Below, in pieces: positions 1 through 64,000 of a DNA stretch of 64,000 nt (position 1 is the first letter of the stretch; every line of letters starts with the position of its first letter). The stretch lies in assembly GCF_014195655.1 (NCBI RefSeq), contig NZ_JACICD010000002.1:186001-250000 (forward strand), in the 5' to 3' direction. This stretch comes from Ancylobacter tetraedralis. GTDB lineage: Bacteria; Pseudomonadota; Alphaproteobacteria; Rhizobiales; Xanthobacteraceae. The translations under genes and the position numbers were made by a program. The notes under the pieces are model-generated. The model was not told the origin of the DNA. It ran no database searches and saw only the letters and a program-made list of their open reading frames with translations.

Positions 1-654
1 ATTGCACAGCGCCGCGCCATAGAGCAGGGCGAAGCGCACATTGGGCAGGGTGACGAGCCGCAGGATGCGCCAGCCGCCGGCCCCCAGCGTCACCGCCGCC
101 TCTTCCTCCTCCGACCCCTGCGCGATCATCAGCGGGATGAGTTCGCGCGCGACGAAGGGCGCGGTGACGAACAGGCTGGCCAGCACGATGCCGGGCACGG
201 CGAACATGATCTTGATGTCGTGCGCCTGCAGCCACGGCCCCAGCAGCCCCTGCGCGCCATAGACGAAGAGATAGGCGACGCCGGCAATGATCGGCGAAAT
301 GGAGAAAGGCAGTTCGACCAGCGCCACCAGGAGGTTGCGGCCGCGAAAGCGGAACTTGGCGATGCACCAGGCGCTGGCGATGCCGAAGCCGATATTGATC
401 GGCACCACGATGAGCGCGACGCACAGGGTCAGCAGCATCGCATATTGCGTGTCGGGCGCGGCGAAGGAGGCGAGATAGGCGCCCCAGCCATGGCGCAGCG
501 CCTCGGCGAAGATGGCGATCAGCGGCACCACCAGCACCAGCGCGGTGACGGCCAGCACGCTACCGATCAGCAGCGCCCGCGTCAGCGGACCGTCGCCGAC
601 CCGGATACGGCGGGCGGGTCCATGCGAGGGAGCGGGATGCGAGGGGGGGCTCAT
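1..654 (-). CDS. cysW: Sulfate/thiosulfate ABC transporter permease CysW (partial, C-terminus beyond left edge)
   Basis: This is one of two inner-membrane permeases of the sulfate/thiosulfate importer. The frame starts at the ATG at 654 and runs off the left edge, leaving about 218 residues. After a short Pro- and Arg-containing cytoplasmic head come several hydrophobic segments and the permease EAA loop, visible as EEEAAVTLGAGGW, which in this family contacts the ATPase CysA. The start lies 4 bases after the cysT stop, so the two are co-transcribed. The frame reads toward position 1, so cysA would be expected just outside the window. CysW and CysT are close paralogues; the position after cysT and the sequence support CysW. 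Confidence 0.92.
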   Translation of the reverse strand, partial: MSPPSHPAPSHGPARRIRVGDGPLTRALLIGSVLAVTALVLVVPLIAIFAEALRHGWGAYLASFAAPDTQYAMLLTLCVALIVVPINIGFGIASAWCIAKFRFRGRNLLVALVELPFSISPIIAGVAYLFVYGAQGLLGPWLQAHDIKIMFAVPGIVLASLFVTAPFVARELIPLMIAQGSEEEEAAVTLGAGGWRILRLVTLPNVRFALLYGAALCN

Positions 655-658
655 AGCC

Positions 659-1480
659 TCAGTCTCCCGTGCCGATGCGGCGCTGCTGCCAGAGCTGGAT
701 CATGTTGACCAGAAACAGCATGGCGAAGGCGAGGCCGAGCAGCGTCGAGGCGATCGCGGCGGCGGCGGGGTAGTCATATTCCTCGATGCGGATGAAGGTC
801 AGCAGCGAGACCACCTCGGTCTTCAGCGGCAGGTTGCCGGCGATGAAGATGATGGCGCCGAATTCGCCAAGCGAGCGGGCGAAGGCGAGCGAGGCGCCGG
901 TGAGGAAGGCCGGGAAGATGGCGGGAAAGATGATGCGCGCGAAGATGCGCCAGTCCGAGGCGCCGAGCGTGGCCGCCGCTTCCTCCACATCGGTGGCGAG
1001 ATCCTCCAGCACCGGCTGCACCGTGCGCACCACGAAGGGGATGGAGGTGAAGGCCATCGCCGCGGCAATGCCGAGCGGAGTATAGGCGACCGAGATGCCG
1101 AGCGCGGCCAGCGGCGCGCCGAACCAGCCATTCTTGACGAACAGCGCCGAGAGGGCGAGCCCGGCCACGGCGGTCGGTAGGGCGAAGGGCACATCGACCA
1201 GCGCATCGATGAAGCGCCGGCCGGGAAATTCATAGCGCACCAGCACCCAGGCCAGCGCGAGGCCATAGACGGCGTTGAACAGGGTGGCGAGCGCGGCCGT
1301 GGTCAGCGTCACCCGGAAGGCGCTCGCGGTGCGCGCGCCGCTCAGGATGGCGAGATAGCGCTCCCAGCCGACATCGAGCGCCTGCCACACCAGCGCGCCC
1401 AGCGGCAGCAGCACGATCAGGCAGAGATAGAACAGGGTGATGCCGAGCGAGAGGGGATAGCCCGGTATGACGCGGTTCAA
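659..1480 (-). CDS. cysT: Sulfate/thiosulfate ABC transporter permease CysT (CysU)
   Basis: This is the first permease of the CysTWA sulfate importer. It has 273 residues, normal for the family. It is strongly hydrophobic with about six membrane segments, and an EAA loop reads DVEEAAATLGASDWRIF near residue 180. The start is a TTG at 1480 with GAGGAG about ten bases upstream; no better ATG lies in frame near the conserved N-terminus. It is followed directly by cysW. The upstream gene is the periplasmic binding protein, separated by 217 bases that hold a palindromic repeat, so it may share the sbp promoter or have its own. Confidence 0.93.
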   Translation of the reverse strand: MNRVIPGYPLSLGITLFYLCLIVLLPLGALVWQALDVGWERYLAILSGARTASAFRVTLTTAALATLFNAVYGLALAWVLVRYEFPGRRFIDALVDVPFALPTAVAGLALSALFVKNGWFGAPLAALGISVAYTPLGIAAAMAFTSIPFVVRTVQPVLEDLATDVEEAAATLGASDWRIFARIIFPAIFPAFLTGASLAFARSLGEFGAIIFIAGNLPLKTEVVSLLTFIRIEEYDYPAAAAIASTLLGLAFAMLFLVNMIQLWQQRRIGTGD

Positions 1481-1573
1481 CGGACGGGCTCCTCAGAAAA
1501 GCCGATGGCCGGGATATGCCCCCGGCCATGACCTATTGAAACGCGGATGTCCAGCGTGGCGAGGGCATCTGCC

Positions 1574-1690
1574 CCCTCTCCCCCGCGGGGGAGAGGGTCG
1601 GGCTGAGGGGGAAGGCCGGGTCCATGACGGCCCGAACGGCTCGACCCCTCACCCGACGCCGCGCGGCGACCTCTCCCCGTCGGGGAGAGG
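1574..1690. repeat. Mosaic palindromic intergenic element between sbp and cysT
   Basis: Two GC-rich palindromes lie in the 217-base gap. The first, 1574-1597, is a perfect 24-base palindrome with CCCTCTCCCC as its left half and GGGGAGAGGG on the right. The second, 1670-1690, has ten-base arms CCTCTCCCCG and CGGGGAGAGG around a single T. Between them are the spacers TCGGGCTGAGGGGG and CCCCTCACCCGACG. The same modules recur at 62372-62479 and inside glcE at 39359-39475. Elements of this look are common between genes in Rhizobiales (recalled, not searched). On RNA it would fold into two strong hairpins and could reduce read-through from sbp into cysTW. Confidence 0.8.
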
Positions 1691-1697
1691 CGAGAAC

Positions 1698-2729
1698 TCA
1701 CGGCGCGACGAACAACTGGTCGAGCTTGCCGCCCGAGGCGAAGTGCACCTTCTGCGCCTTGTCCCAGCCGCCGAACACGTCCTCGACCTTGACCAGGCGG
1801 ACGGGGGCGAACTTGGCCTTGAACGCCTCGGCCACCTTGGGGTCGACCACGCGGTTATTGGCCTGCGCCGCCACGGTCTGGCCGGCGGGCGAATAGAGGA
1901 AGGTGAGGTAGTCGGTGGCGAGCGCGCGCGAGCCGCGCTTGTCGACCACCTTGTCCACCAGCGCGACCGGGAATTCCGCGAGCAGGCTCACCGGAGGCAC
2001 CACGACCTCCAGCTTCTTGTCCTTGTAGGCGTCGCGGGCGCCGAGGACCTCGGCCTCGAAGGTGATCAGAACATCGCCCTGCTCGCGATCGACGAAGGAG
2101 GTGGTGGCGCCGCGGCCGCCCGTGTCGAACACGACGACATTGGCGAGGAATTTCTTGATGAAGGCGTCGGCCTTGGCCTCGTCGCCGTTGAACTTCTCCA
2201 GCGCATAGGCATAGGCGGCGAGATAGGTGTAGCGCGCATTGCCCGAGGTCTTGGGATTCGGGAACACCAGCTTCACATCGTCGCGGACCAGGTCGTCCCA
2301 GTTCTTCACGTTCTTCGGGTTGCCGGCGCGCACCAGGAAGGCGGGGAACGAGTACCAGGGCGAGGAGGCGTTGGGCAGGCGGGCCTGCCAGTCCTTGGCG
2401 ACATAGCCCTTGTCGACGAGGAAGGTGATGTCGGTGATCTGGTTGAAGGTGACGACGTCGGCCTCCAGCCCCTCGACGATGGAGCGCGCCTGCTTGGAGG
2501 TGCCGGCATGGCTCTGGTTGACCTTGATGTCCTTGCCGGTCTTGGCCTTCTCGGCCGGCTCGAACTCCTTGTTGATCGCCTCGAAGAGCTCGCGGGCGAC
2601 GTCATAGGAGGCGTTCAGGATCGAATTCGGCGCCTCCTGCGCGCGGGCCGGGCCGGTGCCCGCCAGGATGAAGGGCGCCAGGGCGGCGGCGAGGGTCGTG
2701 GTGAGCACGAGGCGGCGCGACAGGCGCAT
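1698..2729 (-). CDS. sbp: Periplasmic sulfate-binding protein (Sbp/CysP family)
   Basis: This is the periplasmic receptor that delivers sulfate or thiosulfate to CysTWA. It has 343 residues from the ATG at 2729, which has GGAG eight bases upstream; an in-frame start 60 bases earlier has no ribosome site. The N-terminus MRLSRRLVLTTTLAAALAP is a signal peptide ending near PARAQ; the Arg pair could make it a Tat substrate, but Sec is as likely. Family segments are SILNASYDVARELFEAIN near the mature start and QSHAGTSKQARSIVEG. Whether it prefers sulfate (Sbp) or thiosulfate (CysP) cannot be told by eye. An AT-rich palindrome at 2799-2817 probably lies in its promoter. Confidence 0.93.
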   Translation of the reverse strand: MRLSRRLVLTTTLAAALAPFILAGTGPARAQEAPNSILNASYDVARELFEAINKEFEPAEKAKTGKDIKVNQSHAGTSKQARSIVEGLEADVVTFNQITDITFLVDKGYVAKDWQARLPNASSPWYSFPAFLVRAGNPKNVKNWDDLVRDDVKLVFPNPKTSGNARYTYLAAYAYALEKFNGDEAKADAFIKKFLANVVVFDTGGRGATTSFVDREQGDVLITFEAEVLGARDAYKDKKLEVVVPPVSLLAEFPVALVDKVVDKRGSRALATDYLTFLYSPAGQTVAAQANNRVVDPKVAEAFKAKFAPVRLVKVEDVFGGWDKAQKVHFASGGKLDQLFVAP

Positions 2730-2798
2730 GGACGTATCTCCGCGGTCAGCATACGGCACGATCGGCTTGCCCCGACGGCCTATATTCATAAATTTGAC

Positions 2799-2817
2799 GT
2801 GAAATCTATAATTTCAC
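2799..2817. promoter_or_regulatory. AT-rich inverted repeat, candidate operator of the sulfate importer
   Basis: The sequence is GTGAAAT, a five-base spacer CTATA, then ATTTCAC: a perfect seven-base dyad in an AT-rich island 70 bases upstream of the sbp start. The size and place fit a dimeric regulator of sulfate uptake, such as a CysB-like LysR protein, but the regulator is not in the window and its consensus in this lineage is not known to me. It also covers a TATAAT on the plus strand, so it could affect trpF. Confidence 0.4.
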
Positions 2818-2995
2818 AGATAATGCTGAGTAGCATGTGGATCGCCGTGGAGGAAGGACCGATTGCGCCGGTCGGGGCGAGATTTCACTCAAATCGATGG
2901 GAATTCCGAAGCGGCAGCTCCGGGAGCCGCTGCGCCGGGACGCCGGCGCCCGGCGTCGAGACGCTTGCCAAGGCCGCACGAGCCAACGACCGCGC

Positions 2996-3061
2996 GCCAG
3001 CCAGAACCCAGGCCCAGCCAGAACCCCGCCCCAACCAAGACCCGCCCCAACCAAGACCTCG
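2996..3061. repeat. Short degenerate tandem repeats upstream of trpF
   Basis: About four units of 16-17 bases follow one another: two of the type CCCAGCCAGAACCC and two nearly identical units CCCCAACCAAGACC. The run ends about 49 bases before the trpF start, so it would lie in the trp leader. It shows no dyad symmetry and no open leader peptide rich in Trp codons, so it is not a classical trp attenuator. Confidence 0.5.
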
Positions 3062-3109
3062 CCTCCGCCCGCGGTTCCGTGCTAGGTGGCTCTCTTCGAG
3101 GAGACGGCC

Positions 3110-3817
3110 TTGGCGCTTGAGATCAAAATCTGCGGGCTCAGCACCCCCGAGACGCTGGATGCGGCGCTCGGGGCGGGGGCCGACATGGTGGGCATGGTGT
3201 TCTTCCCGCCCAGCCCGCGCCATGTCGATCTCGCCACGGCGCAGGCCCTCGCCGCGCGGGCGCGCGGCCGCGCCGGGATCGTCGCGCTCACCGTCGATGC
3301 CGATGACGCCACGCTCGCCGCCATTGTCGCTTCCGTACGGCCGGACCTGCTCCAGTTGCACGGCACGGAGCCCCCCGAGCGGCTCGCCATCCTCCGCGCC
3401 CGTTTCGGGGTGCCGGTGATGAAGGCCGTCGGCATCGCCATGCCCGCCGACCTCGACCGGCTGGCCGCCTATGACGGGCGGGCCGACCGGCTGCTGCTGG
3501 ATGCCAAGCCGCCCAAGGGCGCCGTGCTGCCGGGCGGAAACGGGGTTCCCTTCGACTGGAACCTGATCGCCGGCCGGGCCTTCGAGACCCCCTTCCTGCT
3601 GGGCGGCGGCCTCGACCCGGCCAATGTCGGCGCCGCGGTGCGATTGATCCGTCCCGACGGCGTCGACGTATCGTCCGGTGTCGAGCGTGCACCCGGCATC
3701 AAGGACCCAGATCGTATCGCCGCCTTCGTGCGCGCGGCGCGGGAGGCGGACACGGCCGCCACCGCTCCCGCCCGACCGGCCGACACTTCACCCGCGAGAG
3801 AGACGAGCCTGTCGTGA
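3110..3817 (+). CDS. trpF: Phosphoribosylanthranilate isomerase TrpF
   Basis: TrpF catalyses the Amadori rearrangement of phosphoribosylanthranilate (EC 5.3.1.24), the third step after chorismate in tryptophan synthesis. I place the start at the TTG at 3110, preceded by GAGGAG at normal spacing and giving [13 protein letters not shown]; a GTG 24 bases upstream lacks a ribosome site. The catalytic Cys is in KICGLS and the catalytic Asp in ALTVDADD. The phosphate-binding end is [12 protein letters not shown]. The C-terminus continues into an Ala/Pro/Thr-rich tail of about 20 residues. The stop overlaps the trpB start by four bases (GTGA), which suggests translational coupling. Confidence 0.95.
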
Positions 3818-5046
3818 ACGTTCCGAATTCCTTCCGCACCGGCCCCGACGAAAACGGCCATTTCGGCATTTTCGGCGGTCGTTTCGTCGCCGAAACGCTC
3901 ATGCCGCTCATCCTCGATCTCGACGAGGCCTACCAGCAGGCCAAGGCCGACCCCGCCTACAAGGCGGAGATGGATGCCGGGCTCAAGCACTATGTCGGCC
4001 GGCCGAGCCCGCTCTACTATGCCGAGCGCTTCACCGAGCACCTGCGCGCCAGCGCCCCGGGGGGCATGGGCGCGAAGATCTATTTCAAGCGCGAGGAGCT
4101 GAACCACACGGGTTCGCACAAGGTGAACAACGTGCTCGGCCAGATCCTGCTCGCCCGCCGCATGGGCAAGGAGCGCATCATCGCCGAGACGGGGGCGGGC
4201 CAGCACGGCGTCGCCACCGCCACGCTGTGCGCGCGCTACGGGCTGAAATGCGTCGTCTACATGGGCGCGGTGGATGTCGCGCGTCAGGCGCCCAACGTGT
4301 TCCGCATGAAGATGCTCGGCGCGGAAGTGGTGCCGGTGAAGTCGGGCTCCAGCACGCTCAAGGACGCCATGAACGAGGCGCTGCGCGACTGGGTGACCAA
4401 CGTGCACGACACGTTCTACTGCATCGGCACGGTGGCCGGCCCGCATCCCTATCCGGGCATGGTGCGGGACTTCCAGTCCATCATCGGCCGGGAGACGCGC
4501 GAGCAGATGCTGGAGGCGGAAGGCCGCCTGCCGGACAGCCTGATCGCCTGCATCGGCGGCGGTTCCAACGCGATGGGCCTGTTCCATCCCTTCCTCGACG
4601 ACACCGGCGTGCAGATCTTCGGCGTCGAGGCGGCCGGCCACGGCATCCCCACCGGCCAGCACGCCGCCTCGCTCACCGGCGGGCGCCCGGGCGTGTTGCA
4701 CGGCAACCGCACCTATCTGCTGATGGACGATGACGGCCAGATCACCGAGGCGCATTCCATCTCGGCCGGCCTCGACTATCCCGGCATCGGCCCGGAACAT
4801 AGCTGGCTGCACGATATCGGCCGCGCCACCTACATCTCCGCCACCGATGACGAGGCGCTGGCCGCCTTCCAGCTGGTGTCGAAGCTCGAGGGCATCATCC
4901 CCGCGCTGGAGCCGGCCCATGCCCTCGCCAAGGTGATCGATCTCGCCCCGACCCTGCCGAGCGACCATCTCATGGTGGTCAACCTCTCCGGCCGTGGCGA
5001 CAAGGACATTCCGCAGGTGGCGGAAATTCTGGGGACCCGCCTATGA
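3814..5046 (+). CDS. trpB: Tryptophan synthase beta chain TrpB
   Basis: The beta subunit condenses indole with L-serine using pyridoxal phosphate (EC 4.2.1.20). It has 410 residues, normal for the family. The cofactor lysine is in [10 protein letters not shown] (Lys103), the phosphate of PLP is held by the GGGSNAMG loop, and [12 protein letters not shown] marks the N-terminus. The start is a GTG overlapping the trpF stop, and the stop overlaps the trpA start by four bases (ATGA), so the alpha and beta subunits should be made together. Confidence 0.97.
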
Positions 5047-5894
5047 CCGCCCGCCCGACAACCCGCCTCGACCATCGCTTTGCCGCCTGCGCCACGGAAG
5101 GGCGCGCGGCGCTGGTGACGTTCATTACCGCCGGCGATCCCGACTACGACACCTCGCTGGCCGTGCTCAAGGCGCTCCCAGTGGCGGGTGCCGACGTGAT
5201 CGAGCTCGGCGTGCCCTTCACCGACCCGATGGCCGATGGCCCGGCGATCCAGGCGGCGGGCCTGCGCGCCCTGGCCGCCGGCCAGACGCTGGCCAGGACG
5301 ATCCAGCTGGTGCGCGAATTCCGCAAGCAGGACGATGCCACGCCGATCGTGCTGATGGGTTATTACAACCCGATCTATATTTATGGCGTCGACCGTTTCC
5401 TGGTGGACGCCAAGGCGGCCGGGGTGGACGGGCTCATCGTCGTCGACCTGCCGCCGGAGGAGGACAACGAGCTGTGCCTGCCGGCGCTGCTGGCCGGCCT
5501 CGCCTTCATCCGCCTCGCCACGCCGACCACCGACGACAAGCGTCTGCCAGCCGTGCTCGCGAACACGGCCGGCTTCGTCTACTACGTCTCCATCAACGGC
5601 ATTACCGGCTCGGCGACGCCGGACGCGGATCGGGTCGGCGAGGCGGTGGCGCGTATCAAGCGCCATACCGTGCTGCCGGTCGCGGTCGGCTTCGGCGTCC
5701 GCACGCCCGAGCAGGCCGCCGCCATCGCCGCCGGGGCGGATGGCGTTGTGGTGGGTTCGGCGATCGTCGATGCGCTGCGCGCCAGCCTCGACAGCAACAA
5801 CCGCGCGACGCCGGCCACGGTTTCCGCCGTCACCTCGCTGGTCGCCCGGTTGGCGCAGGCGGTGCGCGGCGTGCGGCGCGAGGCCGCCGAGTAG
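5043..5894 (+). CDS. trpA: Tryptophan synthase alpha chain TrpA
   Basis: The alpha subunit cleaves indole-3-glycerol phosphate to indole, which is channelled to TrpB. It has 283 residues and forms a TIM barrel. The catalytic acids are Glu54 in [11 protein letters not shown] and Asp65 in MADGPAIQ. Phosphate-binding loops appear as [10 protein letters not shown] and VVVGSAIVD. It is coupled to trpB by an ATGA overlap. A strong hairpin lies downstream before accD, so expression of the second half of the operon may be adjusted at the RNA level. Confidence 0.97.
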
Positions 5895-5974
5895 CGCGCT
5901 CTGCCCTCATGTGCGAGGCCCCGCAGGTGTGCATCTGCGAGGCCCGCATGCTGCAACGCCTTCCGGGCGCCTTC

Positions 5975-6020
5975 CCTTGGCCGGCTTTCGGCATTAGATG
6001 AGAAAGCCGGCGTGCCAAGG
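5975..6020 (+). promoter_or_regulatory. Long hairpin between trpA and accD
   Basis: The arms CCGGCTTTC (5981-5989) and GAAAGCCGG (6002-6010) pair perfectly around a 12-base loop. An outer helix CCTTGG/CCAAGG continues the stem after a four-base bulge. It ends 42 bases before the accD start. No T-run follows, so it is not a standard terminator. It could be an RNase III site, an mRNA stabiliser or a pause site that separates trp from accD-folC expression. Confidence 0.6.
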
Positions 6021-6062
6021 CGCGCCCGTGCCGCTTCCCGTTTTCCGTCCGGAGCCACGCCG

Positions 6063-7007
6063 TTGAACTGGATCTCGAACGTCGTCCGCCCGAAGCTGAA
6101 CAGCTTCCTCAATCGCCGCGACGTGCCGGAAAATCTCTGGGTGAAATGCCCGGAGACCGGCCAGCTGGTGTTCCACAAGGACCTTGAGGCCAATCTCCAC
6201 GTCGTTCCCGGCTCCGGCTACCACATGCGCATGGAGCCGGCGGCCCGGCTGCGCTCGGTGTTCGACGGCGGCAAATGGTATGACATCGCCCTGCCAGCCA
6301 TGCCGGTCGACCCGCTGAAGTTCCGCGACGAGAAGCGCTACCCCGACCGCCTGCGCGATGCCCGCGCCAAGACCGGCGCGCAGGATGCGCTGAAGGTCGG
6401 CTATGGCAAGCTGGAAGGCCTGCCGGTCACGGTCGCCGTGCAGGATTTCGGCTTCATGGGCGGCTCGCTCGGCATGGCCGCCGGCGAGGCGATCATCACC
6501 GGGCTGGAGACCGCCGCCGCGCGCGGCACGCCGTTCATCATGTTCGCCTGCGGCGGCGGGATGCGCATGCAGGAAGGCATCCTCTCGCTGATGCAGATGC
6601 CGCGCACCACCTGCGCCGTGCAGGAACTGCGCGAGGCGAGGCTCCCCTATATCGTCGTTCTCACCAACCCGACCACCGGCGGCATCACGGCGTCCTACGC
6701 CATGCTGGGCGACATCCAGATCGCCGAGCCGGGGGCGCTGATCGGCTTTGCCGGTCCCCGCGTCATCGAGCAGACCATCCGCGAGAAGCTGCCCGAGGGG
6801 TTCCAGCGCGCCGAATATCTGCGCGATCACGGCATGGTCGATCTGGTCGTGCACCGCCATGAGATGCGCGCCACGCTGGGCCGGGTGTGCCGCCTGCTGA
6901 TGCGGGCGCCGGCGGTGGCGGCCGAACAGCCTGTCGTGAAGCCGGCCCCGGCCGAGGCCGAGGCGGCACCCGCGCCTGCGCCCGTCGCCGCGCCGGTGGG
7001 CGCCTGA
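6063..7007 (+). CDS. accD: Acetyl-CoA carboxylase carboxyltransferase subunit beta AccD
   Basis: AccD is the beta half of the carboxyltransferase that makes malonyl-CoA for fatty acid synthesis (EC 2.1.3.15). The start is a TTG at 6063 with GGAG eight bases upstream, giving [16 protein letters not shown]. The crotonase-like fold shows [14 protein letters not shown] and [16 protein letters not shown], the CoA and carboxybiotin sites. The N-terminal zinc ribbon is eroded: of the four cysteines in the enterobacterial enzyme only the one in WVKCPETG remains, and the second pair is replaced by VPGS. The C-terminal 35 residues are Ala/Pro-rich. The order trpFBA-accD-folC is common in alphaproteobacteria (established knowledge). 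The folC start is seven bases downstream. Confidence 0.96.
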
Positions 7008-7014
7008 GGTTGCC

Positions 7015-8355
7015 ATGCCGGCCCTGCCCCAGCCACGGGACGCGGTGGAAGACATCTTCTCCCGCCTTCTGGCGCTGCACCCGAAGCTGATCGACCTCTC
7101 GCTCGATCGCATGTGGCGGTTGCTGGAGCGGCTCGGCCATCCCGAGACGCGCCTGCCGCCGGTCATTCATGTCGCCGGTACCAATGGCAAGGGCTCCACC
7201 GTCGCCTTCATGCGCGCGGTGCTGGAGGCCGCGGGCAAGCGCGTGCATGTCTACACCTCGCCCCACCTGGTGCGTTTCAACGAGCGCATCCGCCTGGCCG
7301 GCCAGTTGGTCGACGACGCCACGCTCACCGAGGCGCTCGCCCGCGCCGAACGCGCCAATGAGGGCGCGCCCATCACTTTTTTCGAAATCACCACCGCCGC
7401 CGCCATGCTGCTTTTCGCCGAGGTGAAGGCGGATGTGCTGCTGCTGGAAGTGGGGCTTGGCGGGCGGCTGGATGCGACCAACGTCATCGAGACGCCGCTG
7501 GTCAGCGTGATCACCCCGGTCTCCATCGACCATGTCGATTTCCTCGGCGGCACCGTCGCAGAGATCGCGGGGGAGAAGGCCGGCATTCTCAAGCGCCTTG
7601 TTCCGGCGGTGATCGGGCGCCAGCCGCCCGAGGCGCTGGCTGTGATCGAGCGTCAGGCGGCCCGCCTCAGGGCGCCGCTCAGCATCATGGGCGAGCAGTT
7701 CCAGGCCCATGAAGAGGGCGGGCGCCTCGTCGTCGCCGATGAGGACGGCCTCATGGACCTGCCGCGCCCGCGTCTCGTCGGCCCGCACCAGATCGGCAAT
7801 GCCGGGCTGGCGGTGGAAGCGCTGCGGGTGGCCGGGCAGCGCGATCCCGCCTTCCGCCTGCCGGCTTCGGCCTTCGAGGAGGGCATGCGCGCCGCGCAAT
7901 GGCCGGCGCGGCTGCAGCGCCTGGGGCCGGGCCCGCTCACCCAGCGCGCGCCGCAGGGCGTCGACATCTGGCTCGACGGCGGCCACAACGCGGCGGGTGG
8001 GCAGGCACTCGCGGCGGCGCTGGCCGACCTCGAGGACCGGGTGTCCCGCCCGCTGGTAATGATCGTCGGTATGCTGGGAACCAAGGATTCCGGCGCGTTC
8101 CTGGCGCCCTTCGCCGGGCTCGCGCGTGAACTCGTGGCCGTGCCGGTGCCGGGCGAGCACAAGGGCCAGCCGCCCGAGGCGGTGGCGGGCGCGGCGCGCG
8201 CGCATGGCATCAGCGCTTCGGTCGCGCCGAGCGTGGCGGCCGCGCTGGATGGGCTGAGCGCCTTCCCGGTGGCGCCGGCGCCGCGCGTGCTCATCACCGG
8301 CTCGCTCTATCTCGCCGGCGCCGTGCTGGCGGAGAACGGCACGCTGCCGGACTGA
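7015..8355 (+). CDS. folC: Bifunctional dihydrofolate / folylpolyglutamate synthase FolC
   Basis: FolC adds glutamate to dihydropteroate and then further glutamates to folates (EC 6.3.2.12 and 6.3.2.17). It has 446 residues. The Mur-ligase-type ATP loop is HVAGTNGKGSTVAFM, followed by the family segment TSPHLVRFNERIRL. GLGGRLDATNV and the C-terminal domain signature DGGHNAAGG complete the fold. It is the last gene of the trpF-folC operon. Its end faces infC, and small hairpins lie between the two stops. Confidence 0.96.
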   Translation: MPALPQPRDAVEDIFSRLLALHPKLIDLSLDRMWRLLERLGHPETRLPPVIHVAGTNGKGSTVAFMRAVLEAAGKRVHVYTSPHLVRFNERIRLAGQLVDDATLTEALARAERANEGAPITFFEITTAAAMLLFAEVKADVLLLEVGLGGRLDATNVIETPLVSVITPVSIDHVDFLGGTVAEIAGEKAGILKRLVPAVIGRQPPEALAVIERQAARLRAPLSIMGEQFQAHEEGGRLVVADEDGLMDLPRPRLVGPHQIGNAGLAVEALRVAGQRDPAFRLPASAFEEGMRAAQWPARLQRLGPGPLTQRAPQGVDIWLDGGHNAAGGQALAAALADLEDRVSRPLVMIVGMLGTKDSGAFLAPFAGLARELVAVPVPGEHKGQPPEAVAGAARAHGISASVAPSVAAALDGLSAFPVAPAPRVLITGSLYLAGAVLAENGTLPD

Positions 8356-8358
8356 GGC

Positions 8359-8374
8359 GCGCGCTCTTGCGCGC
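8359..8374 (+). terminator. Candidate terminator hairpin after folC
   Basis: GCGCGC, loop TCTT, GCGCGC, then TTTC, placed just after the folC stop. The stem is short and the T-run is only three long, so termination would be weak or would depend on the next palindrome. Confidence 0.4.
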
Positions 8375-8401
8375 TTTCAACGCTACCCGCGCACGAAACA
8401 A

Positions 8402-8430
8402 CCCGGATACGGCCTCTCGGCCGTTCCGGG
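8402..8430. repeat. Palindromic element between convergent folC and infC
   Basis: CCCGGA and ACGGCC pair with GGCCGT and TCCGGG around the loop TCTC, with one bulged T: a twelve-base-pair stem. It is followed by GATGACG. The motif CCGGGATGACG also occurs near 63370-63376 before polA, which suggests a repeat family. In this convergent position it could act as a terminator for both genes. Confidence 0.55.
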
Positions 8431-8464
8431 ATGACGCAGGTGCAGTCGTCGTGAAGGTACCGGC

Positions 8465-9001
8465 TCAGCGGGGAGCCAGCACCATGATCATCTGCCGGCC
8501 TTCCAGCGAAGGCTCGGCTTCCACCTTGGCGATGGGGGCGAGTTCTTCCTTCACCTTGTTCAGCAGCTTGTAGCCGAGCTCCTGATGCGCCATCTCGCGG
8601 CCGCGGAAGCGCAGGGTGATCTTCACCTTGTCACCTTCCTCGAAGAAGCGGTGGATCGCCTTCATCTTCACCTCGTAGTCATGGGTGTCGATGCCGGGAC
8701 GCAGCTTGATTTCCTTGATCTCGACGATGTGCTGCTTCTTGCGGGCCTCGTTGGCCTTCTTTTGATTCTGGTACTTGAAGCGGCCGTAATCGAGAATCTT
8801 GCATACCGGCGGCACGGAGTTCGGCGCGATCTCGACGAGGTCGAGGCCGGCTTCCTGCGCACGCAGAATGGCATCACGAGTCGGGATGACGCCAAGATTC
8901 TGGCCCTCCTGATCGATGAGCTGCACTTCGCGGATGCGGATGTCTTCGTTGACGCGCGGGCCTTCCTTCTCCGGCGCGACGGGTCTCATAGGGCGACGAA
9001 T
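8465..9001 (-). CDS. infC: Translation initiation factor IF-3 with AUU start codon
   Basis: IF-3 binds the 30S subunit, keeps it from joining 50S and checks the initiation codon. I place the start at an ATT at 9001, with AGGAGA about nine bases upstream; this gives 178 residues beginning [16 protein letters not shown]. The usual alphaproteobacterial N-terminus has the same IRRP start. An in-frame ATG four codons later has no ribosome site of its own. The N-domain runs through [18 protein letters not shown], the linker through [15 protein letters not shown], and the C-domain through [16 protein letters not shown]. An AUU start lets IF-3 limit its own synthesis (established in E. coli). No rpmI-rplT follows here; infC stands alone and faces folC. 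Confidence 0.95.
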
Positions 9002-9305
9002 GGCGGCTTTCTCCTCTGCCGTTTCAGAAAAACTGCTCTACCGCGACCTGAAGCGTGCCAGACGGCTCGTTCCGCGCGCGTAAAACGGTCGCAGAACATG
9101 TTGACAAACCGGTCAGAAGTCAACGGTACGACAGGGTCGAACGCATCAATGCCCGGATGAGTTTCACGCGCCCTGCCGCAAGCCGGAGGGGAGCCCTGTT
9201 CGCGCTCCCGTCCGGCCTGTAGGTGAAGATGGCGCGGGCGGCGCGAATCGCAAGTGCCGGCGCGGCACGGGCCGGCATTGCGGCGGCGACCTCAAGGAGA
9301 CGGGC
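9002..9305. other. Divergent promoter region between infC and the hydrolase gene
   Basis: This 304-base gap contains no credible gene. On the minus strand a possible infC promoter is TTGACT (9118-9123) and CATGTT (9095-9100) with a 17-base spacer; the -10 is poor. The same place holds a small dyad GTTGAC/GTCAAC (9100-9124). The resulting leader would be about 90 bases. On the plus strand I see only the ribosome site CAAGGAG before 9306. Confidence 0.35.
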
Positions 9306-10100
9306 ATGACGGAAACCGCCGTTCAGATAGCACAGACACAACCCCGTTTCATCGCCGTGGGCGAGGATGCGCGGTCGATCGCGGTGCGGTCCACCCCGGC
9401 CGGGGCCGGCGAGGGAGCCCCCGGCGTGCTGTGGTGCGGCGGCTATCTCTCGGACATGTGCGGCAGCAAGGCGGAGGCTTTGGCCACGTGGGGCGTAGAG
9501 ACCGGCCGGCCGGTGGTGCGCTTCGACTATTCCGGCCATGGCGAATCCGGTGGGCGTTTCATTGACGGCACCATCTCGCGCTGGGCGCAGGAGGCGCTCG
9601 CGGTGTTCGACGGCGAGACGAGCGGACCGCAGGTCGTGGTCGGCTCCTCCATGGGCGGCTGGATCGCGCTGCTGCTGGCGCGGGCGCTGGCCGCGCGCGG
9701 CGAGCCCTCGCGCCTCGCCGGGCTGGTGCTGATCGCCCCGGCGCCCGACTTCAGCGAAGAGCTGATGTGGAAGGCGATGACCCCGGAGATTCGCGCGGAA
9801 ATCCTGGAGAAGGGCGTGTGGTACCGCCAGAGCGAGCACGGCACCACGCCCATCACCCGCGCCTTCATCGAGGACGGACGGGCCAATCTGGTGCTGGGCG
9901 CGCCGTTCGCCGTCGGCTGCCCCGTGCGCATCCTCCAGGGCGTCGCCGATGATGTGGTGCCCTGGCAGCACGCCTTGCGGCTCAGCACCTGCCTCGCCGA
10001 GGACGACGTGGTGGTGACGCTGGTGAAGGATGGCGATCACCGTCTGTCGCGGCCGGAGGACATTGCCCGCATCCTCGACGCGGTTGCCTCGATCGGCTGA
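9306..10100 (+). CDS. Alpha/beta hydrolase, ABHD10-like serine esterase or thioesterase
   Basis: This is a 264-residue cytoplasmic alpha/beta hydrolase. The nucleophile elbow is VVGSSMGGW (Ser near residue 118), an acid is available in VADDVVPW, and the catalytic His is in KDGDHRLSRPEDI. The oxyanion region reads WCGGYLSDMCGSKA and RFDYSGHGESGG. The sequence resembles mitochondrial ABHD10-type acyl-protein or acyl-glucuronide esterases (recalled, not searched), so it may remove acyl groups from proteins or small molecules. The start has AAGGAG upstream. It faces rsmD with four bases between the stops. The substrate is unknown. Confidence 0.8.
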   Translation: MTETAVQIAQTQPRFIAVGEDARSIAVRSTPAGAGEGAPGVLWCGGYLSDMCGSKAEALATWGVETGRPVVRFDYSGHGESGGRFIDGTISRWAQEALAVFDGETSGPQVVVGSSMGGWIALLLARALAARGEPSRLAGLVLIAPAPDFSEELMWKAMTPEIRAEILEKGVWYRQSEHGTTPITRAFIEDGRANLVLGAPFAVGCPVRILQGVADDVVPWQHALRLSTCLAEDDVVVTLVKDGDHRLSRPEDIARILDAVASIG

Positions 10101-10104
10101 ACGC

Positions 10105-10698
10105 TCAGGCGGAAGAGCTGACCGTCACCGGGGTGGCCGCGATGTCCGGCGCGCGCAGGATCACGATCTCGGTCGTGTCGTAGCGCCGCCGTTCCAGCTC
10201 CTCGAAGCCCTCCGGCGCGGTGAAGCCGGCCTCGGCCGCTTCCTCAACGATGACAAGCGCGCCGGGCGCGAGCCATTTGCCCGCGCGCGCATTGGCCAGC
10301 GCCAGCCCGGCGAGGCCGCGCCCATAGGGGGGATCGCAGAAGACGAGGTCGAAGGCGTCGCTCGCCATCGCCTCGCCGAGCTTCGTCGCGTCGCGGCGGA
10401 AGATGCGGGTGATGCCGCCGAGGCCCAGCGCCTCGATATTGGCGCGGATCAGCGCGCGCGGCTCGGGAGCCTCGTCCACGAACACCGCGAGCTTCGCCCC
10501 GCGCGAGAGCGCCTCCAGCCCCAGCGCGCCGGTGCCGGCGAACAGGTCCAGCACCCGCGCGCCCGACGCGGCGTCGTCATAGGCATGCGCGAGCACGTTG
10601 AACAGCGCCTCGCGCAGCCGGTCCGACGTGGGCCGGGTGGCGTTGGAGGACGGCCCGTGCAAGGGGCGTCCCTTGAAGCGCCCGCCGACAATGCGCAC
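10105..10698 (-). CDS. rsmD: 16S rRNA (guanine-966-N2)-methyltransferase RsmD
   Basis: RsmD methylates G966 of 16S rRNA in the assembled small subunit (EC 2.1.1.171). It has 197 residues. It begins MRIVGGRFKGRPL, the family start. The AdoMet loop is VLDLFAGTGALGLEAL and the catalytic motif is FCDPPYG. It lies 13 bases after rluB, so the two rRNA-modification genes probably form one transcript. Confidence 0.94.
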   Translation of the reverse strand: MRIVGGRFKGRPLHGPSSNATRPTSDRLREALFNVLAHAYDDAASGARVLDLFAGTGALGLEALSRGAKLAVFVDEAPEPRALIRANIEALGLGGITRIFRRDATKLGEAMASDAFDLVFCDPPYGRGLAGLALANARAGKWLAPGALVIVEEAAEAGFTAPEGFEELERRRYDTTEIVILRAPDIAATPVTVSSSA

Positions 10699-10711
10699 GT
10701 TTCAGCCCGCC

Positions 10712-12997
10712 TCAGCCGCGCGGCGCGCGCGGCGGGCGCCCGCCCGGCTTTCCGCCGGGGGAGCCGCCGGGCTTGCCACCGGAACGCGGACCGCCCGGCT
10801 TTCCACCGCCCGGCTTGCCGCCAGCGCGCGGGGCGCCACCCGGCTTGCCGCCGAAGGATTTGCCGCCGGCGGGCTTGTTCCCAAAGGATTTGCCGCCAAA
10901 GGATTTGCCGCCGCCGGCCCGCTCGCCACCCGACCGTTCACCACCCGACCGTTCACCACCCGGTCGGCTCCCGAACGGCTTTCCGGCCGGCCGCTCGCCG
11001 CGCTCGGGCCTGTCGCCAAAGGAGCGCTTCTCGCGGAACGGGCGCTTCTCGCCGGGAGATTTCTCCCCGAACGACTTCTCGCCATAGGTCCGGCCGCCCT
11101 CGGGCCGTTCGCGGCGCGGGGGGCGATCCTCACTGGTGCGCTCGGGACGATCGAAGCGGCGCACGGGCCGCTCGGCATCCTCGCGGCGCGGACGGTCGAG
11201 ATCGCGCGGCGGACGGACGGGACGCTCCACGCGCGCGCCATCCTCGCCCTCGCCGGGACGCGGGCGCCGCGCGCGGCTCTGCTCGGATTTCACCCGGCCG
11301 GTGAAGGGTCGGTCGGTTGCCTCGCCACGATAGGGCCGCGCACCCTCCGAGCGCTCCCGACGTTGCGGACGATCACCCATGGGGCGCTCGCTGCGTTCAC
11401 GGAACGGACGATCGCCAGCGGGACGCTCGCTGCGTTCACGGAACGGACGATCGCCCGTGGGACGCTCGCTGCGTTCACGGAACGGACGATCGCCAGCGGG
11501 ACGCTCGCTGCGTTCACGGAACGGACGGTCGCCCGTGGGACGCTCGCTGCGTTCGCGGAACGGACGGTCGCCCGTGGGACGCTCGCTACGTTCGCGGAAC
11601 GGACGATCGCCAGCGGGGCGCTCGCTGCGTTCGCGGAACGGACGGTCGCCCGTGGGACGCTCGCTGCGTTCACGGAACGGGCGATTGCCGCCCTCCGGTT
11701 CCTCGCGCGGTCCGCGCTCCTCGAAGCGCGGGCGGGCGGGGCGGGGGCCGGCGGCGGCGCGGTCCCGCGTGGGCTTGCGCTCGGGACGGCCGGCACGCGC
11801 GGGCCGGGGGGCGTCGCCGGCCTCGGCCTCGGCCGGGGCGCCCTCGCCGTCGGGCCGCCGGCGGAAGGTGCGCTCGCCGCCACCCTCGCGGGTGGGGCGT
11901 GACGTGGTGCGGGCGTCGTCGCTGCGGCGGGCCGGGCGGGCGGGGGCCTCCTCGGCCTCCTCGGTGGCGGTGGAGCGCACACGCTGCACCAGCACCTTGC
12001 GACCCTTGCGATCGGCCACCAGGCCGGAGGTCACGCTGCGCTCGGGGCTTTCCTCGGTGTCGATCGGCCGGCGGCGGTGGCGGTCCTCCGACCCTTCCGG
12101 CTTGGCATAGCCGGCCTTTTTCGCGGCGGGGCGGCGGGGCGCCTCGTCCTCGTCGGCATGGTTGAACAGCGGACCCTCGAAATCCGCGCCGGCGGCGGCG
12201 GAAAGCTCGGGGCCGAGCTGGTCGGCCAGCACGCGGGTGCGCACTTCCTCGACCGCGCCCTGCGCGATCTCGCCGAGCTGGAACGGGCCGTAGGAAAGCC
12301 GGATCAGCCGGTTGACGTCGAGCCCGAGGCTGCCGAGCACGTTGCGGACTTCGCGGTTCTTGCCCTCGCGCAGCGCCAGCGTCAGCCACACATTGGAGCC
12401 CTGCACGCGGTCGAGCAGTGCCTCGATCGGCCCGTAATGCACGCCCTCGACCGTGATGCCGTGGATCAACGCGTCGAGCTTGTCCTGGGTGATCGAGCCC
12501 TTGGCGCGCACGCGGTAGCGGCGCAGCCAGCCGGTTTCCGGCAGTTCCAGCACCCGCGACAGGCCGCCATCATTGGTGAGGAGGATGAGCCCCTCGGTAT
12601 TGAGGTCGAGCCGGCCGACCGAAACCAGACGCGGCAGGCCGCCGGGCAGGATCTCGAACAGGGTGGGGCGCCCCTCGGGGTCGAAATTGGTCGTCACCAC
12701 GCCCTTGGGCTTGTGGTAGAGGAACAGCCGCGTGCGCTCCTTCTCGGGCAGCGGCGCGCCGTCCACGCTGATGTGGTCCGCCTCCGTAACGGTGCGGGCG
12801 GGGCTTTCCAGCACCTCGCCATTCACCGCCACGCGGCCGGCGAGGATCCATTCCTCGATCTCGCGGCGCGAGCCGAGCCCCGCGCGGGCGATGACCTTGG
12901 CGACGCGCTCGGCCTCGCGCGGCTCGGCCGGGGCGAGGGTACGCGGGGCGCGCGGTACGCGGTTCTGGTCCTTGCGGGGCGGCGTGTTCTTGGGCAT
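10712..12997 (-). CDS. rluB: 23S rRNA pseudouridine synthase, RluB family, with very long repetitive tail
   Basis: This enzyme isomerises a uridine of 23S rRNA helix 80 or nearby (position 2605 in E. coli). From the ATG at 12997 it has 761 residues, about 500 more than the catalytic core. An S4 RNA-binding domain covers residues about 30-80, and the catalytic Asp is in SVGRLDLNTEGL (near residue 131). The core ends near residue 245. The rest is a disordered, Arg/Glu/Pro/Gly-rich tail with eight copies of a 13-residue unit (RPFRERSERPTGD type) and a final Gly/Lys-rich block. Rhizobial RluB proteins often have charged tails (recalled); the exact repeat seems unusual. It is co-directional with rsmD. 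A TTG nine bases upstream is an alternative start. Confidence 0.9.
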   Translation of the reverse strand: MPKNTPPRKDQNRVPRAPRTLAPAEPREAERVAKVIARAGLGSRREIEEWILAGRVAVNGEVLESPARTVTEADHISVDGAPLPEKERTRLFLYHKPKGVVTTNFDPEGRPTLFEILPGGLPRLVSVGRLDLNTEGLILLTNDGGLSRVLELPETGWLRRYRVRAKGSITQDKLDALIHGITVEGVHYGPIEALLDRVQGSNVWLTLALREGKNREVRNVLGSLGLDVNRLIRLSYGPFQLGEIAQGAVEEVRTRVLADQLGPELSAAAGADFEGPLFNHADEDEAPRRPAAKKAGYAKPEGSEDRHRRRPIDTEESPERSVTSGLVADRKGRKVLVQRVRSTATEEAEEAPARPARRSDDARTTSRPTREGGGERTFRRRPDGEGAPAEAEAGDAPRPARAGRPERKPTRDRAAAGPRPARPRFEERGPREEPEGGNRPFRERSERPTGDRPFRERSERPAGDRPFRERSERPTGDRPFRERSERPTGDRPFRERSERPAGDRPFRERSERPTGDRPFRERSERPAGDRPFRERSERPMGDRPQRRERSEGARPYRGEATDRPFTGRVKSEQSRARRPRPGEGEDGARVERPVRPPRDLDRPRREDAERPVRRFDRPERTSEDRPPRRERPEGGRTYGEKSFGEKSPGEKRPFREKRSFGDRPERGERPAGKPFGSRPGGERSGGERSGGERAGGGKSFGGKSFGNKPAGGKSFGGKPGGAPRAGGKPGGGKPGGPRSGGKPGGSPGGKPGGRPPRAPRG
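11381..11692. repeat. 39-bp tandem repeat, eight copies, inside rluB
   Basis: Eight direct copies with a period of exactly 39 bases begin at 11381, 11420, 11459, 11498, 11537, 11576, 11615 and 11654. Each encodes 13 residues of the rluB tail. Copies differ mainly at one codon (PTG or PAG; PMG in one) and at one silent base. The near identity of the units points to recent slippage or recombination, and copy number may vary between strains. Confidence 0.95.
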
Positions 12998-13153
12998 GGG
13001 GTGCAATCGTCCGGGGGTTCGGTCCGGTCCTTGGCGACGATCCGGAGTGCAAAGCGATATCCGTATTGGGGCGCGGGTGCTAGCACGTCCGTCGCCTTGA
13101 GGCGAGCATTTGCGGCGTGCGAGGGCGGCAAGCGGCGATCAGGTGAGCGAGAA

Positions 13154-13663
13154 GTGACCGAGCGGCAGAATACAGGCCCGGAATCGGGCCCGGAAACAGG
13201 CGCGGGATTGCGCTCGACATCGCGCGCCGGTTTCATGGATCTGGCGCTGGCCGAGGCCGGCAAGGCGGGCGCGCGCGGCGAGGTGCCGGTAGGCGCCGTG
13301 CTGGTGCGGGGTGGCGTGGTGATCGCCGCCGACGGCAATCGCACGCGCGAACGCGCCGACCCCTCCGCCCATGCCGAAATGCTGGTGGTGCGGGCGGCGG
13401 CGGCCCTCATCGGCAGCGACCGGCTGCCCGACTGCGATCTCTATGTGACGCTGGAGCCCTGCACCATGTGCGCGGGGCTGATCGCCTGGGCGCGGCTGCG
13501 CCGGCTCTATTACGGCGCGGCCGACCCCAAGGGCGGGGCGGTGGAAAGCGGCGTGCGCTTCTTCGCCCAGCCGAGCTGCCATCACCGTCCCGATATCTAT
13601 GGCGGCCTCGGCGAGCGCGCGGCGGCGCAGTTGCTGCGCGATTTCTTCGCGGGGCGGCGGTAG
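13154..13663 (+). CDS. tadA: tRNA-specific adenosine deaminase TadA
   Basis: TadA converts A34 to inosine in tRNA-Arg(ACG) (EC 3.5.4.33). The zinc ligands and catalytic Glu are in AHAEMLVV and EPCTMC, and the C-terminal family segment is GGAVESGVRFF. I use the GTG at 13154, preceded by AGGTG, giving 169 residues; relatives also carry several residues before the FMDLALAEA-type helix. An ATG at 13235 would give 142 residues and would begin inside that helix. The gene diverges from rluB and faces the polyprenyl synthase gene across a shared hairpin. Confidence 0.93.
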   Translation: MTERQNTGPESGPETGAGLRSTSRAGFMDLALAEAGKAGARGEVPVGAVLVRGGVVIAADGNRTRERADPSAHAEMLVVRAAAALIGSDRLPDCDLYVTLEPCTMCAGLIAWARLRRLYYGAADPKGGAVESGVRFFAQPSCHHRPDIYGGLGERAAAQLLRDFFAGRR

Positions 13664-13667
13664 GACG

Positions 13668-13689
13668 CTGAAAGCCGCTCGGCTTTCAG
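13668..13689. terminator. Hairpin between convergent tadA and polyprenyl synthase gene
   Basis: CTGAAAGCCG and CGGCTTTCAG pair perfectly around two bases. The stem overlaps the stop codon of the minus-strand gene. It has no long T-run on either strand, but the position between converging genes fits a bidirectional terminator. Confidence 0.55.
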
Positions 13690-14708
13690 TTCACCCGCGA
13701 GATGCAGAACTCCACCACGTCGAGCAGCGCCCGCTTGGCCGGCCCGGCCGGGAAGAGGCCGAGCGCATCGCACGCCATGGAGCCATAATGGCGCGCACGC
13801 TTGACCGTGTCGGCGAGCGCCTGGTGGCATTCGAGCAGCCCGACGGCGCGCGCGAGGTCGCCCTCGCCGATCTCCCCGCGCTCCAGGCTGCGGCGCCAGA
13901 AGTCGCGCTCCTCCTCGGTTCCGCGGCGGAAGGCGAGGATGATCGGCAGGGTGATCTTGCCCTCGCGGAAATCGTCGCCGACATTCTTGCCGAGCGCGGC
14001 GCCGGAGCCGCCATAATCGAGCACGTCGTCGACGAGCTGGAAAGCGATGCCCAGATTCATGCCGTAGCTGCGGCAGGCGACCTGCTCCGCCTTGGGCCGC
14101 TCGGCCAGCACCGGCCCGACCTCGCAGGCGGCGGCGAACAGTTCGGCGGTCTTGCCACGGATGACGGCGAGATATTCGTCCTCGCTGGTGGCGGTGTTCT
14201 TGGCGGCGGCGAGCTGGGCCACCTCGCCCTCGGCAATGACCACGGCGGCGTTGGACAGAATGTCCAGCGCTGTGAGGTTGCCGACCTCGATCATCATGCG
14301 GAAGGCCTGGCCGAGCAGGAAGTCGCCCACCAGCACGCTCGCTTCGTTGCCCCACAGCATGCGGGCGGCGAGCTTGCCACGGCGCATCTCGCTGTCGTCG
14401 ACCACGTCGTCATGCAGCAGCGTCGCCGTGTGCATGAACTCGACCGAGGCGGCGAGCTTGACCGCGCCATCGCCCTGATAGGCGGCGAGCCCGGCCGTGG
14501 CGAGGGTGAGCATCGGCCGCAGCCGCTTGCCGCCCGAGGAAATCAGGTGCTGCGCGACCTCCGGGATCATCGTCACGTCGGAGCCGGTACGCGAGAGGAT
14601 CAGGGCGTTGACCCGCTCCATGTCCGCGCGGACCAGATTGACGATGCCCTCGATGGAGGGCGCGGCCGAGACCTCGGCGGCAGGATCGAAGGGCAGAACG
14701 ACGGCCAC
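13686..14708 (-). CDS. ispB: Long-chain polyprenyl diphosphate synthase (ubiquinone side chain)
   Basis: This trans-prenyltransferase extends farnesyl diphosphate with IPP to make the ubiquinone tail. Chain length cannot be read safely; related alphaproteobacteria make a decaprenyl tail. The start is a GTG at 14708 with GGAAGGA six bases upstream, giving 340 residues that begin MAVVLPFDPAAE; longer in-frame starts lack a ribosome site. The two Asp-rich motifs are LLHDDVVDDSEMRRG and FQLVDDVLDYGG, and the lysine segment GGKRLRP is present. It diverges from a DUF2007 gene. Confidence 0.93.
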   Translation of the reverse strand: MAVVLPFDPAAEVSAAPSIEGIVNLVRADMERVNALILSRTGSDVTMIPEVAQHLISSGGKRLRPMLTLATAGLAAYQGDGAVKLAASVEFMHTATLLHDDVVDDSEMRRGKLAARMLWGNEASVLVGDFLLGQAFRMMIEVGNLTALDILSNAAVVIAEGEVAQLAAAKNTATSEDEYLAVIRGKTAELFAAACEVGPVLAERPKAEQVACRSYGMNLGIAFQLVDDVLDYGGSGAALGKNVGDDFREGKITLPIILAFRRGTEEERDFWRRSLERGEIGEGDLARAVGLLECHQALADTVKRARHYGSMACDALGLFPAGPAKRALLDVVEFCISRVN

Positions 14709-14916
14709 GGGGTTCCTTCCGAATCTCTTCACCAAAACGCCAGCACGAGGTGTGAAGACCGGTTGTCGCGCGCGCGAAGCGCAACCCCGGCCGCCATCAA
14801 CCCGAGCGCCGACCATCCCCATAGCGTAAATACGCCATTGACGGAAAGAGCCGAAGCCGTCGCCCAATCCCGCCCGGCCGGCTCTCATCGCCGCATGAAC
14901 GTGGCATGATGGCGCC

Positions 14917-15141
14917 ATGCGCGAACTCATCCGGACCAATGACATCGTTCTTCTCTCCGCCGTCGAGGCGCTGCTCGACGGGGCGGGAATCGGCCATCTC
15001 GTGCTGGATCAGCACATGAGCGTGATGGAAGGCTCGATCGGCCTGCTGCCGCGCCGCCTTCTGGTGGAGGAGGCGCGCCTGGCCGTCGCTCGCGCCCTGC
15101 TGAAGGAAGCCGGCCTCGGTGCCGAGCTTTCCGCACAATGA
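14917..15141 (+). CDS. DUF2007 small protein (putative signal-transducing protein)
   Basis: This 74-residue protein begins MRELIRTNDIVLLSAVEALL and ends with a helix EEARLAVARALLKEAG. The pattern of a short beta-alpha fold with LL..AG..H matches the DUF2007 family, often labelled putative signal-transducing protein; the biochemical role is unknown. Its stop overlaps the methyltransferase start by four bases (ATGA), so the two products are made together. It may help or regulate that enzyme. Confidence 0.85.
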   Translation: MRELIRTNDIVLLSAVEALLDGAGIGHLVLDQHMSVMEGSIGLLPRRLLVEEARLAVARALLKEAGLGAELSAQ

Positions 15142-16037
15142 CGGGCGAATTGGAAACGGACGCCGCGCCCGCGCCGCGCGAGCCTGGATGGGGTGAGCCG
15201 GAATTGACCGACGACGCTCTCCTCGGCGGGCGGCTTCATCTGCTGCAGCCGGCGCGGGGGCATCGCGCCGGGCACGACGCGCTGCTGCTGGCCGCCAGCG
15301 TGCCGGACGATGCGCGACGGGCGGTCGATCTCGGGGCCGGAATCGGGGCGGCGGGGCTGGCTTTGGCCACCCGCCTCGCGCGGGTTGCGCTCACGCTGGT
15401 GGAGATCGATCCCGCCACCGCCGCGCTGGCGGGCCACAATGCCGCCCGCCAGTCTCCCGATCTGTCGGCGCGGGTCAGCGTCGTGACCGGGGCGGTCGAG
15501 CGGGTAGGGCGTCCTTCGGGCCCGCCCGCGCCGGCGGCCGGGGCGGCCGATCTCGTGCTGATGAACCCGCCCTTCAACGACCCCGCCCGCCACCGCGTCT
15601 CCCCGCGCGCCAGCCGGGCGCTGGCGCACAGCGTGGCCGATGCCGGGATAGAGGCGTGGCTCACCGCCGCGGGGCGGCTGCTGGAGCCGGGCGGGCGGCT
15701 CGCGCTGATCCACCGGCCCGAGGCCATCGAGGCGCTCCTCACGCTTCTTCGCGGCCGTTTCGGTGCCGTGACGATCCGCCCCGTGCATCCGCGCCCCGAG
15801 GCGCCGGCGATCCGCCTGCTCATCGGAGCCATCAAGGGCCGGCGCACGCCGCCCGTGCTGCTCCCCGGTCTGGTGCTCGCCGGCGCGGATGGCCGGCCGA
15901 GCGTGGCGGCCGGGCGCATCCTGCGCGAGGGGGCGAGCGTGGAAGCGGCGCTGCGCGGTTCGCAGGGCACGTCGCTGGACTCGCTGCAGGACTCGCCGCA
16001 GGACACGCCGCTGGACTCTCGGCCGATGCCGGCTTGA
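15138..16037 (+). CDS. TrmN6-like N6-adenine methyltransferase
   Basis: This 299-residue class I AdoMet methyltransferase is related to the tRNA1(Val) A37 N6-methyltransferase (YfiC/TrmN6). The AdoMet loop is AVDLGAGIGAAGLALA and the catalytic motif is LMNPPFND (NPPF type, for exocyclic amines). The lead-in DDALLGGRLHLLQPARGHRAG matches the family segment that carries substrate contacts. The last 25 residues are a low-complexity tail from a 12-base repeat (15978-16020). It is coupled to the DUF2007 gene. The tRNA target is inferred. Confidence 0.85.
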   Translation: MTGELETDAAPAPREPGWGEPELTDDALLGGRLHLLQPARGHRAGHDALLLAASVPDDARRAVDLGAGIGAAGLALATRLARVALTLVEIDPATAALAGHNAARQSPDLSARVSVVTGAVERVGRPSGPPAPAAGAADLVLMNPPFNDPARHRVSPRASRALAHSVADAGIEAWLTAAGRLLEPGGRLALIHRPEAIEALLTLLRGRFGAVTIRPVHPRPEAPAIRLLIGAIKGRRTPPVLLPGLVLAGADGRPSVAAGRILREGASVEAALRGSQGTSLDSLQDSPQDTPLDSRPMPA

Positions 16038-16068
16038 GCCGGCCGATGCGACGCCCTATGTCTTGGGC

Positions 16069-16968
16069 ATGGCCAATGCATCCTTCTTCGCCGAATTCCG
16101 CCGCCGCCTCGATCCTGTCCTGCCCGCACGGTTGCGCGCGGGTACCGCCATCGTGCCGGTGGTGCGGCTCAGCGGCGCGATCGGCATGTCGCGGCCGTTC
16201 AATCCCGGCATCACCTTCGCCAATACGGCGCGGGTGCTCGACCGCGCCTTCGCGGTGAAGGGGGCGAAAGCGGTGGCGCTGGTGATCAACTCGCCCGGCG
16301 GCTCACCGGTGCAGTCGCATCTCGTCCATCGCCGCATCCGCCTGCTGGCGGAGGAAAAGAACCTCCCGGTCATCGCCTTCGTCGAGGATGTGGCGGCGTC
16401 CGGCGGCTATATGATCGCCAGCGCCGCCGACGAGATCGTCGCCGATCCGTTTTCCATCGTCGGCTCGATCGGCGTGGTGAGCGCCGGCTTCGGCTTCAAC
16501 CGCGCGCTCGACAAGCTCGGCATCGACCGGCGTGTCTACACCGCTGGCGAGAGCAAGGTGATCCTCGACCCGTTCCAGCCGGAAAAGGCGGAGGATGTCG
16601 AGCGGCTGAAGGCGTTGCAGAAGGAAATTCATGACGCCTTTGTCGGGCTGGTGCGCCAGCGGCGCGGCGACGTGCTCAGCCATGACGAGGCGACGCTGTT
16701 CTCCGGTGCGTTCTGGACCGCGACGCAGGCGCAGGAACTCGGCCTTGTCGATGCCATCGGCGAGATCCGCTCGTTTCTGCGCGCGCGCTATGGCGAGAAG
16801 GTCGTGACACCGCTGATCGAGGGCAAGAGCGGCCTGTTCAGCCGGCGCGTTCCCGGCATTGCCGGCCTCGACGCGGGCGCCATGGCGCCGGCGATCGGTG
16901 CCGGCATCGCCGAGAACCTGCTCGCCGTCGCCGAGGAGCGTTCGCTCTGGAACCGGTACGGCCTATGA
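16069..16968 (+). CDS. S49 family serine peptidase, SohB/SppA-like, no membrane anchor
   Basis: This is a signal-peptide-peptidase-like enzyme with a Ser/Lys dyad. It has 299 residues, shorter than SohB or SppA. The nucleophile Ser is in VAASGGYMIASAAD, the Lys in GESKVILDPFQ, and LVINSPGGSPVQS marks the clp-like fold. Unlike most S49 proteins it shows no hydrophobic N-terminal segment. Thirty-one bases downstream is a small protein with one membrane helix, which might tether it (inference). The start is the ATG at 16069; no strong ribosome site is seen. Substrates may be cleaved signal peptides or membrane-associated proteins. Confidence 0.88.
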   Translation: MANASFFAEFRRRLDPVLPARLRAGTAIVPVVRLSGAIGMSRPFNPGITFANTARVLDRAFAVKGAKAVALVINSPGGSPVQSHLVHRRIRLLAEEKNLPVIAFVEDVAASGGYMIASAADEIVADPFSIVGSIGVVSAGFGFNRALDKLGIDRRVYTAGESKVILDPFQPEKAEDVERLKALQKEIHDAFVGLVRQRRGDVLSHDEATLFSGAFWTATQAQELGLVDAIGEIRSFLRARYGEKVVTPLIEGKSGLFSRRVPGIAGLDAGAMAPAIGAGIAENLLAVAEERSLWNRYGL

Positions 16969-16999
16969 TCATTCTGCCCCGCGAATGGGAAATCGCACC

Positions 17000-17194
17000 A
17001 TGCCGCCTGTGATCGTGCTCGCCCTCGGTGCCATGGGTGCCGCGGCTCTGGTCAAGCTTCTGGCCGGCGAATCGCGCCGCGTGAATGCCGAACTCGATGC
17101 CGCCCGGCGGGCGGAAGAGGCCAATGTGCCGGCGACCCGCGTGACCTTGCGTCGCGACCCGAAGACCGGCGAGTACCGACCCTTCGATTCCTGA
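17000..17194 (+). CDS. Small single-pass membrane protein of unknown function
   Basis: This 64-residue protein has one hydrophobic segment near the N-terminus (VIVLALGAMGAAALVKLLA). A charged helix RRVNAELDAARRAEEAN and a short end RVTLRRDPKTGEYRP follow. An in-frame ATG 15 bases upstream is an alternative start; GGGAAA precedes the one chosen. I do not recognise the family. It follows the S49 peptidase gene on the same strand, so a shared transcript and a role as its membrane partner are possible. Confidence 0.7.
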   Translation: MPPVIVLALGAMGAAALVKLLAGESRRVNAELDAARRAEEANVPATRVTLRRDPKTGEYRPFDS

Positions 17195-17253
17195 GCCAAC
17201 AGGCCGACCGGCGGCTGCGTTACTGCGGTAATAGTTGTTGGAATGGCTCCAAT

Positions 17254-17273
17254 ATGATGGCGTGGTCCATCAT
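17254..17273. promoter_or_regulatory. Inverted repeat upstream of macA, candidate operator
   Basis: ATGATGG, spacer CGTGGT, then CCATCAT: a perfect seven-base dyad about 50 bases before the macA start. It covers a TATGAT that could serve as a -10 box. A dimeric repressor bound here would block the exporter operon. The regulator is not in the window. Confidence 0.4.
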
Positions 17274-17324
17274 TACAGGGAATTCACTTTTTACGCTGGC
17301 GGTTCGGCCTTATCCCCGAGGAGA

Positions 17325-18554
17325 ATGGTTCGGGCGAGCGGGGCGATGTTGCAGAGGTCGGAAGGCGGTTGGACGGCAGGCACGCGGGCGACGCGGCGGC
17401 GCCGCTGGTCGGGCGTGCTGCTGCTGCTCGTGCTGGGCGGCGCGGGCGGGGGCTATGCGTATTACCGCCACCTCGCCGCCGAGGCGCAGGCGGTGCCGGC
17501 CTACCAGACCGCGAAGGTCGAGCGCGGCGATATCGAGACCACCGTCACCGCCATCGCCAACATGCAGCCGAAGAACTATGTCGATGTCGGCACGCAGGTC
17601 TCCGGCCAGCTGCGCCGCATCGATCCCGATGTCGGCGCGGTGGTGAAGAAGGACGACCTCCTCGCCGAGATCGACCCCACCGTCTACCAGACCCGGGTGG
17701 CCGGCGATCGCGCCAGCCTCGACAATCTGCGCGCCCAGCTGGCGCAGGCGCAGGCCCAGCTCACCCTCGACCGGCTGCGCAACCAGCGCGCCCAGCAATT
17801 GCTCGCCAACCAGTCCGGCAGCCGCGACGCGGCGGACGCCGCCGACGCGACCGAACGGATCAGCGTTGCCAAGATCGACGCGCTCAAGGCGCAGATCGCC
17901 CAGACCCAGGCGACGCTGGACGGCGATCTCGCCAATCTCGGCTACACCAAGATCTACGCGCCCATGGATGGAACGGTGGTCTCGATCACCGCCCGCGAGG
18001 GCTCGACGCTGAACGCCAACCAGTCCGCCCCCATCGTGCTGCGCATCGCCGACCTGCAGACCATGACGGTGACGGCCCAGGTGGCGGAAGGCGACATTCC
18101 CCGCATCCGCATCGGCACGCCGGCCTATTTCTCCACTCTCGGCCTGCCCGACCGGCGCTGGCAGGGGCAGGTGCGGCAGATCGAGCCGACCCCGACCATC
18201 GTCAACGACGTGGTACTCTACAACGTGCTGATCGACGTGCCGAACGAGGACCTGACGCTCATGACCAACATGACCGCGCAGGTGTTCTTCCGCCTCGGCG
18301 AGGCCAGGGACGTGCCGCTGGTGCCCACGCAGGCGCTGCGGACCCGCCGCGACGGCTCGCATGTCGTGAAGGTGGTCACCCCGGGCGGCACCGAGGATCG
18401 CGTGGTGCAGACCGGCCTGTCCAACCGCACGGTGACGCAGATCGTCGAAGGGCTGGAGCCTGGCGAGACGGTCGTCACCGGCGCCAGCGCGGGTGCCGCG
18501 GCTCCCCGCCCGCCCGGCCAGCCGCGCCCCTCCATGCCGCCCCGGCTTGGCTGA
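17325..18554 (+). CDS. macA: MacA-type periplasmic adaptor (HlyD family)
   Basis: This is the membrane fusion protein of a MacAB-TolC-type exporter. One hydrophobic helix (VLLLLVLGGAGGGYAYY) anchors it in the inner membrane. It is followed by a biotinyl-lipoyl half (VDVGTQVSGQLRRIDPDVGA), a coiled-coil hairpin rich in Gln/Ala (residues about 120-210), the second lipoyl half (IYAPMDGTVVSITAREG) and beta-barrel domains. The start is uncertain: the ATG at 17325 has GAGGAG almost touching it, and an ATG at 17346 is the alternative. The Pro-rich end is followed by macB seven bases later. No TolC gene is nearby. The cargo (macrolide, lipid or peptide) is unknown. Confidence 0.88.
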   Translation: MVRASGAMLQRSEGGWTAGTRATRRRRWSGVLLLLVLGGAGGGYAYYRHLAAEAQAVPAYQTAKVERGDIETTVTAIANMQPKNYVDVGTQVSGQLRRIDPDVGAVVKKDDLLAEIDPTVYQTRVAGDRASLDNLRAQLAQAQAQLTLDRLRNQRAQQLLANQSGSRDAADAADATERISVAKIDALKAQIAQTQATLDGDLANLGYTKIYAPMDGTVVSITAREGSTLNANQSAPIVLRIADLQTMTVTAQVAEGDIPRIRIGTPAYFSTLGLPDRRWQGQVRQIEPTPTIVNDVVLYNVLIDVPNEDLTLMTNMTAQVFFRLGEARDVPLVPTQALRTRRDGSHVVKVVTPGGTEDRVVQTGLSNRTVTQIVEGLEPGETVVTGASAGAAAPRPPGQPRPSMPPRLG

Positions 18555-18561
18555 GGCCGTC

Positions 18562-20622
18562 ATGGAGGAGGTCGCCCGCCCCGCCCCCACCCCCGCCCCC
18601 ACCCCCGCCCCCGGCCCCGTCTGCCGGCTCGATGCCGAGGAGGAGATCGCGCGCCGGGCCGCCGCGTCGGCCACCGGCGCGGCCCTTCGCCCGATGGTCG
18701 AATTGGACGATGTCAGCCGCATCTATCCCAATGGCGAGAGCGTGGTGCGCGCGCTCGACCGTGTTTCGCTCACCATCATGCCCGGTGAGTTCGTTGCCAT
18801 CATGGGCCAGTCCGGCTCGGGCAAGTCGACGCTGATGAACATTATCGGCTGCCTCGACCGTCCCTCGGCCGGCGCCTACCGCGTCGACGGCGTCGACGTC
18901 GCCGCGCTCGACAAGGATGCGCTGGCGGCGCTGCGCTGTTCGACCTTCGGCTTCGTGTTCCAGCGCTACAACCTGCTGCCGACCCTCACGGCGGCGGAGA
19001 ATGTCGAGATCCCCTCCATCTATGCCGGCGCGGCCAAGGAGCCGCGCGTCGAGCGCGCCCATGTGCTGCTGGAGCGCCTCGGCCTCGGCGACCGCAGCGC
19101 GCACCGGCCCGGCCAGCTCTCCGGCGGCCAGCAGCAGCGCGTTTCCATCGCCCGCGCGCTGATGAACGCCGCCCCGATCATTCTCGCCGACGAGCCCACC
19201 GGCGCGCTCGATTCGCGCTCGGGCGAGGAAGTGCTGGCGCTGCTGCGGGAGCTGAACGGGGAGGGCCACACGGTCATCCTCATCACCCATGACCCCGATG
19301 TCGCGGCCCATGCGCGGCGCGTCGTGCGCTTCCAGGACGGGCGCATCGTCTCCGACGAGCGGCGGGAGGAGGAGCCGGCCCGCGTGCCGTTGCCCGCCGT
19401 CGGCCCGGCGCGGCGCGGCGGGCTCGCCCGCTTCGTGCCCGACGTGGCCGAAGCCGTGCGCATGGCCTTTTCCTCGATGCACGCCAATATTTTCCGCACC
19501 GCGCTGACGCTGCTCGGCATCGTCATCGGCGTCGCCTCGGTCATCACCATGCTGGCGGTGGGCGATGGCGGCAAGGCGCGGGTGATGGAGCGCATCGCGC
19601 AGATCGGCACCAACCTGCTCATCATTCGTCCCGGCGCGGTGGGCGTGCGCTCCTCCGGCGACAATGCCACGCTGCTGCCGGAGGATGCGGAGGCGCTGCG
19701 CGCCGTTCCCGGCATCGCCGATGTGGCGCCCGAGCGCACCGGCCGCTACACGCTGCGCTTCGGCTCGGAAGATTATTTCACCACGGTCACCGGCACCAGT
19801 GCCGATTATCTGGCAGCCCGCGACTGGCCGATCGCCAAGGGTGTGATGTTCACGGCGGACGACGTGCGTGCCTATGCCCCTGTTATCGTGCTGGGACAGA
19901 CCGTGGCCACCAACCTGTTCGGCGAGGATGACCCGCTCGGGCGCTACATCCTCGTGAAGAACGTGCCCTATGAGGTGATCGGCATCCTCGCCGCCCGCGG
20001 CGCCAACGCCTTCGGGCAGGATCAGGACGACGTCGCGCTGGTGCCGCTCTCCACCGGCTTCGTGCGGATCTTCGGCCGCCGCTTCGTCAACTCCGTCACC
20101 GTGAAGGTGGAGAACGCCGCCGACATTCCGCGCGTCGAGGCCGACGTCACCCGCATCATCACGGATCGCCACCAGGCGGAGGACTTCCAGGTACGCAACA
20201 CCGCGCAGTTCCTGGAAACCGCTGTGGAGACCCAGAACACGCTCACTCTCGTGCTGGGCTGCGTCGCCGCCATCTCGCTGCTGGTGGCCGGCATCGGGGT
20301 CATGAACATCATGCTGGTGAGCGTGACCGAGCGCACCCGCGAGATCGGCATACGCATGGCGACGGGCGCGCGCATGAGCAACATCATGCTGCAGTTCAAC
20401 ACCGAGGCGCTTGTCGTGTGCGGCGTCGGCGGGGCGGTGGGCGTCGCGCTCGGCATCGGCGTCGCGGTGCTGCTGGAGAGTCTCGGCGTCAGCATCGTGC
20501 TCAGCCTGCTGCCGCCGCTGCTGGCCTTTGGCTGCGCCTTCCTCACCGGGCTGATCTTCGGCTACCTGCCGGCGCGCAAGGCGGCCGGGCTCGATCCCGT
20601 GGTGGCGCTCGCCTACGAGTAG
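18562..20622 (+). CDS. macB: MacB-type ABC exporter (ATPase and permease fused)
   Basis: This 686-residue protein joins an N-terminal ABC ATPase to a four-helix permease. The Walker A loop is GQSGSGKSTLMN, the signature LSGGQQQRVSIARAL and Walker B IILADEPTGALDS. The permease begins near residue 300, with a large periplasmic domain between the first two helices and three C-terminal membrane segments. An N-terminal extension of about 45 residues is Pro/Ala-rich (PTPAPTPAPGP), coded by a 12-base repeat. With MacA and an outer-membrane channel it moves substrate from the periplasm outward (family knowledge). The start has GAGG upstream and lies seven bases after macA. Confidence 0.92.
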   Translation: MEEVARPAPTPAPTPAPGPVCRLDAEEEIARRAAASATGAALRPMVELDDVSRIYPNGESVVRALDRVSLTIMPGEFVAIMGQSGSGKSTLMNIIGCLDRPSAGAYRVDGVDVAALDKDALAALRCSTFGFVFQRYNLLPTLTAAENVEIPSIYAGAAKEPRVERAHVLLERLGLGDRSAHRPGQLSGGQQQRVSIARALMNAAPIILADEPTGALDSRSGEEVLALLRELNGEGHTVILITHDPDVAAHARRVVRFQDGRIVSDERREEEPARVPLPAVGPARRGGLARFVPDVAEAVRMAFSSMHANIFRTALTLLGIVIGVASVITMLAVGDGGKARVMERIAQIGTNLLIIRPGAVGVRSSGDNATLLPEDAEALRAVPGIADVAPERTGRYTLRFGSEDYFTTVTGTSADYLAARDWPIAKGVMFTADDVRAYAPVIVLGQTVATNLFGEDDPLGRYILVKNVPYEVIGILAARGANAFGQDQDDVALVPLSTGFVRIFGRRFVNSVTVKVENAADIPRVEADVTRIITDRHQAEDFQVRNTAQFLETAVETQNTLTLVLGCVAAISLLVAGIGVMNIMLVSVTERTREIGIRMATGARMSNIMLQFNTEALVVCGVGGAVGVALGIGVAVLLESLGVSIVLSLLPPLLAFGCAFLTGLIFGYLPARKAAGLDPVVALAYE

Positions 20623-20740
20623 GCGACGCATGCGCCGCGCGACGGGCCGACGCGCGACGGGCCGACGTGCGACGGGTCTTGCCCCCTGCCGCCCGAACGT
20701 TTAGGCGAAGCACGGACACCGGCGGCTGGAGGCACTCGGC

Positions 20741-22027
20741 ATGAACGTTCTTCTGCTCGGCTCGGGCGGCCGCGAGCATGCGCTCGCCTGGAAGCTGGCG
20801 CAGAGCCCGCTCATTGAGGGCTTCTTCGCCGTGCCGGGAAATCCCGGTATCGCCGACTACGCGACCTGTTTCGAGGGCATTGCGCTCACCGACCACGACG
20901 CCATCGTCGCGCTGTGCGGGGCGTATCGGATCGACCTCGTGGTGGTCGGCCCCGAGGCGCCGCTGGTCGAGGGCATTGCCGACCGGCTGATCAACGAGGG
21001 CATCGCGGTGTTCGGTCCGCGCCAGGTCGCGGCGCAGCTGGAAGGCTCCAAGCTCTTCACCAAGGAATTGTGCAAGGCGCACAACATCCCGACCGCCGCT
21101 TTCGGCCGGTTCGACGACCGCGAAGCCGCCCGCGCCTATGTCGAGCGCCACGGCGCGCCCATCGTGCTCAAGGCCGACGGGCTGATGGCCGGCAAGGGCG
21201 TCATCGTCGCGTTGACGCTGGACGAGGCGCTGGCCGGGATCGACGAGGTCTTCGCCATGGGCGGGTCGGAGGCGGGCTTTCGCACCGAGATCCTCATCGA
21301 GGAATTTCTCGAAGGCGAGGAAGTCTCCTTCTTCTGCCTCGTCGACGGCGAGACCGTGCTGCCCTTCGGCTCGGCGCAGGACCACAAGCGCGCCTTCGAT
21401 GGCGACGAGGGCCCCAATACCGGCGGCATGGGCGCCTACTCGCCCGCGCCCATCTTCACCGCCGAGATCGAGCGCCGGGTGCTCGGTGAGATCATCAAGC
21501 CCACCGCGCGCGCGCTCGCCGATGCCGATTGCCCCTATCGGGGCGTGCTGTTCGCCGGGTTGATGATCACCACCAAGGGCCCCAAGCTCATCGAATACAA
21601 TGTCCGCTTCGGCGATCCCGAATGCCAGGCGCTGATGCTGCGGCTCGACGCCGACCTGCTGCCGCTGCTCCACGCGGTGGCGACCGGGCGGCTGGAGAGC
21701 CAGCCGGTGCCGCTCAAGCCCGAGGCGGCGATCACCGTGGTCATGGCGGCGCGCGGCTATCCCGGCAGCTATTCCAAGGGCTCGCGCATCTCGGGCATCG
21801 GCGCGGCGGAGAGCATTCCCGGCGTGAAGGTGTTCCACGCCGGGACACGGCGCGAGGGCGCGGCGATTCTCGCCAATGGCGGGCGCGTGCTCAACATCGC
21901 GGCCATCGGCGGCAATGTGGCCGAGGCGCGCGAGCGCGCCTATGACGGCGCGGCGCTGATCGACTGGCCGGAAGGCTTCTATCGTCGCGATATCGCCTGG
22001 CGCGCGCTGGGGAGCGACACCAGATAG
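20741..22027 (+). CDS. purD: Phosphoribosylamine-glycine ligase PurD
   Basis: PurD makes glycinamide ribonucleotide, the second step of purine synthesis (EC 6.3.4.13). It has 428 residues. It starts [19 protein letters not shown], the family N-terminus. The ATP-grasp region includes [13 protein letters not shown] and [11 protein letters not shown]; the signature [12 protein letters not shown] and the metal site [12 protein letters not shown] are intact. The gene has its own intergenic region and is not in a purine operon here. Confidence 0.97.
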
Positions 22028-22036
22028 AGCGTGCGC

Positions 22037-22062
22037 CGCAGCATTTCCCAACAAATGCCGCG
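22037..22062 (+). terminator. Candidate hairpin after purD
   Basis: CGCAGCATTT pairs with AAATGCCGCG around CCCAAC with one mismatch. It begins ten bases after the purD stop. There is no T-run, so it may protect the 3' end rather than terminate efficiently. Confidence 0.4.
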
Positions 22063-22097
22063 GTCGCAGGCCAGTCAGGGGCGGGACAGGAAGCATC

Positions 22098-23051
22098 ATG
22101 AACGACCTCGCGGCAGCCCCCGATCTCTCCGTGACACAGAAGGCCCGCCGCTCTCCCCGCGCGGCGCCGGCCTATGACGGCATCGTCGTCTCCGGCGAGC
22201 ACAGCCCCGCCCCGCCCGCGCCGGGGCCGCGCATCGCGGTGGCGCTCGGCTCGGGCGGAGCGCGCGGCCTCTCGCATGTTCTCGTGCTGGAGGCGCTGGA
22301 CGATCTCGGCGTGAAGCCGGTGGCGCTGGCGGGCGCTTCCATTGGCGCGCTGTTCGCCAGCGTCTATGCCGCCGGCATGCCCGCCCGCGAGTTGCGCCAG
22401 CTGGTCGCCCACACGCTGCGCAATCGCGGCGAGGTGATGCGGCGCCTGCTGGCGGCCCGGGTGGGGCGCATCTCCCATCTCTTCGCCGGGCTCGGCAATC
22501 CCGTGCTGATCGATGCCGAGCAGATGATTGCCGGCTTTCTCCCCGACATCGTGCCCGAGACCTTCGAGGAGCTCGGCATTCCGCTGCAGGTGGTGGCGAC
22601 CGATTACTGGGGCCGCTGCGAGCGCATGTTCGAACAGGGCCCGATCCGCCCGGCGGTGGCGGCCTCGCTCGCCATTCCGGGGCTGATGCGCCCCGTCCAG
22701 CATGGCGGGCACACGCTGGTCGATGGTGGCGCGGTCAACCCGCTGCCCTTCGACCTGCTGCGCGCCCGGGCCGATATCGTGCTGGCGGTCGACATTACCG
22801 GCGGCCATGGCACGGAAATGCGCGGCGTGCCGGCGCCGTTCGAGGCGATGTTCGCCACGCTGCAGATCATGGCCTCGTCGATTGTCGGCGAGAAGCTGAA
22901 GAACGGCGCGCCGGACATCCTGATCCGGCCCAACGTGCATGATTTCCGCGTGCTGGAATTCTTCCGCTTCGCCGCCATCTTCAAGGCCTCCGAACCGGCC
23001 AAGGATGAGGTGAAGCGCCGCCTCGCCGCCGCGCTGGAGCGGGTTCTCTAG
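22098..23051 (+). CDS. Patatin-like phospholipase, RssA family
   Basis: This 317-residue protein has the patatin catalytic dyad: Ser in LAGASIGALFAS and Asp in LVDGGAVNPLP. The oxyanion loop is ALGSGGARGLSHV. The family includes RssA/YchK-type lipid acyl hydrolases that act at membranes; the physiological substrate is usually unknown. A 40-residue N-terminal extension rich in Ala/Pro precedes the domain. The start has GACAGGA upstream. It converges with ynfA, with 12 bases between stops. Confidence 0.9.
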   Translation: MNDLAAAPDLSVTQKARRSPRAAPAYDGIVVSGEHSPAPPAPGPRIAVALGSGGARGLSHVLVLEALDDLGVKPVALAGASIGALFASVYAAGMPARELRQLVAHTLRNRGEVMRRLLAARVGRISHLFAGLGNPVLIDAEQMIAGFLPDIVPETFEELGIPLQVVATDYWGRCERMFEQGPIRPAVAASLAIPGLMRPVQHGGHTLVDGGAVNPLPFDLLRARADIVLAVDITGGHGTEMRGVPAPFEAMFATLQIMASSIVGEKLKNGAPDILIRPNVHDFRVLEFFRFAAIFKASEPAKDEVKRRLAAALERVL

Positions 23052-23063
23052 CGCACGCCGTCT

Positions 23064-23387
23064 CTAGCCGCGCGGGCCGAACACCACGATGGCGGCGCCG
23101 GCGAGGCAGACCGCGCCGCCCAGCAGGTCCCAGCGATCGGGCCGGAAGCCCTCCACCTGCCACAGCCAGACGAGCGACGCGGCGACATAGATCCCGCCAT
23201 AGGCGGCGAAAGCGCGCCCGGCCATCGGCGCATCGACCTGCGTCAGCACGCCGGCGAAGGCGATCAGGCTCGCCACGCCCGGCGCCAGCCACAGCGCGCT
23301 CGCCCCGCTGCGCACCACCGCCCAGAAGGCGAAGCAGCCGGCGATCTCCAGCAGGGCGGCGAGGACGAAGAGCAGGGCGGTGTGCAT
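23064..23387 (-). CDS. ynfA: YnfA/UPF0060 family membrane protein
   Basis: This 107-residue protein has four membrane segments and the family start [34 protein letters not shown] and the end [11 protein letters not shown] also match UPF0060. The fold resembles small multidrug resistance pumps, but transport activity is little tested. It lies nine bases after ispE on the same strand and is probably co-transcribed. Confidence 0.92.
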
Positions 23388-23396
23388 TACTTTCCC

Positions 23397-24290
23397 TCAG
23401 CCGAGGATGGTCGACTTCACCCACCAACCGGGATGAGCGGCGGCGACCTGCTTGCCGGCCCGCGCGGCGGCGCGGCAGTCCGGATAGAGCGCGAACATGG
23501 TCGCACCGGAGCCCGACATGCGCACGAGCCGCACCTCCGGCGTCGCCCGCAGCGCGCTCGCCACATCGTCCAGAACCGGGGCGAGGCGACGGGCGGGCGG
23601 CTCGAGGTCGTTCGGCTCGTCCATCAACCAGGCCAGCGCCGGCCCCTGCGCGACAAAGGCCGGGACGGGCCTGGCGGCGGCGAGCGTCGTGCCCGGTGTG
23701 AGGGCGAGGGCGCGGAACACGTCCGGTGTCGGCACCGGCACGCGCGGATTGACCAGCAGCGCGCCGAACCGGGGCAGCGCGAGCGGGGTGATTGCTTCAC
23801 CGCGCCCGGCCATCCGGCAGCTTCGGCTGTACAGGCAGGCCGGCACATCCGAGCCGGTGGCCAGCGCGGCGGCGAACAGGCGCGCATCGCCCCGTGGCAG
23901 GCCGTTCGCCCGCGCCAGCAGCCGCAGCGCGGCGGCCGCGTCCGCCGATCCGCCGCCAATGCCCGCCGCGACCGGCAGGCGCTTGTCGAGTGTGAAACGC
24001 CCGGTGACGAGGCCGGGAATCCGCGCGACCAGGTCGCGCGCGGCCCGCAGCACGAGATTGTCCGGGTCCGCCGCCAGTGTCCCCGCGCCCGGCCCGGCGA
24101 GGTCCAGCGCGAGTTCGTCCCCCGGCTGCAGCGTCAGCCGGTCGCCCGCGCCGGCAAAGGCGACCACGCTCGACAATTCGTGATAACCGTCCGCGCGCCG
24201 TCCGAGCACGCGCAGCGACAGGTTCACCTTGGCCGGCGCGCGCTCGGTCAGAACAGGGGATTCAACGCGGGGAGGGCGGCTCTCGGGCAT
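23397..24290 (-). CDS. ispE: 4-diphosphocytidyl-2-C-methyl-D-erythritol kinase IspE
   Basis: IspE phosphorylates the CDP-ME intermediate of the MEP isoprenoid pathway (EC 2.7.1.148). It has 297 residues from the ATG at 24290; a frame extension upstream has no ribosome site. The catalytic Lys is in APAKVNLSLRVLGRR, the GHMP ATP loop is PVAAGIGGGSADAAAALR, the catalytic Asp is in TGSDVPACLY, and the third GHMP motif is MSGSGATMFALY. It diverges from rimP. Confidence 0.95.
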   Translation of the reverse strand: MPESRPPRVESPVLTERAPAKVNLSLRVLGRRADGYHELSSVVAFAGAGDRLTLQPGDELALDLAGPGAGTLAADPDNLVLRAARDLVARIPGLVTGRFTLDKRLPVAAGIGGGSADAAAALRLLARANGLPRGDARLFAAALATGSDVPACLYSRSCRMAGRGEAITPLALPRFGALLVNPRVPVPTPDVFRALALTPGTTLAAARPVPAFVAQGPALAWLMDEPNDLEPPARRLAPVLDDVASALRATPEVRLVRMSGSGATMFALYPDCRAAARAGKQVAAAHPGWWVKSTILG

Positions 24291-24375
24291 GGTCCGCTTA
24301 TGCGATGGAGCGCCGCTGCCGGCAAGCGGGGGAACCGCCCGCCGCACCCCGGCCGCACCCCGGCCGCCGCTCGGC

Positions 24376-24405
24376 TTGCGCCGGTCCGTCATTTGGATGT
24401 ATAAG
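24376..24405 (+). promoter_or_regulatory. Candidate promoter of the rimP-nusA-infB operon
   Basis: TTGCGC (24376-24381) and TATAAG (24400-24405) are separated by 18 bases. They lie 44 bases before the leader hairpin and about 110 before rimP. The -10 is good for this GC-rich genome and the -35 is fair. No plus-strand gene lies upstream for 1,200 bases, so a promoter in this gap is required. Confidence 0.5.
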
Positions 24406-24448
24406 ACGGTCATTCACTAATTCTCATAGCGACTATCTGGTCGGTTGA

Positions 24449-25365
<917 letters not shown>

Positions 25366-25366
<1 letters not shown>

Positions 25367-26985
25367 TGGCAGTGGTCAGCGCAAACCGGCTCGAACTCCT
25401 GCAGATCGCCGACGCGGTCGCGCGGGAGAAATCGATCGACCGGAGCATCGTCATCGCCGCCATGGAAGATGCGATCGCCAAGGCGGCCCGCTCGCGCTAC
25501 GGCGCCGAGACCGACATCCACGCCGAGATCAATGCGCGCACCGGTGAGCTGCGCCTCGCCCGCCATCTGCTGGTCGTCGATCAGGTGGACAATCCGTCCA
25601 CCGAGATCGAGATCGTCTCCGCCCGCCGGCACAACCCGGCGGCGCAGGTTGGCGACACCATCGCCGACACGCTGCCGCCCTTCGACTTTGGCCGCATCGC
25701 CGCGCAGTCCGCCAAGCAGGTGATCGTGCAGAAGGTGCGCGAGGCCGAGCGCGACCGGCAGTACGAGGAATTCAAGGACCGCATCGGCGAGGTCATCAAC
25801 GGCGCGGTCAAGCGGGTCGAATATGGCAACGTGGTCGTGGACCTCGGCAAGGGCGAAGCCTCGCTGCGCCGCGACGAGCTGCTGCCGCGCGAAGTGTTCA
25901 AGGTCGGCGACCGCATCCGCGCCTATGTCTATGACGTGCGCCGCGAACTGCGCGGCCCGCAGATCTTCCTGTCGCGCACCCATCCCCAGTTCATGTCGAA
26001 GCTGTTCGCGCAGGAAGTGCCGGAAATCTATGACGGCATCGTCGAGATCAAGGCCGTGGCCCGCGATCCGGGCTCGCGTGCCAAGATCGCCGTGACCTCC
26101 CGCGATTCCTCGGTCGATCCGGTCGGCGCCTGCGTCGGCATGCGCGGCTCGCGCGTGCAGGCGGTGGTGAACGAGCTGCAGGGCGAGAAGATCGACATCA
26201 TTCCGTGGTCGGACGACGTCGCCACGTTCATCGTCAACGCCCTCGCCCCGGCCGAAGTGGTCAAGGTCGTGCTTGACGAGGATCGCGAGCGTATTGAAGT
26301 CGTGGTCCCGGATGCCCAATTAAGCCTGGCGATCGGCCGTCGCGGTCAGAATGTCCGCCTTGCGTCCCAGCTCACCGGCTGGGACATCGACATCATGACC
26401 GAAGCGGAAGAGAGCGAGCGGCGGCAGAAGGAATTCGCCGAGCGCTCGAAGATTTTCGCCGAGGCGCTCGACCTCGACGAGATGATGGGCCAGCTTCTGG
26501 CCTCGGAAGGCTTCTCGAATGTCGAGGAGATCGCCTATGTCCCGGTCAACGAACTCGCTTCCATCGAGGGCTTCGACGAGGACACGGCGCAGGAACTGCA
26601 GAACCGCGCGCTGAACCATCTGGCGCAGGTCGAGGCGGATTTCGACGCCCGCCGCCGCGAGCTCGGCGTCGCGGACGAACTGCGCGACGTGCCGGGCGTG
26701 ACCTCGCCCATGCTGGTGGCGTTCGGTGAGAACGACATCAAGACGGTCGAGGATCTTGCCGGCTGTGCCACCGATGATCTCACCGGCTGGACCGAGCGCA
26801 AGGATGGCGAGACCGTGCGCATCTCCGGCGCGCTGGAAGGTTTCCAGCTGTCGCGCGAGGATGCCGAGGCGCTGATCATGCGGGCCCGCGTGAAGGCCGG
26901 CTGGATCGAGGCCGACGAGGTCGTCGCCGAGGAAGGCGAAGAAGAAGCCGAAGCCGAGGTCGAGGCGGACGAGACCCGCGCCTGA
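25366..26985 (+). CDS. nusA: Transcription termination/antitermination factor NusA
   Basis: NusA binds RNA polymerase and RNA and tunes pausing, intrinsic termination and rRNA antitermination. It has 539 residues. The N-domain runs to about 125, the S1 domain to about 200, and the KH1/KH2 pair shows CVGMRGSRVQAVVNEL and AIGRRGQNVRLASQL. Two helix-hairpin-helix acidic repeats follow (about 365-495), ending in a Glu-rich tail. It is coupled to rimP and is followed by the YlxR-type gene, the usual order. Confidence 0.97.
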
Positions 26986-27018
26986 GGCGTGGGGTTCGGT
27001 CCCTGAGGTCCAAGGCTG

Positions 27019-27810
27019 GTGAGCAGGAGCGTGGCACCCGTGCAGGCAGAGGCGGCATCGGACGGGGCGGAGGCGGACATGTCCGCGTCGGTCCCCGCCA
27101 GCGACACCGCGGCCCCTGTCGGGGTTGACGTCGGTGCGGACGCGGCGGGCGATGTGCCCGGTGACGTTCCGGCCGTGGAAGCCGATGCCGTGGAGACCGA
27201 CGAGGGACCGGAGACGGTCCGTCGGGCGCTGACGCGGCTCTGCCTCGCCACGCGCACCGTGAAGCCGGTGGGGGAACTCATCCGCTTCGTGGTGGGTCCC
27301 GACGGCCTTGTGGTGCCGGACATCGCCGCCCGGCTCCCCGGGCGGGGCGCCTGGGTCACGGCCCGGCGCGACTCGGTGACCGAGGCGATGAAGAGGAAGG
27401 CCTTCGGGCGGGCCTTCCGCGGCAAGGGTCGCGCCGATCCGGCGCTGCCCGAGCTGGTCGGGCAGCTGCTCGAGAAGGACGCGCTCGGCGCCCTCGCCCT
27501 CGCCAACAAGGCGGGGCAGGTGGTGACGGGCAACATGAAGGTGATCGACGCCCTCACGGGCGGAAAGGTCGCCGTGCTGGTGCATGCCCGCGACGCCGCT
27601 CCCGACGGGGCCGGCAAGCTCGACGGGCTGGCCCGGCGCATCGTTGAGGCGGGCGGACGCAAGATCGCCCGCATCGATGCCTTCCCCGGCGTGCAATTGG
27701 ACTTGGCGCTAGGGCGGGCAAATGTGGTACATGCTGCGCTGCTTGCGCATCCGACCAGCGCGGGCTTTCTCGCGCGTGTCAGACGACTTGAAGGCTGGTA
27801 CGCCGACTAA
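27019..27810 (+). CDS. YlxR-type RNA-binding protein fused to an L7Ae-like domain
   Basis: This 263-residue protein has a YlxR (DUF448) domain at residues about 65-145 and an L7Ae-like RNA-binding domain at about 150-245. YlxR motifs include FVVGPDGLVVPDIAARLPGR and GRGAWVTA; the second domain shows GALALANKAGQVVTGN. The N-terminal 60 residues are acidic and Ala-rich. The usual RxC motif reads RLCLATR. The start is a GTG at 27019 with only a weak ribosome site. Relatives sit between nusA and infB in most bacteria; a role in ribosome assembly or tRNA is likely but unsettled. Confidence 0.88.
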   Translation: MSRSVAPVQAEAASDGAEADMSASVPASDTAAPVGVDVGADAAGDVPGDVPAVEADAVETDEGPETVRRALTRLCLATRTVKPVGELIRFVVGPDGLVVPDIAARLPGRGAWVTARRDSVTEAMKRKAFGRAFRGKGRADPALPELVGQLLEKDALGALALANKAGQVVTGNMKVIDALTGGKVAVLVHARDAAPDGAGKLDGLARRIVEAGGRKIARIDAFPGVQLDLALGRANVVHAALLAHPTSAGFLARVRRLEGWYAD

Positions 27811-27822
27811 GGGCAGTTCAGC

Positions 27823-27912
27823 GTTCGGATGGAACCATCCGGGCGACGAGAAAATGCTTCAGTCTCAATGAGCTGGAGCATTTTCTCGTCGATCAGGTGT
27901 TTCCATCTGAAC
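27823..27912. repeat. 90-bp palindromic element inside the nusA-infB operon
   Basis: Inner arms CGACGAGAAAATGCT (27844-27858) and AGCATTTTCTCGTCG (27877-27891) are perfect 15-base complements. The outer arms, starting GTTCGGATGGAA and ending TTCCATCTGAAC, are imperfect complements. The whole piece is one cruciform of 90 bases between ylxR and infB, with an AT-richer core. It resembles dispersed palindromes known from Rhizobiales genomes (recalled). In the transcript it would form a strong hairpin 83 bases before infB and may be an RNase III cleavage site. Confidence 0.85.
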
Positions 27913-27994
27913 CTTGAAGGCCCCGCATTGAGGCAGGCGGACCGCAGGTGACGCATTCCCGCAAGGGGCGGGGATGCACAGGAACGGATATCGA

Positions 27995-30808
<2,814 letters not shown>

Positions 30809-30826
30809 CGTGTGCCGCTCTCTGCC

Positions 30827-30846
30827 GCTCCCCGTGCGCGGGGAGC
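30827..30846 (+). repeat. Hairpin 1 between infB and rbfA
   Basis: GCTCCCCG, loop TGCG, CGGGGAGC: a perfect eight-base-pair stem 18 bases after the infB stop, with no T-run. It may stabilise the infB 3' end after processing. Confidence 0.6.
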
Positions 30847-30900
30847 GCGCGCCCCGCGCAGGCTCGGCATACGTCGTTGGCCGGGCGCGGATTTTCCACG

Positions 30901-30929
30901 GGAGCGAGCGGTCCAAGCCCGCTCGCTCC
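30901..30929 (+). repeat. Hairpin 2 between infB and rbfA
   Basis: GGAGCGAGCGG, loop TCCAAGC, CCGCTCGCTCC: a perfect eleven-base-pair stem 59 bases before rbfA. Together with hairpin 1 it makes the infB-rbfA gap the most structured part of the operon, suggesting mRNA processing here. Confidence 0.6.
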
Positions 30930-30988
30930 GGTCGAGGCCGGCCCCATCGATCCGGTTCACCGGCGGGGGCCTTGAAGGTTTGTGAATC

Positions 30989-31432
30989 ATGAAGAACAAA
31001 GCGAGCTCGGGCGCAGGCCCGAGCCAGCGCCAGTTGCGCGTGGGCGAACTGGTGCGCCATGCCCTGGCCGATATCCTCGCGCGCGGCGATGTCGCGGATC
31101 CGGCCCTGTCCAAGGTGCTGATCACCGTTCCCGAGGTGCGGATGAGCCCGGACCTGAAGATCGCCACCTGTTTCGTCATGCCGCTCGGCGGCAAGGATCC
31201 GAAGGCGGCGATCGAGGCGCTGGCGACCAACGCCAAGCCGCTGCGCGGGGAAATCGCCCGCCGGGTGGAGCTGAAATTCGTGCCCGAGCTGCGCTTCCGC
31301 ATCGATACCTCCTTCGAGGAGGGGGGACGCATCGACGCGCTGCTGCGGTCGCCGCAAGTGCAGCGCGATCTCGACAGGAACGACGACGACAAGAACGACG
31401 ACGGCCAGAACGACCACGAGGACGCCCGATGA
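30989..31432 (+). CDS. rbfA: Ribosome-binding factor A RbfA
   Basis: RbfA binds the 30S subunit during late maturation near the 16S 5' helix. It has 147 residues. Family segments are [30 protein letters not shown] and [12 protein letters not shown]. The C-terminal 20 residues are unusually rich in Asp/Asn ([12 protein letters not shown]). The stop overlaps the truB start by four bases (ATGA). Confidence 0.96.
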
Positions 31433-32472
31433 ACGCCCCCTTCGCCCAGCAGGCGCCGATTGACGAGGCTCCGATGGATCCGGCGCCGCACGTCGACGCC
31501 GGCGACGAGACCGCTGCCGAGCGGGCGCCCGCCCCGCGCGCGGCGCCCGAGCGCAAGCGTCGCCCCAAGCGCGACCTCGACGGCTGGGTGCTGCTCGACA
31601 AGCCGGTCGGCATGACCTCCACCCAGGCGGTCGGCGCGGTGAAATGGCTGTTCCAGGCCAAGAAGGCGGGCCATGCCGGCACGCTCGATCCGCTCGCCTC
31701 CGGCTGCCTGCCCATCGCGCTGGGCGAAGCCACCAAGACGGTTCCCTTCGTGATGGAAGGCCGCAAGGTCTATCGCTTCACCGTCCGCTGGGGCGTGCAG
31801 ACCGACACCGACGACAGCGAGGGCAAGGCGATCGCGACCGCCGACGAGCGTCCCTCGCGTGAGGCCATCCTGTCGATCCTCGACGAGTTCCGCGGCGAGA
31901 TCGAGCAGGTGCCACCGCAGTTTTCGGCGCTGAAGATCAATGGCGAGCGCGCCTATGACCTCGCCCGCGAAGGCATCGAGGTGGAACTCGTCGCGCGCAC
32001 CGTCATCGTCCACTCGCTCGACCTTGTGGAGATGCCGGACGCCGACCACGCGGTTTTCGAGACCGAGTGCGGCAAGGGCACCTATGTGCGCTCGCTGGCC
32101 CGCGACATGGGCCAGCGGCTGGGCACGCGCGGCCATATCTGCGCGCTGCGCCGCACCCGCGTGGGCACCTTCGCCGAGGAGGAACTCGTGCCGCTGGCGA
32201 CGCTGCGCGAGATTTCCGAGGCGATGGACGATGCCGCGCCCATGCAGGCGCTGCGCCCGGTGTCGATCGGCCTCGATACGCTGCCCTCGCTGCGCGTCTC
32301 GCCGGCGGATGCCGCGCGGCTGGTTCATGGCCAGCCGATCATCCTGCGCGGCCGCGACGCGCCGATCCTCGAAGGGCCGGTGGCGATCACCGCCGGCGGG
32401 CGCCTCGTCGCCCTTGGCGAGGCCGAGGCCGGGGAGATCCACCCCAAGCGGATCTTCCATTCGGGCAAGTAG
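31429..32472 (+). CDS. truB: tRNA pseudouridine(55) synthase TruB
   Basis: TruB makes pseudouridine 55 in the T-loop of tRNAs (EC 5.4.99.25). It has 347 residues, including an N-terminal extension of about 45 residues rich in Ala/Pro/Glu. The core starts [15 protein letters not shown]. The catalytic Asp is in [11 protein letters not shown], and the second motif is [16 protein letters not shown]-like end is visible from [14 protein letters not shown]. It is translationally coupled to rbfA. Confidence 0.96.
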
Positions 32473-32706
32473 GCGGCCCCCGCGCCGGGCGCACGGCATA
32501 GTTGACGCTAGCCAGATTGGCGTTTTCGTGTATCTTGCGCCCGCGTTGCGGACCCTTGTCCGCGCGACCCGCAATCCTTCGACCGCGCTGGACGACATCC
32601 CGGCCCGGCCGAACTGCGGAACCGGCGAGCGAGAACGGCACGTGATCCCGGAGGGATCGGCCGCGGCGCTCGCCATCTCCACCGTCAGAACCGAAAGGAC
32701 TCTCCG

Positions 32707-32976
32707 ATGTCGATCACTGCCGAGCGCAAGCAGGCGCTCATCCAGGAATACGCCACCAAGCCGGGCGATACCGGTTCGGCCGAGGTGCAGGTCGCGATCC
32801 TCACCGAGCGCATCGCCAACCTCACCGGCCACTTCAAGGGCCACGCGAAGGACAATCATTCCCGTCGCGGCCTGCTCAAGATGGTCTCGGCCCGTCGCGG
32901 CCTCCTCGACTATCTCAAGAAGACCGAGGAAGCCCGCTACAAGTCCCTGATCGCGCGGCTGGGCATCCGCCGCTGA
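32707..32976 (+). CDS. rpsO: 30S ribosomal protein S15
   Basis: S15 binds the 16S central domain early in assembly. It has 89 residues, the standard length. Hallmarks are [47 protein letters not shown] and [17 protein letters not shown] lies upstream. A 234-base gap separates it from truB, so it probably has its own promoter as well; S15 often represses its own mRNA, but I cannot identify the fold here. Confidence 0.98.
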
Positions 32977-33310
32977 CCCTCGATGCGAGGCTCGCACCCC
33001 GACGGTGCGGGCCTCGCGCGCATGGGTGCCCTGCCTGCCGACCGGAAGGCCGGACCGGCAGGCACGTGCCCATACGATGACGTGGAGCGTGTTCGCCGCG
33101 CAAATGGCCCCTCGGCCCTTGCGCAACAGGCTCCGGACGACGGCGCAGCGGATGGTCCGCGCGCGCCGATACCGCAAGAGCGGCGGGCATGGGGCTCGCC
33201 GCGACCGATGAGAAGCGGCGCGCCATGGCAGGATCGCCGGAGGCTCGGAGCACGACCCGAACCTCTCGCCGTCTTGCCCATGGCCCCGCTTCGGAAAGCC
33301 AGAGACAGAC
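32977..33310. other. Leader region between rpsO and pnp
   Basis: This 334-base gap has no credible gene; the small open frames lack family features and ribosome sites. It holds the strong hairpin at 33032-33064. In enterobacteria the same gap carries the pnp promoter and an RNase III hairpin through which PNPase limits itself; a similar role is likely here by analogy. No clear -10/-35 pair is visible. Confidence 0.5.
33032..33064 (+). promoter_or_regulatory. Stem-loop in the pnp leader
   Basis: TGCCTGCCG (33032-33040) pairs perfectly with CGGCAGGCA (33056-33064), and CCGG/CCGG closes the inner loop. It stands 55 bases after rpsO and 246 before pnp. There is no T-run, so it suits RNase III processing better than termination. 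Confidence 0.6.
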
Positions 33311-35470
33311 ATGTTCGATATTCACCGCGAGGAACTCGACTGGGGCGGGCGCACGCTCGTTCTCGAGACCGGCCGCATGGCGCGCCAGGCTGACGGCGCC
33401 GTGCTCGCGACCTATGGCGACACCACCGTCCTCGCCACCGCCGTCTCCGCCAAGGCGCCCAAGCCCGGCCAGGACTTCTTCCCGCTGACCGTCAACTACC
33501 AGGAAAAGGCCTACGCGGCCGGCCGCATTCCCGGTGGCTATTTCAAGCGCGAAGGGCGCCCGAGCGAAAAGGAGACTCTGGTCTCCCGCCTCATCGACCG
33601 TCCGATCCGCCCGCTCTTCGCCGACGGCTACAAGAACGACACCCAGGTCGTCATCACCGTGCTGTCGCACGACCTTGAGAACGATCCCGACATCGTCGCG
33701 CTGGTCGCCTCCTCGGCCGCGCTCACCCTCTCCGGCGTGCCCTTCATGGGCCCGGTGGGCGGCGCCCGCGTCGGCTTCATCGACAATGAATACGTGCTCA
33801 ACCCGACCAGCGACGAGCTGAAGGAATCGGCGCTCGACCTCGTGGTCGCCGGTACCGCCGACGCCGTGCTGATGGTCGAGTCCGAGGCCAAGGAACTGTC
33901 CGAGGACGTGATGCTCGGCGCGGTCATGTTTGGCCACCGCCACTTCCAGCCCGTGATCGAGGCCATCATCCGCCTCGCCGAGAAGGCCGCCAAGGAGCCG
34001 CGCGACTTCGTGGCTCCGGACCATTCGGCGCTCGAGGCCGAACTGCGTGGCCTGATCGAGCAGGACCTGCGCGCCGCCTACAAGATCGCCCGCAAGCAGG
34101 ATCGCTACGACGCGGTCGGCGCGGCCAAGGCGAAGGCGAAGGCGCATTACGCTGCGCTGGCGGCCGAAGGCCAGCCGGTGCCGGATGGTCAGGTGCTCTC
34201 CGAGGTCCTCAAGGAGCTCGAAGCCAAGATCGTGCGCTGGACCATCCTCGACGATGGCGTGCGCATCGACGGCCGCGACACCAAGACGGTCCGCCCGATC
34301 GTCGCCGAAGCCAGCGTGCTGCCGCGCGCCCACGGCTCGGCGCTGTTCACCCGTGGCGAGACGCAGGCCCTGGTGGTCGCGACGCTCGGCACCGGCGAGG
34401 ACGAGCAGTTCATCGACAGCCTGGAAGGCACCTACAAGGAGCGCTTCCTGTTGCACTACAACTTCCCCCCCTTCTCGGTCGGCGAGACCGGCCGCATGGG
34501 TTCGCCCGGCCGCCGCGAGATCGGCCACGGCAAGCTCGCCTGGCGCGCCATCCGCCCGATCCTGCCGCCCGCGCATGAGTTCCCCTACACGCTGCGCGCG
34601 GTGTCGGAGATCCTGGAGTCGAACGGCTCCTCCTCCATGGCGACCGTCTGCGGCACCTCGCTGGCGCTGATGGATGCCGGCGTGCCGCTGCGCCGTCCGG
34701 TGGCGGGCATTGCCATGGGCCTCATCCTCGAGGGTGAGAAGTTCGCCGTGCTGTCCGACATCCTCGGCGACGAGGATCACCTCGGCGACATGGACTTCAA
34801 GGTGGCCGGCACCGACAAGGGTGTCACCGCCCTGCAGATGGACATCAAGATCGCCGGCATCACCGAGGAGATCATGAAGGTCGCCCTCGCCCAGGCGAAG
34901 GATGGCCGCGCGCATATTCTCGGCGAGATGGCCAAGTCGCTGACCGGCGCCCGCGCCGAGCTGGGCGAACATGCCCCGCGCATCGAGGTGATCCAGATTC
35001 CGGTCGACAAGATCCGCGAAGTCATCGGCTCCGGCGGCAAGGTCATCCGTGAGATCGTCGAGAAGACCGGCGCCAAGATCAACATCGAGGATGACGGCAC
35101 CGTGAAGGTGGCCTCGGCCTCGGGTGAATCGATCAAGGCGGCGCTCAACTGGATCAAGTCCATCGCCTCCGAGCCGGAGATCGGCCAGATCTATGACGGC
35201 ACCGTCGTCAAGGTCGTCGATTTCGGCGCCTTCGTGAACTTCTTCGGCGCCAAGGACGGGCTCGTGCACGTCTCGCAGCTCGCCAAGGAGCGCGTGTCCA
35301 AGCCGTCCGACGTGGTCAAGGAAGGCGAGAAGGTCAAGGTCAAGCTGCTCGGCTTCGACGAGCGCGGCAAGACCCGCCTGTCCATGAAGGTCGTCGACCA
35401 GGCGACCGGCGAGGACCTCGAGGCGAAGGGCAGCAAGGACGCCGACAAGGAAGGCAACGCCGCCGAGTGA
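33311..35470 (+). CDS. pnp: Polyribonucleotide nucleotidyltransferase (PNPase)
   Basis: PNPase degrades RNA 3' to 5' by phosphorolysis and adds tails (EC 2.7.7.8), acting as a trimer. It has 719 residues. Two RNase PH-like halves are visible: the first starts [20 protein letters not shown], the second [14 protein letters not shown]. The KH domain near residue 570 reads [14 protein letters not shown] and the S1 domain covers about 625-695. The end is acidic. GAAAGCCAGAGACAGAC lies before the start, a weak ribosome site. A strong terminator follows. Confidence 0.97.
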
Positions 35471-35503
35471 TCGGCCGCGCACTCTCCTGATGCCATTATC
35501 GAG

Positions 35504-35535
35504 CGGGGCGCCTTCGGGGCGCCCCGTTTCGTTTT
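35504..35535 (+). terminator. Intrinsic terminator after pnp
   Basis: CGGGGCGCC, loop TTCGG, GGCGCCCCG, followed by TTTCGTTTT. The nine-base-pair GC stem and T-rich tract make this the clearest terminator in the window. It ends the rpsO-pnp part of the translation block and insulates mbfA. Confidence 0.9.
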
Positions 35536-35606
35536 GGCGGTTCAGACCCCTGCGCCAAACGCATGGCGCTGCATCCTGACAGCCAATCGACAGGTTGCCG
35601 GCATGA

Positions 35607-35625
35607 GATTAGAGTAATTCTAATC
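35607..35625. promoter_or_regulatory. Irr-box (iron control element) upstream of mbfA
   Basis: GATTAGA, spacer GTAAT, TCTAATC: a perfect dyad 17 bases before the mbfA start. It closely fits the rhizobial ICE/Irr-box form, TTAGA-type arms facing TTCTAA (consensus recalled). Irr represses mbfA when iron or haem is low (known for Bradyrhizobium and Agrobacterium mbfA). The site is AT-rich against its surroundings and probably overlaps the transcription start. Confidence 0.75.
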
Positions 35626-35642
35626 TAATCCGGACGCTGCCG

Positions 35643-36599
35643 ATGAAACGCTTTGCCGACCTGACAGAGGCCGAGATTCTCGCCCTCGCCATTTCCAACG
35701 AGGAGGAGGATGCGCGCATCTACCTCCAGTTCGCCGGCCGGCTGCGGGCCGACTATCCCGCCACCGCCGCAATGTTCGAGCGCATGGCGGAGGAGGAGCA
35801 CGGCCATCGGCATTCGCTGCATGAACTGTACAAGGCGAAGTTCGGCGGCGAGCTGCCCTATATCACCCGGCAGGACGTGAAGGGCTTCCTCAAGCGCAAC
35901 CCGATCTGGCTGCTCGAGACGCTGCGCATCGACAGCGTGCGCCAGCAGGCCGAGATGATGGAATACGAGGCGCAGCAATTCTACATCAAGGCCGCCGCCC
36001 GCGCCCGCGATGCCGATACGCGCCAGCTGCTCGCCGACCTTGCCGAGGCGGAGAGCCAGCATGAGCGACTGGCGCAGGATCTCGGCGGGCAGATCGAGAC
36101 CAGCGGCGCGCGCGAGAGCGAGGACGAGGCCGCTCATCGCATCTTCGTGCTGCAGATCGTCCAGCCGGGCCTTGCCGGGCTGATCGACGGGTCGATTTCC
36201 ACGCTGGCGCCGATCTTCGCCGCCGCCTTCGCCACGCAGGATAGCTGGGCGGCCTTCCTCGTCGGCCTCGCCGCCTCCATCGGTGCGGGCATCTCCATGG
36301 GCCTCACCGAGGCGCTGTCGGACGATGGTGCGATCACCGGCCGGGGCAGTCCGTGGCCGCGTGGCATCGCCTGCGGCGTCATGACGACGCTGGGCGGGCT
36401 GGGCCATACGCTGCCCTATCTCATTCCCGATTTCTGGACCGCCACCGCGGTGGCCGGCGTGGTCGTGGCCTTCGAACTCGCCGCCATCGCCTGGGTGCGC
36501 ACCCGCTACATGGAGACGCCGTTCACCTCGGCCATCGTGCAAGTGGTGCTCGGCGGCATCCTGGTGCTCATCACCGGCATCCTCATCGGCTCGTCCTGA
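35643..36599 (+). CDS. mbfA: MbfA: rubrerythrin-like domain fused to a VIT1/CCC1 iron exporter
   Basis: MbfA is an inner-membrane iron exporter that protects against iron and peroxide stress. It has 318 residues. Residues 1-150 form a ferritin-like di-iron helix bundle with ligands in SNEEEDARIY, EEEHGHRHSL, MEYEAQQFY and EAESQHERL. Residues about 165-318 form a VIT1-like part with about five membrane segments, including FVLQIVQPGLAGLIDGSIS and GLAASIGAGISMGLTEAL. The Irr-type palindrome upstream supports derepression when iron is plentiful. It converges with the asparaginase gene, six bases between stops. Confidence 0.93.
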   Translation: MKRFADLTEAEILALAISNEEEDARIYLQFAGRLRADYPATAAMFERMAEEEHGHRHSLHELYKAKFGGELPYITRQDVKGFLKRNPIWLLETLRIDSVRQQAEMMEYEAQQFYIKAAARARDADTRQLLADLAEAESQHERLAQDLGGQIETSGARESEDEAAHRIFVLQIVQPGLAGLIDGSISTLAPIFAAAFATQDSWAAFLVGLAASIGAGISMGLTEALSDDGAITGRGSPWPRGIACGVMTTLGGLGHTLPYLIPDFWTATAVAGVVVAFELAAIAWVRTRYMETPFTSAIVQVVLGGILVLITGILIGSS

Positions 36600-36605
36600 G
36601 CGCGC

Positions 36606-37595
36606 TCAGCCATAGGCCGCCAGCGCCGCGCGGATCGCCGCGCGGTCCCACCCGGCCTTGAGCGCGAGGGCAAGCAGCACGCGCGCCTTCGGCCCGGAGA
36701 GCAGCCCGGCCGGCAGGGCGCCACGGCCGATGAGGTCGATCTCCGAGCCGGCATAGCCATAGGTGCGCTCGAAGACCGGGCCGGCCAGAGTCCGGCTCGC
36801 CAGCGCGACCGGCAGGGTGAGAGCGACCTCGCCGACCAGATCGGCGAGCGGTGCCGGCACGTGACCCGCGCCCATCCCCTCGATGACCACGCCCGCATAG
36901 CCGAGCTCGGGAACCGCCCGCAGCAGCCGCCCGTCATCGCCCATCGCCATCTTGATGAGCGCGACGGGGGGCATGTCGCCGGGCACGAGGTGCAAGGCCG
37001 GCAGGTCGACCGGCGCGGGCCGGGCGAAGAAGCGCGGCCGCCCCTCCGCCACCAGCCCGAGCGGGCCGCCATTGTCGGAGACAAAGGCGGAGGTCAGCGC
37101 CGTATGTGCCTTGCGCACGAAGCGGGCGGCGTGGATCGTGTCGTTCAGCACCGCCAGCGCGCCCAGCCCGCGGGCGGCGGGAGCGGCGGCGACAAGGGCG
37201 GCGGCGAGCAGGTTGCCCGGCCCGTCCGCCCCGGCCTGCTGGGGCCCGCGCATGGCGCCGACCACCACGACAGGGCGCTCGCCGGGCACCAGCAGGTCGA
37301 GCGCGAAGGCGGTCTCCTCGATCGTGTCGGTGCCCTGGATGACGATGGCGCCGTCAAATCCGGCGCCAAAGCCCATGCGGATCTCTGCGGCCACGGTGAC
37401 GACATGGTCCAGCGTGAGCGAGGGGCTGGGCAGGCGCAGCGGCGAGCGCGCCTCGATCTCCGCCACCTCCCCCAGCCCCGGCACGGCGGCCACGAGTTCG
37501 GCCGCCCCGAGCGTCGGGGCGATGCCGCCCGCGGCCGAGGCGGTCATGGTGATGGTGCCTCCGAGCGAGAGCACGAGAAGGCGCGGGCGTGTCAT
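36606..37595 (-). CDS. L-asparaginase / glutaminase family amidohydrolase
   Basis: This 329-residue enzyme is of the bacterial type I/II asparaginase family. The first catalytic Thr is in LSLGGTITMT, the second Thr and its Asp in IQGTDTIEET, and VLNDTIHAARFVRKAHT is a further family segment. No signal peptide is seen, so it is cytoplasmic. It may act on L-asparagine or a related amide. It follows glcF by 87 bases on the same strand and could be the tail of the glycolate operon. The start is the ATG at 37595, with a poor ribosome site. Confidence 0.9.
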   Translation of the reverse strand: MTRPRLLVLSLGGTITMTASAAGGIAPTLGAAELVAAVPGLGEVAEIEARSPLRLPSPSLTLDHVVTVAAEIRMGFGAGFDGAIVIQGTDTIEETAFALDLLVPGERPVVVVGAMRGPQQAGADGPGNLLAAALVAAAPAARGLGALAVLNDTIHAARFVRKAHTALTSAFVSDNGGPLGLVAEGRPRFFARPAPVDLPALHLVPGDMPPVALIKMAMGDDGRLLRAVPELGYAGVVIEGMGAGHVPAPLADLVGEVALTLPVALASRTLAGPVFERTYGYAGSEIDLIGRGALPAGLLSGPKARVLLALALKAGWDRAAIRAALAAYG

Positions 37596-37682
37596 CGGGG
37601 CCCCCAGGCGAAGCGACGCGAGGCGCGATCATAGCCCGCCCGCGCCGTGCCGGACAGGCGGGCGTCTTGGGATGCGGGCGTC

Positions 37683-39017
37683 TCACGCGGCGGCGGGCAG
37701 GGAGGGCAGGCCCGCCGGCAGCGGCCCGCCGGTCGCCCAGTCGAGCAGCTCGACCGTATGCACCACCGGGATCGCCGTCCCGCCGCCGATCTGCGTCATG
37801 CAGCCAATATTGCCGGCGGCGATGATCTGCGGGTCCGTGCGCTCGATATTGGCGACCTTGCGCGCGCGCAGGCGCCCGGCGATCTCCGGCTGCAATATGT
37901 TGTAGGTGCCGGCCGAGCCGCAGCACAGGTGCCCCTCGGCGGGCTCCAGCACAGTGAAGCCGACCGACGACAGCAGCGTCTTCGGCGCGGTGCGCACGCG
38001 CTGGCCGTGCTGCAGCGAGCAGGCCGAATGATAGGCGACGCGGATGCCGGCGGCGATGACCGGCACCGGCAGCTCGCGCTCGGCAAGAAACTCGCTCACA
38101 TCCTTCGCCAGCGCCGAGACCCTGGCGGCGCGCGCGGCATAGGCCGGCTCACCGCGCAGCATGTGGCCGTAATCCTTGATGGTGGTGCCGCAGCCGGAGG
38201 TGGTGACGAGGATGGCGTCCAGCCCTCCGCGTTCCTGGCCCTCGCCCTCGATCTCGCGCGACCAGGCGTCGACATTGGCGCGCGCATTGGCCAGCGCCAG
38301 TTCCTCCTTGCCCATGTGGTGGGTGAGCGAGCCGCAGCAGCCTCCGCCCACCGGGCGCACGATCTCCACGCCCATGCGGGTGAGCAGGCGAATCGCCGCG
38401 TCGTCGATATCCGGGCGCAGCACCGGCTGGGCGCAGCCGTCGAGCAGCGCGACGCGCGCGCGGCGCGGTCCCTTCGCCGCAAACCGCCGCTCGCCCTCGT
38501 TTGCCGAGCGGGTGGCCGGCCGCGCGGGCGCCAGCTTCAGCATGGCGGCGATGGGGCGCAGCGCCGGCACGCCCTCGAACAGCGGGGCGAAGGGCCGGGC
38601 CAGCATCGCCCCGCCGATCGCCAGGCGGAACAGCGCGCGGCTGGGCAGCACGCGCGCCAGCAGGGCCCGGGTGAACTTGTCGATCAGGGGGCGGTCATAG
38701 GTCTTCTCGACATGGTCGCGGGCATGGTCGATCAGGTGCATGTAGTGCACGCCCGAGGGGCACGTGGTCATGCAGGACAGGCAGGACAGGCAGCGGTCGA
38801 CATGGCGCGCGACCTCGACGGTGGCCGGCCGATCATTTTCCAGCATGTCCTTGATGAGGTAGATGCGCCCGCGCGGGGAATCCAGCTCGTCGCCCAGCAG
38901 CACATAGGTCGGGCAGGTGGCGGTGCAGAAGCCGCAATGCACGCAGGCACGCAGCACCTGTTCGGACCTCGCCATCTGCGGATCGGCGAGCTGGGCGAGG
39001 GAGAAGTTGGTCTGCAT
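37683..39017 (-). CDS. glcF: Glycolate oxidase iron-sulfur subunit GlcF
   Basis: GlcF passes electrons from the flavin subunits of glycolate dehydrogenase to the quinone pool. It has 444 residues. Two 4Fe-4S motifs are HCGFCTATCPTYVLLGDE and CLSCLSCMTTCPSGV. Two CCG-type motifs, GGGCCGSLTHHMG and HLCCGSAGTYN, follow. The start at 39017 is three bases after the glcE stop, so the two are tightly coupled. Confidence 0.96.
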   Translation of the reverse strand: MQTNFSLAQLADPQMARSEQVLRACVHCGFCTATCPTYVLLGDELDSPRGRIYLIKDMLENDRPATVEVARHVDRCLSCLSCMTTCPSGVHYMHLIDHARDHVEKTYDRPLIDKFTRALLARVLPSRALFRLAIGGAMLARPFAPLFEGVPALRPIAAMLKLAPARPATRSANEGERRFAAKGPRRARVALLDGCAQPVLRPDIDDAAIRLLTRMGVEIVRPVGGGCCGSLTHHMGKEELALANARANVDAWSREIEGEGQERGGLDAILVTTSGCGTTIKDYGHMLRGEPAYAARAARVSALAKDVSEFLAERELPVPVIAAGIRVAYHSACSLQHGQRVRTAPKTLLSSVGFTVLEPAEGHLCCGSAGTYNILQPEIAGRLRARKVANIERTDPQIIAAGNIGCMTQIGGGTAIPVVHTVELLDWATGGPLPAGLPSLPAAA

Positions 39018-39020
39018 CGC

Positions 39021-40394
39021 TCACATCCCCGCATACATGCGGCCGGGGCTCAGCACCCCCGCCGGGTCGAAGCCGCTCTTCATCCGCTTCACCAGCGCGC
39101 CCGTCACAGCGTCCAGCGGCTGGAACACCTCCTGCGCCGCGCGTACCGGGGCGCCAGCGCGGATCAGCGTGGCGTGCCCGCCGCCGGTGGCGCTCACCGC
39201 CGGACGGATGAGCGGCGCGTGCGGCTCGATGCCGGGCATCTCGATCCAGACCAGCCCGCCGGACCAGTCATAGAAGCAGCGCCCGCCGACCGCGCGGACC
39301 GCGGCCCCGATCCGCGCACCCGCCATGGGCGCGACCGAAACGCGCCAGATGGCGGCAACCTCCCCCTCCCCCCCGGGGAGAGGGACGGGTGAGGGGGATG
39401 CCGCGATTGCCTCGCCCGCCGCGCTGCCCGCGCCGACCTCTCCCGCACGGAGAGATACAAGAGGAGAGACAAGAGGGGCGGCGAACGGTTCCACATCGCG
39501 CAGCGCCCGCCAGAAGGCGCGCGAGGCGTCGGCATCGAGAAAGGCGAGCTCGCCGCGCGCGCGCAGCAGTGCCTCCAGCTTGCCGCGCCGGTGCAGGATG
39601 GAGGGCTGCACGCCTTCCAGCCGCAGCGCCGTCACCGAACGTCCCGCGCCCGCCACGGCGGGGAGGCGGGAGACGACATCCGCCGGCAGATGGGCGGCGC
39701 CGGACACGTCGTAATAGGAGCCCACCGCCGCGCTCATGGCGCTGGCGGCGGCGTCATCGTCGAGGCCGAGGATCAGCAGCGTCTCCACTGTCTCGGGTCG
39801 CGGCAGCACCTTGATGGTGATTTCGGTGAAGGCGGCGAAGGTGCCGTGCGAGCCGGCGAGGCCGCGCGGCAGGTCGTAACCCGTGACATTCTTCACCACC
39901 CGCCCGCCGGCCTTGAACGCCTCGCCCCGGCCGGAAACGGCGCGGATGCCGAGCGCATGGTCGCGCGCGGCGCCCGCGCTCGGGCGTCGCGGGCCGGCGA
40001 GGTTGCAGGCGAGCAGCCCGCCCAGCGTGCCTTCGCCCGGGGGCTGGCCGAGCAGCGGGCCGAAATCCATCGGCTCGAACGCCATCATCTGGTTGGCACC
40101 GGCGACTAGCGCCTCGATCTCGGCGACGGGGGTGCCGGCCCGCGCGCTCAGCACGAGTTCTTCCGGCTCATAGAGCGTGACGCCGGTCAGCGCGGCGAGC
40201 TCCAGCGTAAAGTCGGTCTGGATGGCGCGGCCCAGCGCCGCCTTGGAGCGGCGGCCGGCCACGTCCAGCGTGCGGCCCTCGCTCGCGGCCCAGCGCACGG
40301 TCTCGGCGACGTCGGCCTCGTCGCGCGGGCACAGGCGATCGCCCGATATGGCGGCACTAGCGGCACGCGTGGCAGCACTCATGGCAGCACTCAT
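39021..40394 (-). CDS. glcE: Glycolate oxidase FAD-binding subunit GlcE, with in-frame insertion
   Basis: GlcE is the second flavin subunit of glycolate oxidase. It has 457 residues; relatives have about 400-415. FAD-binding segments are EGTLGGLLACNLAGP and VVKNVTGYDLPRGLAGSHGT. Residues about 307-346, between ALRDVEPFA and AIWRVSVAP, are low-complexity (GSAAGEAIAASPSPVPLPGG) and coincide with a palindromic DNA repeat, which explains the extra length. I use the ATG at 40394, with GGAG upstream; the first twelve bases are duplicated, giving MSAAMSAAT. It starts eight bases after the deaminase gene. Confidence 0.92.
   Translation of the reverse strand: MSAAMSAATRAASAAISGDRLCPRDEADVAETVRWAASEGRTLDVAGRRSKAALGRAIQTDFTLELAALTGVTLYEPEELVLSARAGTPVAEIEALVAGANQMMAFEPMDFGPLLGQPPGEGTLGGLLACNLAGPRRPSAGAARDHALGIRAVSGRGEAFKAGGRVVKNVTGYDLPRGLAGSHGTFAAFTEITIKVLPRPETVETLLILGLDDDAAASAMSAAVGSYYDVSGAAHLPADVVSRLPAVAGAGRSVTALRLEGVQPSILHRRGKLEALLRARGELAFLDADASRAFWRALRDVEPFAAPLVSPLVSLRAGEVGAGSAAGEAIAASPSPVPLPGGEGEVAAIWRVSVAPMAGARIGAAVRAVGGRCFYDWSGGLVWIEMPGIEPHAPLIRPAVSATGGGHATLIRAGAPVRAAQEVFQPLDAVTGALVKRMKSGFDPAGVLSPGRMYAGM
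39359..39475. repeat. Palindromic repeat element inserted in frame within glcE
   Basis: The piece has the modules of the intergenic elements at 1574-1690 and 62372-62479. On the plus strand these are a hairpin near 39365-39384 (CCTCCCCC then GGGGAGAGGG), the spacer GGGTGAGGGGG, and at 39438-39454 a hairpin CTCTCC/GGAGAG. Its length is compatible with the glcE frame and it contains no stop, so the gene stays open. It adds about 40 residues at a point where relatives have none (family length recalled). Confidence 0.75.
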
Positions 40395-40402
40395 GGCAGG
40401 GA

Positions 40403-41830
40403 TCACTCCGACAGCGCGGCCAGCCGCGCGGCATGCTGGTTGTGCTCGGCGACGACGGCGGCCAAGTCGATGGTGACGACCTCGCCATGGGCGACGATCG
40501 GGCGGCCATGCACGACGGTGAAGGCCGCGCGGCCGGGCGTGCAGAACAGTGCCGCCGCCACCGGGTCCGAGAGGCCGCCGGCAAAGGCGACGTCGTCGAG
40601 CCGGAGCGCGAAGAAATCGGCGCATTTGCCCACTTCCAGCGCGCCGATATCGCTGCGCCCGAGCACCGCTGCCCCGCCCAGCGTGGCCAGTTCCAGTGCC
40701 TCGCGGGCGGTCATCCACTCGGCATCGCGCGCGGGGTCGGAGGTGGACAGCGTGGTGTCCGGGCCTTCGGGCGGGCGCAGGGAGATCTGCAGCCGCGCGA
40801 GCAGCAGGGCCTGGCGCGCCTCGCCCAGCATGTTGTTGCCGTCATTGGAGGCCGAGCCGTCGACGCCGAGCCCGACCTTCACGCCGGCGCGTCGATATGC
40901 CTTCACCGGCGCGATGCCGGAGGCGAGCCGCATGTTGGAGGATGGGCAATGGCACACGCCCACCCCCGCGCTGGCAAAGCAGCCGATCTCATGCGCGTTC
41001 ACATGCACCGCGTGAGCGAACCAGACATCGTCGCCGAGCCAGCCCAGTTCCTCCATATAGGCGACCGGCCGCTTGCCGAAGCGCGCCAGCGTGAAGCGCT
41101 CCTCGTCGATGGTCTCGGCGAGGTGGGTGTGCAGGCGCACCCCCTTCGCCCGTGCCAGCGCCGCGCTGTCGCGCATCAGCTCCGGCGTCACCGAGAAGGG
41201 CGAGCAGGGGGCGAGGGCGATCTGCAGCAACGAGCCGGGCGCGGCGTCGTGATAGCGGGCGATGACGCGCTCGGAATCAGCGAGGATGTCGTCTTCCCGC
41301 TCCACGCAATCATCGGGCGGCAGGCCGCCGCGGGACTGGCCGAGCGACATGGAGCCGCGCGAGACCATGAAGCGCAGGCCGATTTCGCGCGCCGCCGCGA
41401 TCTGATCGTCGACCGTGCAGCCATTGCGGAACACATAGGCGTGGTCGAAGCAGGTGGTGCAGCCGGTCAGCGCCAGCTCGGCGAGGCCGGCCAGCGTCGC
41501 GGTGCGCGAGGCCTCCGGCGTGCGCGCGGCCCAGCGGCGATAATGCGCGGTGAGCCAGCGGAACAGGTTGACGTTCTGGGCGACCGGCAGGTTGCGCGTC
41601 AGCGTCTGGTCGAGGTGATGATGGCAATTGACCAGCCCCGGCAGCACCACATGGCCGTCAAGGTCGAGAATGCGATCGGCCGTGGTGGGCAGGGTTTCGC
41701 TCGGCCCCACGGCTTCGATGATCCCGTTGCGGGCGAACAGCCCACCCCCCGCGATCTCGCGGCGCGCGCCGTCCATGGTGACGAGTACCGTGGCATTCCG
41801 GACGAGGAGTGTGCGGTCGGGCGGGTTCAT
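40403..41830 (-). CDS. 8-oxoguanine deaminase-type amidohydrolase
   Basis: This 475-residue zinc amidohydrolase of the TrzA/AtzB/guanine deaminase group most resembles 8-oxoguanine deaminase (EC 3.5.4.32), which turns 8-oxoguanine into urate. Metal ligands are in GLVNCHHHLDQTLTR, HTHLAETID, HAVHVN and LGVDGSASND. It lies between glcD (seven bases) and glcE (eight bases) in one operon. That placement is odd for a purine enzyme and may link glyoxylate from purine breakdown with glycolate metabolism (inference). Other purine or pterin substrates are possible. Confidence 0.82.
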   Translation of the reverse strand: MNPPDRTLLVRNATVLVTMDGARREIAGGGLFARNGIIEAVGPSETLPTTADRILDLDGHVVLPGLVNCHHHLDQTLTRNLPVAQNVNLFRWLTAHYRRWAARTPEASRTATLAGLAELALTGCTTCFDHAYVFRNGCTVDDQIAAAREIGLRFMVSRGSMSLGQSRGGLPPDDCVEREDDILADSERVIARYHDAAPGSLLQIALAPCSPFSVTPELMRDSAALARAKGVRLHTHLAETIDEERFTLARFGKRPVAYMEELGWLGDDVWFAHAVHVNAHEIGCFASAGVGVCHCPSSNMRLASGIAPVKAYRRAGVKVGLGVDGSASNDGNNMLGEARQALLLARLQISLRPPEGPDTTLSTSDPARDAEWMTAREALELATLGGAAVLGRSDIGALEVGKCADFFALRLDDVAFAGGLSDPVAAALFCTPGRAAFTVVHGRPIVAHGEVVTIDLAAVVAEHNQHAARLAALSE

Positions 41831-41837
41831 GAGGGGC

Positions 41838-43334
41838 TCAGAATCGGGGAATGTCGGGGAAGGGCAGCTGGCCGGCGCTCACATGCATGCGCCCGAGCTC
41901 GGCGCAGCGGTGCAGCACCGGGAACACCTTGCCGGGGTTGAGCAGCGCCTCGGGGTCGAAGGCGCATTTCAGCCGCTGCTGATGGGCGAGGTCGACCTCG
42001 TTGAACATGGAGGGCATGAGGTCGCGCTTCTCGACGCCGACGCCGTGCTCGCCCGTCAGCACGCCGCCGACCTCGACGCAGAGCAGCAGGATATCGGCCC
42101 CGAAGGCCTCCGCCTTGTCGAGTTCGCCGGGTTTGTTGGCGTCGTAGCAGATGAGCGGATGAAGATTGCCGTCGCCGGCATGGAAGACATTGCCGCAGCG
42201 CAGCCCGTATTTGACCGACATCGCCTCCATGCGGCTCAGCACCAGCGGCAGCGCCTTGCGCGGAATGGTGCCGTCCATGCAGAGATAATCCGGCGAGATG
42301 CGCCCCACCGCCGGGAAGGCCGCCTTGCGCCCGGCCCAGAAGGCGACGCGCTCGGCCTCGCTGGTGGAGGCGCGCAAGGTCATGCAGCCGAGCCCGTTGC
42401 CGATCTCGGCGACGCGCTCGATGAGGTGATTCACCTCCGCCTCCGGCCCGTCCAGCTCGACGATCAGCAACGCCTCGACATCGAGCGGGTAGCCGGCTCC
42501 CAGAAAGGCCTCGGCCGCGTGCACCATCATGCGGTCCATCATCTCCATGCCGCCGGGGATGATACCGGCGGCGATGATGGCGGCGACGCAGGCGCCCGCC
42601 GCCTCGGAGGAGGGGAAGCCGAGCAGCACGGCGCGCGCCGTCTCCGGCTTCTTCAGAATGCGCACGGTGACCTCGGTGACGACGCCGAGCAGCCCTTCCG
42701 AGCCCACGATGAGGCCGAGCAGGTCGAGCCCGCCGGAATCGAGATGCTTGCCCCCGAGGCGGATGATCTCGCCCGTGATCAGCACCATCTCGACGCCGAG
42801 GACGTTATTGGTGGTGAGGCCGTATTTCAGGCAGTGCACGCCGCCGGAATTCTCCCCCACATTGCCGCCAATGGTGCAGGCGATCTGCGAGGAGGGGTCG
42901 GGTGCGTAATAGAAGCCGTGATCGGCCACCGCGGTGGTGATGCCCAGATTGGTCACGCCCGGCTGGGCGATCACGGTGCGGTTCTCGAAATCGATGTCGA
43001 GAATCCGGTTGAACTTGCCCATGCCGAGCAGGATGCCGTCCGCCAGCGGCAGCGCGCCGCCCGATAGCGAGGTGCCCGCCCCGCGCGGCACCACGGGTAT
43101 GGCGTTGGCATTGGCATAGGCCAGCACCTGCGACACCTGCTGCGTGGTGGAGGGCAGCACGACCACCAGCGGCAACTGGCGATAGGCGGTGACGCCGTCG
43201 CTCTCGAAAGGGCGCATCTCGGTCTCGGTATCGATCACCCCCTCGCCGGGGACGATCTCGCGCAGCGCCGCGACGATCTCCGACCGGCGGGCCAGCACGT
43301 CGGCTTTTGGCGCCGGCATGACGAGACCGGACAT
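41838..43334 (-). CDS. glcD: Glycolate oxidase FAD-linked subunit GlcD
   Basis: GlcD carries the FAD that oxidises glycolate to glyoxylate. It has 498 residues from the ATG at 43334, which has GAGGAG at good spacing; an in-frame start 20 codons earlier is worse. The FAD-binding domain shows VPRGAGTSLSGGALP and GENSGGVHCLKYGLT. The C-terminal catalytic part has HAGDGNLHPLI and GEHGVGVEKRDLM. It is the first gene of a minus-strand operon glcD-deaminase-glcE-glcF. Confidence 0.96.
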   Translation of the reverse strand: MSGLVMPAPKADVLARRSEIVAALREIVPGEGVIDTETEMRPFESDGVTAYRQLPLVVVLPSTTQQVSQVLAYANANAIPVVPRGAGTSLSGGALPLADGILLGMGKFNRILDIDFENRTVIAQPGVTNLGITTAVADHGFYYAPDPSSQIACTIGGNVGENSGGVHCLKYGLTTNNVLGVEMVLITGEIIRLGGKHLDSGGLDLLGLIVGSEGLLGVVTEVTVRILKKPETARAVLLGFPSSEAAGACVAAIIAAGIIPGGMEMMDRMMVHAAEAFLGAGYPLDVEALLIVELDGPEAEVNHLIERVAEIGNGLGCMTLRASTSEAERVAFWAGRKAAFPAVGRISPDYLCMDGTIPRKALPLVLSRMEAMSVKYGLRCGNVFHAGDGNLHPLICYDANKPGELDKAEAFGADILLLCVEVGGVLTGEHGVGVEKRDLMPSMFNEVDLAHQQRLKCAFDPEALLNPGKVFPVLHRCAELGRMHVSAGQLPFPDIPRF

Positions 43335-43421
43335 GGCGTTTCTCCTCGTTCCCGGCTGGCGCTCTTGGCGGCGCGCATCTGGCTTTCGAGCCATTCTAGG
43401 GAAAAGCGCGCACGCTTCCTA

Positions 43422-43440
43422 TGGTAAAAAAACTGGACCA
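43422..43440. promoter_or_regulatory. Dyad TGGT-N11-ACCA upstream of glcD, candidate operator
   Basis: TGGT and ACCA are separated by eleven bases including a run of seven A, 88 bases upstream of glcD in the divergent gap with the gene at 43600. The T-N11-A geometry with dyad symmetry fits a LysR-type site. No regulator gene is adjacent, so this remains a guess. Confidence 0.35.
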
Positions 43441-43599
43441 CGCAAGAATGTACGCCCGTCCGCGGCCCGTTCCCGCGGCGCGCGGGAACCAACGGGCTTG
43501 CGGCGCATCAAGGAAGAGGGTCGGCCCGCACGCTACAAGCCTATCGTTGCGGGCGGGCCCGCTGCCGGCTCGTTCCGACCGGAGACAAGGGAGACAGCC

Positions 43600-43998
43600 A
43601 TGAACGCCGTCGCGGCCACCGCGCTCCAGCGCATCCGCCTCCATCTCGCCCGCTCGAAGGAGTTTCCCGAGGGCAGCGCCCGCCACGGCTACGAGTTCGT
43701 CGCGCCGCTCGACGCGCGCGGGCATATCGATCTGGAGGGTTGGAAGGCCGCGCGCGCGGCCTGCCTCGTCACCCGCTTCTGGGGCAACGACGCGCCGGAG
43801 AGCGGCCATCTCGTGCACCGCGCCGGCGGTGCGCGGGGCGCGACGTGGATCTTCGATTATGAGGAGGGCACCAGCGAGGATGACGAGGCCGGCTACCGCT
43901 TCGCCGATCATGCGTTCGCGCCGGGGGAATATGTCTCGCTGCGCGAGGAAGACGGCGCGCTGCACACATTCGTGGTGTTTTCGGTAGTGCCGGCCTGA
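43600..43998 (+). CDS. Conserved-looking hypothetical protein, 132 residues
   Basis: I do not recognise a domain. The protein is soluble, rich in acidic and aromatic residues, and ends in a beta-rich part (HAFAPGEYVSLREEDG, then HTFVVFSVVPA). A Trp-rich middle reads TRFWGNDAPESGHLVHR and ATWIFDYEEGTSEDDEAGYR. AAGGGAG lies just upstream of the ATG, supporting translation. It diverges from glcD. Codon use matches its neighbours, so it looks like a real resident gene. Confidence 0.7.
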   Translation: MNAVAATALQRIRLHLARSKEFPEGSARHGYEFVAPLDARGHIDLEGWKAARAACLVTRFWGNDAPESGHLVHRAGGARGATWIFDYEEGTSEDDEAGYRFADHAFAPGEYVSLREEDGALHTFVVFSVVPA

Positions 43999-44060
43999 GG
44001 GCGCTTGCCTGAAAGTGCCCGCCTGAAAGTGCCTGCCGCCCCGTCGTCGACCGGCGCGCC

Positions 44061-44840
44061 TCAGTTCGGCGCGCGCATCACGGCGGGACTGACGGCGCCG
44101 GCGGAGGGAGCGGCGGCGGTTTCCGTCGCCGACGGCGCAAGCGTGGCGGAGGCGGTGGGCGCGACATTCCCGGCCGGAGCGCCGGGGCTGGCGACCGGTG
44201 CCGCCGGCGGGGCGATCGGCCGGGGCCGGCGCGGCGCGCGGCGCGCGGGCTGCTCGATCAGCGCGATCACGTGCTGGTGCAGGTCCGACGCCTTCTCCAT
44301 GTTGAAATGCGTCAGGCCCTTGCCCGCGAGATCGACATTCTCGACCCGCGGGCCGGCCACGCGCTTTCCGGCGCCGCCGGTCTGGTAATAGTTCAGCACC
44401 CGGGTGATGCGCCCGTCGGAGGTGACATTCGAGACGGGATCGAAGGTGACGACCAGCGGCACCGGCACGCCGGCACCGGCGACCTTGTTGCCCATGTAGA
44501 TCGCCGCGTCGGCCCCGAGCGAATGGCCGATGATGATCACCGGGGTCGCGCGGCGCTTGCCCTTGGTCGCGTCCTCGATGGCCATGGTGCTCAGCGTCTG
44601 CCAGTCGGTATAGGGGTGCACGCTCGCCTTGATGCCGCGCGCCTTGAGCTTGGTGGCGAGATCATCCATGCCGAACGAGAAGATGTTGGCGAGGCCGCGC
44701 AGCAGGTAGACGCGCACCTCCGGCGCCTTGCCCGCGTTGGGCGTGCGCGCCTGGGCGAAGGCGGAGCCCGGAAAAGCGGCGGCGAGGGCCAGGGTCAGGA
44801 CGGCGACGAAACTGAAGAACCAAGCCCGCGCAGGCGTCAT
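44061..44840 (-). CDS. Exported alpha/beta-hydrolase-like protein with disordered tail
   Basis: This 259-residue protein has a signal peptide (AWFFSFVAVLTLALAAAF, cleavage near AFAQ). The domain begins VRVYLLRGLANIFSFGMDDL, and the nucleophile elbow is IIGHSLGADAAIY. A His near KGLTHFNME could complete the triad. The last 60 residues are Pro/Ala/Thr-rich. It is probably a periplasmic lipase-like or thioesterase-like enzyme, substrate unknown. I choose the ATG at 44840 because it starts the signal peptide directly. Confidence 0.75.
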   Translation of the reverse strand: MTPARAWFFSFVAVLTLALAAAFPGSAFAQARTPNAGKAPEVRVYLLRGLANIFSFGMDDLATKLKARGIKASVHPYTDWQTLSTMAIEDATKGKRRATPVIIIGHSLGADAAIYMGNKVAGAGVPVPLVVTFDPVSNVTSDGRITRVLNYYQTGGAGKRVAGPRVENVDLAGKGLTHFNMEKASDLHQHVIALIEQPARRAPRRPRPIAPPAAPVASPGAPAGNVAPTASATLAPSATETAAAPSAGAVSPAVMRAPN

Positions 44841-45317
44841 GTCACGATTCCCGAAATATCGCTCAACTTCATGCATCTGCCATGATCGGCAAGGCAAACC
44901 GTATTTTGATTCGCTCCAGCATCACGACCGGGCTGATGCGAATCGGCAACAGAGTGTGACCGGTCCTGCTGCGGCAGGTCGGCGCGGCGGGCTTGCCAGT
45001 GCCCCGCCACCATGCAACCGACTGGGTCCGCTGCGGGTTCCCGCCCGGCCGGACGGGGGCGGCGGTGATTTGGTAGCATGGTCGAAATGGGTAAATTTTC
45101 CCGTTTCGCCGGGTGGGTTTGCACGCGCGGGCGATCGCGAAGGCTGTCGCCGGGACGGGATGGCGCCGGGCATTTTCGAGCGAGGTGAGAACCGGCTCGT
45201 GTGAAGAAATGCGTGAAGCCGATCGTGGAGCCTGTTCGGTGAACCCGGGTTCACGATCAGGCTCCACTGCGCCGGCAGTGTTTGCGCGGGCACGCCTTGA
45301 AGCAGGGAGCACATGCC
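44841..45317. other. Intergenic region between the exported hydrolase and the DUF3422 gene
   Basis: This 477-base gap contains no credible gene. It includes a GC-rich middle, a small AT-rich patch (AAATGGGTAAATTTTCCC near 45087-45105) that could hold a promoter, and the hairpin at 45225-45267 near the DUF3422 start. Confidence 0.5.
45225..45267 (+). promoter_or_regulatory. Double hairpin in the leader of the DUF3422 gene
   Basis: GTGGAGCCTG (45225-45234) pairs perfectly with CAGGCTCCAC (45258-45267). Enclosed is a perfect 16-base palindrome GTGAACCCGGGTTCAC (45239-45254). It lies 50 bases before the start codon. It could be an operator for a dimer or an RNA structure affecting translation. 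Confidence 0.6.
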
Positions 45318-46661
45318 GTGACGACGACTATCCTCGCGAAAGCCGAGCCCATGCTGCCGCGCGCGGGAGCCTTCTACGATCATCCGCTGCGCGCGACCGT
45401 GCTGGCCGAACTGCACGCGCGCCCCTTCGTGCCGGTGGCGACGCCCGCCCGCATCCTGCATGCCGCCTTCCTGGTGGATCGCAGTCAGGCCGGCGCCGAC
45501 CGTGCCGCCTTTGCCGCACTGTGCACCGCGCGCGGCCAGCCGGCGCCGGCGCGCGAGGCCAAGCAGCATCGCGTGTCCTTCGGCGGCGCCGTGGTGCGCT
45601 GGGAGCGCCACGCCGAATTCACCACCTATACCTGGGAACTGCCGGCGCAGGATCTGGTGGATGGCGGGCTTCCCTTCCACCCCTCCTCCGGCAGCCTTGC
45701 CGAGATGCTGGCGCAGGTGCCCCAGCCCGGCCCGCTGCTGGTCGCGGTCGACGTGCATCTCGTCACCGACACCGCGGATGCGCTGGCGCTCGACCGGCTG
45801 TTCGACCGCGCCAGCCTCGCGCGCTCGGATGTGGAGGATGGCTTCGCGGAGATCGCCACCGACTTCCAGCCGGACCCGTCCGGCTTCGTGCGCATCCTCG
45901 TGCGCGATCGCGGCATGACGGCGGATGCGGCCGGCGCGCTGGTGCAGCGTCTGCTGGAGATCGAGACCTACCGCACCCTCGCGTTGCTCGGCCTGCCGGA
46001 GGCGCAGCGTCTCGCGCCCACCGTCGCCAGCAGCGAGCAGCAGCTCAGCGCGCTGACCAGCGAAATGCGCGAGAGCGAGGGACTGGCCGCCAATAACAAG
46101 CTGCTCGGCGCGCTCACCTCGCTCGCCGCCGCGCTCGAGGCGGATGCCGCCGCCTCGCTGTTCCGCTTCGGCGCGACGCGGGCCTATGAGGAAATCGTCT
46201 CGGCCCGGCTGCGGGCGATCGGCGAGCGGCCGATTTCAGGCTACCCGACCTGGCAGCAATTCCTGCTGCGCCGTCTGCAGCCGGCCATGCGCACCTGCCA
46301 GGCGATCGAGCAGCGGCAGGCCAATCTCTCGGTCAAGCTCACCAGCGCCGCCAACCTCCTGCGCACGCGCGTCGATGTCGAGCTCGAGCAGCAGAACCGC
46401 GATCTCCTGCAAAGCATGAACAAGCGTGCCCGCCAGCAGTTGCGGCTGCAGCAGACGGTCGAGGGTCTCTCCGTCGCCGCCATTTCCTATTACGTGGTCA
46501 GCCTGATCCATTATCTCTTGGAAGGCATCCACGCCCGCGCGGAGGCGGCTGGCCTGCATTACGACGTCGGCACCGCCACCGCGATGTCGGTGCCGCTCGT
46601 CGCGCTGCTGATCTGGCTGGTGGTGCGGCGCATCCGCCGCGGCCATGTCGAGGAAGGCTGA
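45318..46661 (+). CDS. DUF3422 family membrane protein
   Basis: This 447-residue protein belongs to DUF3422, a family recalled from proteobacteria without a known role. It begins near FYDHPLRATVLAELHARPF, the family signature. A soluble N-terminal part is followed by a coiled-coil-like stretch (SAANLLRTRVDVELEQQNRD) and two C-terminal membrane helices (VAAISYYVVSLIHYLLEG and MSVPLVALLIWLVV). The start is the GTG at 45318 with GGGAG upstream; an ATG 33 bases later is the alternative. Confidence 0.85.
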   Translation: MTTTILAKAEPMLPRAGAFYDHPLRATVLAELHARPFVPVATPARILHAAFLVDRSQAGADRAAFAALCTARGQPAPAREAKQHRVSFGGAVVRWERHAEFTTYTWELPAQDLVDGGLPFHPSSGSLAEMLAQVPQPGPLLVAVDVHLVTDTADALALDRLFDRASLARSDVEDGFAEIATDFQPDPSGFVRILVRDRGMTADAAGALVQRLLEIETYRTLALLGLPEAQRLAPTVASSEQQLSALTSEMRESEGLAANNKLLGALTSLAAALEADAAASLFRFGATRAYEEIVSARLRAIGERPISGYPTWQQFLLRRLQPAMRTCQAIEQRQANLSVKLTSAANLLRTRVDVELEQQNRDLLQSMNKRARQQLRLQQTVEGLSVAAISYYVVSLIHYLLEGIHARAEAAGLHYDVGTATAMSVPLVALLIWLVVRRIRRGHVEEG

Positions 46662-46771
46662 GCCCGGCGACGACGGAGCGGACGAGGCCCGATCCGGGAG
46701 CACGGTACGGCGGGCGGCGGCCTGAGGCGTCGCCGGCGTGGCGAAGGGCGCCTCGACTGCCGCGTGGCCGT

Positions 46772-47806
46772 CTATTGCGAGAAGGTGTTGGTCGCCGGGG
46801 CGGGCGCGCCGATCCACTGATTCTGCCCGTTGCCCGACGCCGCCTGCGGCGTCGCCGGCGCGGCCGGGGTTGCGGTGGCCGGGGCCGCCGTCACGGGCGC
46901 GGCCGGCGCTTCGATCGGGGCCTGCTGTACCACGGGCGTGGAGGGCGCCGACGGGGCCGTGGTGGGCCGCGATGTCTGGGCGGGCGCAGTCTGGACGGGG
47001 GCGCTCTGCGCCGGCTTCGGCCGCGAGGTGCGCGGCCGGGCGGCCGGCTTGTCCGCAGCCGTGGCGCCCTGCGCATCGAAGCCGACATAGACGACATACT
47101 TGTCCAGCGTCGCCGCGTCGGGGCGCGGGAAGGTCACGTCGTCCGCCACGAGGCCGAAATCGACCTGCAGCACGTTGGGACCGATTTCGACCGGCACCGA
47201 ATAGAGCTTGGTCCAGATCGACTTCGGCTCGGGCCCTTCCTGCAGCAAAGCGAGGCGGATCGGCACGTTGATCTTGCCCGGGCCACCCTTGGCGCCCAGC
47301 AGCACGCGGCCCTGGATGCCGATGCGCATGGTCATGTCCGGCGAGGTGTAGCGGCATTCGCGGGCGAACTGGCCGAGCGTCGCCTGGTAGCGCACGCCGG
47401 GCGGCTCCTCGCCCCGGGCCGGCTCCGTCACCTGCCAGGAGCCCGCCCCGCCCCGGACCTGCACCAGCGGGCAGGAATAATCGGGATTGTCCGTCGTCTT
47501 GGGCGTGGGCGACACCGAGCCGCGGATGACCGGGTCGTCAGGCGAGAGATTGGTCGAGGTGGTGGTACCGGACGACGCCACGGTCGTGGTCTGCATCTGC
47601 GACCCGAAAAGGCCCTGGCCATCCGTGCCGCCGGCGCCCATCGGGCCGACATTGCCGTTGCCGCCGCCCGTGCCGGCACCGGCGCAGCCCGCCAGCAGCC
47701 ATGCCAGCCCTGTCGCGGCCAGTGCCGCACGAAGGCGAATGGCCGCGCCACGGGGGCCGTGACCGGTGACGCCCGAAGTTCCGTTCCGCATTTGAGCTCG
47801 ACGCAT
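46772..47806 (-). CDS. Putative lipoprotein of unknown function
   Basis: This 344-residue protein has a lipoprotein signal: a basic start, a hydrophobic stretch and the lipobox LLAGC. A Gly/Thr/Ser-rich linker follows, then a beta-rich domain (about residues 115-245) with segments such as TMRIGIQGRVLLG and VPVEIGPNVLQVDFGLVADD. The C-terminus is a Pro/Ala/Thr-rich tail of about 85 residues. GGGAG precedes the ATG at 47806. I do not recognise a named family; an envelope structural role is plausible. Confidence 0.75.
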   Translation of the reverse strand: MRRAQMRNGTSGVTGHGPRGAAIRLRAALAATGLAWLLAGCAGAGTGGGNGNVGPMGAGGTDGQGLFGSQMQTTTVASSGTTTSTNLSPDDPVIRGSVSPTPKTTDNPDYSCPLVQVRGGAGSWQVTEPARGEEPPGVRYQATLGQFARECRYTSPDMTMRIGIQGRVLLGAKGGPGKINVPIRLALLQEGPEPKSIWTKLYSVPVEIGPNVLQVDFGLVADDVTFPRPDAATLDKYVVYVGFDAQGATAADKPAARPRTSRPKPAQSAPVQTAPAQTSRPTTAPSAPSTPVVQQAPIEAPAAPVTAAPATATPAAPATPQAASGNGQNQWIGAPAPATNTFSQ

Positions 47807-47983
47807 ACAGCTACTCCCGCCCAGGACCGACAAGACCGTCAGCTTACCGGCGCGTCGCCACGCCGGACCCCGTTTCCATTCGAGATATCCAGACCGGGGG
47901 CTCTTATAGCAGGCGATCCCGCGCGGGGGGAACATCCTGCGGCGTCGCCGCATGATTCGTTACCCGGCGTCAACACGGGGAAA

Positions 47984-49408
47984 TCAACCGCCGTTCGGCA
48001 CGACCCCGACCGGTTTGCCGACCAGACTGAACAACAGCTCCGGATTTGCCTTGAGGCGCGCGGCGACGCGCTTCACGTCGTCAAGCGTCACGGCGGCGAC
48101 CAGCTGGTTGCGCACGTCGATGTAATCGATGCCGAGATTGTCGATCTGGATCTGCAGAAGCTGCGAGGCAACCTTGGCGGAACTATCGAAACGCAGCGCG
48201 AAGGAGCCGATGAGGTAGCTCTTGGCGTCGTCCAGCTCCGCCTCGCTCGGCCCGTCGGTCAACAGCTTGAGATATTCGGCGCGGATGAGGTCGATGGCCT
48301 CGCCCGCCCGTTCGTTCTTGGTCGCCGTCCCGCCGAGAATCAGCGCGGCGTGGTCGAGCGGGGCGAGATGGCTGTAGACCGAATAGGCGAGGCCGCGCTT
48401 CTCGCGCACTTCCTTGAACAGGCGCGAGGAGAAAGCCGAGCCGCCCAGCATGTGGTTGAGCACGAAGGCGGGAATGAAATCCGGGTCGTTGCGCTTGAGA
48501 CCGATGCCGCCGAACACCACCGAGGTCTGCGGCACGTCGAGCGTCTTGACCTCCACCGTGCCGAGGCCCTGCGGCACCACGTCGGGCACCGGAGTCAGCT
48601 CGGCCTTGGCCGGCAGCGCGCCGAATATCGAGTCCAGTGCCGGTGCCAGCGTTTCCGCCGTGATGTCGCCGACCACGGCGATCTTGAGATTGTCCTTCGC
48701 CAGCGTGCGCTTGGCGAAGGCGGCGAGATCCTCGCGGGTGATGGTGGGAACGCTCTCCAGCGTGCCCGCCACCGGGCGACCATAGGGATGGTTGGGGAAG
48801 GCCCTCGCCGACCAGCCGAGGCTGGCCAGCGTGGAAGGATCGTTCGCCCGGCGGCGCAGGCTCGCCAGCTGGCCCTGGCGGATACGCTCCACCGCCTCCT
48901 CGTCGAAACGCGGCGCATTGACCGCGAGACGGGTCAGCTCGAAGGCGGGTGCGACATTTTCCGAGAGGGTCCGCAGTGAGCCGCCGATCGAATCGCGCGA
49001 GGCATCGAAGCGCAGCTCGATCGCCTTCTCCGCCAGCTTGTCCTGGAAGCTGCGCGAATCGAGGTCGCCCGCGCCCTCGTCGAGCAGCGAGCTCATGAGG
49101 CTCGCCGTGCCCGGCTTGTCCGCCGGATCCTGTGCCGCGCCGGAGACGAAGGCGAACTCCATCGCCACCAGCGGCAGGGTCTTGTCGTGCACCAGCCACG
49201 CCTCGATGCCGCCGGGGCTCACCACGCGTTGGATGCGCGTGGTGTCGGACTGGGCGGAGGCGGCGGGCGCGAGAGCGATGTTCATGATGAAAAAGGCCGT
49301 GGCGAAAAGGACGGGAGCGGAAAGGATGACGCCAAGCCCCGAGCGGAGCCGGGCGCGCGCGGACGGTTGGGCACCGGCGCGGGCGGAACCGCGTGGCGCG
49401 CGGCTCAC
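47984..49408 (-). CDS. M16 family peptidase-like protein, inactive partner
   Basis: This 474-residue protein has the pitrilysin fold: RIQRVVSPGGIEAWLVHD at the start and HMLGGSAFSSRLFKEVREKR in the second half. The zinc motif HxxEH is absent: the matching region reads GTASLMSSLLDEGAGDL. It should therefore be the non-catalytic half of a heterodimer with the upstream M16 protein. A hydrophobic N-terminal segment (VLFATAFFIMNIALAPAASAQ) suggests export. The GTG start overlaps the stop of the first peptidase by four bases. Confidence 0.9.
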   Translation of the reverse strand: MSRAPRGSARAGAQPSARARLRSGLGVILSAPVLFATAFFIMNIALAPAASAQSDTTRIQRVVSPGGIEAWLVHDKTLPLVAMEFAFVSGAAQDPADKPGTASLMSSLLDEGAGDLDSRSFQDKLAEKAIELRFDASRDSIGGSLRTLSENVAPAFELTRLAVNAPRFDEEAVERIRQGQLASLRRRANDPSTLASLGWSARAFPNHPYGRPVAGTLESVPTITREDLAAFAKRTLAKDNLKIAVVGDITAETLAPALDSIFGALPAKAELTPVPDVVPQGLGTVEVKTLDVPQTSVVFGGIGLKRNDPDFIPAFVLNHMLGGSAFSSRLFKEVREKRGLAYSVYSHLAPLDHAALILGGTATKNERAGEAIDLIRAEYLKLLTDGPSEAELDDAKSYLIGSFALRFDSSAKVASQLLQIQIDNLGIDYIDVRNQLVAAVTLDDVKRVAARLKANPELLFSLVGKPVGVVPNGG

Positions 49409-50808
49409 GAACGCTTCTCCGGCGCCCCGGGCGCGGCGGCGGGCTCGGACGAGGCGGAGGCCGCCGCGGCGGGCAGGAGTTCGCTGGTTACGGCGCGGGC
49501 CGGCACCAGATAGCGGCGGGCAACGTCGCGCAACTGGTCGGCCGTGACCGCCTTGACCATGTCCGGCCAGACCTTCACGTCCTCGACAGTGGATCCGGTG
49601 GTGAGCGCGGCACCGTAGATGCGCGCCAGCGTCGCCTGGTTGTCCTGCGCGTAGATGGCATCGGCGACCAGCCGGGTCTTGGCGCGCTCCAGTTCGTCCG
49701 CCGCCGGGCCGTCCTTGGCCAGCGCGGCGATGGCCTCGTCGAGCGCGGCCTCCAGTGCCTCGGTCGTCACCTCCGGCCGGGGCGAGGCCGAGATGCCGAA
49801 GCGCGTGGCGTCCAGAGCGGTGGACTGGTACCAGGCGCCGGCGCTTGCCGCCAAGCCCTTCTCGACCACGAGGTCGCGGTAGAGCCGGCCGGTCGAGCCG
49901 CCGCCCAGCACCTGCGCCAGCACGTCCAGCGCGACGCTGTCCTCCTTCGCCTGCCGATAGGACGGCACGAGATAGGCGCGGGACAGGTTCGGCTGGCCGA
50001 CGCGCGCATCGGCGAGGATGAGCCGGCGCGCGGCGCGCGGCGTGGGCTCGCTCGGGCGCACCCGCTCGGCGGTCTCGGCGCGGCGCTCGACCTTGCCATA
50101 GGTCTCTTCGGCGAGCGTCTTCACCTCGTCCGGCTCGACATCGCCGGCCACCACGAGGATCGCGTTGTTCGGGGTGTAGAAGCGGCGGTAGAAGGCCAGC
50201 GCATCCTCGCGGTTGAGCTGCTTGATCTCCTCCTCCCAGCCGATGATCGGATGGCCGTAAGGATGGTTCACATACATCGCGGCCTGCGCGGCTTCCGAAA
50301 GCTGGGAGGCCGGATCGTTGTCGGTGCGCATGCGACGCTCTTCCAGCACCACGTCGCGCTCGGGCAGCACGACCTCGTCGGTCAGCACCAGCCCGGTCAT
50401 GCGGTCCGCCTCGAAGGCCATCACCGTGCCGAGGCTCGGCTTGGCGACGCGCTGGAAATAGGCGGTGTAATCCTGCGAGGTGAAGGCGTTCTCCTGCCCG
50501 CCGAGCTTGCCGACCACCTGCGAGAACTCGCCCGCCGGGTGCTTGTCGGTCCCCTTGAACATGAGATGCTCGAGGAAATGGGCGATGCCCGACTTGCCCG
50601 GCTGTTCGTCGGCCGAGCCGACCCGGTACCACACCATATGGGTGACGACCGGCGCGCGGTGATCGGGCACGACGACGACCTGCATGCCGTTGTCGAGGGT
50701 GAATTCGGCGACGTCCGCCGCCTCGGCGGCCTTCGTCGAGGCGAGGGAGGCGGCGATGAGCATCACGGCGGACATCAGCTTTCCAGTCGACAGGGTTCGA
50801 GGCGCCAT
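49405..50808 (-). CDS. M16 family zinc peptidase, catalytic subunit
   Basis: This 467-residue protein has the inverted zinc motif in IAHFLEHLMFKGT, and the downstream Glu ligand region around LEERRMRTDN is conserved. The N-terminus (MSAVMLIAASLASTKAAEA) is a signal peptide, so it acts in the periplasm, probably degrading or processing peptides. I choose the ATG at 50808; an ATG at 50850 would place the palindrome at 50832-50848 inside the coding region. It is coupled to the inactive partner by a GTGA overlap. Confidence 0.92.
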   Translation of the reverse strand: MAPRTLSTGKLMSAVMLIAASLASTKAAEAADVAEFTLDNGMQVVVVPDHRAPVVTHMVWYRVGSADEQPGKSGIAHFLEHLMFKGTDKHPAGEFSQVVGKLGGQENAFTSQDYTAYFQRVAKPSLGTVMAFEADRMTGLVLTDEVVLPERDVVLEERRMRTDNDPASQLSEAAQAAMYVNHPYGHPIIGWEEEIKQLNREDALAFYRRFYTPNNAILVVAGDVEPDEVKTLAEETYGKVERRAETAERVRPSEPTPRAARRLILADARVGQPNLSRAYLVPSYRQAKEDSVALDVLAQVLGGGSTGRLYRDLVVEKGLAASAGAWYQSTALDATRFGISASPRPEVTTEALEAALDEAIAALAKDGPAADELERAKTRLVADAIYAQDNQATLARIYGAALTTGSTVEDVKVWPDMVKAVTADQLRDVARRYLVPARAVTSELLPAAAASASSEPAAAPGAPEKRS

Positions 50809-50831
50809 TCCGGTTACAATATCCGTATTGG

Positions 50832-50848
50832 GTCCCTGATATAGGGAC
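50832..50848. promoter_or_regulatory. Inverted repeat before the M16 operon
   Basis: GTCCCT, spacer GATAT, AGGGAC: a perfect six-base dyad 24 bases before the chosen start. It overlaps the stretch CTATAT on the minus strand, which may be the -10 box, so a bound protein would block transcription. Confidence 0.4.
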
Positions 50849-50969
50849 ATGTCGGCGCAGGCGCCATGAGAGGGCGCATCGAGGGGCGGCATTTCCCGGC
50901 GCGGCGTCCTGAAGAACGGCGCCGTGAGAAGGGGGCGCCAGCGGGATCGGCGCGGTTCGGCATGGGCAC

Positions 50970-50992
50970 GCGGGCAAGGCCGCCCGCTTTTT
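50970..50992 (+). terminator. Terminator-like hairpin on the plus strand with no gene before it
   Basis: GCGGGC, loop AAGGCC, GCCCGC, then five T and G. It reads as an intrinsic terminator only on the plus strand, whereas both neighbouring genes are on the minus strand. It may end a short non-coding RNA started in the region 50809-50960, or be chance. Confidence 0.45.
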
Positions 50993-51336
50993 GTCGTCGT
51001 GTTGGGCTTCCCGTCATCTCCCGGGCCGGACGCGCCAGACGGACGGACCCGATGACGGACAACGGCGCATCTCCGGTGCAACGCACCGAGGGCACAACCG
51101 CGCGGCGGAGTGTGCCACAGTTCGAGCGATGAAAACGGCCGGCCAGATCAATCCCGTGTGAGTCGCCCCCGGTATCGAAGGCATGTCCCGGAAGGCATGG
51201 CCCGGGCGCGGCGTGTGGCCGGAAGTTTGTGCGATGCCGACGAGCGCGCGAACGGCCAGCCCGCGGCGCCGCCCTACGGCATGGGGCCGGCGCGGGCGGA
51301 TCCGCCCCCCCGGTCGAGAGGGGCCGTCGGAGCCCG

Positions 51337-52014
51337 TCAGTTGCGGGTATTGTTCTTCTGCGAGCGGTCGAACCAGTCCGGCAACTGCCAGACGCTCTCC
51401 TCGGGACGCTCGGCGACCGTGCCATAGGCGGCGCTCGATGCCGGCGTCTGATAGCCGACCGGCGGGTCGGTCAGCGTCTGACGCTCCGGCTCGCCCGCGA
51501 AGGCGATCGGCTTCTCTTCCTTCTTGCTGCCCCAGCCGAGGAATCCGAGGCCGCCGGTCGGCTTCAGCCAGTCCTGCCGCTGGGCATTGTTCTCGGCCAC
51601 GAGGCCCGGCTTGGTGGTGATGTTGTTGGCGTTCGGATTGGTGCCGGTGGCGATCTGGGCCGGCGTGAGGGCGCGGGTCGCGTCACGGTCGTTGAAGCTC
51701 GTCGGCTTGCTGGCGACCTTCTGCGCATCGGCGCGCTTCTTGACGTCGTCGTCCTTCGGCCAGTTCGGGTTCTGGGTGATGGCGTCGGCCGCGCGCGGGG
51801 GCGGCAGCGTCTCGCCCGTGGGCGGCACCACCAGCGGCGCGCGCTCGCGATAATCGATATCCGGCGGCGGCGCGGCGACGAGGCCGAGATTGGTCAGCAG
51901 CTGCTCGGTGAAATTGTCTTCCTGGGCGAAGGCAGGGCTCCCGTTGACCAGAACAGCCACGCAGAAGGCGCCGGAAAGCAGGGCGGCGCGCATCGTCAGA
52001 GGTTGTCTCGACAT
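51337..52014 (-). CDS. Exported hypothetical protein
   Basis: This 225-residue protein has a signal peptide (ALLSGAFCVAVLVNGSPAFAQ). The mature part is Pro/Asn/Thr-rich and probably poorly folded: DIDYRERAPLVVPPTGETLP, QNPNWPKDDDVKKRADAQK and WGSKKEEKPIAFAGEPERQT. It ends WQLPDWFDRSQKN. AGGAG precedes the ATG at 52014. I do not recognise a family. It is co-directional with lspA and ileS and 138 bases downstream of lspA. Confidence 0.75.
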   Translation of the reverse strand: MSRQPLTMRAALLSGAFCVAVLVNGSPAFAQEDNFTEQLLTNLGLVAAPPPDIDYRERAPLVVPPTGETLPPPRAADAITQNPNWPKDDDVKKRADAQKVASKPTSFNDRDATRALTPAQIATGTNPNANNITTKPGLVAENNAQRQDWLKPTGGLGFLGWGSKKEEKPIAFAGEPERQTLTDPPVGYQTPASSAAYGTVAERPEESVWQLPDWFDRSQKNNTRN

Positions 52015-52152
52015 TCGGTCATCTCCTGCTTCTGCCGCGAAAGACCCGCTCGTCGGGCGTCGCGCGGGCACGGGCATGTAGAACACGGGGCCTATCGGGC
52101 ACGGGCTCGCCCGCCTCCCATGACGCGCGTCCCGAAGCGTCAACTCTTCATG

Positions 52153-52665
52153 TCAGGACGGCAATTTTGCGGCGCCGCCCAGGAAAGAGTCATACAGAAG
52201 CAGTCCGACACCGGCAACAATCGCGACGTCGGAGAGATTGAACACGTACCAGTAGAAGCCGAAGGCGTGCAGCGAGACAAAGTCGAACACCGCGCCATAG
52301 GCGAGGCGGTCGATGGCGTTGCCGAGCGCGCCGCCGATCAGGAGGCCGAGTGCGGCCGCCTCGATCCGGCGGTCGACCCGGGCGAGCCAGAACCAGAACA
52401 AAACCGCCGCCGCCAGCTTGAGCCCGCCCAGCAGCCACCAGCCATCCGCGCCCTGCGAGAACAGGCCGTAGCTGATGCCGGTATTCCAGGCCCGCACGAA
52501 ATCGAGGAAGGGCAGGATCCGCACGATCCCCGCGTCGCCGAAATCGACGCCGTGCAGCACGGCGAGCTTGGACGCCTGGTCGATCACCAGCGCGGCGAGC
52601 GCAAAGCCGCCGCCATAGAGCGAGAGCGGCCCGGTCAGACGTAGCCCGGCGAGGCGCGGCTTCAT
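52153..52665 (-). CDS. lspA: Lipoprotein signal peptidase LspA
   Basis: LspA removes the signal peptide of diacylated prolipoproteins (EC 3.4.23.36). It has 170 residues and four membrane helices. The two catalytic Asp are in GGALGNAIDRLAYG and YVFNLSDVAI. DQASKLAVLHG marks the first loop. It follows ileS by 33 bases; the pair ileS-lspA is a common bacterial order. Confidence 0.96.
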   Translation of the reverse strand: MKPRLAGLRLTGPLSLYGGGFALAALVIDQASKLAVLHGVDFGDAGIVRILPFLDFVRAWNTGISYGLFSQGADGWWLLGGLKLAAAVLFWFWLARVDRRIEAAALGLLIGGALGNAIDRLAYGAVFDFVSLHAFGFYWYVFNLSDVAIVAGVGLLLYDSFLGGAAKLPS

Positions 52666-52698
52666 GCGGAGAACCTCACGGGGCGCAATAGGACAGCG

Positions 52699-55600
52699 TC
52701 ATTCCGCCGCTCGCCGCGCATTGGCGAGTTCGCGCAGCGCCAACGCGTCGCGCGGCGTCACGTCGGGGAAGTCCGGGTCGCTGCCGACCAGCGGCGAGAT
52801 CTTCCACGAGCGGGCGCATTTCTCGCCCACCGCCTTGGCCGGCACCACCGCGACGCCCGGCACGTCCGGAAGGCGGAACGCCTCCTTCGGCCCGGCATCG
52901 GGCATCAGATGCGCGTCGGAGGTGATGCACACCTCCGCCAGATCCACCGCGCTCACCGCCGCGAACAGGCTCTCGTCGCTGACATGGATGATGGGCGCGG
53001 CCTCCAGGCTGGAGCCGATGCGCTTGGCGGCGCGCTCCACTTCCAGCGCGCCGAGCACCACGCGGCGCACGAGGCGGATCTTGCGCCACTCGTCGGTCAG
53101 CGTCTCGTCGCGCCACTTGGCCGGCGTCTCGGGGAAGAGCTGGAGATGCACCGAATCCGTCTCGGAGGGGAAACGGGCGAGCCAGGTTTCCTCGGCCGTG
53201 AAGGGCAGGATCGGCGCCAGCCACAGAACGAGGCGGTTGAACACCTCGTCCAGCACGGTCAGGCACGCCCGGCGCGTCACCGAGGAGATCGGGTCGCAAT
53301 AGAGCGCATCCTTGCGCACGTCGAAATAGAAGGCCGACAGCTCGGTCGTCATGAAGGACGACAGCGCCGCATGCACGCGCTTGAAGTCGAACGCGGCATA
53401 GGACGCGCGCACCTGCCGGTCGAGCTCGTGCACCCGGTGCAGAACCATGCGCTCCAGCGCCGGCATGTCGGCATAGGCGACGCGCTCGGCCTCGCGGTAA
53501 TGGTGCAGCGAGCCCAAGAGCCAGCGCAGCGTGTTGCGCAGCTTGCGATAGGTCTCGACCGTGGTCTTGAGGATTTCCGGCCCGATGCGCAGATCGTCGG
53601 AATAGTCGGAGGCGCAGACCCACAGGCGCAATATGTCGGCGCCGGAGGACTTGATCACCTCCTGCGGGGCGACGACGTTGCCGACCGATTTCGACATCTT
53701 GCGGCCCTGCTCGTCGAGCACGAAGCCATGCGTCAGCACCACGTCATAGGGCGGGCGCGCCCGCGTGCCGCAGCTCTCCAAGAGCGAGGAGTGGAACCAG
53801 CCGCGATGCTGGTCCGAGCCTTCCAGATACATCACCCGGTCCGGCCCGCCCTGGAACGCGCGGTTCACCTTCAGGTCTTCGCGCACTTCCAGCGTGAAGG
53901 CGTGGGTGGAGCCCGAATCGAACCACACGTCGAGAATGTCGTCGACCTTGTGCCATTCGTTCGAGCTGTGGTCGTGCCCAAGGAAGCGCTGGGCGGCGCC
54001 GTCCTTGTACCAGGCGTCCGCGCCCTCGGTGGCGAAGGCGTCCGCGATGCGCTGGTTGACGGCGTCGTCGCGCAGGATCTCGACCGTGCCGTCGCCCTTG
54101 TCCTTCACGAACACGGCGATCGGCACGCCCCAGGCGCGCTGGCGCGACACCACCCAGTCCGGGCGGTTCTCGATCATGCCGGTGATGCGGTTCTGGCCCG
54201 AAGCCGGCACCCAGTCGACGCGTGCGATACCGCCGAGCGCGCGGGCGCGGAGCGTGTCGCCGGAGGTGGAGGAGCCATCGCTCGCCGCGATGTCCTTGTC
54301 CATCGCGATGAACCATTGCGGCGTGTTGCGGAAGATGATCGGCGCCTTGGAGCGCCACGAATGCGGGTACTGGTGCTTCAGCCGGCCGCGCGCCAGCAGC
54401 CGGTCGGCGGCGAGCAGCGTCTTGATGACGAGGTCGTTGGCGTCGCCATCCCGGCCCTTGTCGTCCATCACCCGATGGCCGGCGAACAGCGGCACATGCT
54501 CGTAATAGCGCCCGTCCGGGCCGACCGTGTGCGGGACATCGCCGAGCTTCTCGGCGACGTAGAGATTGAAGTCGTCGGCGCCATGGCCCGGGGCTATGTG
54601 CACGAAGCCGGTACCGGCGTCGTCGGTGACATAGTCGCCGGCGACCACGGGAACGGGGAAATCGAAATAGCCGTCCGTGCCCTCGACGCCCTTCAGCGGA
54701 TGGGCGCAGACGAGATGGGTCGGGTCGACCTCCTTGTGGCGCTCATAGCCGGTGACACGCGCGGCCTTGAACACCTCGTCCGCCAGCTTGTCGGCGACGA
54801 TGAAATGCTCTCCCACCTTCGCCCAATTGTCGGCGGGAGCCTCCGTCACCTCGTAGACGGCGTAGGTCACGTCCTTGGAGAAGGCGATGGCCCGGTTGCC
54901 CGGAATGGTCCAGGGCGTGGTCGTCCAGATGACGATGGACGCGCCCTCATAGGAGGGGAACAGGTGGATGTCGTCGGCTTCGCTGGCCGGCTTCAGTCCC
55001 TTGGGCAGGCCGCCGGCGGTGGCCGCGCTCTCGCGATAGCCGGTCACGGGGAACTTCACGAAGATCGTGGTCGACTGGTGGTCGTGATACTCGACCTCGG
55101 CTTCGGCCAGAGCGGTGCGCTCGACCACCGACCACATCACCGGCTTGGAGCCGCGATAGAGCAGGCCGTTGCTGGCGAACTTGATGATCTCGCGGGCGAT
55201 CTGCGCCTCGGCGTCGAAGCTCATCGTGGCATAGGGGTGCGACCAGTCGCCCTCGACGCCGAGCCGCTTGAACTCCTCGCGCTGGATGTCGAGCCAGCTG
55301 GCGGCAAAGGCCCGGCATTCCTGGCGGAATTCGACGACCGGCACCTCGTCCTTGTTCTTGCCCCTCGCGCGGTACTGCTCCTCGATCTTCCACTCGATCG
55401 GCAGGCCGTGGCAGTCCCAGCCCGGCACATAGTTGGAATCGTGGCCAAGCGCGCCTTGAGAGCGCACCACCACGTCCTTCAGGATCTTGTTCAGCGCGTG
55501 GCCGATATGGATGTTGCCATTGGCATAGGGCGGGCCGTCATGCAGCACGAAGCGCGGGCGGCCCTCGCCGGCCTTGCGCTGCTGGGCGTAGAGGTCGATG

Positions 55601-55758
55601 CGCTGCCAGCGGGCCAGCAGTTCCGGCTCGCGCTGGGGCAGGCCCGCGCGCATGGGGAAATCGGTCTGCGGCAGGAACAGGGTCGACGAATAATCGCGCG
55701 CCTTCGCCTCCTCGGCAGGCTCGTTCGCGGATCGACCATCGCTGTTGCGGCTCGTCAT
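52699..55758 (-). CDS. ileS: Isoleucyl-tRNA synthetase IleS
   Basis: IleS charges tRNA-Ile (EC 6.1.1.5). It has 1,019 residues from the ATG at 55758, which has GGAG eight bases upstream. The ATP motifs are [10 protein letters not shown] (residues 82-91) and [12 protein letters not shown] (near 685). The editing domain includes [19 protein letters not shown]. The C-terminal zinc site is eroded: of the four cysteines in the E. coli enzyme only the one in [11 protein letters not shown] remains, followed by [11 protein letters not shown]. No T-box leader is seen. A large palindromic repeat lies upstream. Confidence 0.97.
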
Positions 55759-55880
55759 GACGGACTCCTTCACTCGCCGCACGGTTTAAGCGCAGCGGCA
55801 AGGCGGTGCAAGGGCGGGGATGGTGGGGGCGTAAGGGCGATGGGCCAAAGAGTTTATATGGCCGAAGAGTCTCTCCTGGC

Positions 55881-55973
55881 TCCCGGATCGGCGCTGCACG
55901 TTGTCCAGCTTGTCCGGGAAACAGCAGCCTCGTTTCCCGGACAAGGTGCGCGAAGCGCAACGCCGATCCGGGA
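55881..55973. repeat. 93-bp nested palindrome between ribF and ileS
   Basis: Outer arms TCCCGGATCGGCG and CGCCGATCCGGGA (13 bases) and inner arms CTTGTCCGGGAAAC and GTTTCCCGGACAAG (14 bases) are both perfect complements. The loop is nine bases. The layout suggests a dispersed palindromic element of a type recalled from Rhizobiales. It lies 123 bases before the ileS start and could separate ribF from ileS transcription. Confidence 0.85.
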
Positions 55974-56023
55974 CCCAGCGCGGGACTCGTCGGCTGGCGC
56001 GAGATTGTTCGGCTGACCCCTCT

Positions 56024-56974
56024 CTAACCCAGCGCCGCCTTCGCCCGCGCGCTGTCGATGTCCATCTGCGCGATCAGCGCATCAATGCTGTCGAATTTCA
56101 GCTCGGGGCGCAGATAGGCGTGGAAGGCGATGGGCAGCACGCGGCCGTAGAGGTTGCCTGAATAGTCGAAGATGAACGTCTCCAGCCGCGGCGCGCCGTC
56201 GTCGAAGGTGGGGCGCCGGCCGAAGCTGGCCACGCCCTTGTGGCGCACGCCGTCGATCTCCACCGTCACCGCATAGATGCCGTGGGCGAGGCGGATCGCC
56301 GGATCGAGCCGCATATTGGCGGTGGGATAGCCGAGCTCGCGCCCGCGCTTGTCGCCATGGATCACCTCGGCCTCGACCTCCCACGGGCTGCCGAGCATGT
56401 CGGCGGCCTGTTCGACCCGGCCCTGCGCCAGCGCCGCGCGGATGGCGCTGGAGGAAATCTGCGCCCCCTCGTCCAGCAGCGGCGCGACGATCTCGACCGG
56501 GAAGCCGTGGCGATGGCCGGCTTCGCGCAGGAAGCTCGGCGAGCCGCCGCGCCCCTTGCCGAAGTGGAAATCATAGCCGGCGACCACCATGGAGACGCCG
56601 AGCCGGCCGAGCAGGATCTCGCTCACGAAGGTCTCGGCGTCGAGGCCGGCGAGCGCGGCGTCGAAGGTCAGCACCACGGCGCCGTCGAGCCCGGTCTGCG
56701 CCAGGCGCTTGAGCTTCAGCGGCGGCGGGGTGAGGCGGAACATCGGCTCGTCCGGCCGGAAGAAGGCGCGCGGATGCGGCTCGAAGGTCAGCGCCAGCGC
56801 CGGCCGCCCGAAGGAGCGGGCCTGGTCGATCGCCGTGCCGATGACGGCGCGATGGCCGCGATGCACGCCATCGAAATTGCCGATGGCGACGACCGGCCGG
56901 GCCAGGGCAGCGGGCAGGCCCGTTGCATCGTGAAAGATGGCGAAGTCATGCGGGCGGGCGGCAGCGTGGGTCAT
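56024..56974 (-). CDS. ribF: Bifunctional riboflavin kinase / FAD synthetase RibF
   Basis: RibF makes FMN from riboflavin and then FAD (EC 2.7.1.26 and 2.7.7.2). It has 316 residues. The nucleotidyltransferase half shows AIGNFDGVHRGHRAVIG and ISSSAIRAAL. The kinase half shows GDKRGRELGYPTANMRL, with the end FDSIDALIAQMDIDSA. A GTG 15 bases upstream is an alternative start. It precedes ileS, the usual order in alphaproteobacteria. Confidence 0.95.
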   Translation of the reverse strand: MTHAAARPHDFAIFHDATGLPAALARPVVAIGNFDGVHRGHRAVIGTAIDQARSFGRPALALTFEPHPRAFFRPDEPMFRLTPPPLKLKRLAQTGLDGAVVLTFDAALAGLDAETFVSEILLGRLGVSMVVAGYDFHFGKGRGGSPSFLREAGHRHGFPVEIVAPLLDEGAQISSSAIRAALAQGRVEQAADMLGSPWEVEAEVIHGDKRGRELGYPTANMRLDPAIRLAHGIYAVTVEIDGVRHKGVASFGRRPTFDDGAPRLETFIFDYSGNLYGRVLPIAFHAYLRPELKFDSIDALIAQMDIDSARAKAALG

Positions 56975-57060
56975 GTCCGGACACGGCACGAGGGGACGGG
57001 CGCGGTCGCCTTAGTGGCGCTGCCGCGCATCCGCGTCAATGCGGCTCAGCACGGATCCCC

Positions 57061-57954
57061 TCACCAGACGAGGCGGGTGGTGACGGCCGTCGGCTGGCCG
57101 GGCCCGTCGGCGAGCAGGCGCGCCAGCGCCTTCGGGTCGACCTCGGCGCCGTGTTCCAGCCCGAGCTCGCCGGCATGGATGCCGGCGGCGACGAACAGGC
57201 AGTCGATGCCCACGCCCAGCGCGCCGGCGAGGTCCGTGCGCAGCGCATCGCCGATGGCGACCACGCGGCTGGCCGGCGTCTCGGCCCCGCGCAGCTCGCG
57301 CGCGGTGGCCAGTGCCGCCTCGTAGATCGGCCGGTGCGGCTTGCCGCAGAACACCACGTCGCCGCCCAGCGCCGCATAGGCCTCGGCCAGCGCGCCGGCG
57401 CACCACACGAGATCGCCGCCGCGCTCCACCACGATGTCCGGGTTGGCGCAGATGAAGGGCAGGTTGCGCGCCCGCGCGGCCGCCAGCCGGTCGGCATAGT
57501 CCGCCGGCGTCTCCACCGTGTCGTCGAACAGGCCGGTGCAGACGATCAGCTCGGCTGCGTCCAGCTCGGCGAAGGCGAGGTCGAGCCCGTCATAGATGCC
57601 GAGGTCGCGCTCGGGGCCGAGATGCCAGAACCGCGCGCCGGCATGTCCGGCGAGCAGCCGGTTCGTCACCATGCCGGAGGTGACGATCGTGTCATAGGCG
57701 GCGCGCGGCACGCCGAACCCGTCGAGGATCTTCGCCACCCCGTCGCGCGGGCGCGGGGCGTTGGAGACCAGAATCACCGTGGCGCCAGCCGCCCGGGCGC
57801 GGATAAGCGCGTCGGACGCGGCGGCGGCGGCGACCACGCCGTTATGCAGCACGCCCCACACGTCGCACAGCACAACGTCGTAGCGCGGGGCGAGCGTGGC
57901 GAAGGAGGTGATGACAGGCGGCAGGATTCCGGGCGGAACGATCTCGGTTTGCAT
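57061..57954 (-). CDS. HAD-superfamily hydrolase, class IIA
   Basis: This 297-residue phosphatase-like protein has the first HAD motif in VVLCDVWGVLHNG, where the nucleophile Asp leads. Motif II is VILVSNAPRPRDG, the lysine region is VFCGKPHRPIYEAAL and motif IV is VAIGDALRTDLAGA. It resembles the TIGR01459 group placed beside ribF in Rhizobiales (recalled). The substrate is unknown; sugar or nucleotide monophosphates are likely. The ATG at 57954 starts just before the family region. Confidence 0.88.
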   Translation of the reverse strand: MQTEIVPPGILPPVITSFATLAPRYDVVLCDVWGVLHNGVVAAAAASDALIRARAAGATVILVSNAPRPRDGVAKILDGFGVPRAAYDTIVTSGMVTNRLLAGHAGARFWHLGPERDLGIYDGLDLAFAELDAAELIVCTGLFDDTVETPADYADRLAAARARNLPFICANPDIVVERGGDLVWCAGALAEAYAALGGDVVFCGKPHRPIYEAALATARELRGAETPASRVVAIGDALRTDLAGALGVGIDCLFVAAGIHAGELGLEHGAEVDPKALARLLADGPGQPTAVTTRLVW

Positions 57955-58016
57955 GCCCCGCGCATGCCATGGCGCGGGCGGCGGCACAAGACCCGCCGCG
58001 GCGCAGGAGCCATGCA

Positions 58017-58101
58017 CGCGTTTCATCCCGCGCGTTTCATCCCACGCGTTTCATCCATGGTTGCAGGCGGTACCCTGGGTTTCAGGCGGTACCTTGGGTG
58101 G
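58017..58101. repeat. Two short tandem repeats upstream of marC
   Basis: Three 14-base units of the type ACGCGTTTCATCCC start at 58017. They are followed by two 20-base units of the type CAGGCGGTACCCTGGG starting near 58063. Both arrays lie between divergent genes in the region where promoters are expected. The last array ends about 90 bases before marC. Confidence 0.8.
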
Positions 58102-58190
58102 GTTCCCCGCAGGGGCCCGTCCCTGCTACGAGGAATGAGGGTCCGCGAAGCCGCGCGCGCCCACCGGCCCCCAGAGGAGACTTCAACGCC

Positions 58191-58823
58191 ATGGATTTCG
58201 CCTTCGCGGCCAAGGTGTTCGCCGCCCTGTTCGCCATCATGAACCCGATCGCCAACCTGCCGATCTTCCTGTCCTTCACCTCGGGCATGAAGGAGGCCGA
58301 GCAGCGCCGCACGGCGATCCTGGTCAGCCTGACGGTCGCGGTCGGCTGCCTGGTGTCGGTGTTCGCGGGCAATGCCATTCTCGGCTTCTTCGGTCTCGAC
58401 GTGGATCATTTCCGCCTCGCGGGCGGGCTGATCGTGCTGCTGATCGCGCTCTCCATGCTGCACGGCGAGGACAGCGCCACCCATGGCGGATCGAGCGCGG
58501 AGAAAGCGACCTTCAATAATGCGAGCAACGTGGCGTTCTATCCGCTCGCCATCCCGATGCTGCTGGGGCCGGGCACGATCTCGGCGCTGATCGTCTATGC
58601 CCATACTGCCGGGCGGACCGACCAGTTCCTTGCGCTCGGCCTCGGGCTCGTCGCCTTCCTGCTGCTGCTGTCAGCCACGCTCATCGCCGCGCCCTTCATC
58701 GGCCGGGTGGTTTCGCCCACCGTGATGAGTGTGACCAAGCGGCTCATGGGCATGGTGCTGGCCGCCATCGCCATGGAAATGCTGGTGGCGAGCCTGCGCG
58801 CGCTGTTTCCGGGGCTGGTGTGA
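58191..58823 (+). CDS. MarC family (UPF0056) inner-membrane protein
   Basis: This 210-residue protein has six predicted membrane segments. The family start is FAALFAIMNPIANLPIFLSF, and the second half has FYPLAIPMLLGPGTISALIV. Function is unsettled; MarC itself is not a drug pump. AGAGGAG lies upstream of the ATG. It converges with the Crp/Fnr gene, five bases between the stops. Confidence 0.92.
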   Translation: MDFAFAAKVFAALFAIMNPIANLPIFLSFTSGMKEAEQRRTAILVSLTVAVGCLVSVFAGNAILGFFGLDVDHFRLAGGLIVLLIALSMLHGEDSATHGGSSAEKATFNNASNVAFYPLAIPMLLGPGTISALIVYAHTAGRTDQFLALGLGLVAFLLLLSATLIAAPFIGRVVSPTVMSVTKRLMGMVLAAIAMEMLVASLRALFPGLV

Positions 58824-58828
58824 CGCCG

Positions 58829-59644
58829 CTAGGGCCGGAAGGCCGGCCCATGGGTGATGACCGGCCCGTCCGATACCTCGTTGCCGGTGGGATAGACACC
58901 GCCGAGCACATCGTCGAAATGCCGGCGCACCACGTCGTGGCAGCCGCAACTCATTGCCTTGAGCCGTTCCGGATCGCGCACCGTCAGCCGCCCGCGCCCG
59001 GGCTCCACCGCGCCGGAGCGGCGCAGGTGCTGCAGCACGCGGCTGACATAGGAGCGCCCCACCGCCAGCATCGAGGCGAGCTGGTCCTGGGTGAGGCGCA
59101 CGCTGTCCTCGCCGGTGCGGTCGAGCGCGGCGAGCAGCCATTTGGCCGCGCGCTGCTCGATGGTGTGCGCGCCGTTGCAGGCCACCGACTGGAACACCTG
59201 TGCCAGCAGGCAGTCGGCATAGCGGGCGAAGAGGTTGGCGAGCGGCGGGGAGGTCTGCTTGGCGCGCTCCAGCTCGGCGACGTCGAGCCGCAGCAGCGGG
59301 CCGCCGATCTGCACCACGGCGCGGGCATAGGCGGGCAGCCGCCCGTGCGAGACGATGCCGCCGACGGCCCCCTCGCGGCCGATCGAGGTGATCTCGACCA
59401 GACGCCCGTCCTCCATCATCACCATGAAGGAGACGAGGGTCTGGCCGCAGGGAAAATAGACCGAGCGCACATCGTCGCCCGGCTCGTAGAGCACCGTGCC
59501 GGCGGCGCGGTCGATGCGCCGCAGCTGGTGGCGGATCAGCAGGAAATCGGCCGCGCGCAGGGCGCCGATGAGGTTGTTGCCGCCGGAGGAGGGTTCGGCG
59601 ACATTGGCCACCGGCTCCGAAAGCGATCCCGATGCGTGCGTCAT
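58829..59644 (-). CDS. Crp/Fnr family transcriptional regulator
   Basis: This 271-residue regulator has a cyclic-nucleotide-binding-like fold at residues about 30-150 (SVYFPCGQTLVSFMVMMEDG, VGREGAVGG-like ITSIGREGAVGG). A winged helix at about 180-235 shows LTQDQLASMLAVGRSYVSRV. The Fnr iron-sulfur cysteines are missing; the only Cys pair is in MSCGCHDVV near the C-terminus. The signal is unknown. GGGGAG precedes the ATG at 59644. It diverges from a histidine kinase and may control it. Confidence 0.9.
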   Translation of the reverse strand: MTHASGSLSEPVANVAEPSSGGNNLIGALRAADFLLIRHQLRRIDRAAGTVLYEPGDDVRSVYFPCGQTLVSFMVMMEDGRLVEITSIGREGAVGGIVSHGRLPAYARAVVQIGGPLLRLDVAELERAKQTSPPLANLFARYADCLLAQVFQSVACNGAHTIEQRAAKWLLAALDRTGEDSVRLTQDQLASMLAVGRSYVSRVLQHLRRSGAVEPGRGRLTVRDPERLKAMSCGCHDVVRRHFDDVLGGVYPTGNEVSDGPVITHGPAFRP

Positions 59645-59879
59645 GAGGTTCTCCCCAGGGCTTCCCGAGCCAGAACGCACGGAGCGGCGCTTTGTTCACT
59701 CTTGCACAGAAGCGGCGTGACGATCGCGGTAAGAGTCTGCCATTATTCGCCGGGTCGATCCGGCCTAGCGGATGCCGAGGGGCGCTTGAGGGTTCTAGGA
59801 ATGAGACGGACCGGCGTCCGCGGGACCATCCCGCTCGCGGCGGCCCTGCCGGCGGCGGACAACGCGGCGGCGTGGCACA

Positions 59880-60923
59880 ATGGCTGAAATCGAAACGGCG
59901 GCGGCGGCTAACCCGGCCCTGTTCTGGCGGCTGGTCGAGTTCGCGCGGCCGCTGCGCCGGCATCGCTGGCTGCCGGATGCGTTCGGCGTGGCCATGTTCG
60001 CGGCGGCGCTCGCCCTGCGATTCGCGGTGGACGCGGTCCTGCCGCCTGGCTTCCCGTTCCTCACCTTCTTTCCCGTGGTGATTCTCACTACCTTCTTCTG
60101 CGGGCTGCGGCCGGGCATCACCTGCGCCACGCTGTCCACCATCGCCTCCTGGTATTTCTTCATCGGCCCGGCCACCGGCATGCAGATGACCGGCCAGGCG
60201 ATGATGGCGCTGGTCTTCTTCATCAGCATCGCCACCATCGACATCATCCTGATCCACTTCACCTTCAGCGCCGCCGACAAGCTGCGCGCGGAGAAGGAGA
60301 CCACGGCCCGGCTCTATGAGAGCCAGCGCACCATGTTTCAGGAGCTGCAGCACCGCGTGGCCAACAACATGCAGTTCGTCGCCGCCCTGCTCCTGCTGCA
60401 GAAGCGCCGGGTGGTGGACGATCCGCGCCAGGCGGTGGCCGCGCTCGACGAGGCGCGGGCCCGGCTCGACACCATTGCCCGCATCCACCGCCAGCTCCAC
60501 GCGCCGGAGCGGCTGGACCTGCCGACCGGGCAATATCTGCGCGAGCTGTGCTGCGATCTCGTCGCCGCGTCCGGCGTGGAGAACATACGCTGCGAGGTGA
60601 CGACCCCCGACCTGCCGCTGAGCGTAACCCAGCTCACCACCCTGTCCATGCTGGTGGCCGAGGTCGTCACCAATTCGCTCAAGCACGCCTTCGCCGACGG
60701 GCGGGCGGGCAGCATCCGCATCGTGGTCGTTCCGCGCGGGCCGGACCGCTACGAGGTCTCCATCGCCGATGACGGGCGGGGCCTGCCGGCGCAGATGGAT
60801 CTCGCCGCCAGCCACGGGCTGGGCTGGCGCATCATCCAGAGCCTTGCCAGCCAGCTCGGCGGCACGCTCAACTATGGCAGCGCCAGCGGCACCACCGTAC
60901 GGGTCGAGTTCGCGATCGCCTGA
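59880..60923 (+). CDS. Membrane sensor histidine kinase, DUF4118 and HisKA_2 type
   Basis: This 347-residue kinase has four hydrophobic segments at residues about 35-125 (DUF4118-like), then a helix leading to the phospho-acceptor His in FQELQHRVANNMQFVAALLL, typical of HisKA_2/HWE kinases. The ATPase domain has the N box AEVVTNSLKHAFADG and the G motif IADDGRGLPAQM. HWE-type kinases in alphaproteobacteria often act in the general stress response with PhyR; no response regulator is adjacent. The start at 59880 lacks a clear ribosome site. Confidence 0.88.
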   Translation: MAEIETAAAANPALFWRLVEFARPLRRHRWLPDAFGVAMFAAALALRFAVDAVLPPGFPFLTFFPVVILTTFFCGLRPGITCATLSTIASWYFFIGPATGMQMTGQAMMALVFFISIATIDIILIHFTFSAADKLRAEKETTARLYESQRTMFQELQHRVANNMQFVAALLLLQKRRVVDDPRQAVAALDEARARLDTIARIHRQLHAPERLDLPTGQYLRELCCDLVAASGVENIRCEVTTPDLPLSVTQLTTLSMLVAEVVTNSLKHAFADGRAGSIRIVVVPRGPDRYEVSIADDGRGLPAQMDLAASHGLGWRIIQSLASQLGGTLNYGSASGTTVRVEFAIA

Positions 60924-61009
60924 ACGGCGACAGCCCGCCGCTGCCCTTGCATCCGGCCGGACAGGGCGCGTAGGAGAAGCGCGTGAGAGGGCCCACCGGC
61001 GAGGACGGC

Positions 61010-62347
61010 ATGACTGAAACCTTCGATCTCCTGCTCAAGGGCGGCACGCTGGTCAATCACGACGGCACCGGCGCGCGCGACGTCGGCCTACGCGGCGGGC
61101 GCATCACCGGCATCGGCTCCTTCGATCCGGCGCAGGCCGGCGAGACCCTCGATTGCACCGGGCTCCACATCCTGCCCGGCGTCATCGACACGCAGGTGCA
61201 TTTCCGCGAGCCGGGGCTGGAGCATAAGGAAGACCTCGAATCCGGTTCGCGCGCGGCGGTCATGGGCGGCGTCACCGCCGTGTTCGAGATGCCCAACACC
61301 AACCCGCTCACCACCTCGGGCGACGCCCTGGCCGACAAGGTCCGGCGCGCGAGGAACCGCATGCATTGCGACTTCGCCTTCTTCGTCGGCGGCACGCATG
61401 AGAACGTGAAGGACCTGCCGGAGCTGGAGAACCTTCCCGGCTCGGCCGGCATCAAGGTTTTCATCGGCTCCTCGACCGGCTCGCTGCTGGTGGCGGACGA
61501 TCCCGGCGTGCGCGCAATTCTAAAGGTGATCCGCCGCCGCGCCTCGTTCCATTGCGAGCACGAGCCGCGGCTCGACGAGCGCAAGCACCTGCGCGTACCC
61601 GGCGACGCCGCCTCGCATCCGGTGTGGCGCGACGAGATCGCCGCCCTCACCGCCACCATGCGCCTCGTCAACCTCGCCCGCGAGGAAGGCAAGCGCGTGC
61701 ACGTGCTGCACGTCACCTCGCAGGAGGAGATCGAGTATCTGCGCGACCACAAGGATGTCGCCACCGTCGAGGTGACGCCGCACCACCTCACGATGGAGGC
61801 GAGCTGGTACGCCCGGCTGGGTTCACTGGTGCAGATGAACCCGCCGGTGCGCGAGGCGCGGCACAGGGCGGCGCTGTGGCGCGGCCTCGCCGAGGGCGTG
61901 GTCGACGTGCTCGGTTCCGATCACGCGCCGCACACGCTGGAGGAGAAGGCCAGGCCCTATCCCGACAGCCCCTCGGGGATGACCGGCGTGCAGACGCTGG
62001 TGCCCATGATGCTCGACCATGTGAATGCCGGTCGCCTGTCGCTGGAGCGCTTCGTCGACCTCTCCTCGGCCGGGCCGGCGCGCATCTTCGACATCGCCAC
62101 CAAGGGCCGCATCGCGGTCGGCTACGATGCCGATTTCACCATCGTCGACCTGAAGCGCCGCGAGACCATCCGCAATGGCTGGATCGCCTCCAAGCCCGGC
62201 TGGACGCCCTATGACGGGGTCGAGGTCACGGGCTGGCCGGTCGGCACCTTCGTGCGCGGCCACAAGGTGATGTGGGAAGGTGAGCTGACCACCCCGTCGC
62301 AGGGCGCGCCGGTGAGGTTTCTGGAGGCGCTGAAGCCCCTGCCGTGA
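61010..62347 (+). CDS. Dihydroorotase-like amidohydrolase (class I type)
   Basis: This 445-residue protein is of the dihydroorotase/hydantoinase family. The usual metal motif HxH reads DTQVHFREPGLEHKEDLESG, with Gln for the first His. Other sites are present: CEHEPRLDERK, VTPHHLTME and LGSDHAPHTLEEKA. The lysine position lies in SAGIKVFIGSSTG. The protein may be a true dihydroorotase with altered metal binding, an allantoinase-like enzyme or a PyrB-supporting pseudo-enzyme. I use the ATG at 61010 with GAGGA upstream; a GTG at 60983 with AGGAG is the alternative. Confidence 0.85.
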   Translation: MTETFDLLLKGGTLVNHDGTGARDVGLRGGRITGIGSFDPAQAGETLDCTGLHILPGVIDTQVHFREPGLEHKEDLESGSRAAVMGGVTAVFEMPNTNPLTTSGDALADKVRRARNRMHCDFAFFVGGTHENVKDLPELENLPGSAGIKVFIGSSTGSLLVADDPGVRAILKVIRRRASFHCEHEPRLDERKHLRVPGDAASHPVWRDEIAALTATMRLVNLAREEGKRVHVLHVTSQEEIEYLRDHKDVATVEVTPHHLTMEASWYARLGSLVQMNPPVREARHRAALWRGLAEGVVDVLGSDHAPHTLEEKARPYPDSPSGMTGVQTLVPMMLDHVNAGRLSLERFVDLSSAGPARIFDIATKGRIAVGYDADFTIVDLKRRETIRNGWIASKPGWTPYDGVEVTGWPVGTFVRGHKVMWEGELTTPSQGAPVRFLEALKPLP

Positions 62348-62371
62348 TGCGCGAAACGCCGTCCCCCTCAA

Positions 62372-62479
62372 CCTCTCCCCGAGGGGGAGAGGGCGCCGCG
62401 TAATGGCGGGCGAGGGGGGCTCTCCGGTGCCGACGGCAACAGGTTCCTCACCCCAGCCCTCTCCCCGGCGGTGAGAGGG
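62372..62479. repeat. Mosaic palindromic intergenic element between the dihydroorotase gene and truA
   Basis: The first hairpin, 62372-62392, is CCTCTCCCC, GAG, GGGGAGAGG. The second, 62457-62479, has CCCTCTC and GAGAGGG as outer arms. The spacer includes CCTCACCCCAGCCC. It lies between convergent genes, 25 bases after the dihydroorotase-like stop, and shares modules with 1574-1690 and the glcE insert. It may also terminate both transcripts. Confidence 0.8.
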
Positions 62480-62489
62480 AGCAAGGTGC

Positions 62490-63239
62490 TCAATACCTCA
62501 CTTCCGCCAGATACAGCCCGGCCGAGGGCGCCATCGGGCCGCAGCGCGTGCGGTCCCTGGCCTCCAGCGCGGCGCTCACATCGTCCGGCGTCCACGCGCC
62601 CTCGCCAACCTTCAGCAGCGTGCCGACCATGGAGCGCACCTGATGGTGCAGGAAGGACCGCGCCGCCGCATGCACGCGGATTTCGCTGCCGAAATCCTGC
62701 GCCACCGTCTCCACCTCCAGCCGGTCCAGCGTCTTCACTGGCGAGGCGGCCTGGCAGCCGATGGCGCGGAAGGTCGTGAAGTCGTGCCGGCCGACGAGGT
62801 GCGCCGCGCCCTTCGCCATCGCCCCTGCGTCGAGCGGGCGCAGCACCCGCCACGCCCGGTCGCGCTCCAGCGCGAGATCGGCGCGGCGGATGAGGATGCG
62901 GTAGACATAGCGCCGCCCGGTGGCGGAGAAACGGGCGTGGAAGTCGTCCGCCACCTTTTCGGCGGCGAGCACGGCGATGGGACGCGGGCGCAAATGCGCG
63001 TTCAGCGCATCGCGCACCGTGTCGGGCCGCCAGTCCTTGCTCAGTTCGATGTGCGCCACCTGGCCGGTGGCGTGCACGCCGGCATCGGTGCGGCCGGCGC
63101 CCTGCACATGCACATGCTCGCCCGTGAAGCGCGCGACGGCATCGGTCAGCGCGCCCTGCACGGTGACGCCCGCCGCCTGGATCTGCCAGCCGACAAAGGG
63201 GGTGCCGTCATATTCGATGGTGAGCTTGTAGCGGGGCAT
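62490..63239 (-). CDS. truA: tRNA pseudouridine(38-40) synthase TruA
   Basis: TruA makes pseudouridine at positions 38-40 of the tRNA anticodon stem (EC 5.4.99.12). It has 249 residues. It starts [19 protein letters not shown]. The catalytic Asp is in [18 protein letters not shown]. The C-terminal segments [20 protein letters not shown] and [13 protein letters not shown] are the family end. Upstream it faces polA across a gap with a palindrome. Confidence 0.96.
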
Positions 63240-63314
63240 GGTGCTCTGTAGCGCCGCGACGGCCCGCCGTCATCTGCCACGAAAACACATCATTCCCGAC
63301 GGCCGCCGCCCGGT

Positions 63315-63349
63315 CCGGGATCGCCGGCGGAAACGCGGAGCGATCCCGG
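63315..63349. repeat. Palindrome in the truA-polA gap
   Basis: CCGGGATCGC (63315-63324) and GCGATCCCGG (63340-63349) are perfect ten-base complements around 15 bases. Beyond them CCGGACCCGGCCGGGATGACG repeats part of the motif. CCGGGATGACG is shared with the element after folC (8402-8430), which suggests one family. Confidence 0.6.
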
Positions 63350-63498
63350 CTCTCGCCGGACCCGGCCGGGATGACGTCACGCAAGCGGGATATCGCCCTT
63401 GCCCCGCGGCCGACGCATGGGGCATCGTGCGCCCGCCCGAGCCTGGCTCGGCCATCTGAATTCGGGGCGGGCCGTTCCCGTCCCCACCGGAGCCCTTC

Positions 63499-64000
63499 AT
63501 GCCCGAGCACGACCCGCTGGAAGCCGGCGACCATGTCGTCCTGATCGACGGTTCCGCCTATATCTTCCGCGCCTATCACGCGCTGCCCCCGCTCACCCGC
63601 TCGTCGGACAAGCTGCCCGTCGGCGCGGTGGCGGGGTTCTGCAACATGCTGTGGAAGCTGGTGCGGGCGCAGGGTTTCTCCCCGGCGCCGACGCATCTGG
63701 CCGTCGTGTTCGACAAGTCCGAGCAGACCTTCCGCAAGGACATATACCCGCTCTACAAGGCGCAGCGCCCGGATCTGCCGGAGGATCTGCGCCCGCAATT
63801 CCCGCTCATCCGGGAAGCGACCCGCGCGTTCGACCTCGCCTGTGTCGAGCAGTCCGGCTTCGAGGCGGACGACCTGATGGCGACCTATGCGGAGCTGGCC
63901 AAGGCCAAGGGCGCGCTCGTCACCATCATCTCCTCCGACAAGGATCTGATGCAGCTGGTCGATGCGCGCGTGCGCATGTACGACCCGATGAAGGACAAGG
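63499..64000 (+). CDS. polA: DNA polymerase I PolA (partial, N-terminal part)
   Basis: Pol I fills gaps and removes RNA primers. Only the first 167 residues are visible before the right edge, all from the 5'-3' exonuclease domain. They show VLIDGSAYIFRAYHALPP, VVFDKSEQTFRKDIYP, the basic YKAQRPDLPEDLRPQ loop, and the metal-binding Asp in FEADDLMATYA and SSDKDLMQLVD. GGAG lies eight bases before the ATG at 63499. Whether the 3'-5' exonuclease domain is active cannot be seen. Confidence 0.96.
   Translation, partial: MPEHDPLEAGDHVVLIDGSAYIFRAYHALPPLTRSSDKLPVGAVAGFCNMLWKLVRAQGFSPAPTHLAVVFDKSEQTFRKDIYPLYKAQRPDLPEDLRPQFPLIREATRAFDLACVEQSGFEADDLMATYAELAKAKGALVTIISSDKDLMQLVDARVRMYDPMKDK

Follow-up and report, generated by a model that had tools for sequence, protein, structure and literature searches.

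Palindromic repeats that have become part of coding sequence are already known from several groups of bacteria. According to the account in PMC2229807, the palindromic RPEs of Rickettsia, about 100-150 bp long, are found between genes and in frame within conserved proteins, and the MITE-like ERIC/RU and Correia elements have been fused in frame with genes, yielding coding sequence. REPs of the GTAG and CGTC types are reported inside genes of several species, many of them in the DNA repair genes uvrA, uvrB and recB; X. campestris and X. oryzae carry different REPs near the same recB site, and the CGTC type is described as mainly alphaproteobacterial (PMC3733652). The CIR elements of Caulobacter and Brucella, ~110 bp in length, carry GANTC and stops in all frames and are reported not to be intragenic (PMC2229807).

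The case described here, in the glycolate oxidase gene glcE of Ancylobacter tetraedralis, is a variant of this known kind of coding palindrome, which includes the Rickettsia RPEs and the intragenic REPs. The sequence-only reading of this DNA had cited Rickettsia as the place where palindromes inside genes are known; the precedent holds, but genes of other bacteria harbor such palindromes as well (PMC3733652, PMC2229807). The repeat in question, which we call family A, resembles the RPEs in location and size, since it also lies in frame within conserved proteins (glcE and uvrC), but it belongs to another host order and has a GC-rich three-hairpin anatomy. Likewise, it resembles the ERIC/RU and Correia elements by description and differs in taxa. 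Like the CIRs, family A consists of ~110 bp inverted repeats in alphaproteobacteria; however, its consensus, inspected by eye, lacks GANTC, and 35 sampled genomic copies had on average 2.9 of six frames open. Unlike the GTAG and CGTC REPs, family A carries neither tag, and the features of the CGTC type given in PMC3733652 (a CGTC, TGTC or CCTC tag by an AT-starting stem, and a CCA tail) were not seen by eye in its consensus. Titles and abstract beginnings of the literature on Ancylobacter repeats and intragenic REPs contained nothing on glcE. In PMC3733652 we saw no mention of this gene, and neither two unrelated families in one loop nor interspecies recombination of insert-bearing alleles.

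The analyzed window is the whole stretch of 64,000 nucleotides, and its relevant features are collected in Table 1. The glcE product matched the NCBIfam family NF008439 (1e-77) with 261 bits over two stretches, below the curated cut-off of 284, and it also matched Pfam FAD_binding_4. The glcF start codon lies 3 bases past the glcE stop. A gene for 8-oxoguanine deaminase (40403-41830, minus strand) separates glcD from glcE and is read in the same direction as both.

Table 1. Genes, inserted segment and family A copies in the window (positions are those of the window)
Feature	Position	Strand	Details
glcF	37683..39017	-	NF008434 GlcF, 1.1e-138
glcE, glycolate oxidase FAD-binding subunit, insert-bearing	39021..40394	-	457 aa, stop included in coordinates
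glcD	41838..43394	-	NF008408 GlcD, 6.6e-206
Inserted segment in glcE, residues 307-345, between DVEPFAA and AAIWRVS	39361..39476	-	No segment this long in 22 of 30 Ancylobacter genomes or 101 of 101 outside loci
Family A element in glcE, model positions 1-108	39363..39457	- (glcE's strand)	R1 38.0 bits, E 4.1e-5 (window)
12-nt tandem duplication, insert end nearer glcE start	39452..39475	.	Direct repeat D3, 92%; reads PLVSPLVSL
Family A copy, taken as intergenic	1576..1690	-	R1 75.9 bits; member of model
Family A copy	62372..62478	+	R1 78.2 bits; member of model; G084 has a copy at the same place

The extra residues of GlcE fall in a loop flanked by the conserved motifs DVEPFA and AAIWRVS, and this loop is encoded here by 129 nt (43 aa). 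Among 30 Ancylobacter genomes, it measures 36 nt in 15, 18 nt in seven and 69-147 nt in eight, the other long loops being those of G084 (84 nt), G130 (138 nt), G128 (123 nt), G142 (132 nt), G022 (147 nt), G140 (126 nt) and G103 (69 nt). Outside the genus, all 101 loci, some of which represent one contig fetched twice, have loops of 15-42 nt. The earlier claim that GlcE is longer than usual is therefore correct, and the proposed alignment does give a clean gap in most relatives; at wide distance, none of the loci searched carries the same segment with conserved residues. Loop length is a multiple of three in all 30 Ancylobacter genomes. Minority insertions of at least three residues in Ancylobacter GlcE are confined to the loop, with two exceptions elsewhere in the protein, namely a C-terminal spot (3-4 aa in five genomes) and the variable N-terminus (to about residue 15).

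In an AlphaFold2 prediction of GlcE from 38 sequences (mean pLDDT 79.8), residues 312-341 form the sole internal stretch with pLDDT below 50. The predicted loop is disordered and connects helix 288-299 to strand 349-353 in the C-terminal part of the protein. Among solved structures, D-lactate dehydrogenases and their relatives have the most similar folds. The inserted peptide is most likely neutral filler.

Family A is a ~108-bp repeat with three hairpins, of which the first is formed by CCTCTCCCC/GGGGAGAGG, the second is GC-rich and the third is formed by CCCTCTCC/GGAGAGGG; a GGTGAGGGG/CCCCTCACC pair is also present. A covariance model (R1) was constructed from 13 copies of this genome, including the two other window copies in Table 1 and one copy later placed in uvrC, with the glcE piece excluded. 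R1 recognized the glcE piece within the window and also in a search of the whole genome (E 3.2e-3), and by profile HMM the piece scored 23.8 bits, against a best score of 6.0 among 1000 dinucleotide shuffles. The corresponding loops of G140, G130 and G128 reached 74.4, 69.6 and 59.6 bits with R1, and in the HMM test none of 1000 shuffles attained the score of any of the four A inserts. These results bear out the assignment of the glcE piece to the family of the elements that had been noted at 1574-1690 and 62372-62479, and run against the possibility that its match is no better than that of shuffled GC-rich DNA. The proposed search with the intergenic repeat as query was run, as was its reverse. 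As a DNA query, the glcE piece retrieved at least 61 other matches, mostly to part of the query (best E 3.0e-7; 40 of 176 candidates scored), but it was not among the 71 matches listed at E <= 10 for the plain DNA query 1560-1700 (40 of 114 candidates scored). Accordingly, by sequence comparison the piece is a diverged member of family A.

Local slippage of GC-rich, proline- and glycine-rich coding sequence, with a chance likeness to the repeat, would be another origin of the segment, and the loop does expand by tandem duplication, as seen in the 12-nt duplication of Table 1 and in the GGEV repeats of G084. Moreover, the RNA stability of the glcE piece shows no clear excess over shuffled sequences (z -0.89; 34 of 200 as stable). 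Nevertheless, the order of parts of the element is complete from end to end in the glcE piece, its HMM score stands far above every shuffle, the same loop gives stronger family A matches in G140, G130 and G128, and a second repeat family is found at this same position. We regard slippage as highly improbable. Our preferred explanation, held with considerable confidence, is that a family A palindrome has been inserted in frame in the GlcE loop and that this loop has been reused by elements. The original proposal of an in-frame insertion is thereby supported and extended to eight of the 30 genomes, to two families and to uvrC. Its remark that the frame stays open agrees with the loop lengths, all of them multiples of three, but the open frame of glcE is weak evidence alone, since the sampled family A copies already show the average of open frames given above.

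The in-frame inserts in the glcE loop belong to family A in this genome, G130, G128 and G140, and to family B in G142, G022 and G103. The loop of G084, the sister of the genome studied here (90-95% DNA identity across six window blocks), is probably a decayed A, a call that relies on its position and a few common words, as R1 does not detect this loop. It has 28 residues with GGEV repeats, compared with 43 residues here, and would fit quick in-frame wear.

Family B is a REP dimer of the CGTC type, unrelated to family A. When its copies were compared by eye with PMC3733652, with no model, the unit could be written as CCCTC-ATGGCCGGG-CTTGA-CCCGGCCAC-CCAG plus its mirror, and the first stem pair was often broken, with A facing C. 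By eye, family B has the features described for CGTC REPs, including the tag, an AT-starting stem of 8-9 bp, a loop of 4-5 bases, the CCA tail and the arrangement in dimers. In the glcE loop it encodes MAGLDPATQ...PRVKPGDE in G142 and G022, and a shortened version ending in ...GPRGKPGDE in G103. Family B was matched in 26 of the 30 genomes, with no match in this genome at E <= 0.001; family A was matched in 29. Since the best match in the genus to the B insert of G142 is that of G022 (90%, with other matches listed at no more than 88%), and since the three B loops have a common right flank, which was not found after the other B copies listed, family B probably entered the glcE loop once.

We used two phylogenies to count the insertions of family A, a loop-free glcE+glcF tree of 33 rows and an rpoB tree of 28 of the 30 genomes (G139 and G140, with no rpoB match, were left out). 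The A carriers are on separate branches in both trees, and a single clade of A carriers was rejected in the glcE+glcF tree. An independent insertion in each A species, which was our first reading of the trees, was dropped for G130 and G128 because of the likeness of their inserts. The similarity score between these two inserts is 150, while neither exceeds 105 against 35 sampled genomic copies, a sample biased in that the copies of G128, G130 and G140 are among the best-scoring and a few of those from this genome are partial. The insert of this genome has its top matches in G130 (100) and G128 (78), followed by a best genomic copy at 64; from the side of G130 and G128 it ranks third and tenth, after genomic copies. 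The insert of G140 shows no close likeness to any of these three.

A pattern for the second hairpin, with up to three mismatches allowed, was matched in four of the 30 genomes, without mismatch in glcE of G128 and G130, with three mismatches in glcE here and with three at an unrelated place in G135. Judged on these similarities, G130 and G128 share a single A insertion, and the one in G140 is separate. The insert of this genome is probably the same insertion as in G130 and G128, the tie being only probable because its three hairpin mismatches equal those of the unrelated place in G135; the idea of an independent A insertion in this genome was dropped with the same reservation. As the second hairpin of G140 has an equal length, the reading frame could act as a filter for similar hairpin variants. 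The two families thus account for a minimum of three insertions. Family A entered once in G130 and G128, with this genome probably included, and once more in G140, and family B entered in G142, G022 and G103.

The insert-bearing allele of G130 seems to have come by recombination, because the 120 bp before the insert are G128-like at 14 of 24 informative sites, compared with 19 of 133 in other bins (Fisher 1.2e-5 for a tract picked after inspection). As far as the very edge of the insert, the flanks of G128 resemble those of its sister genomes, with no recombinant tract visible. The rpoB tree pairs the A carrier G128 with the B carrier G022 and nests them inside G142, which also has B, with support 100/100, and the glcE data reject a clade of G142 and G022 (AU p 0.004); an exchange of B for A at the loop within this group is therefore possible. 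For G128, repeated insertion of one element lineage may be an alternative.

The same scattered yet homologous inserts of G130, G128 and probably this genome could also be left from one ancient family A insertion that predates the divergence of most Ancylobacter species, with the 36-nt loops as scars of repeated loss. The rarity of loops of at least 36 nt outside the genus (two of 101) would agree with such a history. Yet the 22 insert-free loops have only the two lengths given above, and independent losses would leave scars of varied length; in addition, residues are common to the 36-nt loops, including those of G119 and G123, which branch outside the main clade. We consider this history unlikely, and in-frame insertion into a short loop remains our preferred explanation.

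A second in-gene site for family A, by sequence, is the linker of uvrC. The copy at C4:268475 in this genome lies within the match to the RNase H domain and is flanked on either side by further uvrC domains. Linkers of 90-486 nt (L317-L346) in the 30 Ancylobacter genomes were compared with family A, and 20 gave a match at E <= 1e-3, some of them partial, and the two orientations accounted for eight and 12 of these; the match of this genome arises by construction, as its copy is part of R1. None of 1500 codon-shuffled linker sequences matched family A. From eight of the 30 best loci in this genome, which gave 67 matches in all, 10 open frames were scanned; among these, UvrC alone had family matches on two sides of the repeat and two further frames had them on one side.

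The glcE loop could also be a true target, whose DNA attracts several families; this would fit its three or more insertions from two families, as well as the presence of both orientations in the uvrC linker. Selection alone predicts the same pattern, however, if loops alone accept extra residues, and no common target sequence was noticed on unsystematic inspection. Such a target is, in our judgement, also unlikely. We would give somewhat more room, tentatively, to a broader reading in which the GlcE loop, like the UvrC linker, is a standing docking site, where unrelated palindromes are exchanged and insert-bearing coding alleles circulate between species, perhaps under selection on the enzyme, including the replacement of B by A at the same place in the G142, G022 and G128 group.

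Under the preferred explanation, a non-autonomous ~108-bp element of family A inserted into the short GlcE loop. The loop would tolerate added residues; in-frame, stop-free inserts would survive there, and inserts elsewhere in glcE would be purged. The A inserts of G130, G128 and probably this genome would descend from one insertion moved between species by homologous recombination, and in-frame duplications and deletions, as in G084, would then wear the loop.

This system provides a replicated natural experiment on the conversion of mobile DNA to protein, with one loop in thirty species, insert-free sites, two families and traces of wear. It would let one measure the neutrality of such peptides, and distinguish transposition from allele recombination as the means by which in-gene palindromes spread. 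It also cautions that insert-bearing orthologs scattered on a tree need not represent many insertions.

With respect to mobility, a Y1/RAYT transposase was searched for by PF01797 only and was found at E <= 0.001 in none of the 30 genomes, while a control search detected it in five of 14 genomes, and RAYT mobilization was rejected as a candidate. Neither a target duplication nor an exact junction was read for family A. Counts of R1 matches, taken on both strands with 131 candidates scored per genome, were 43-73 in the five genomes with A or presumed decayed A in glcE and had a median of 16 across the remaining 25; a link between copy number and the glcE insert (Mann-Whitney p 0.011) was given no weight, because of these limits of the counts and because kinship was uncorrected.

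Comparison of the window with G084 shows that the copy at 1576-1690 is opposite non-aligning sequence, while the 62372 copy is common to both genomes. At 23054-23062 and 58831-58835, G084 (C5, L347-L349) has an additional ~90-100 bp belonging to a different palindromic repeat, which is missing here. The 23054 repeat lies in G084 between two CTCTAG words, both of which are kept here, 10 bases apart; gain in G084 and loss here are both possible. At 43363-43368, G084 has ~90 bp of short tandem repeats that the genome studied here does not have.

Rfam gave no match anywhere in the window at gathering thresholds. Repeats similar to family A were found in 10 of 72,556 plasmid records, all from Azospirillum (~73% identity over 96-97% of the query), where they fall under no listed gene of an incomplete gene table; the range of family A may extend beyond Hyphomicrobiales. 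Finally, at the end of C12 (L009) and the start of C5 (L019) of G000, long C and G runs stand beside overlapping halves of a family A copy, and the assembly was probably broken inside one such copy.
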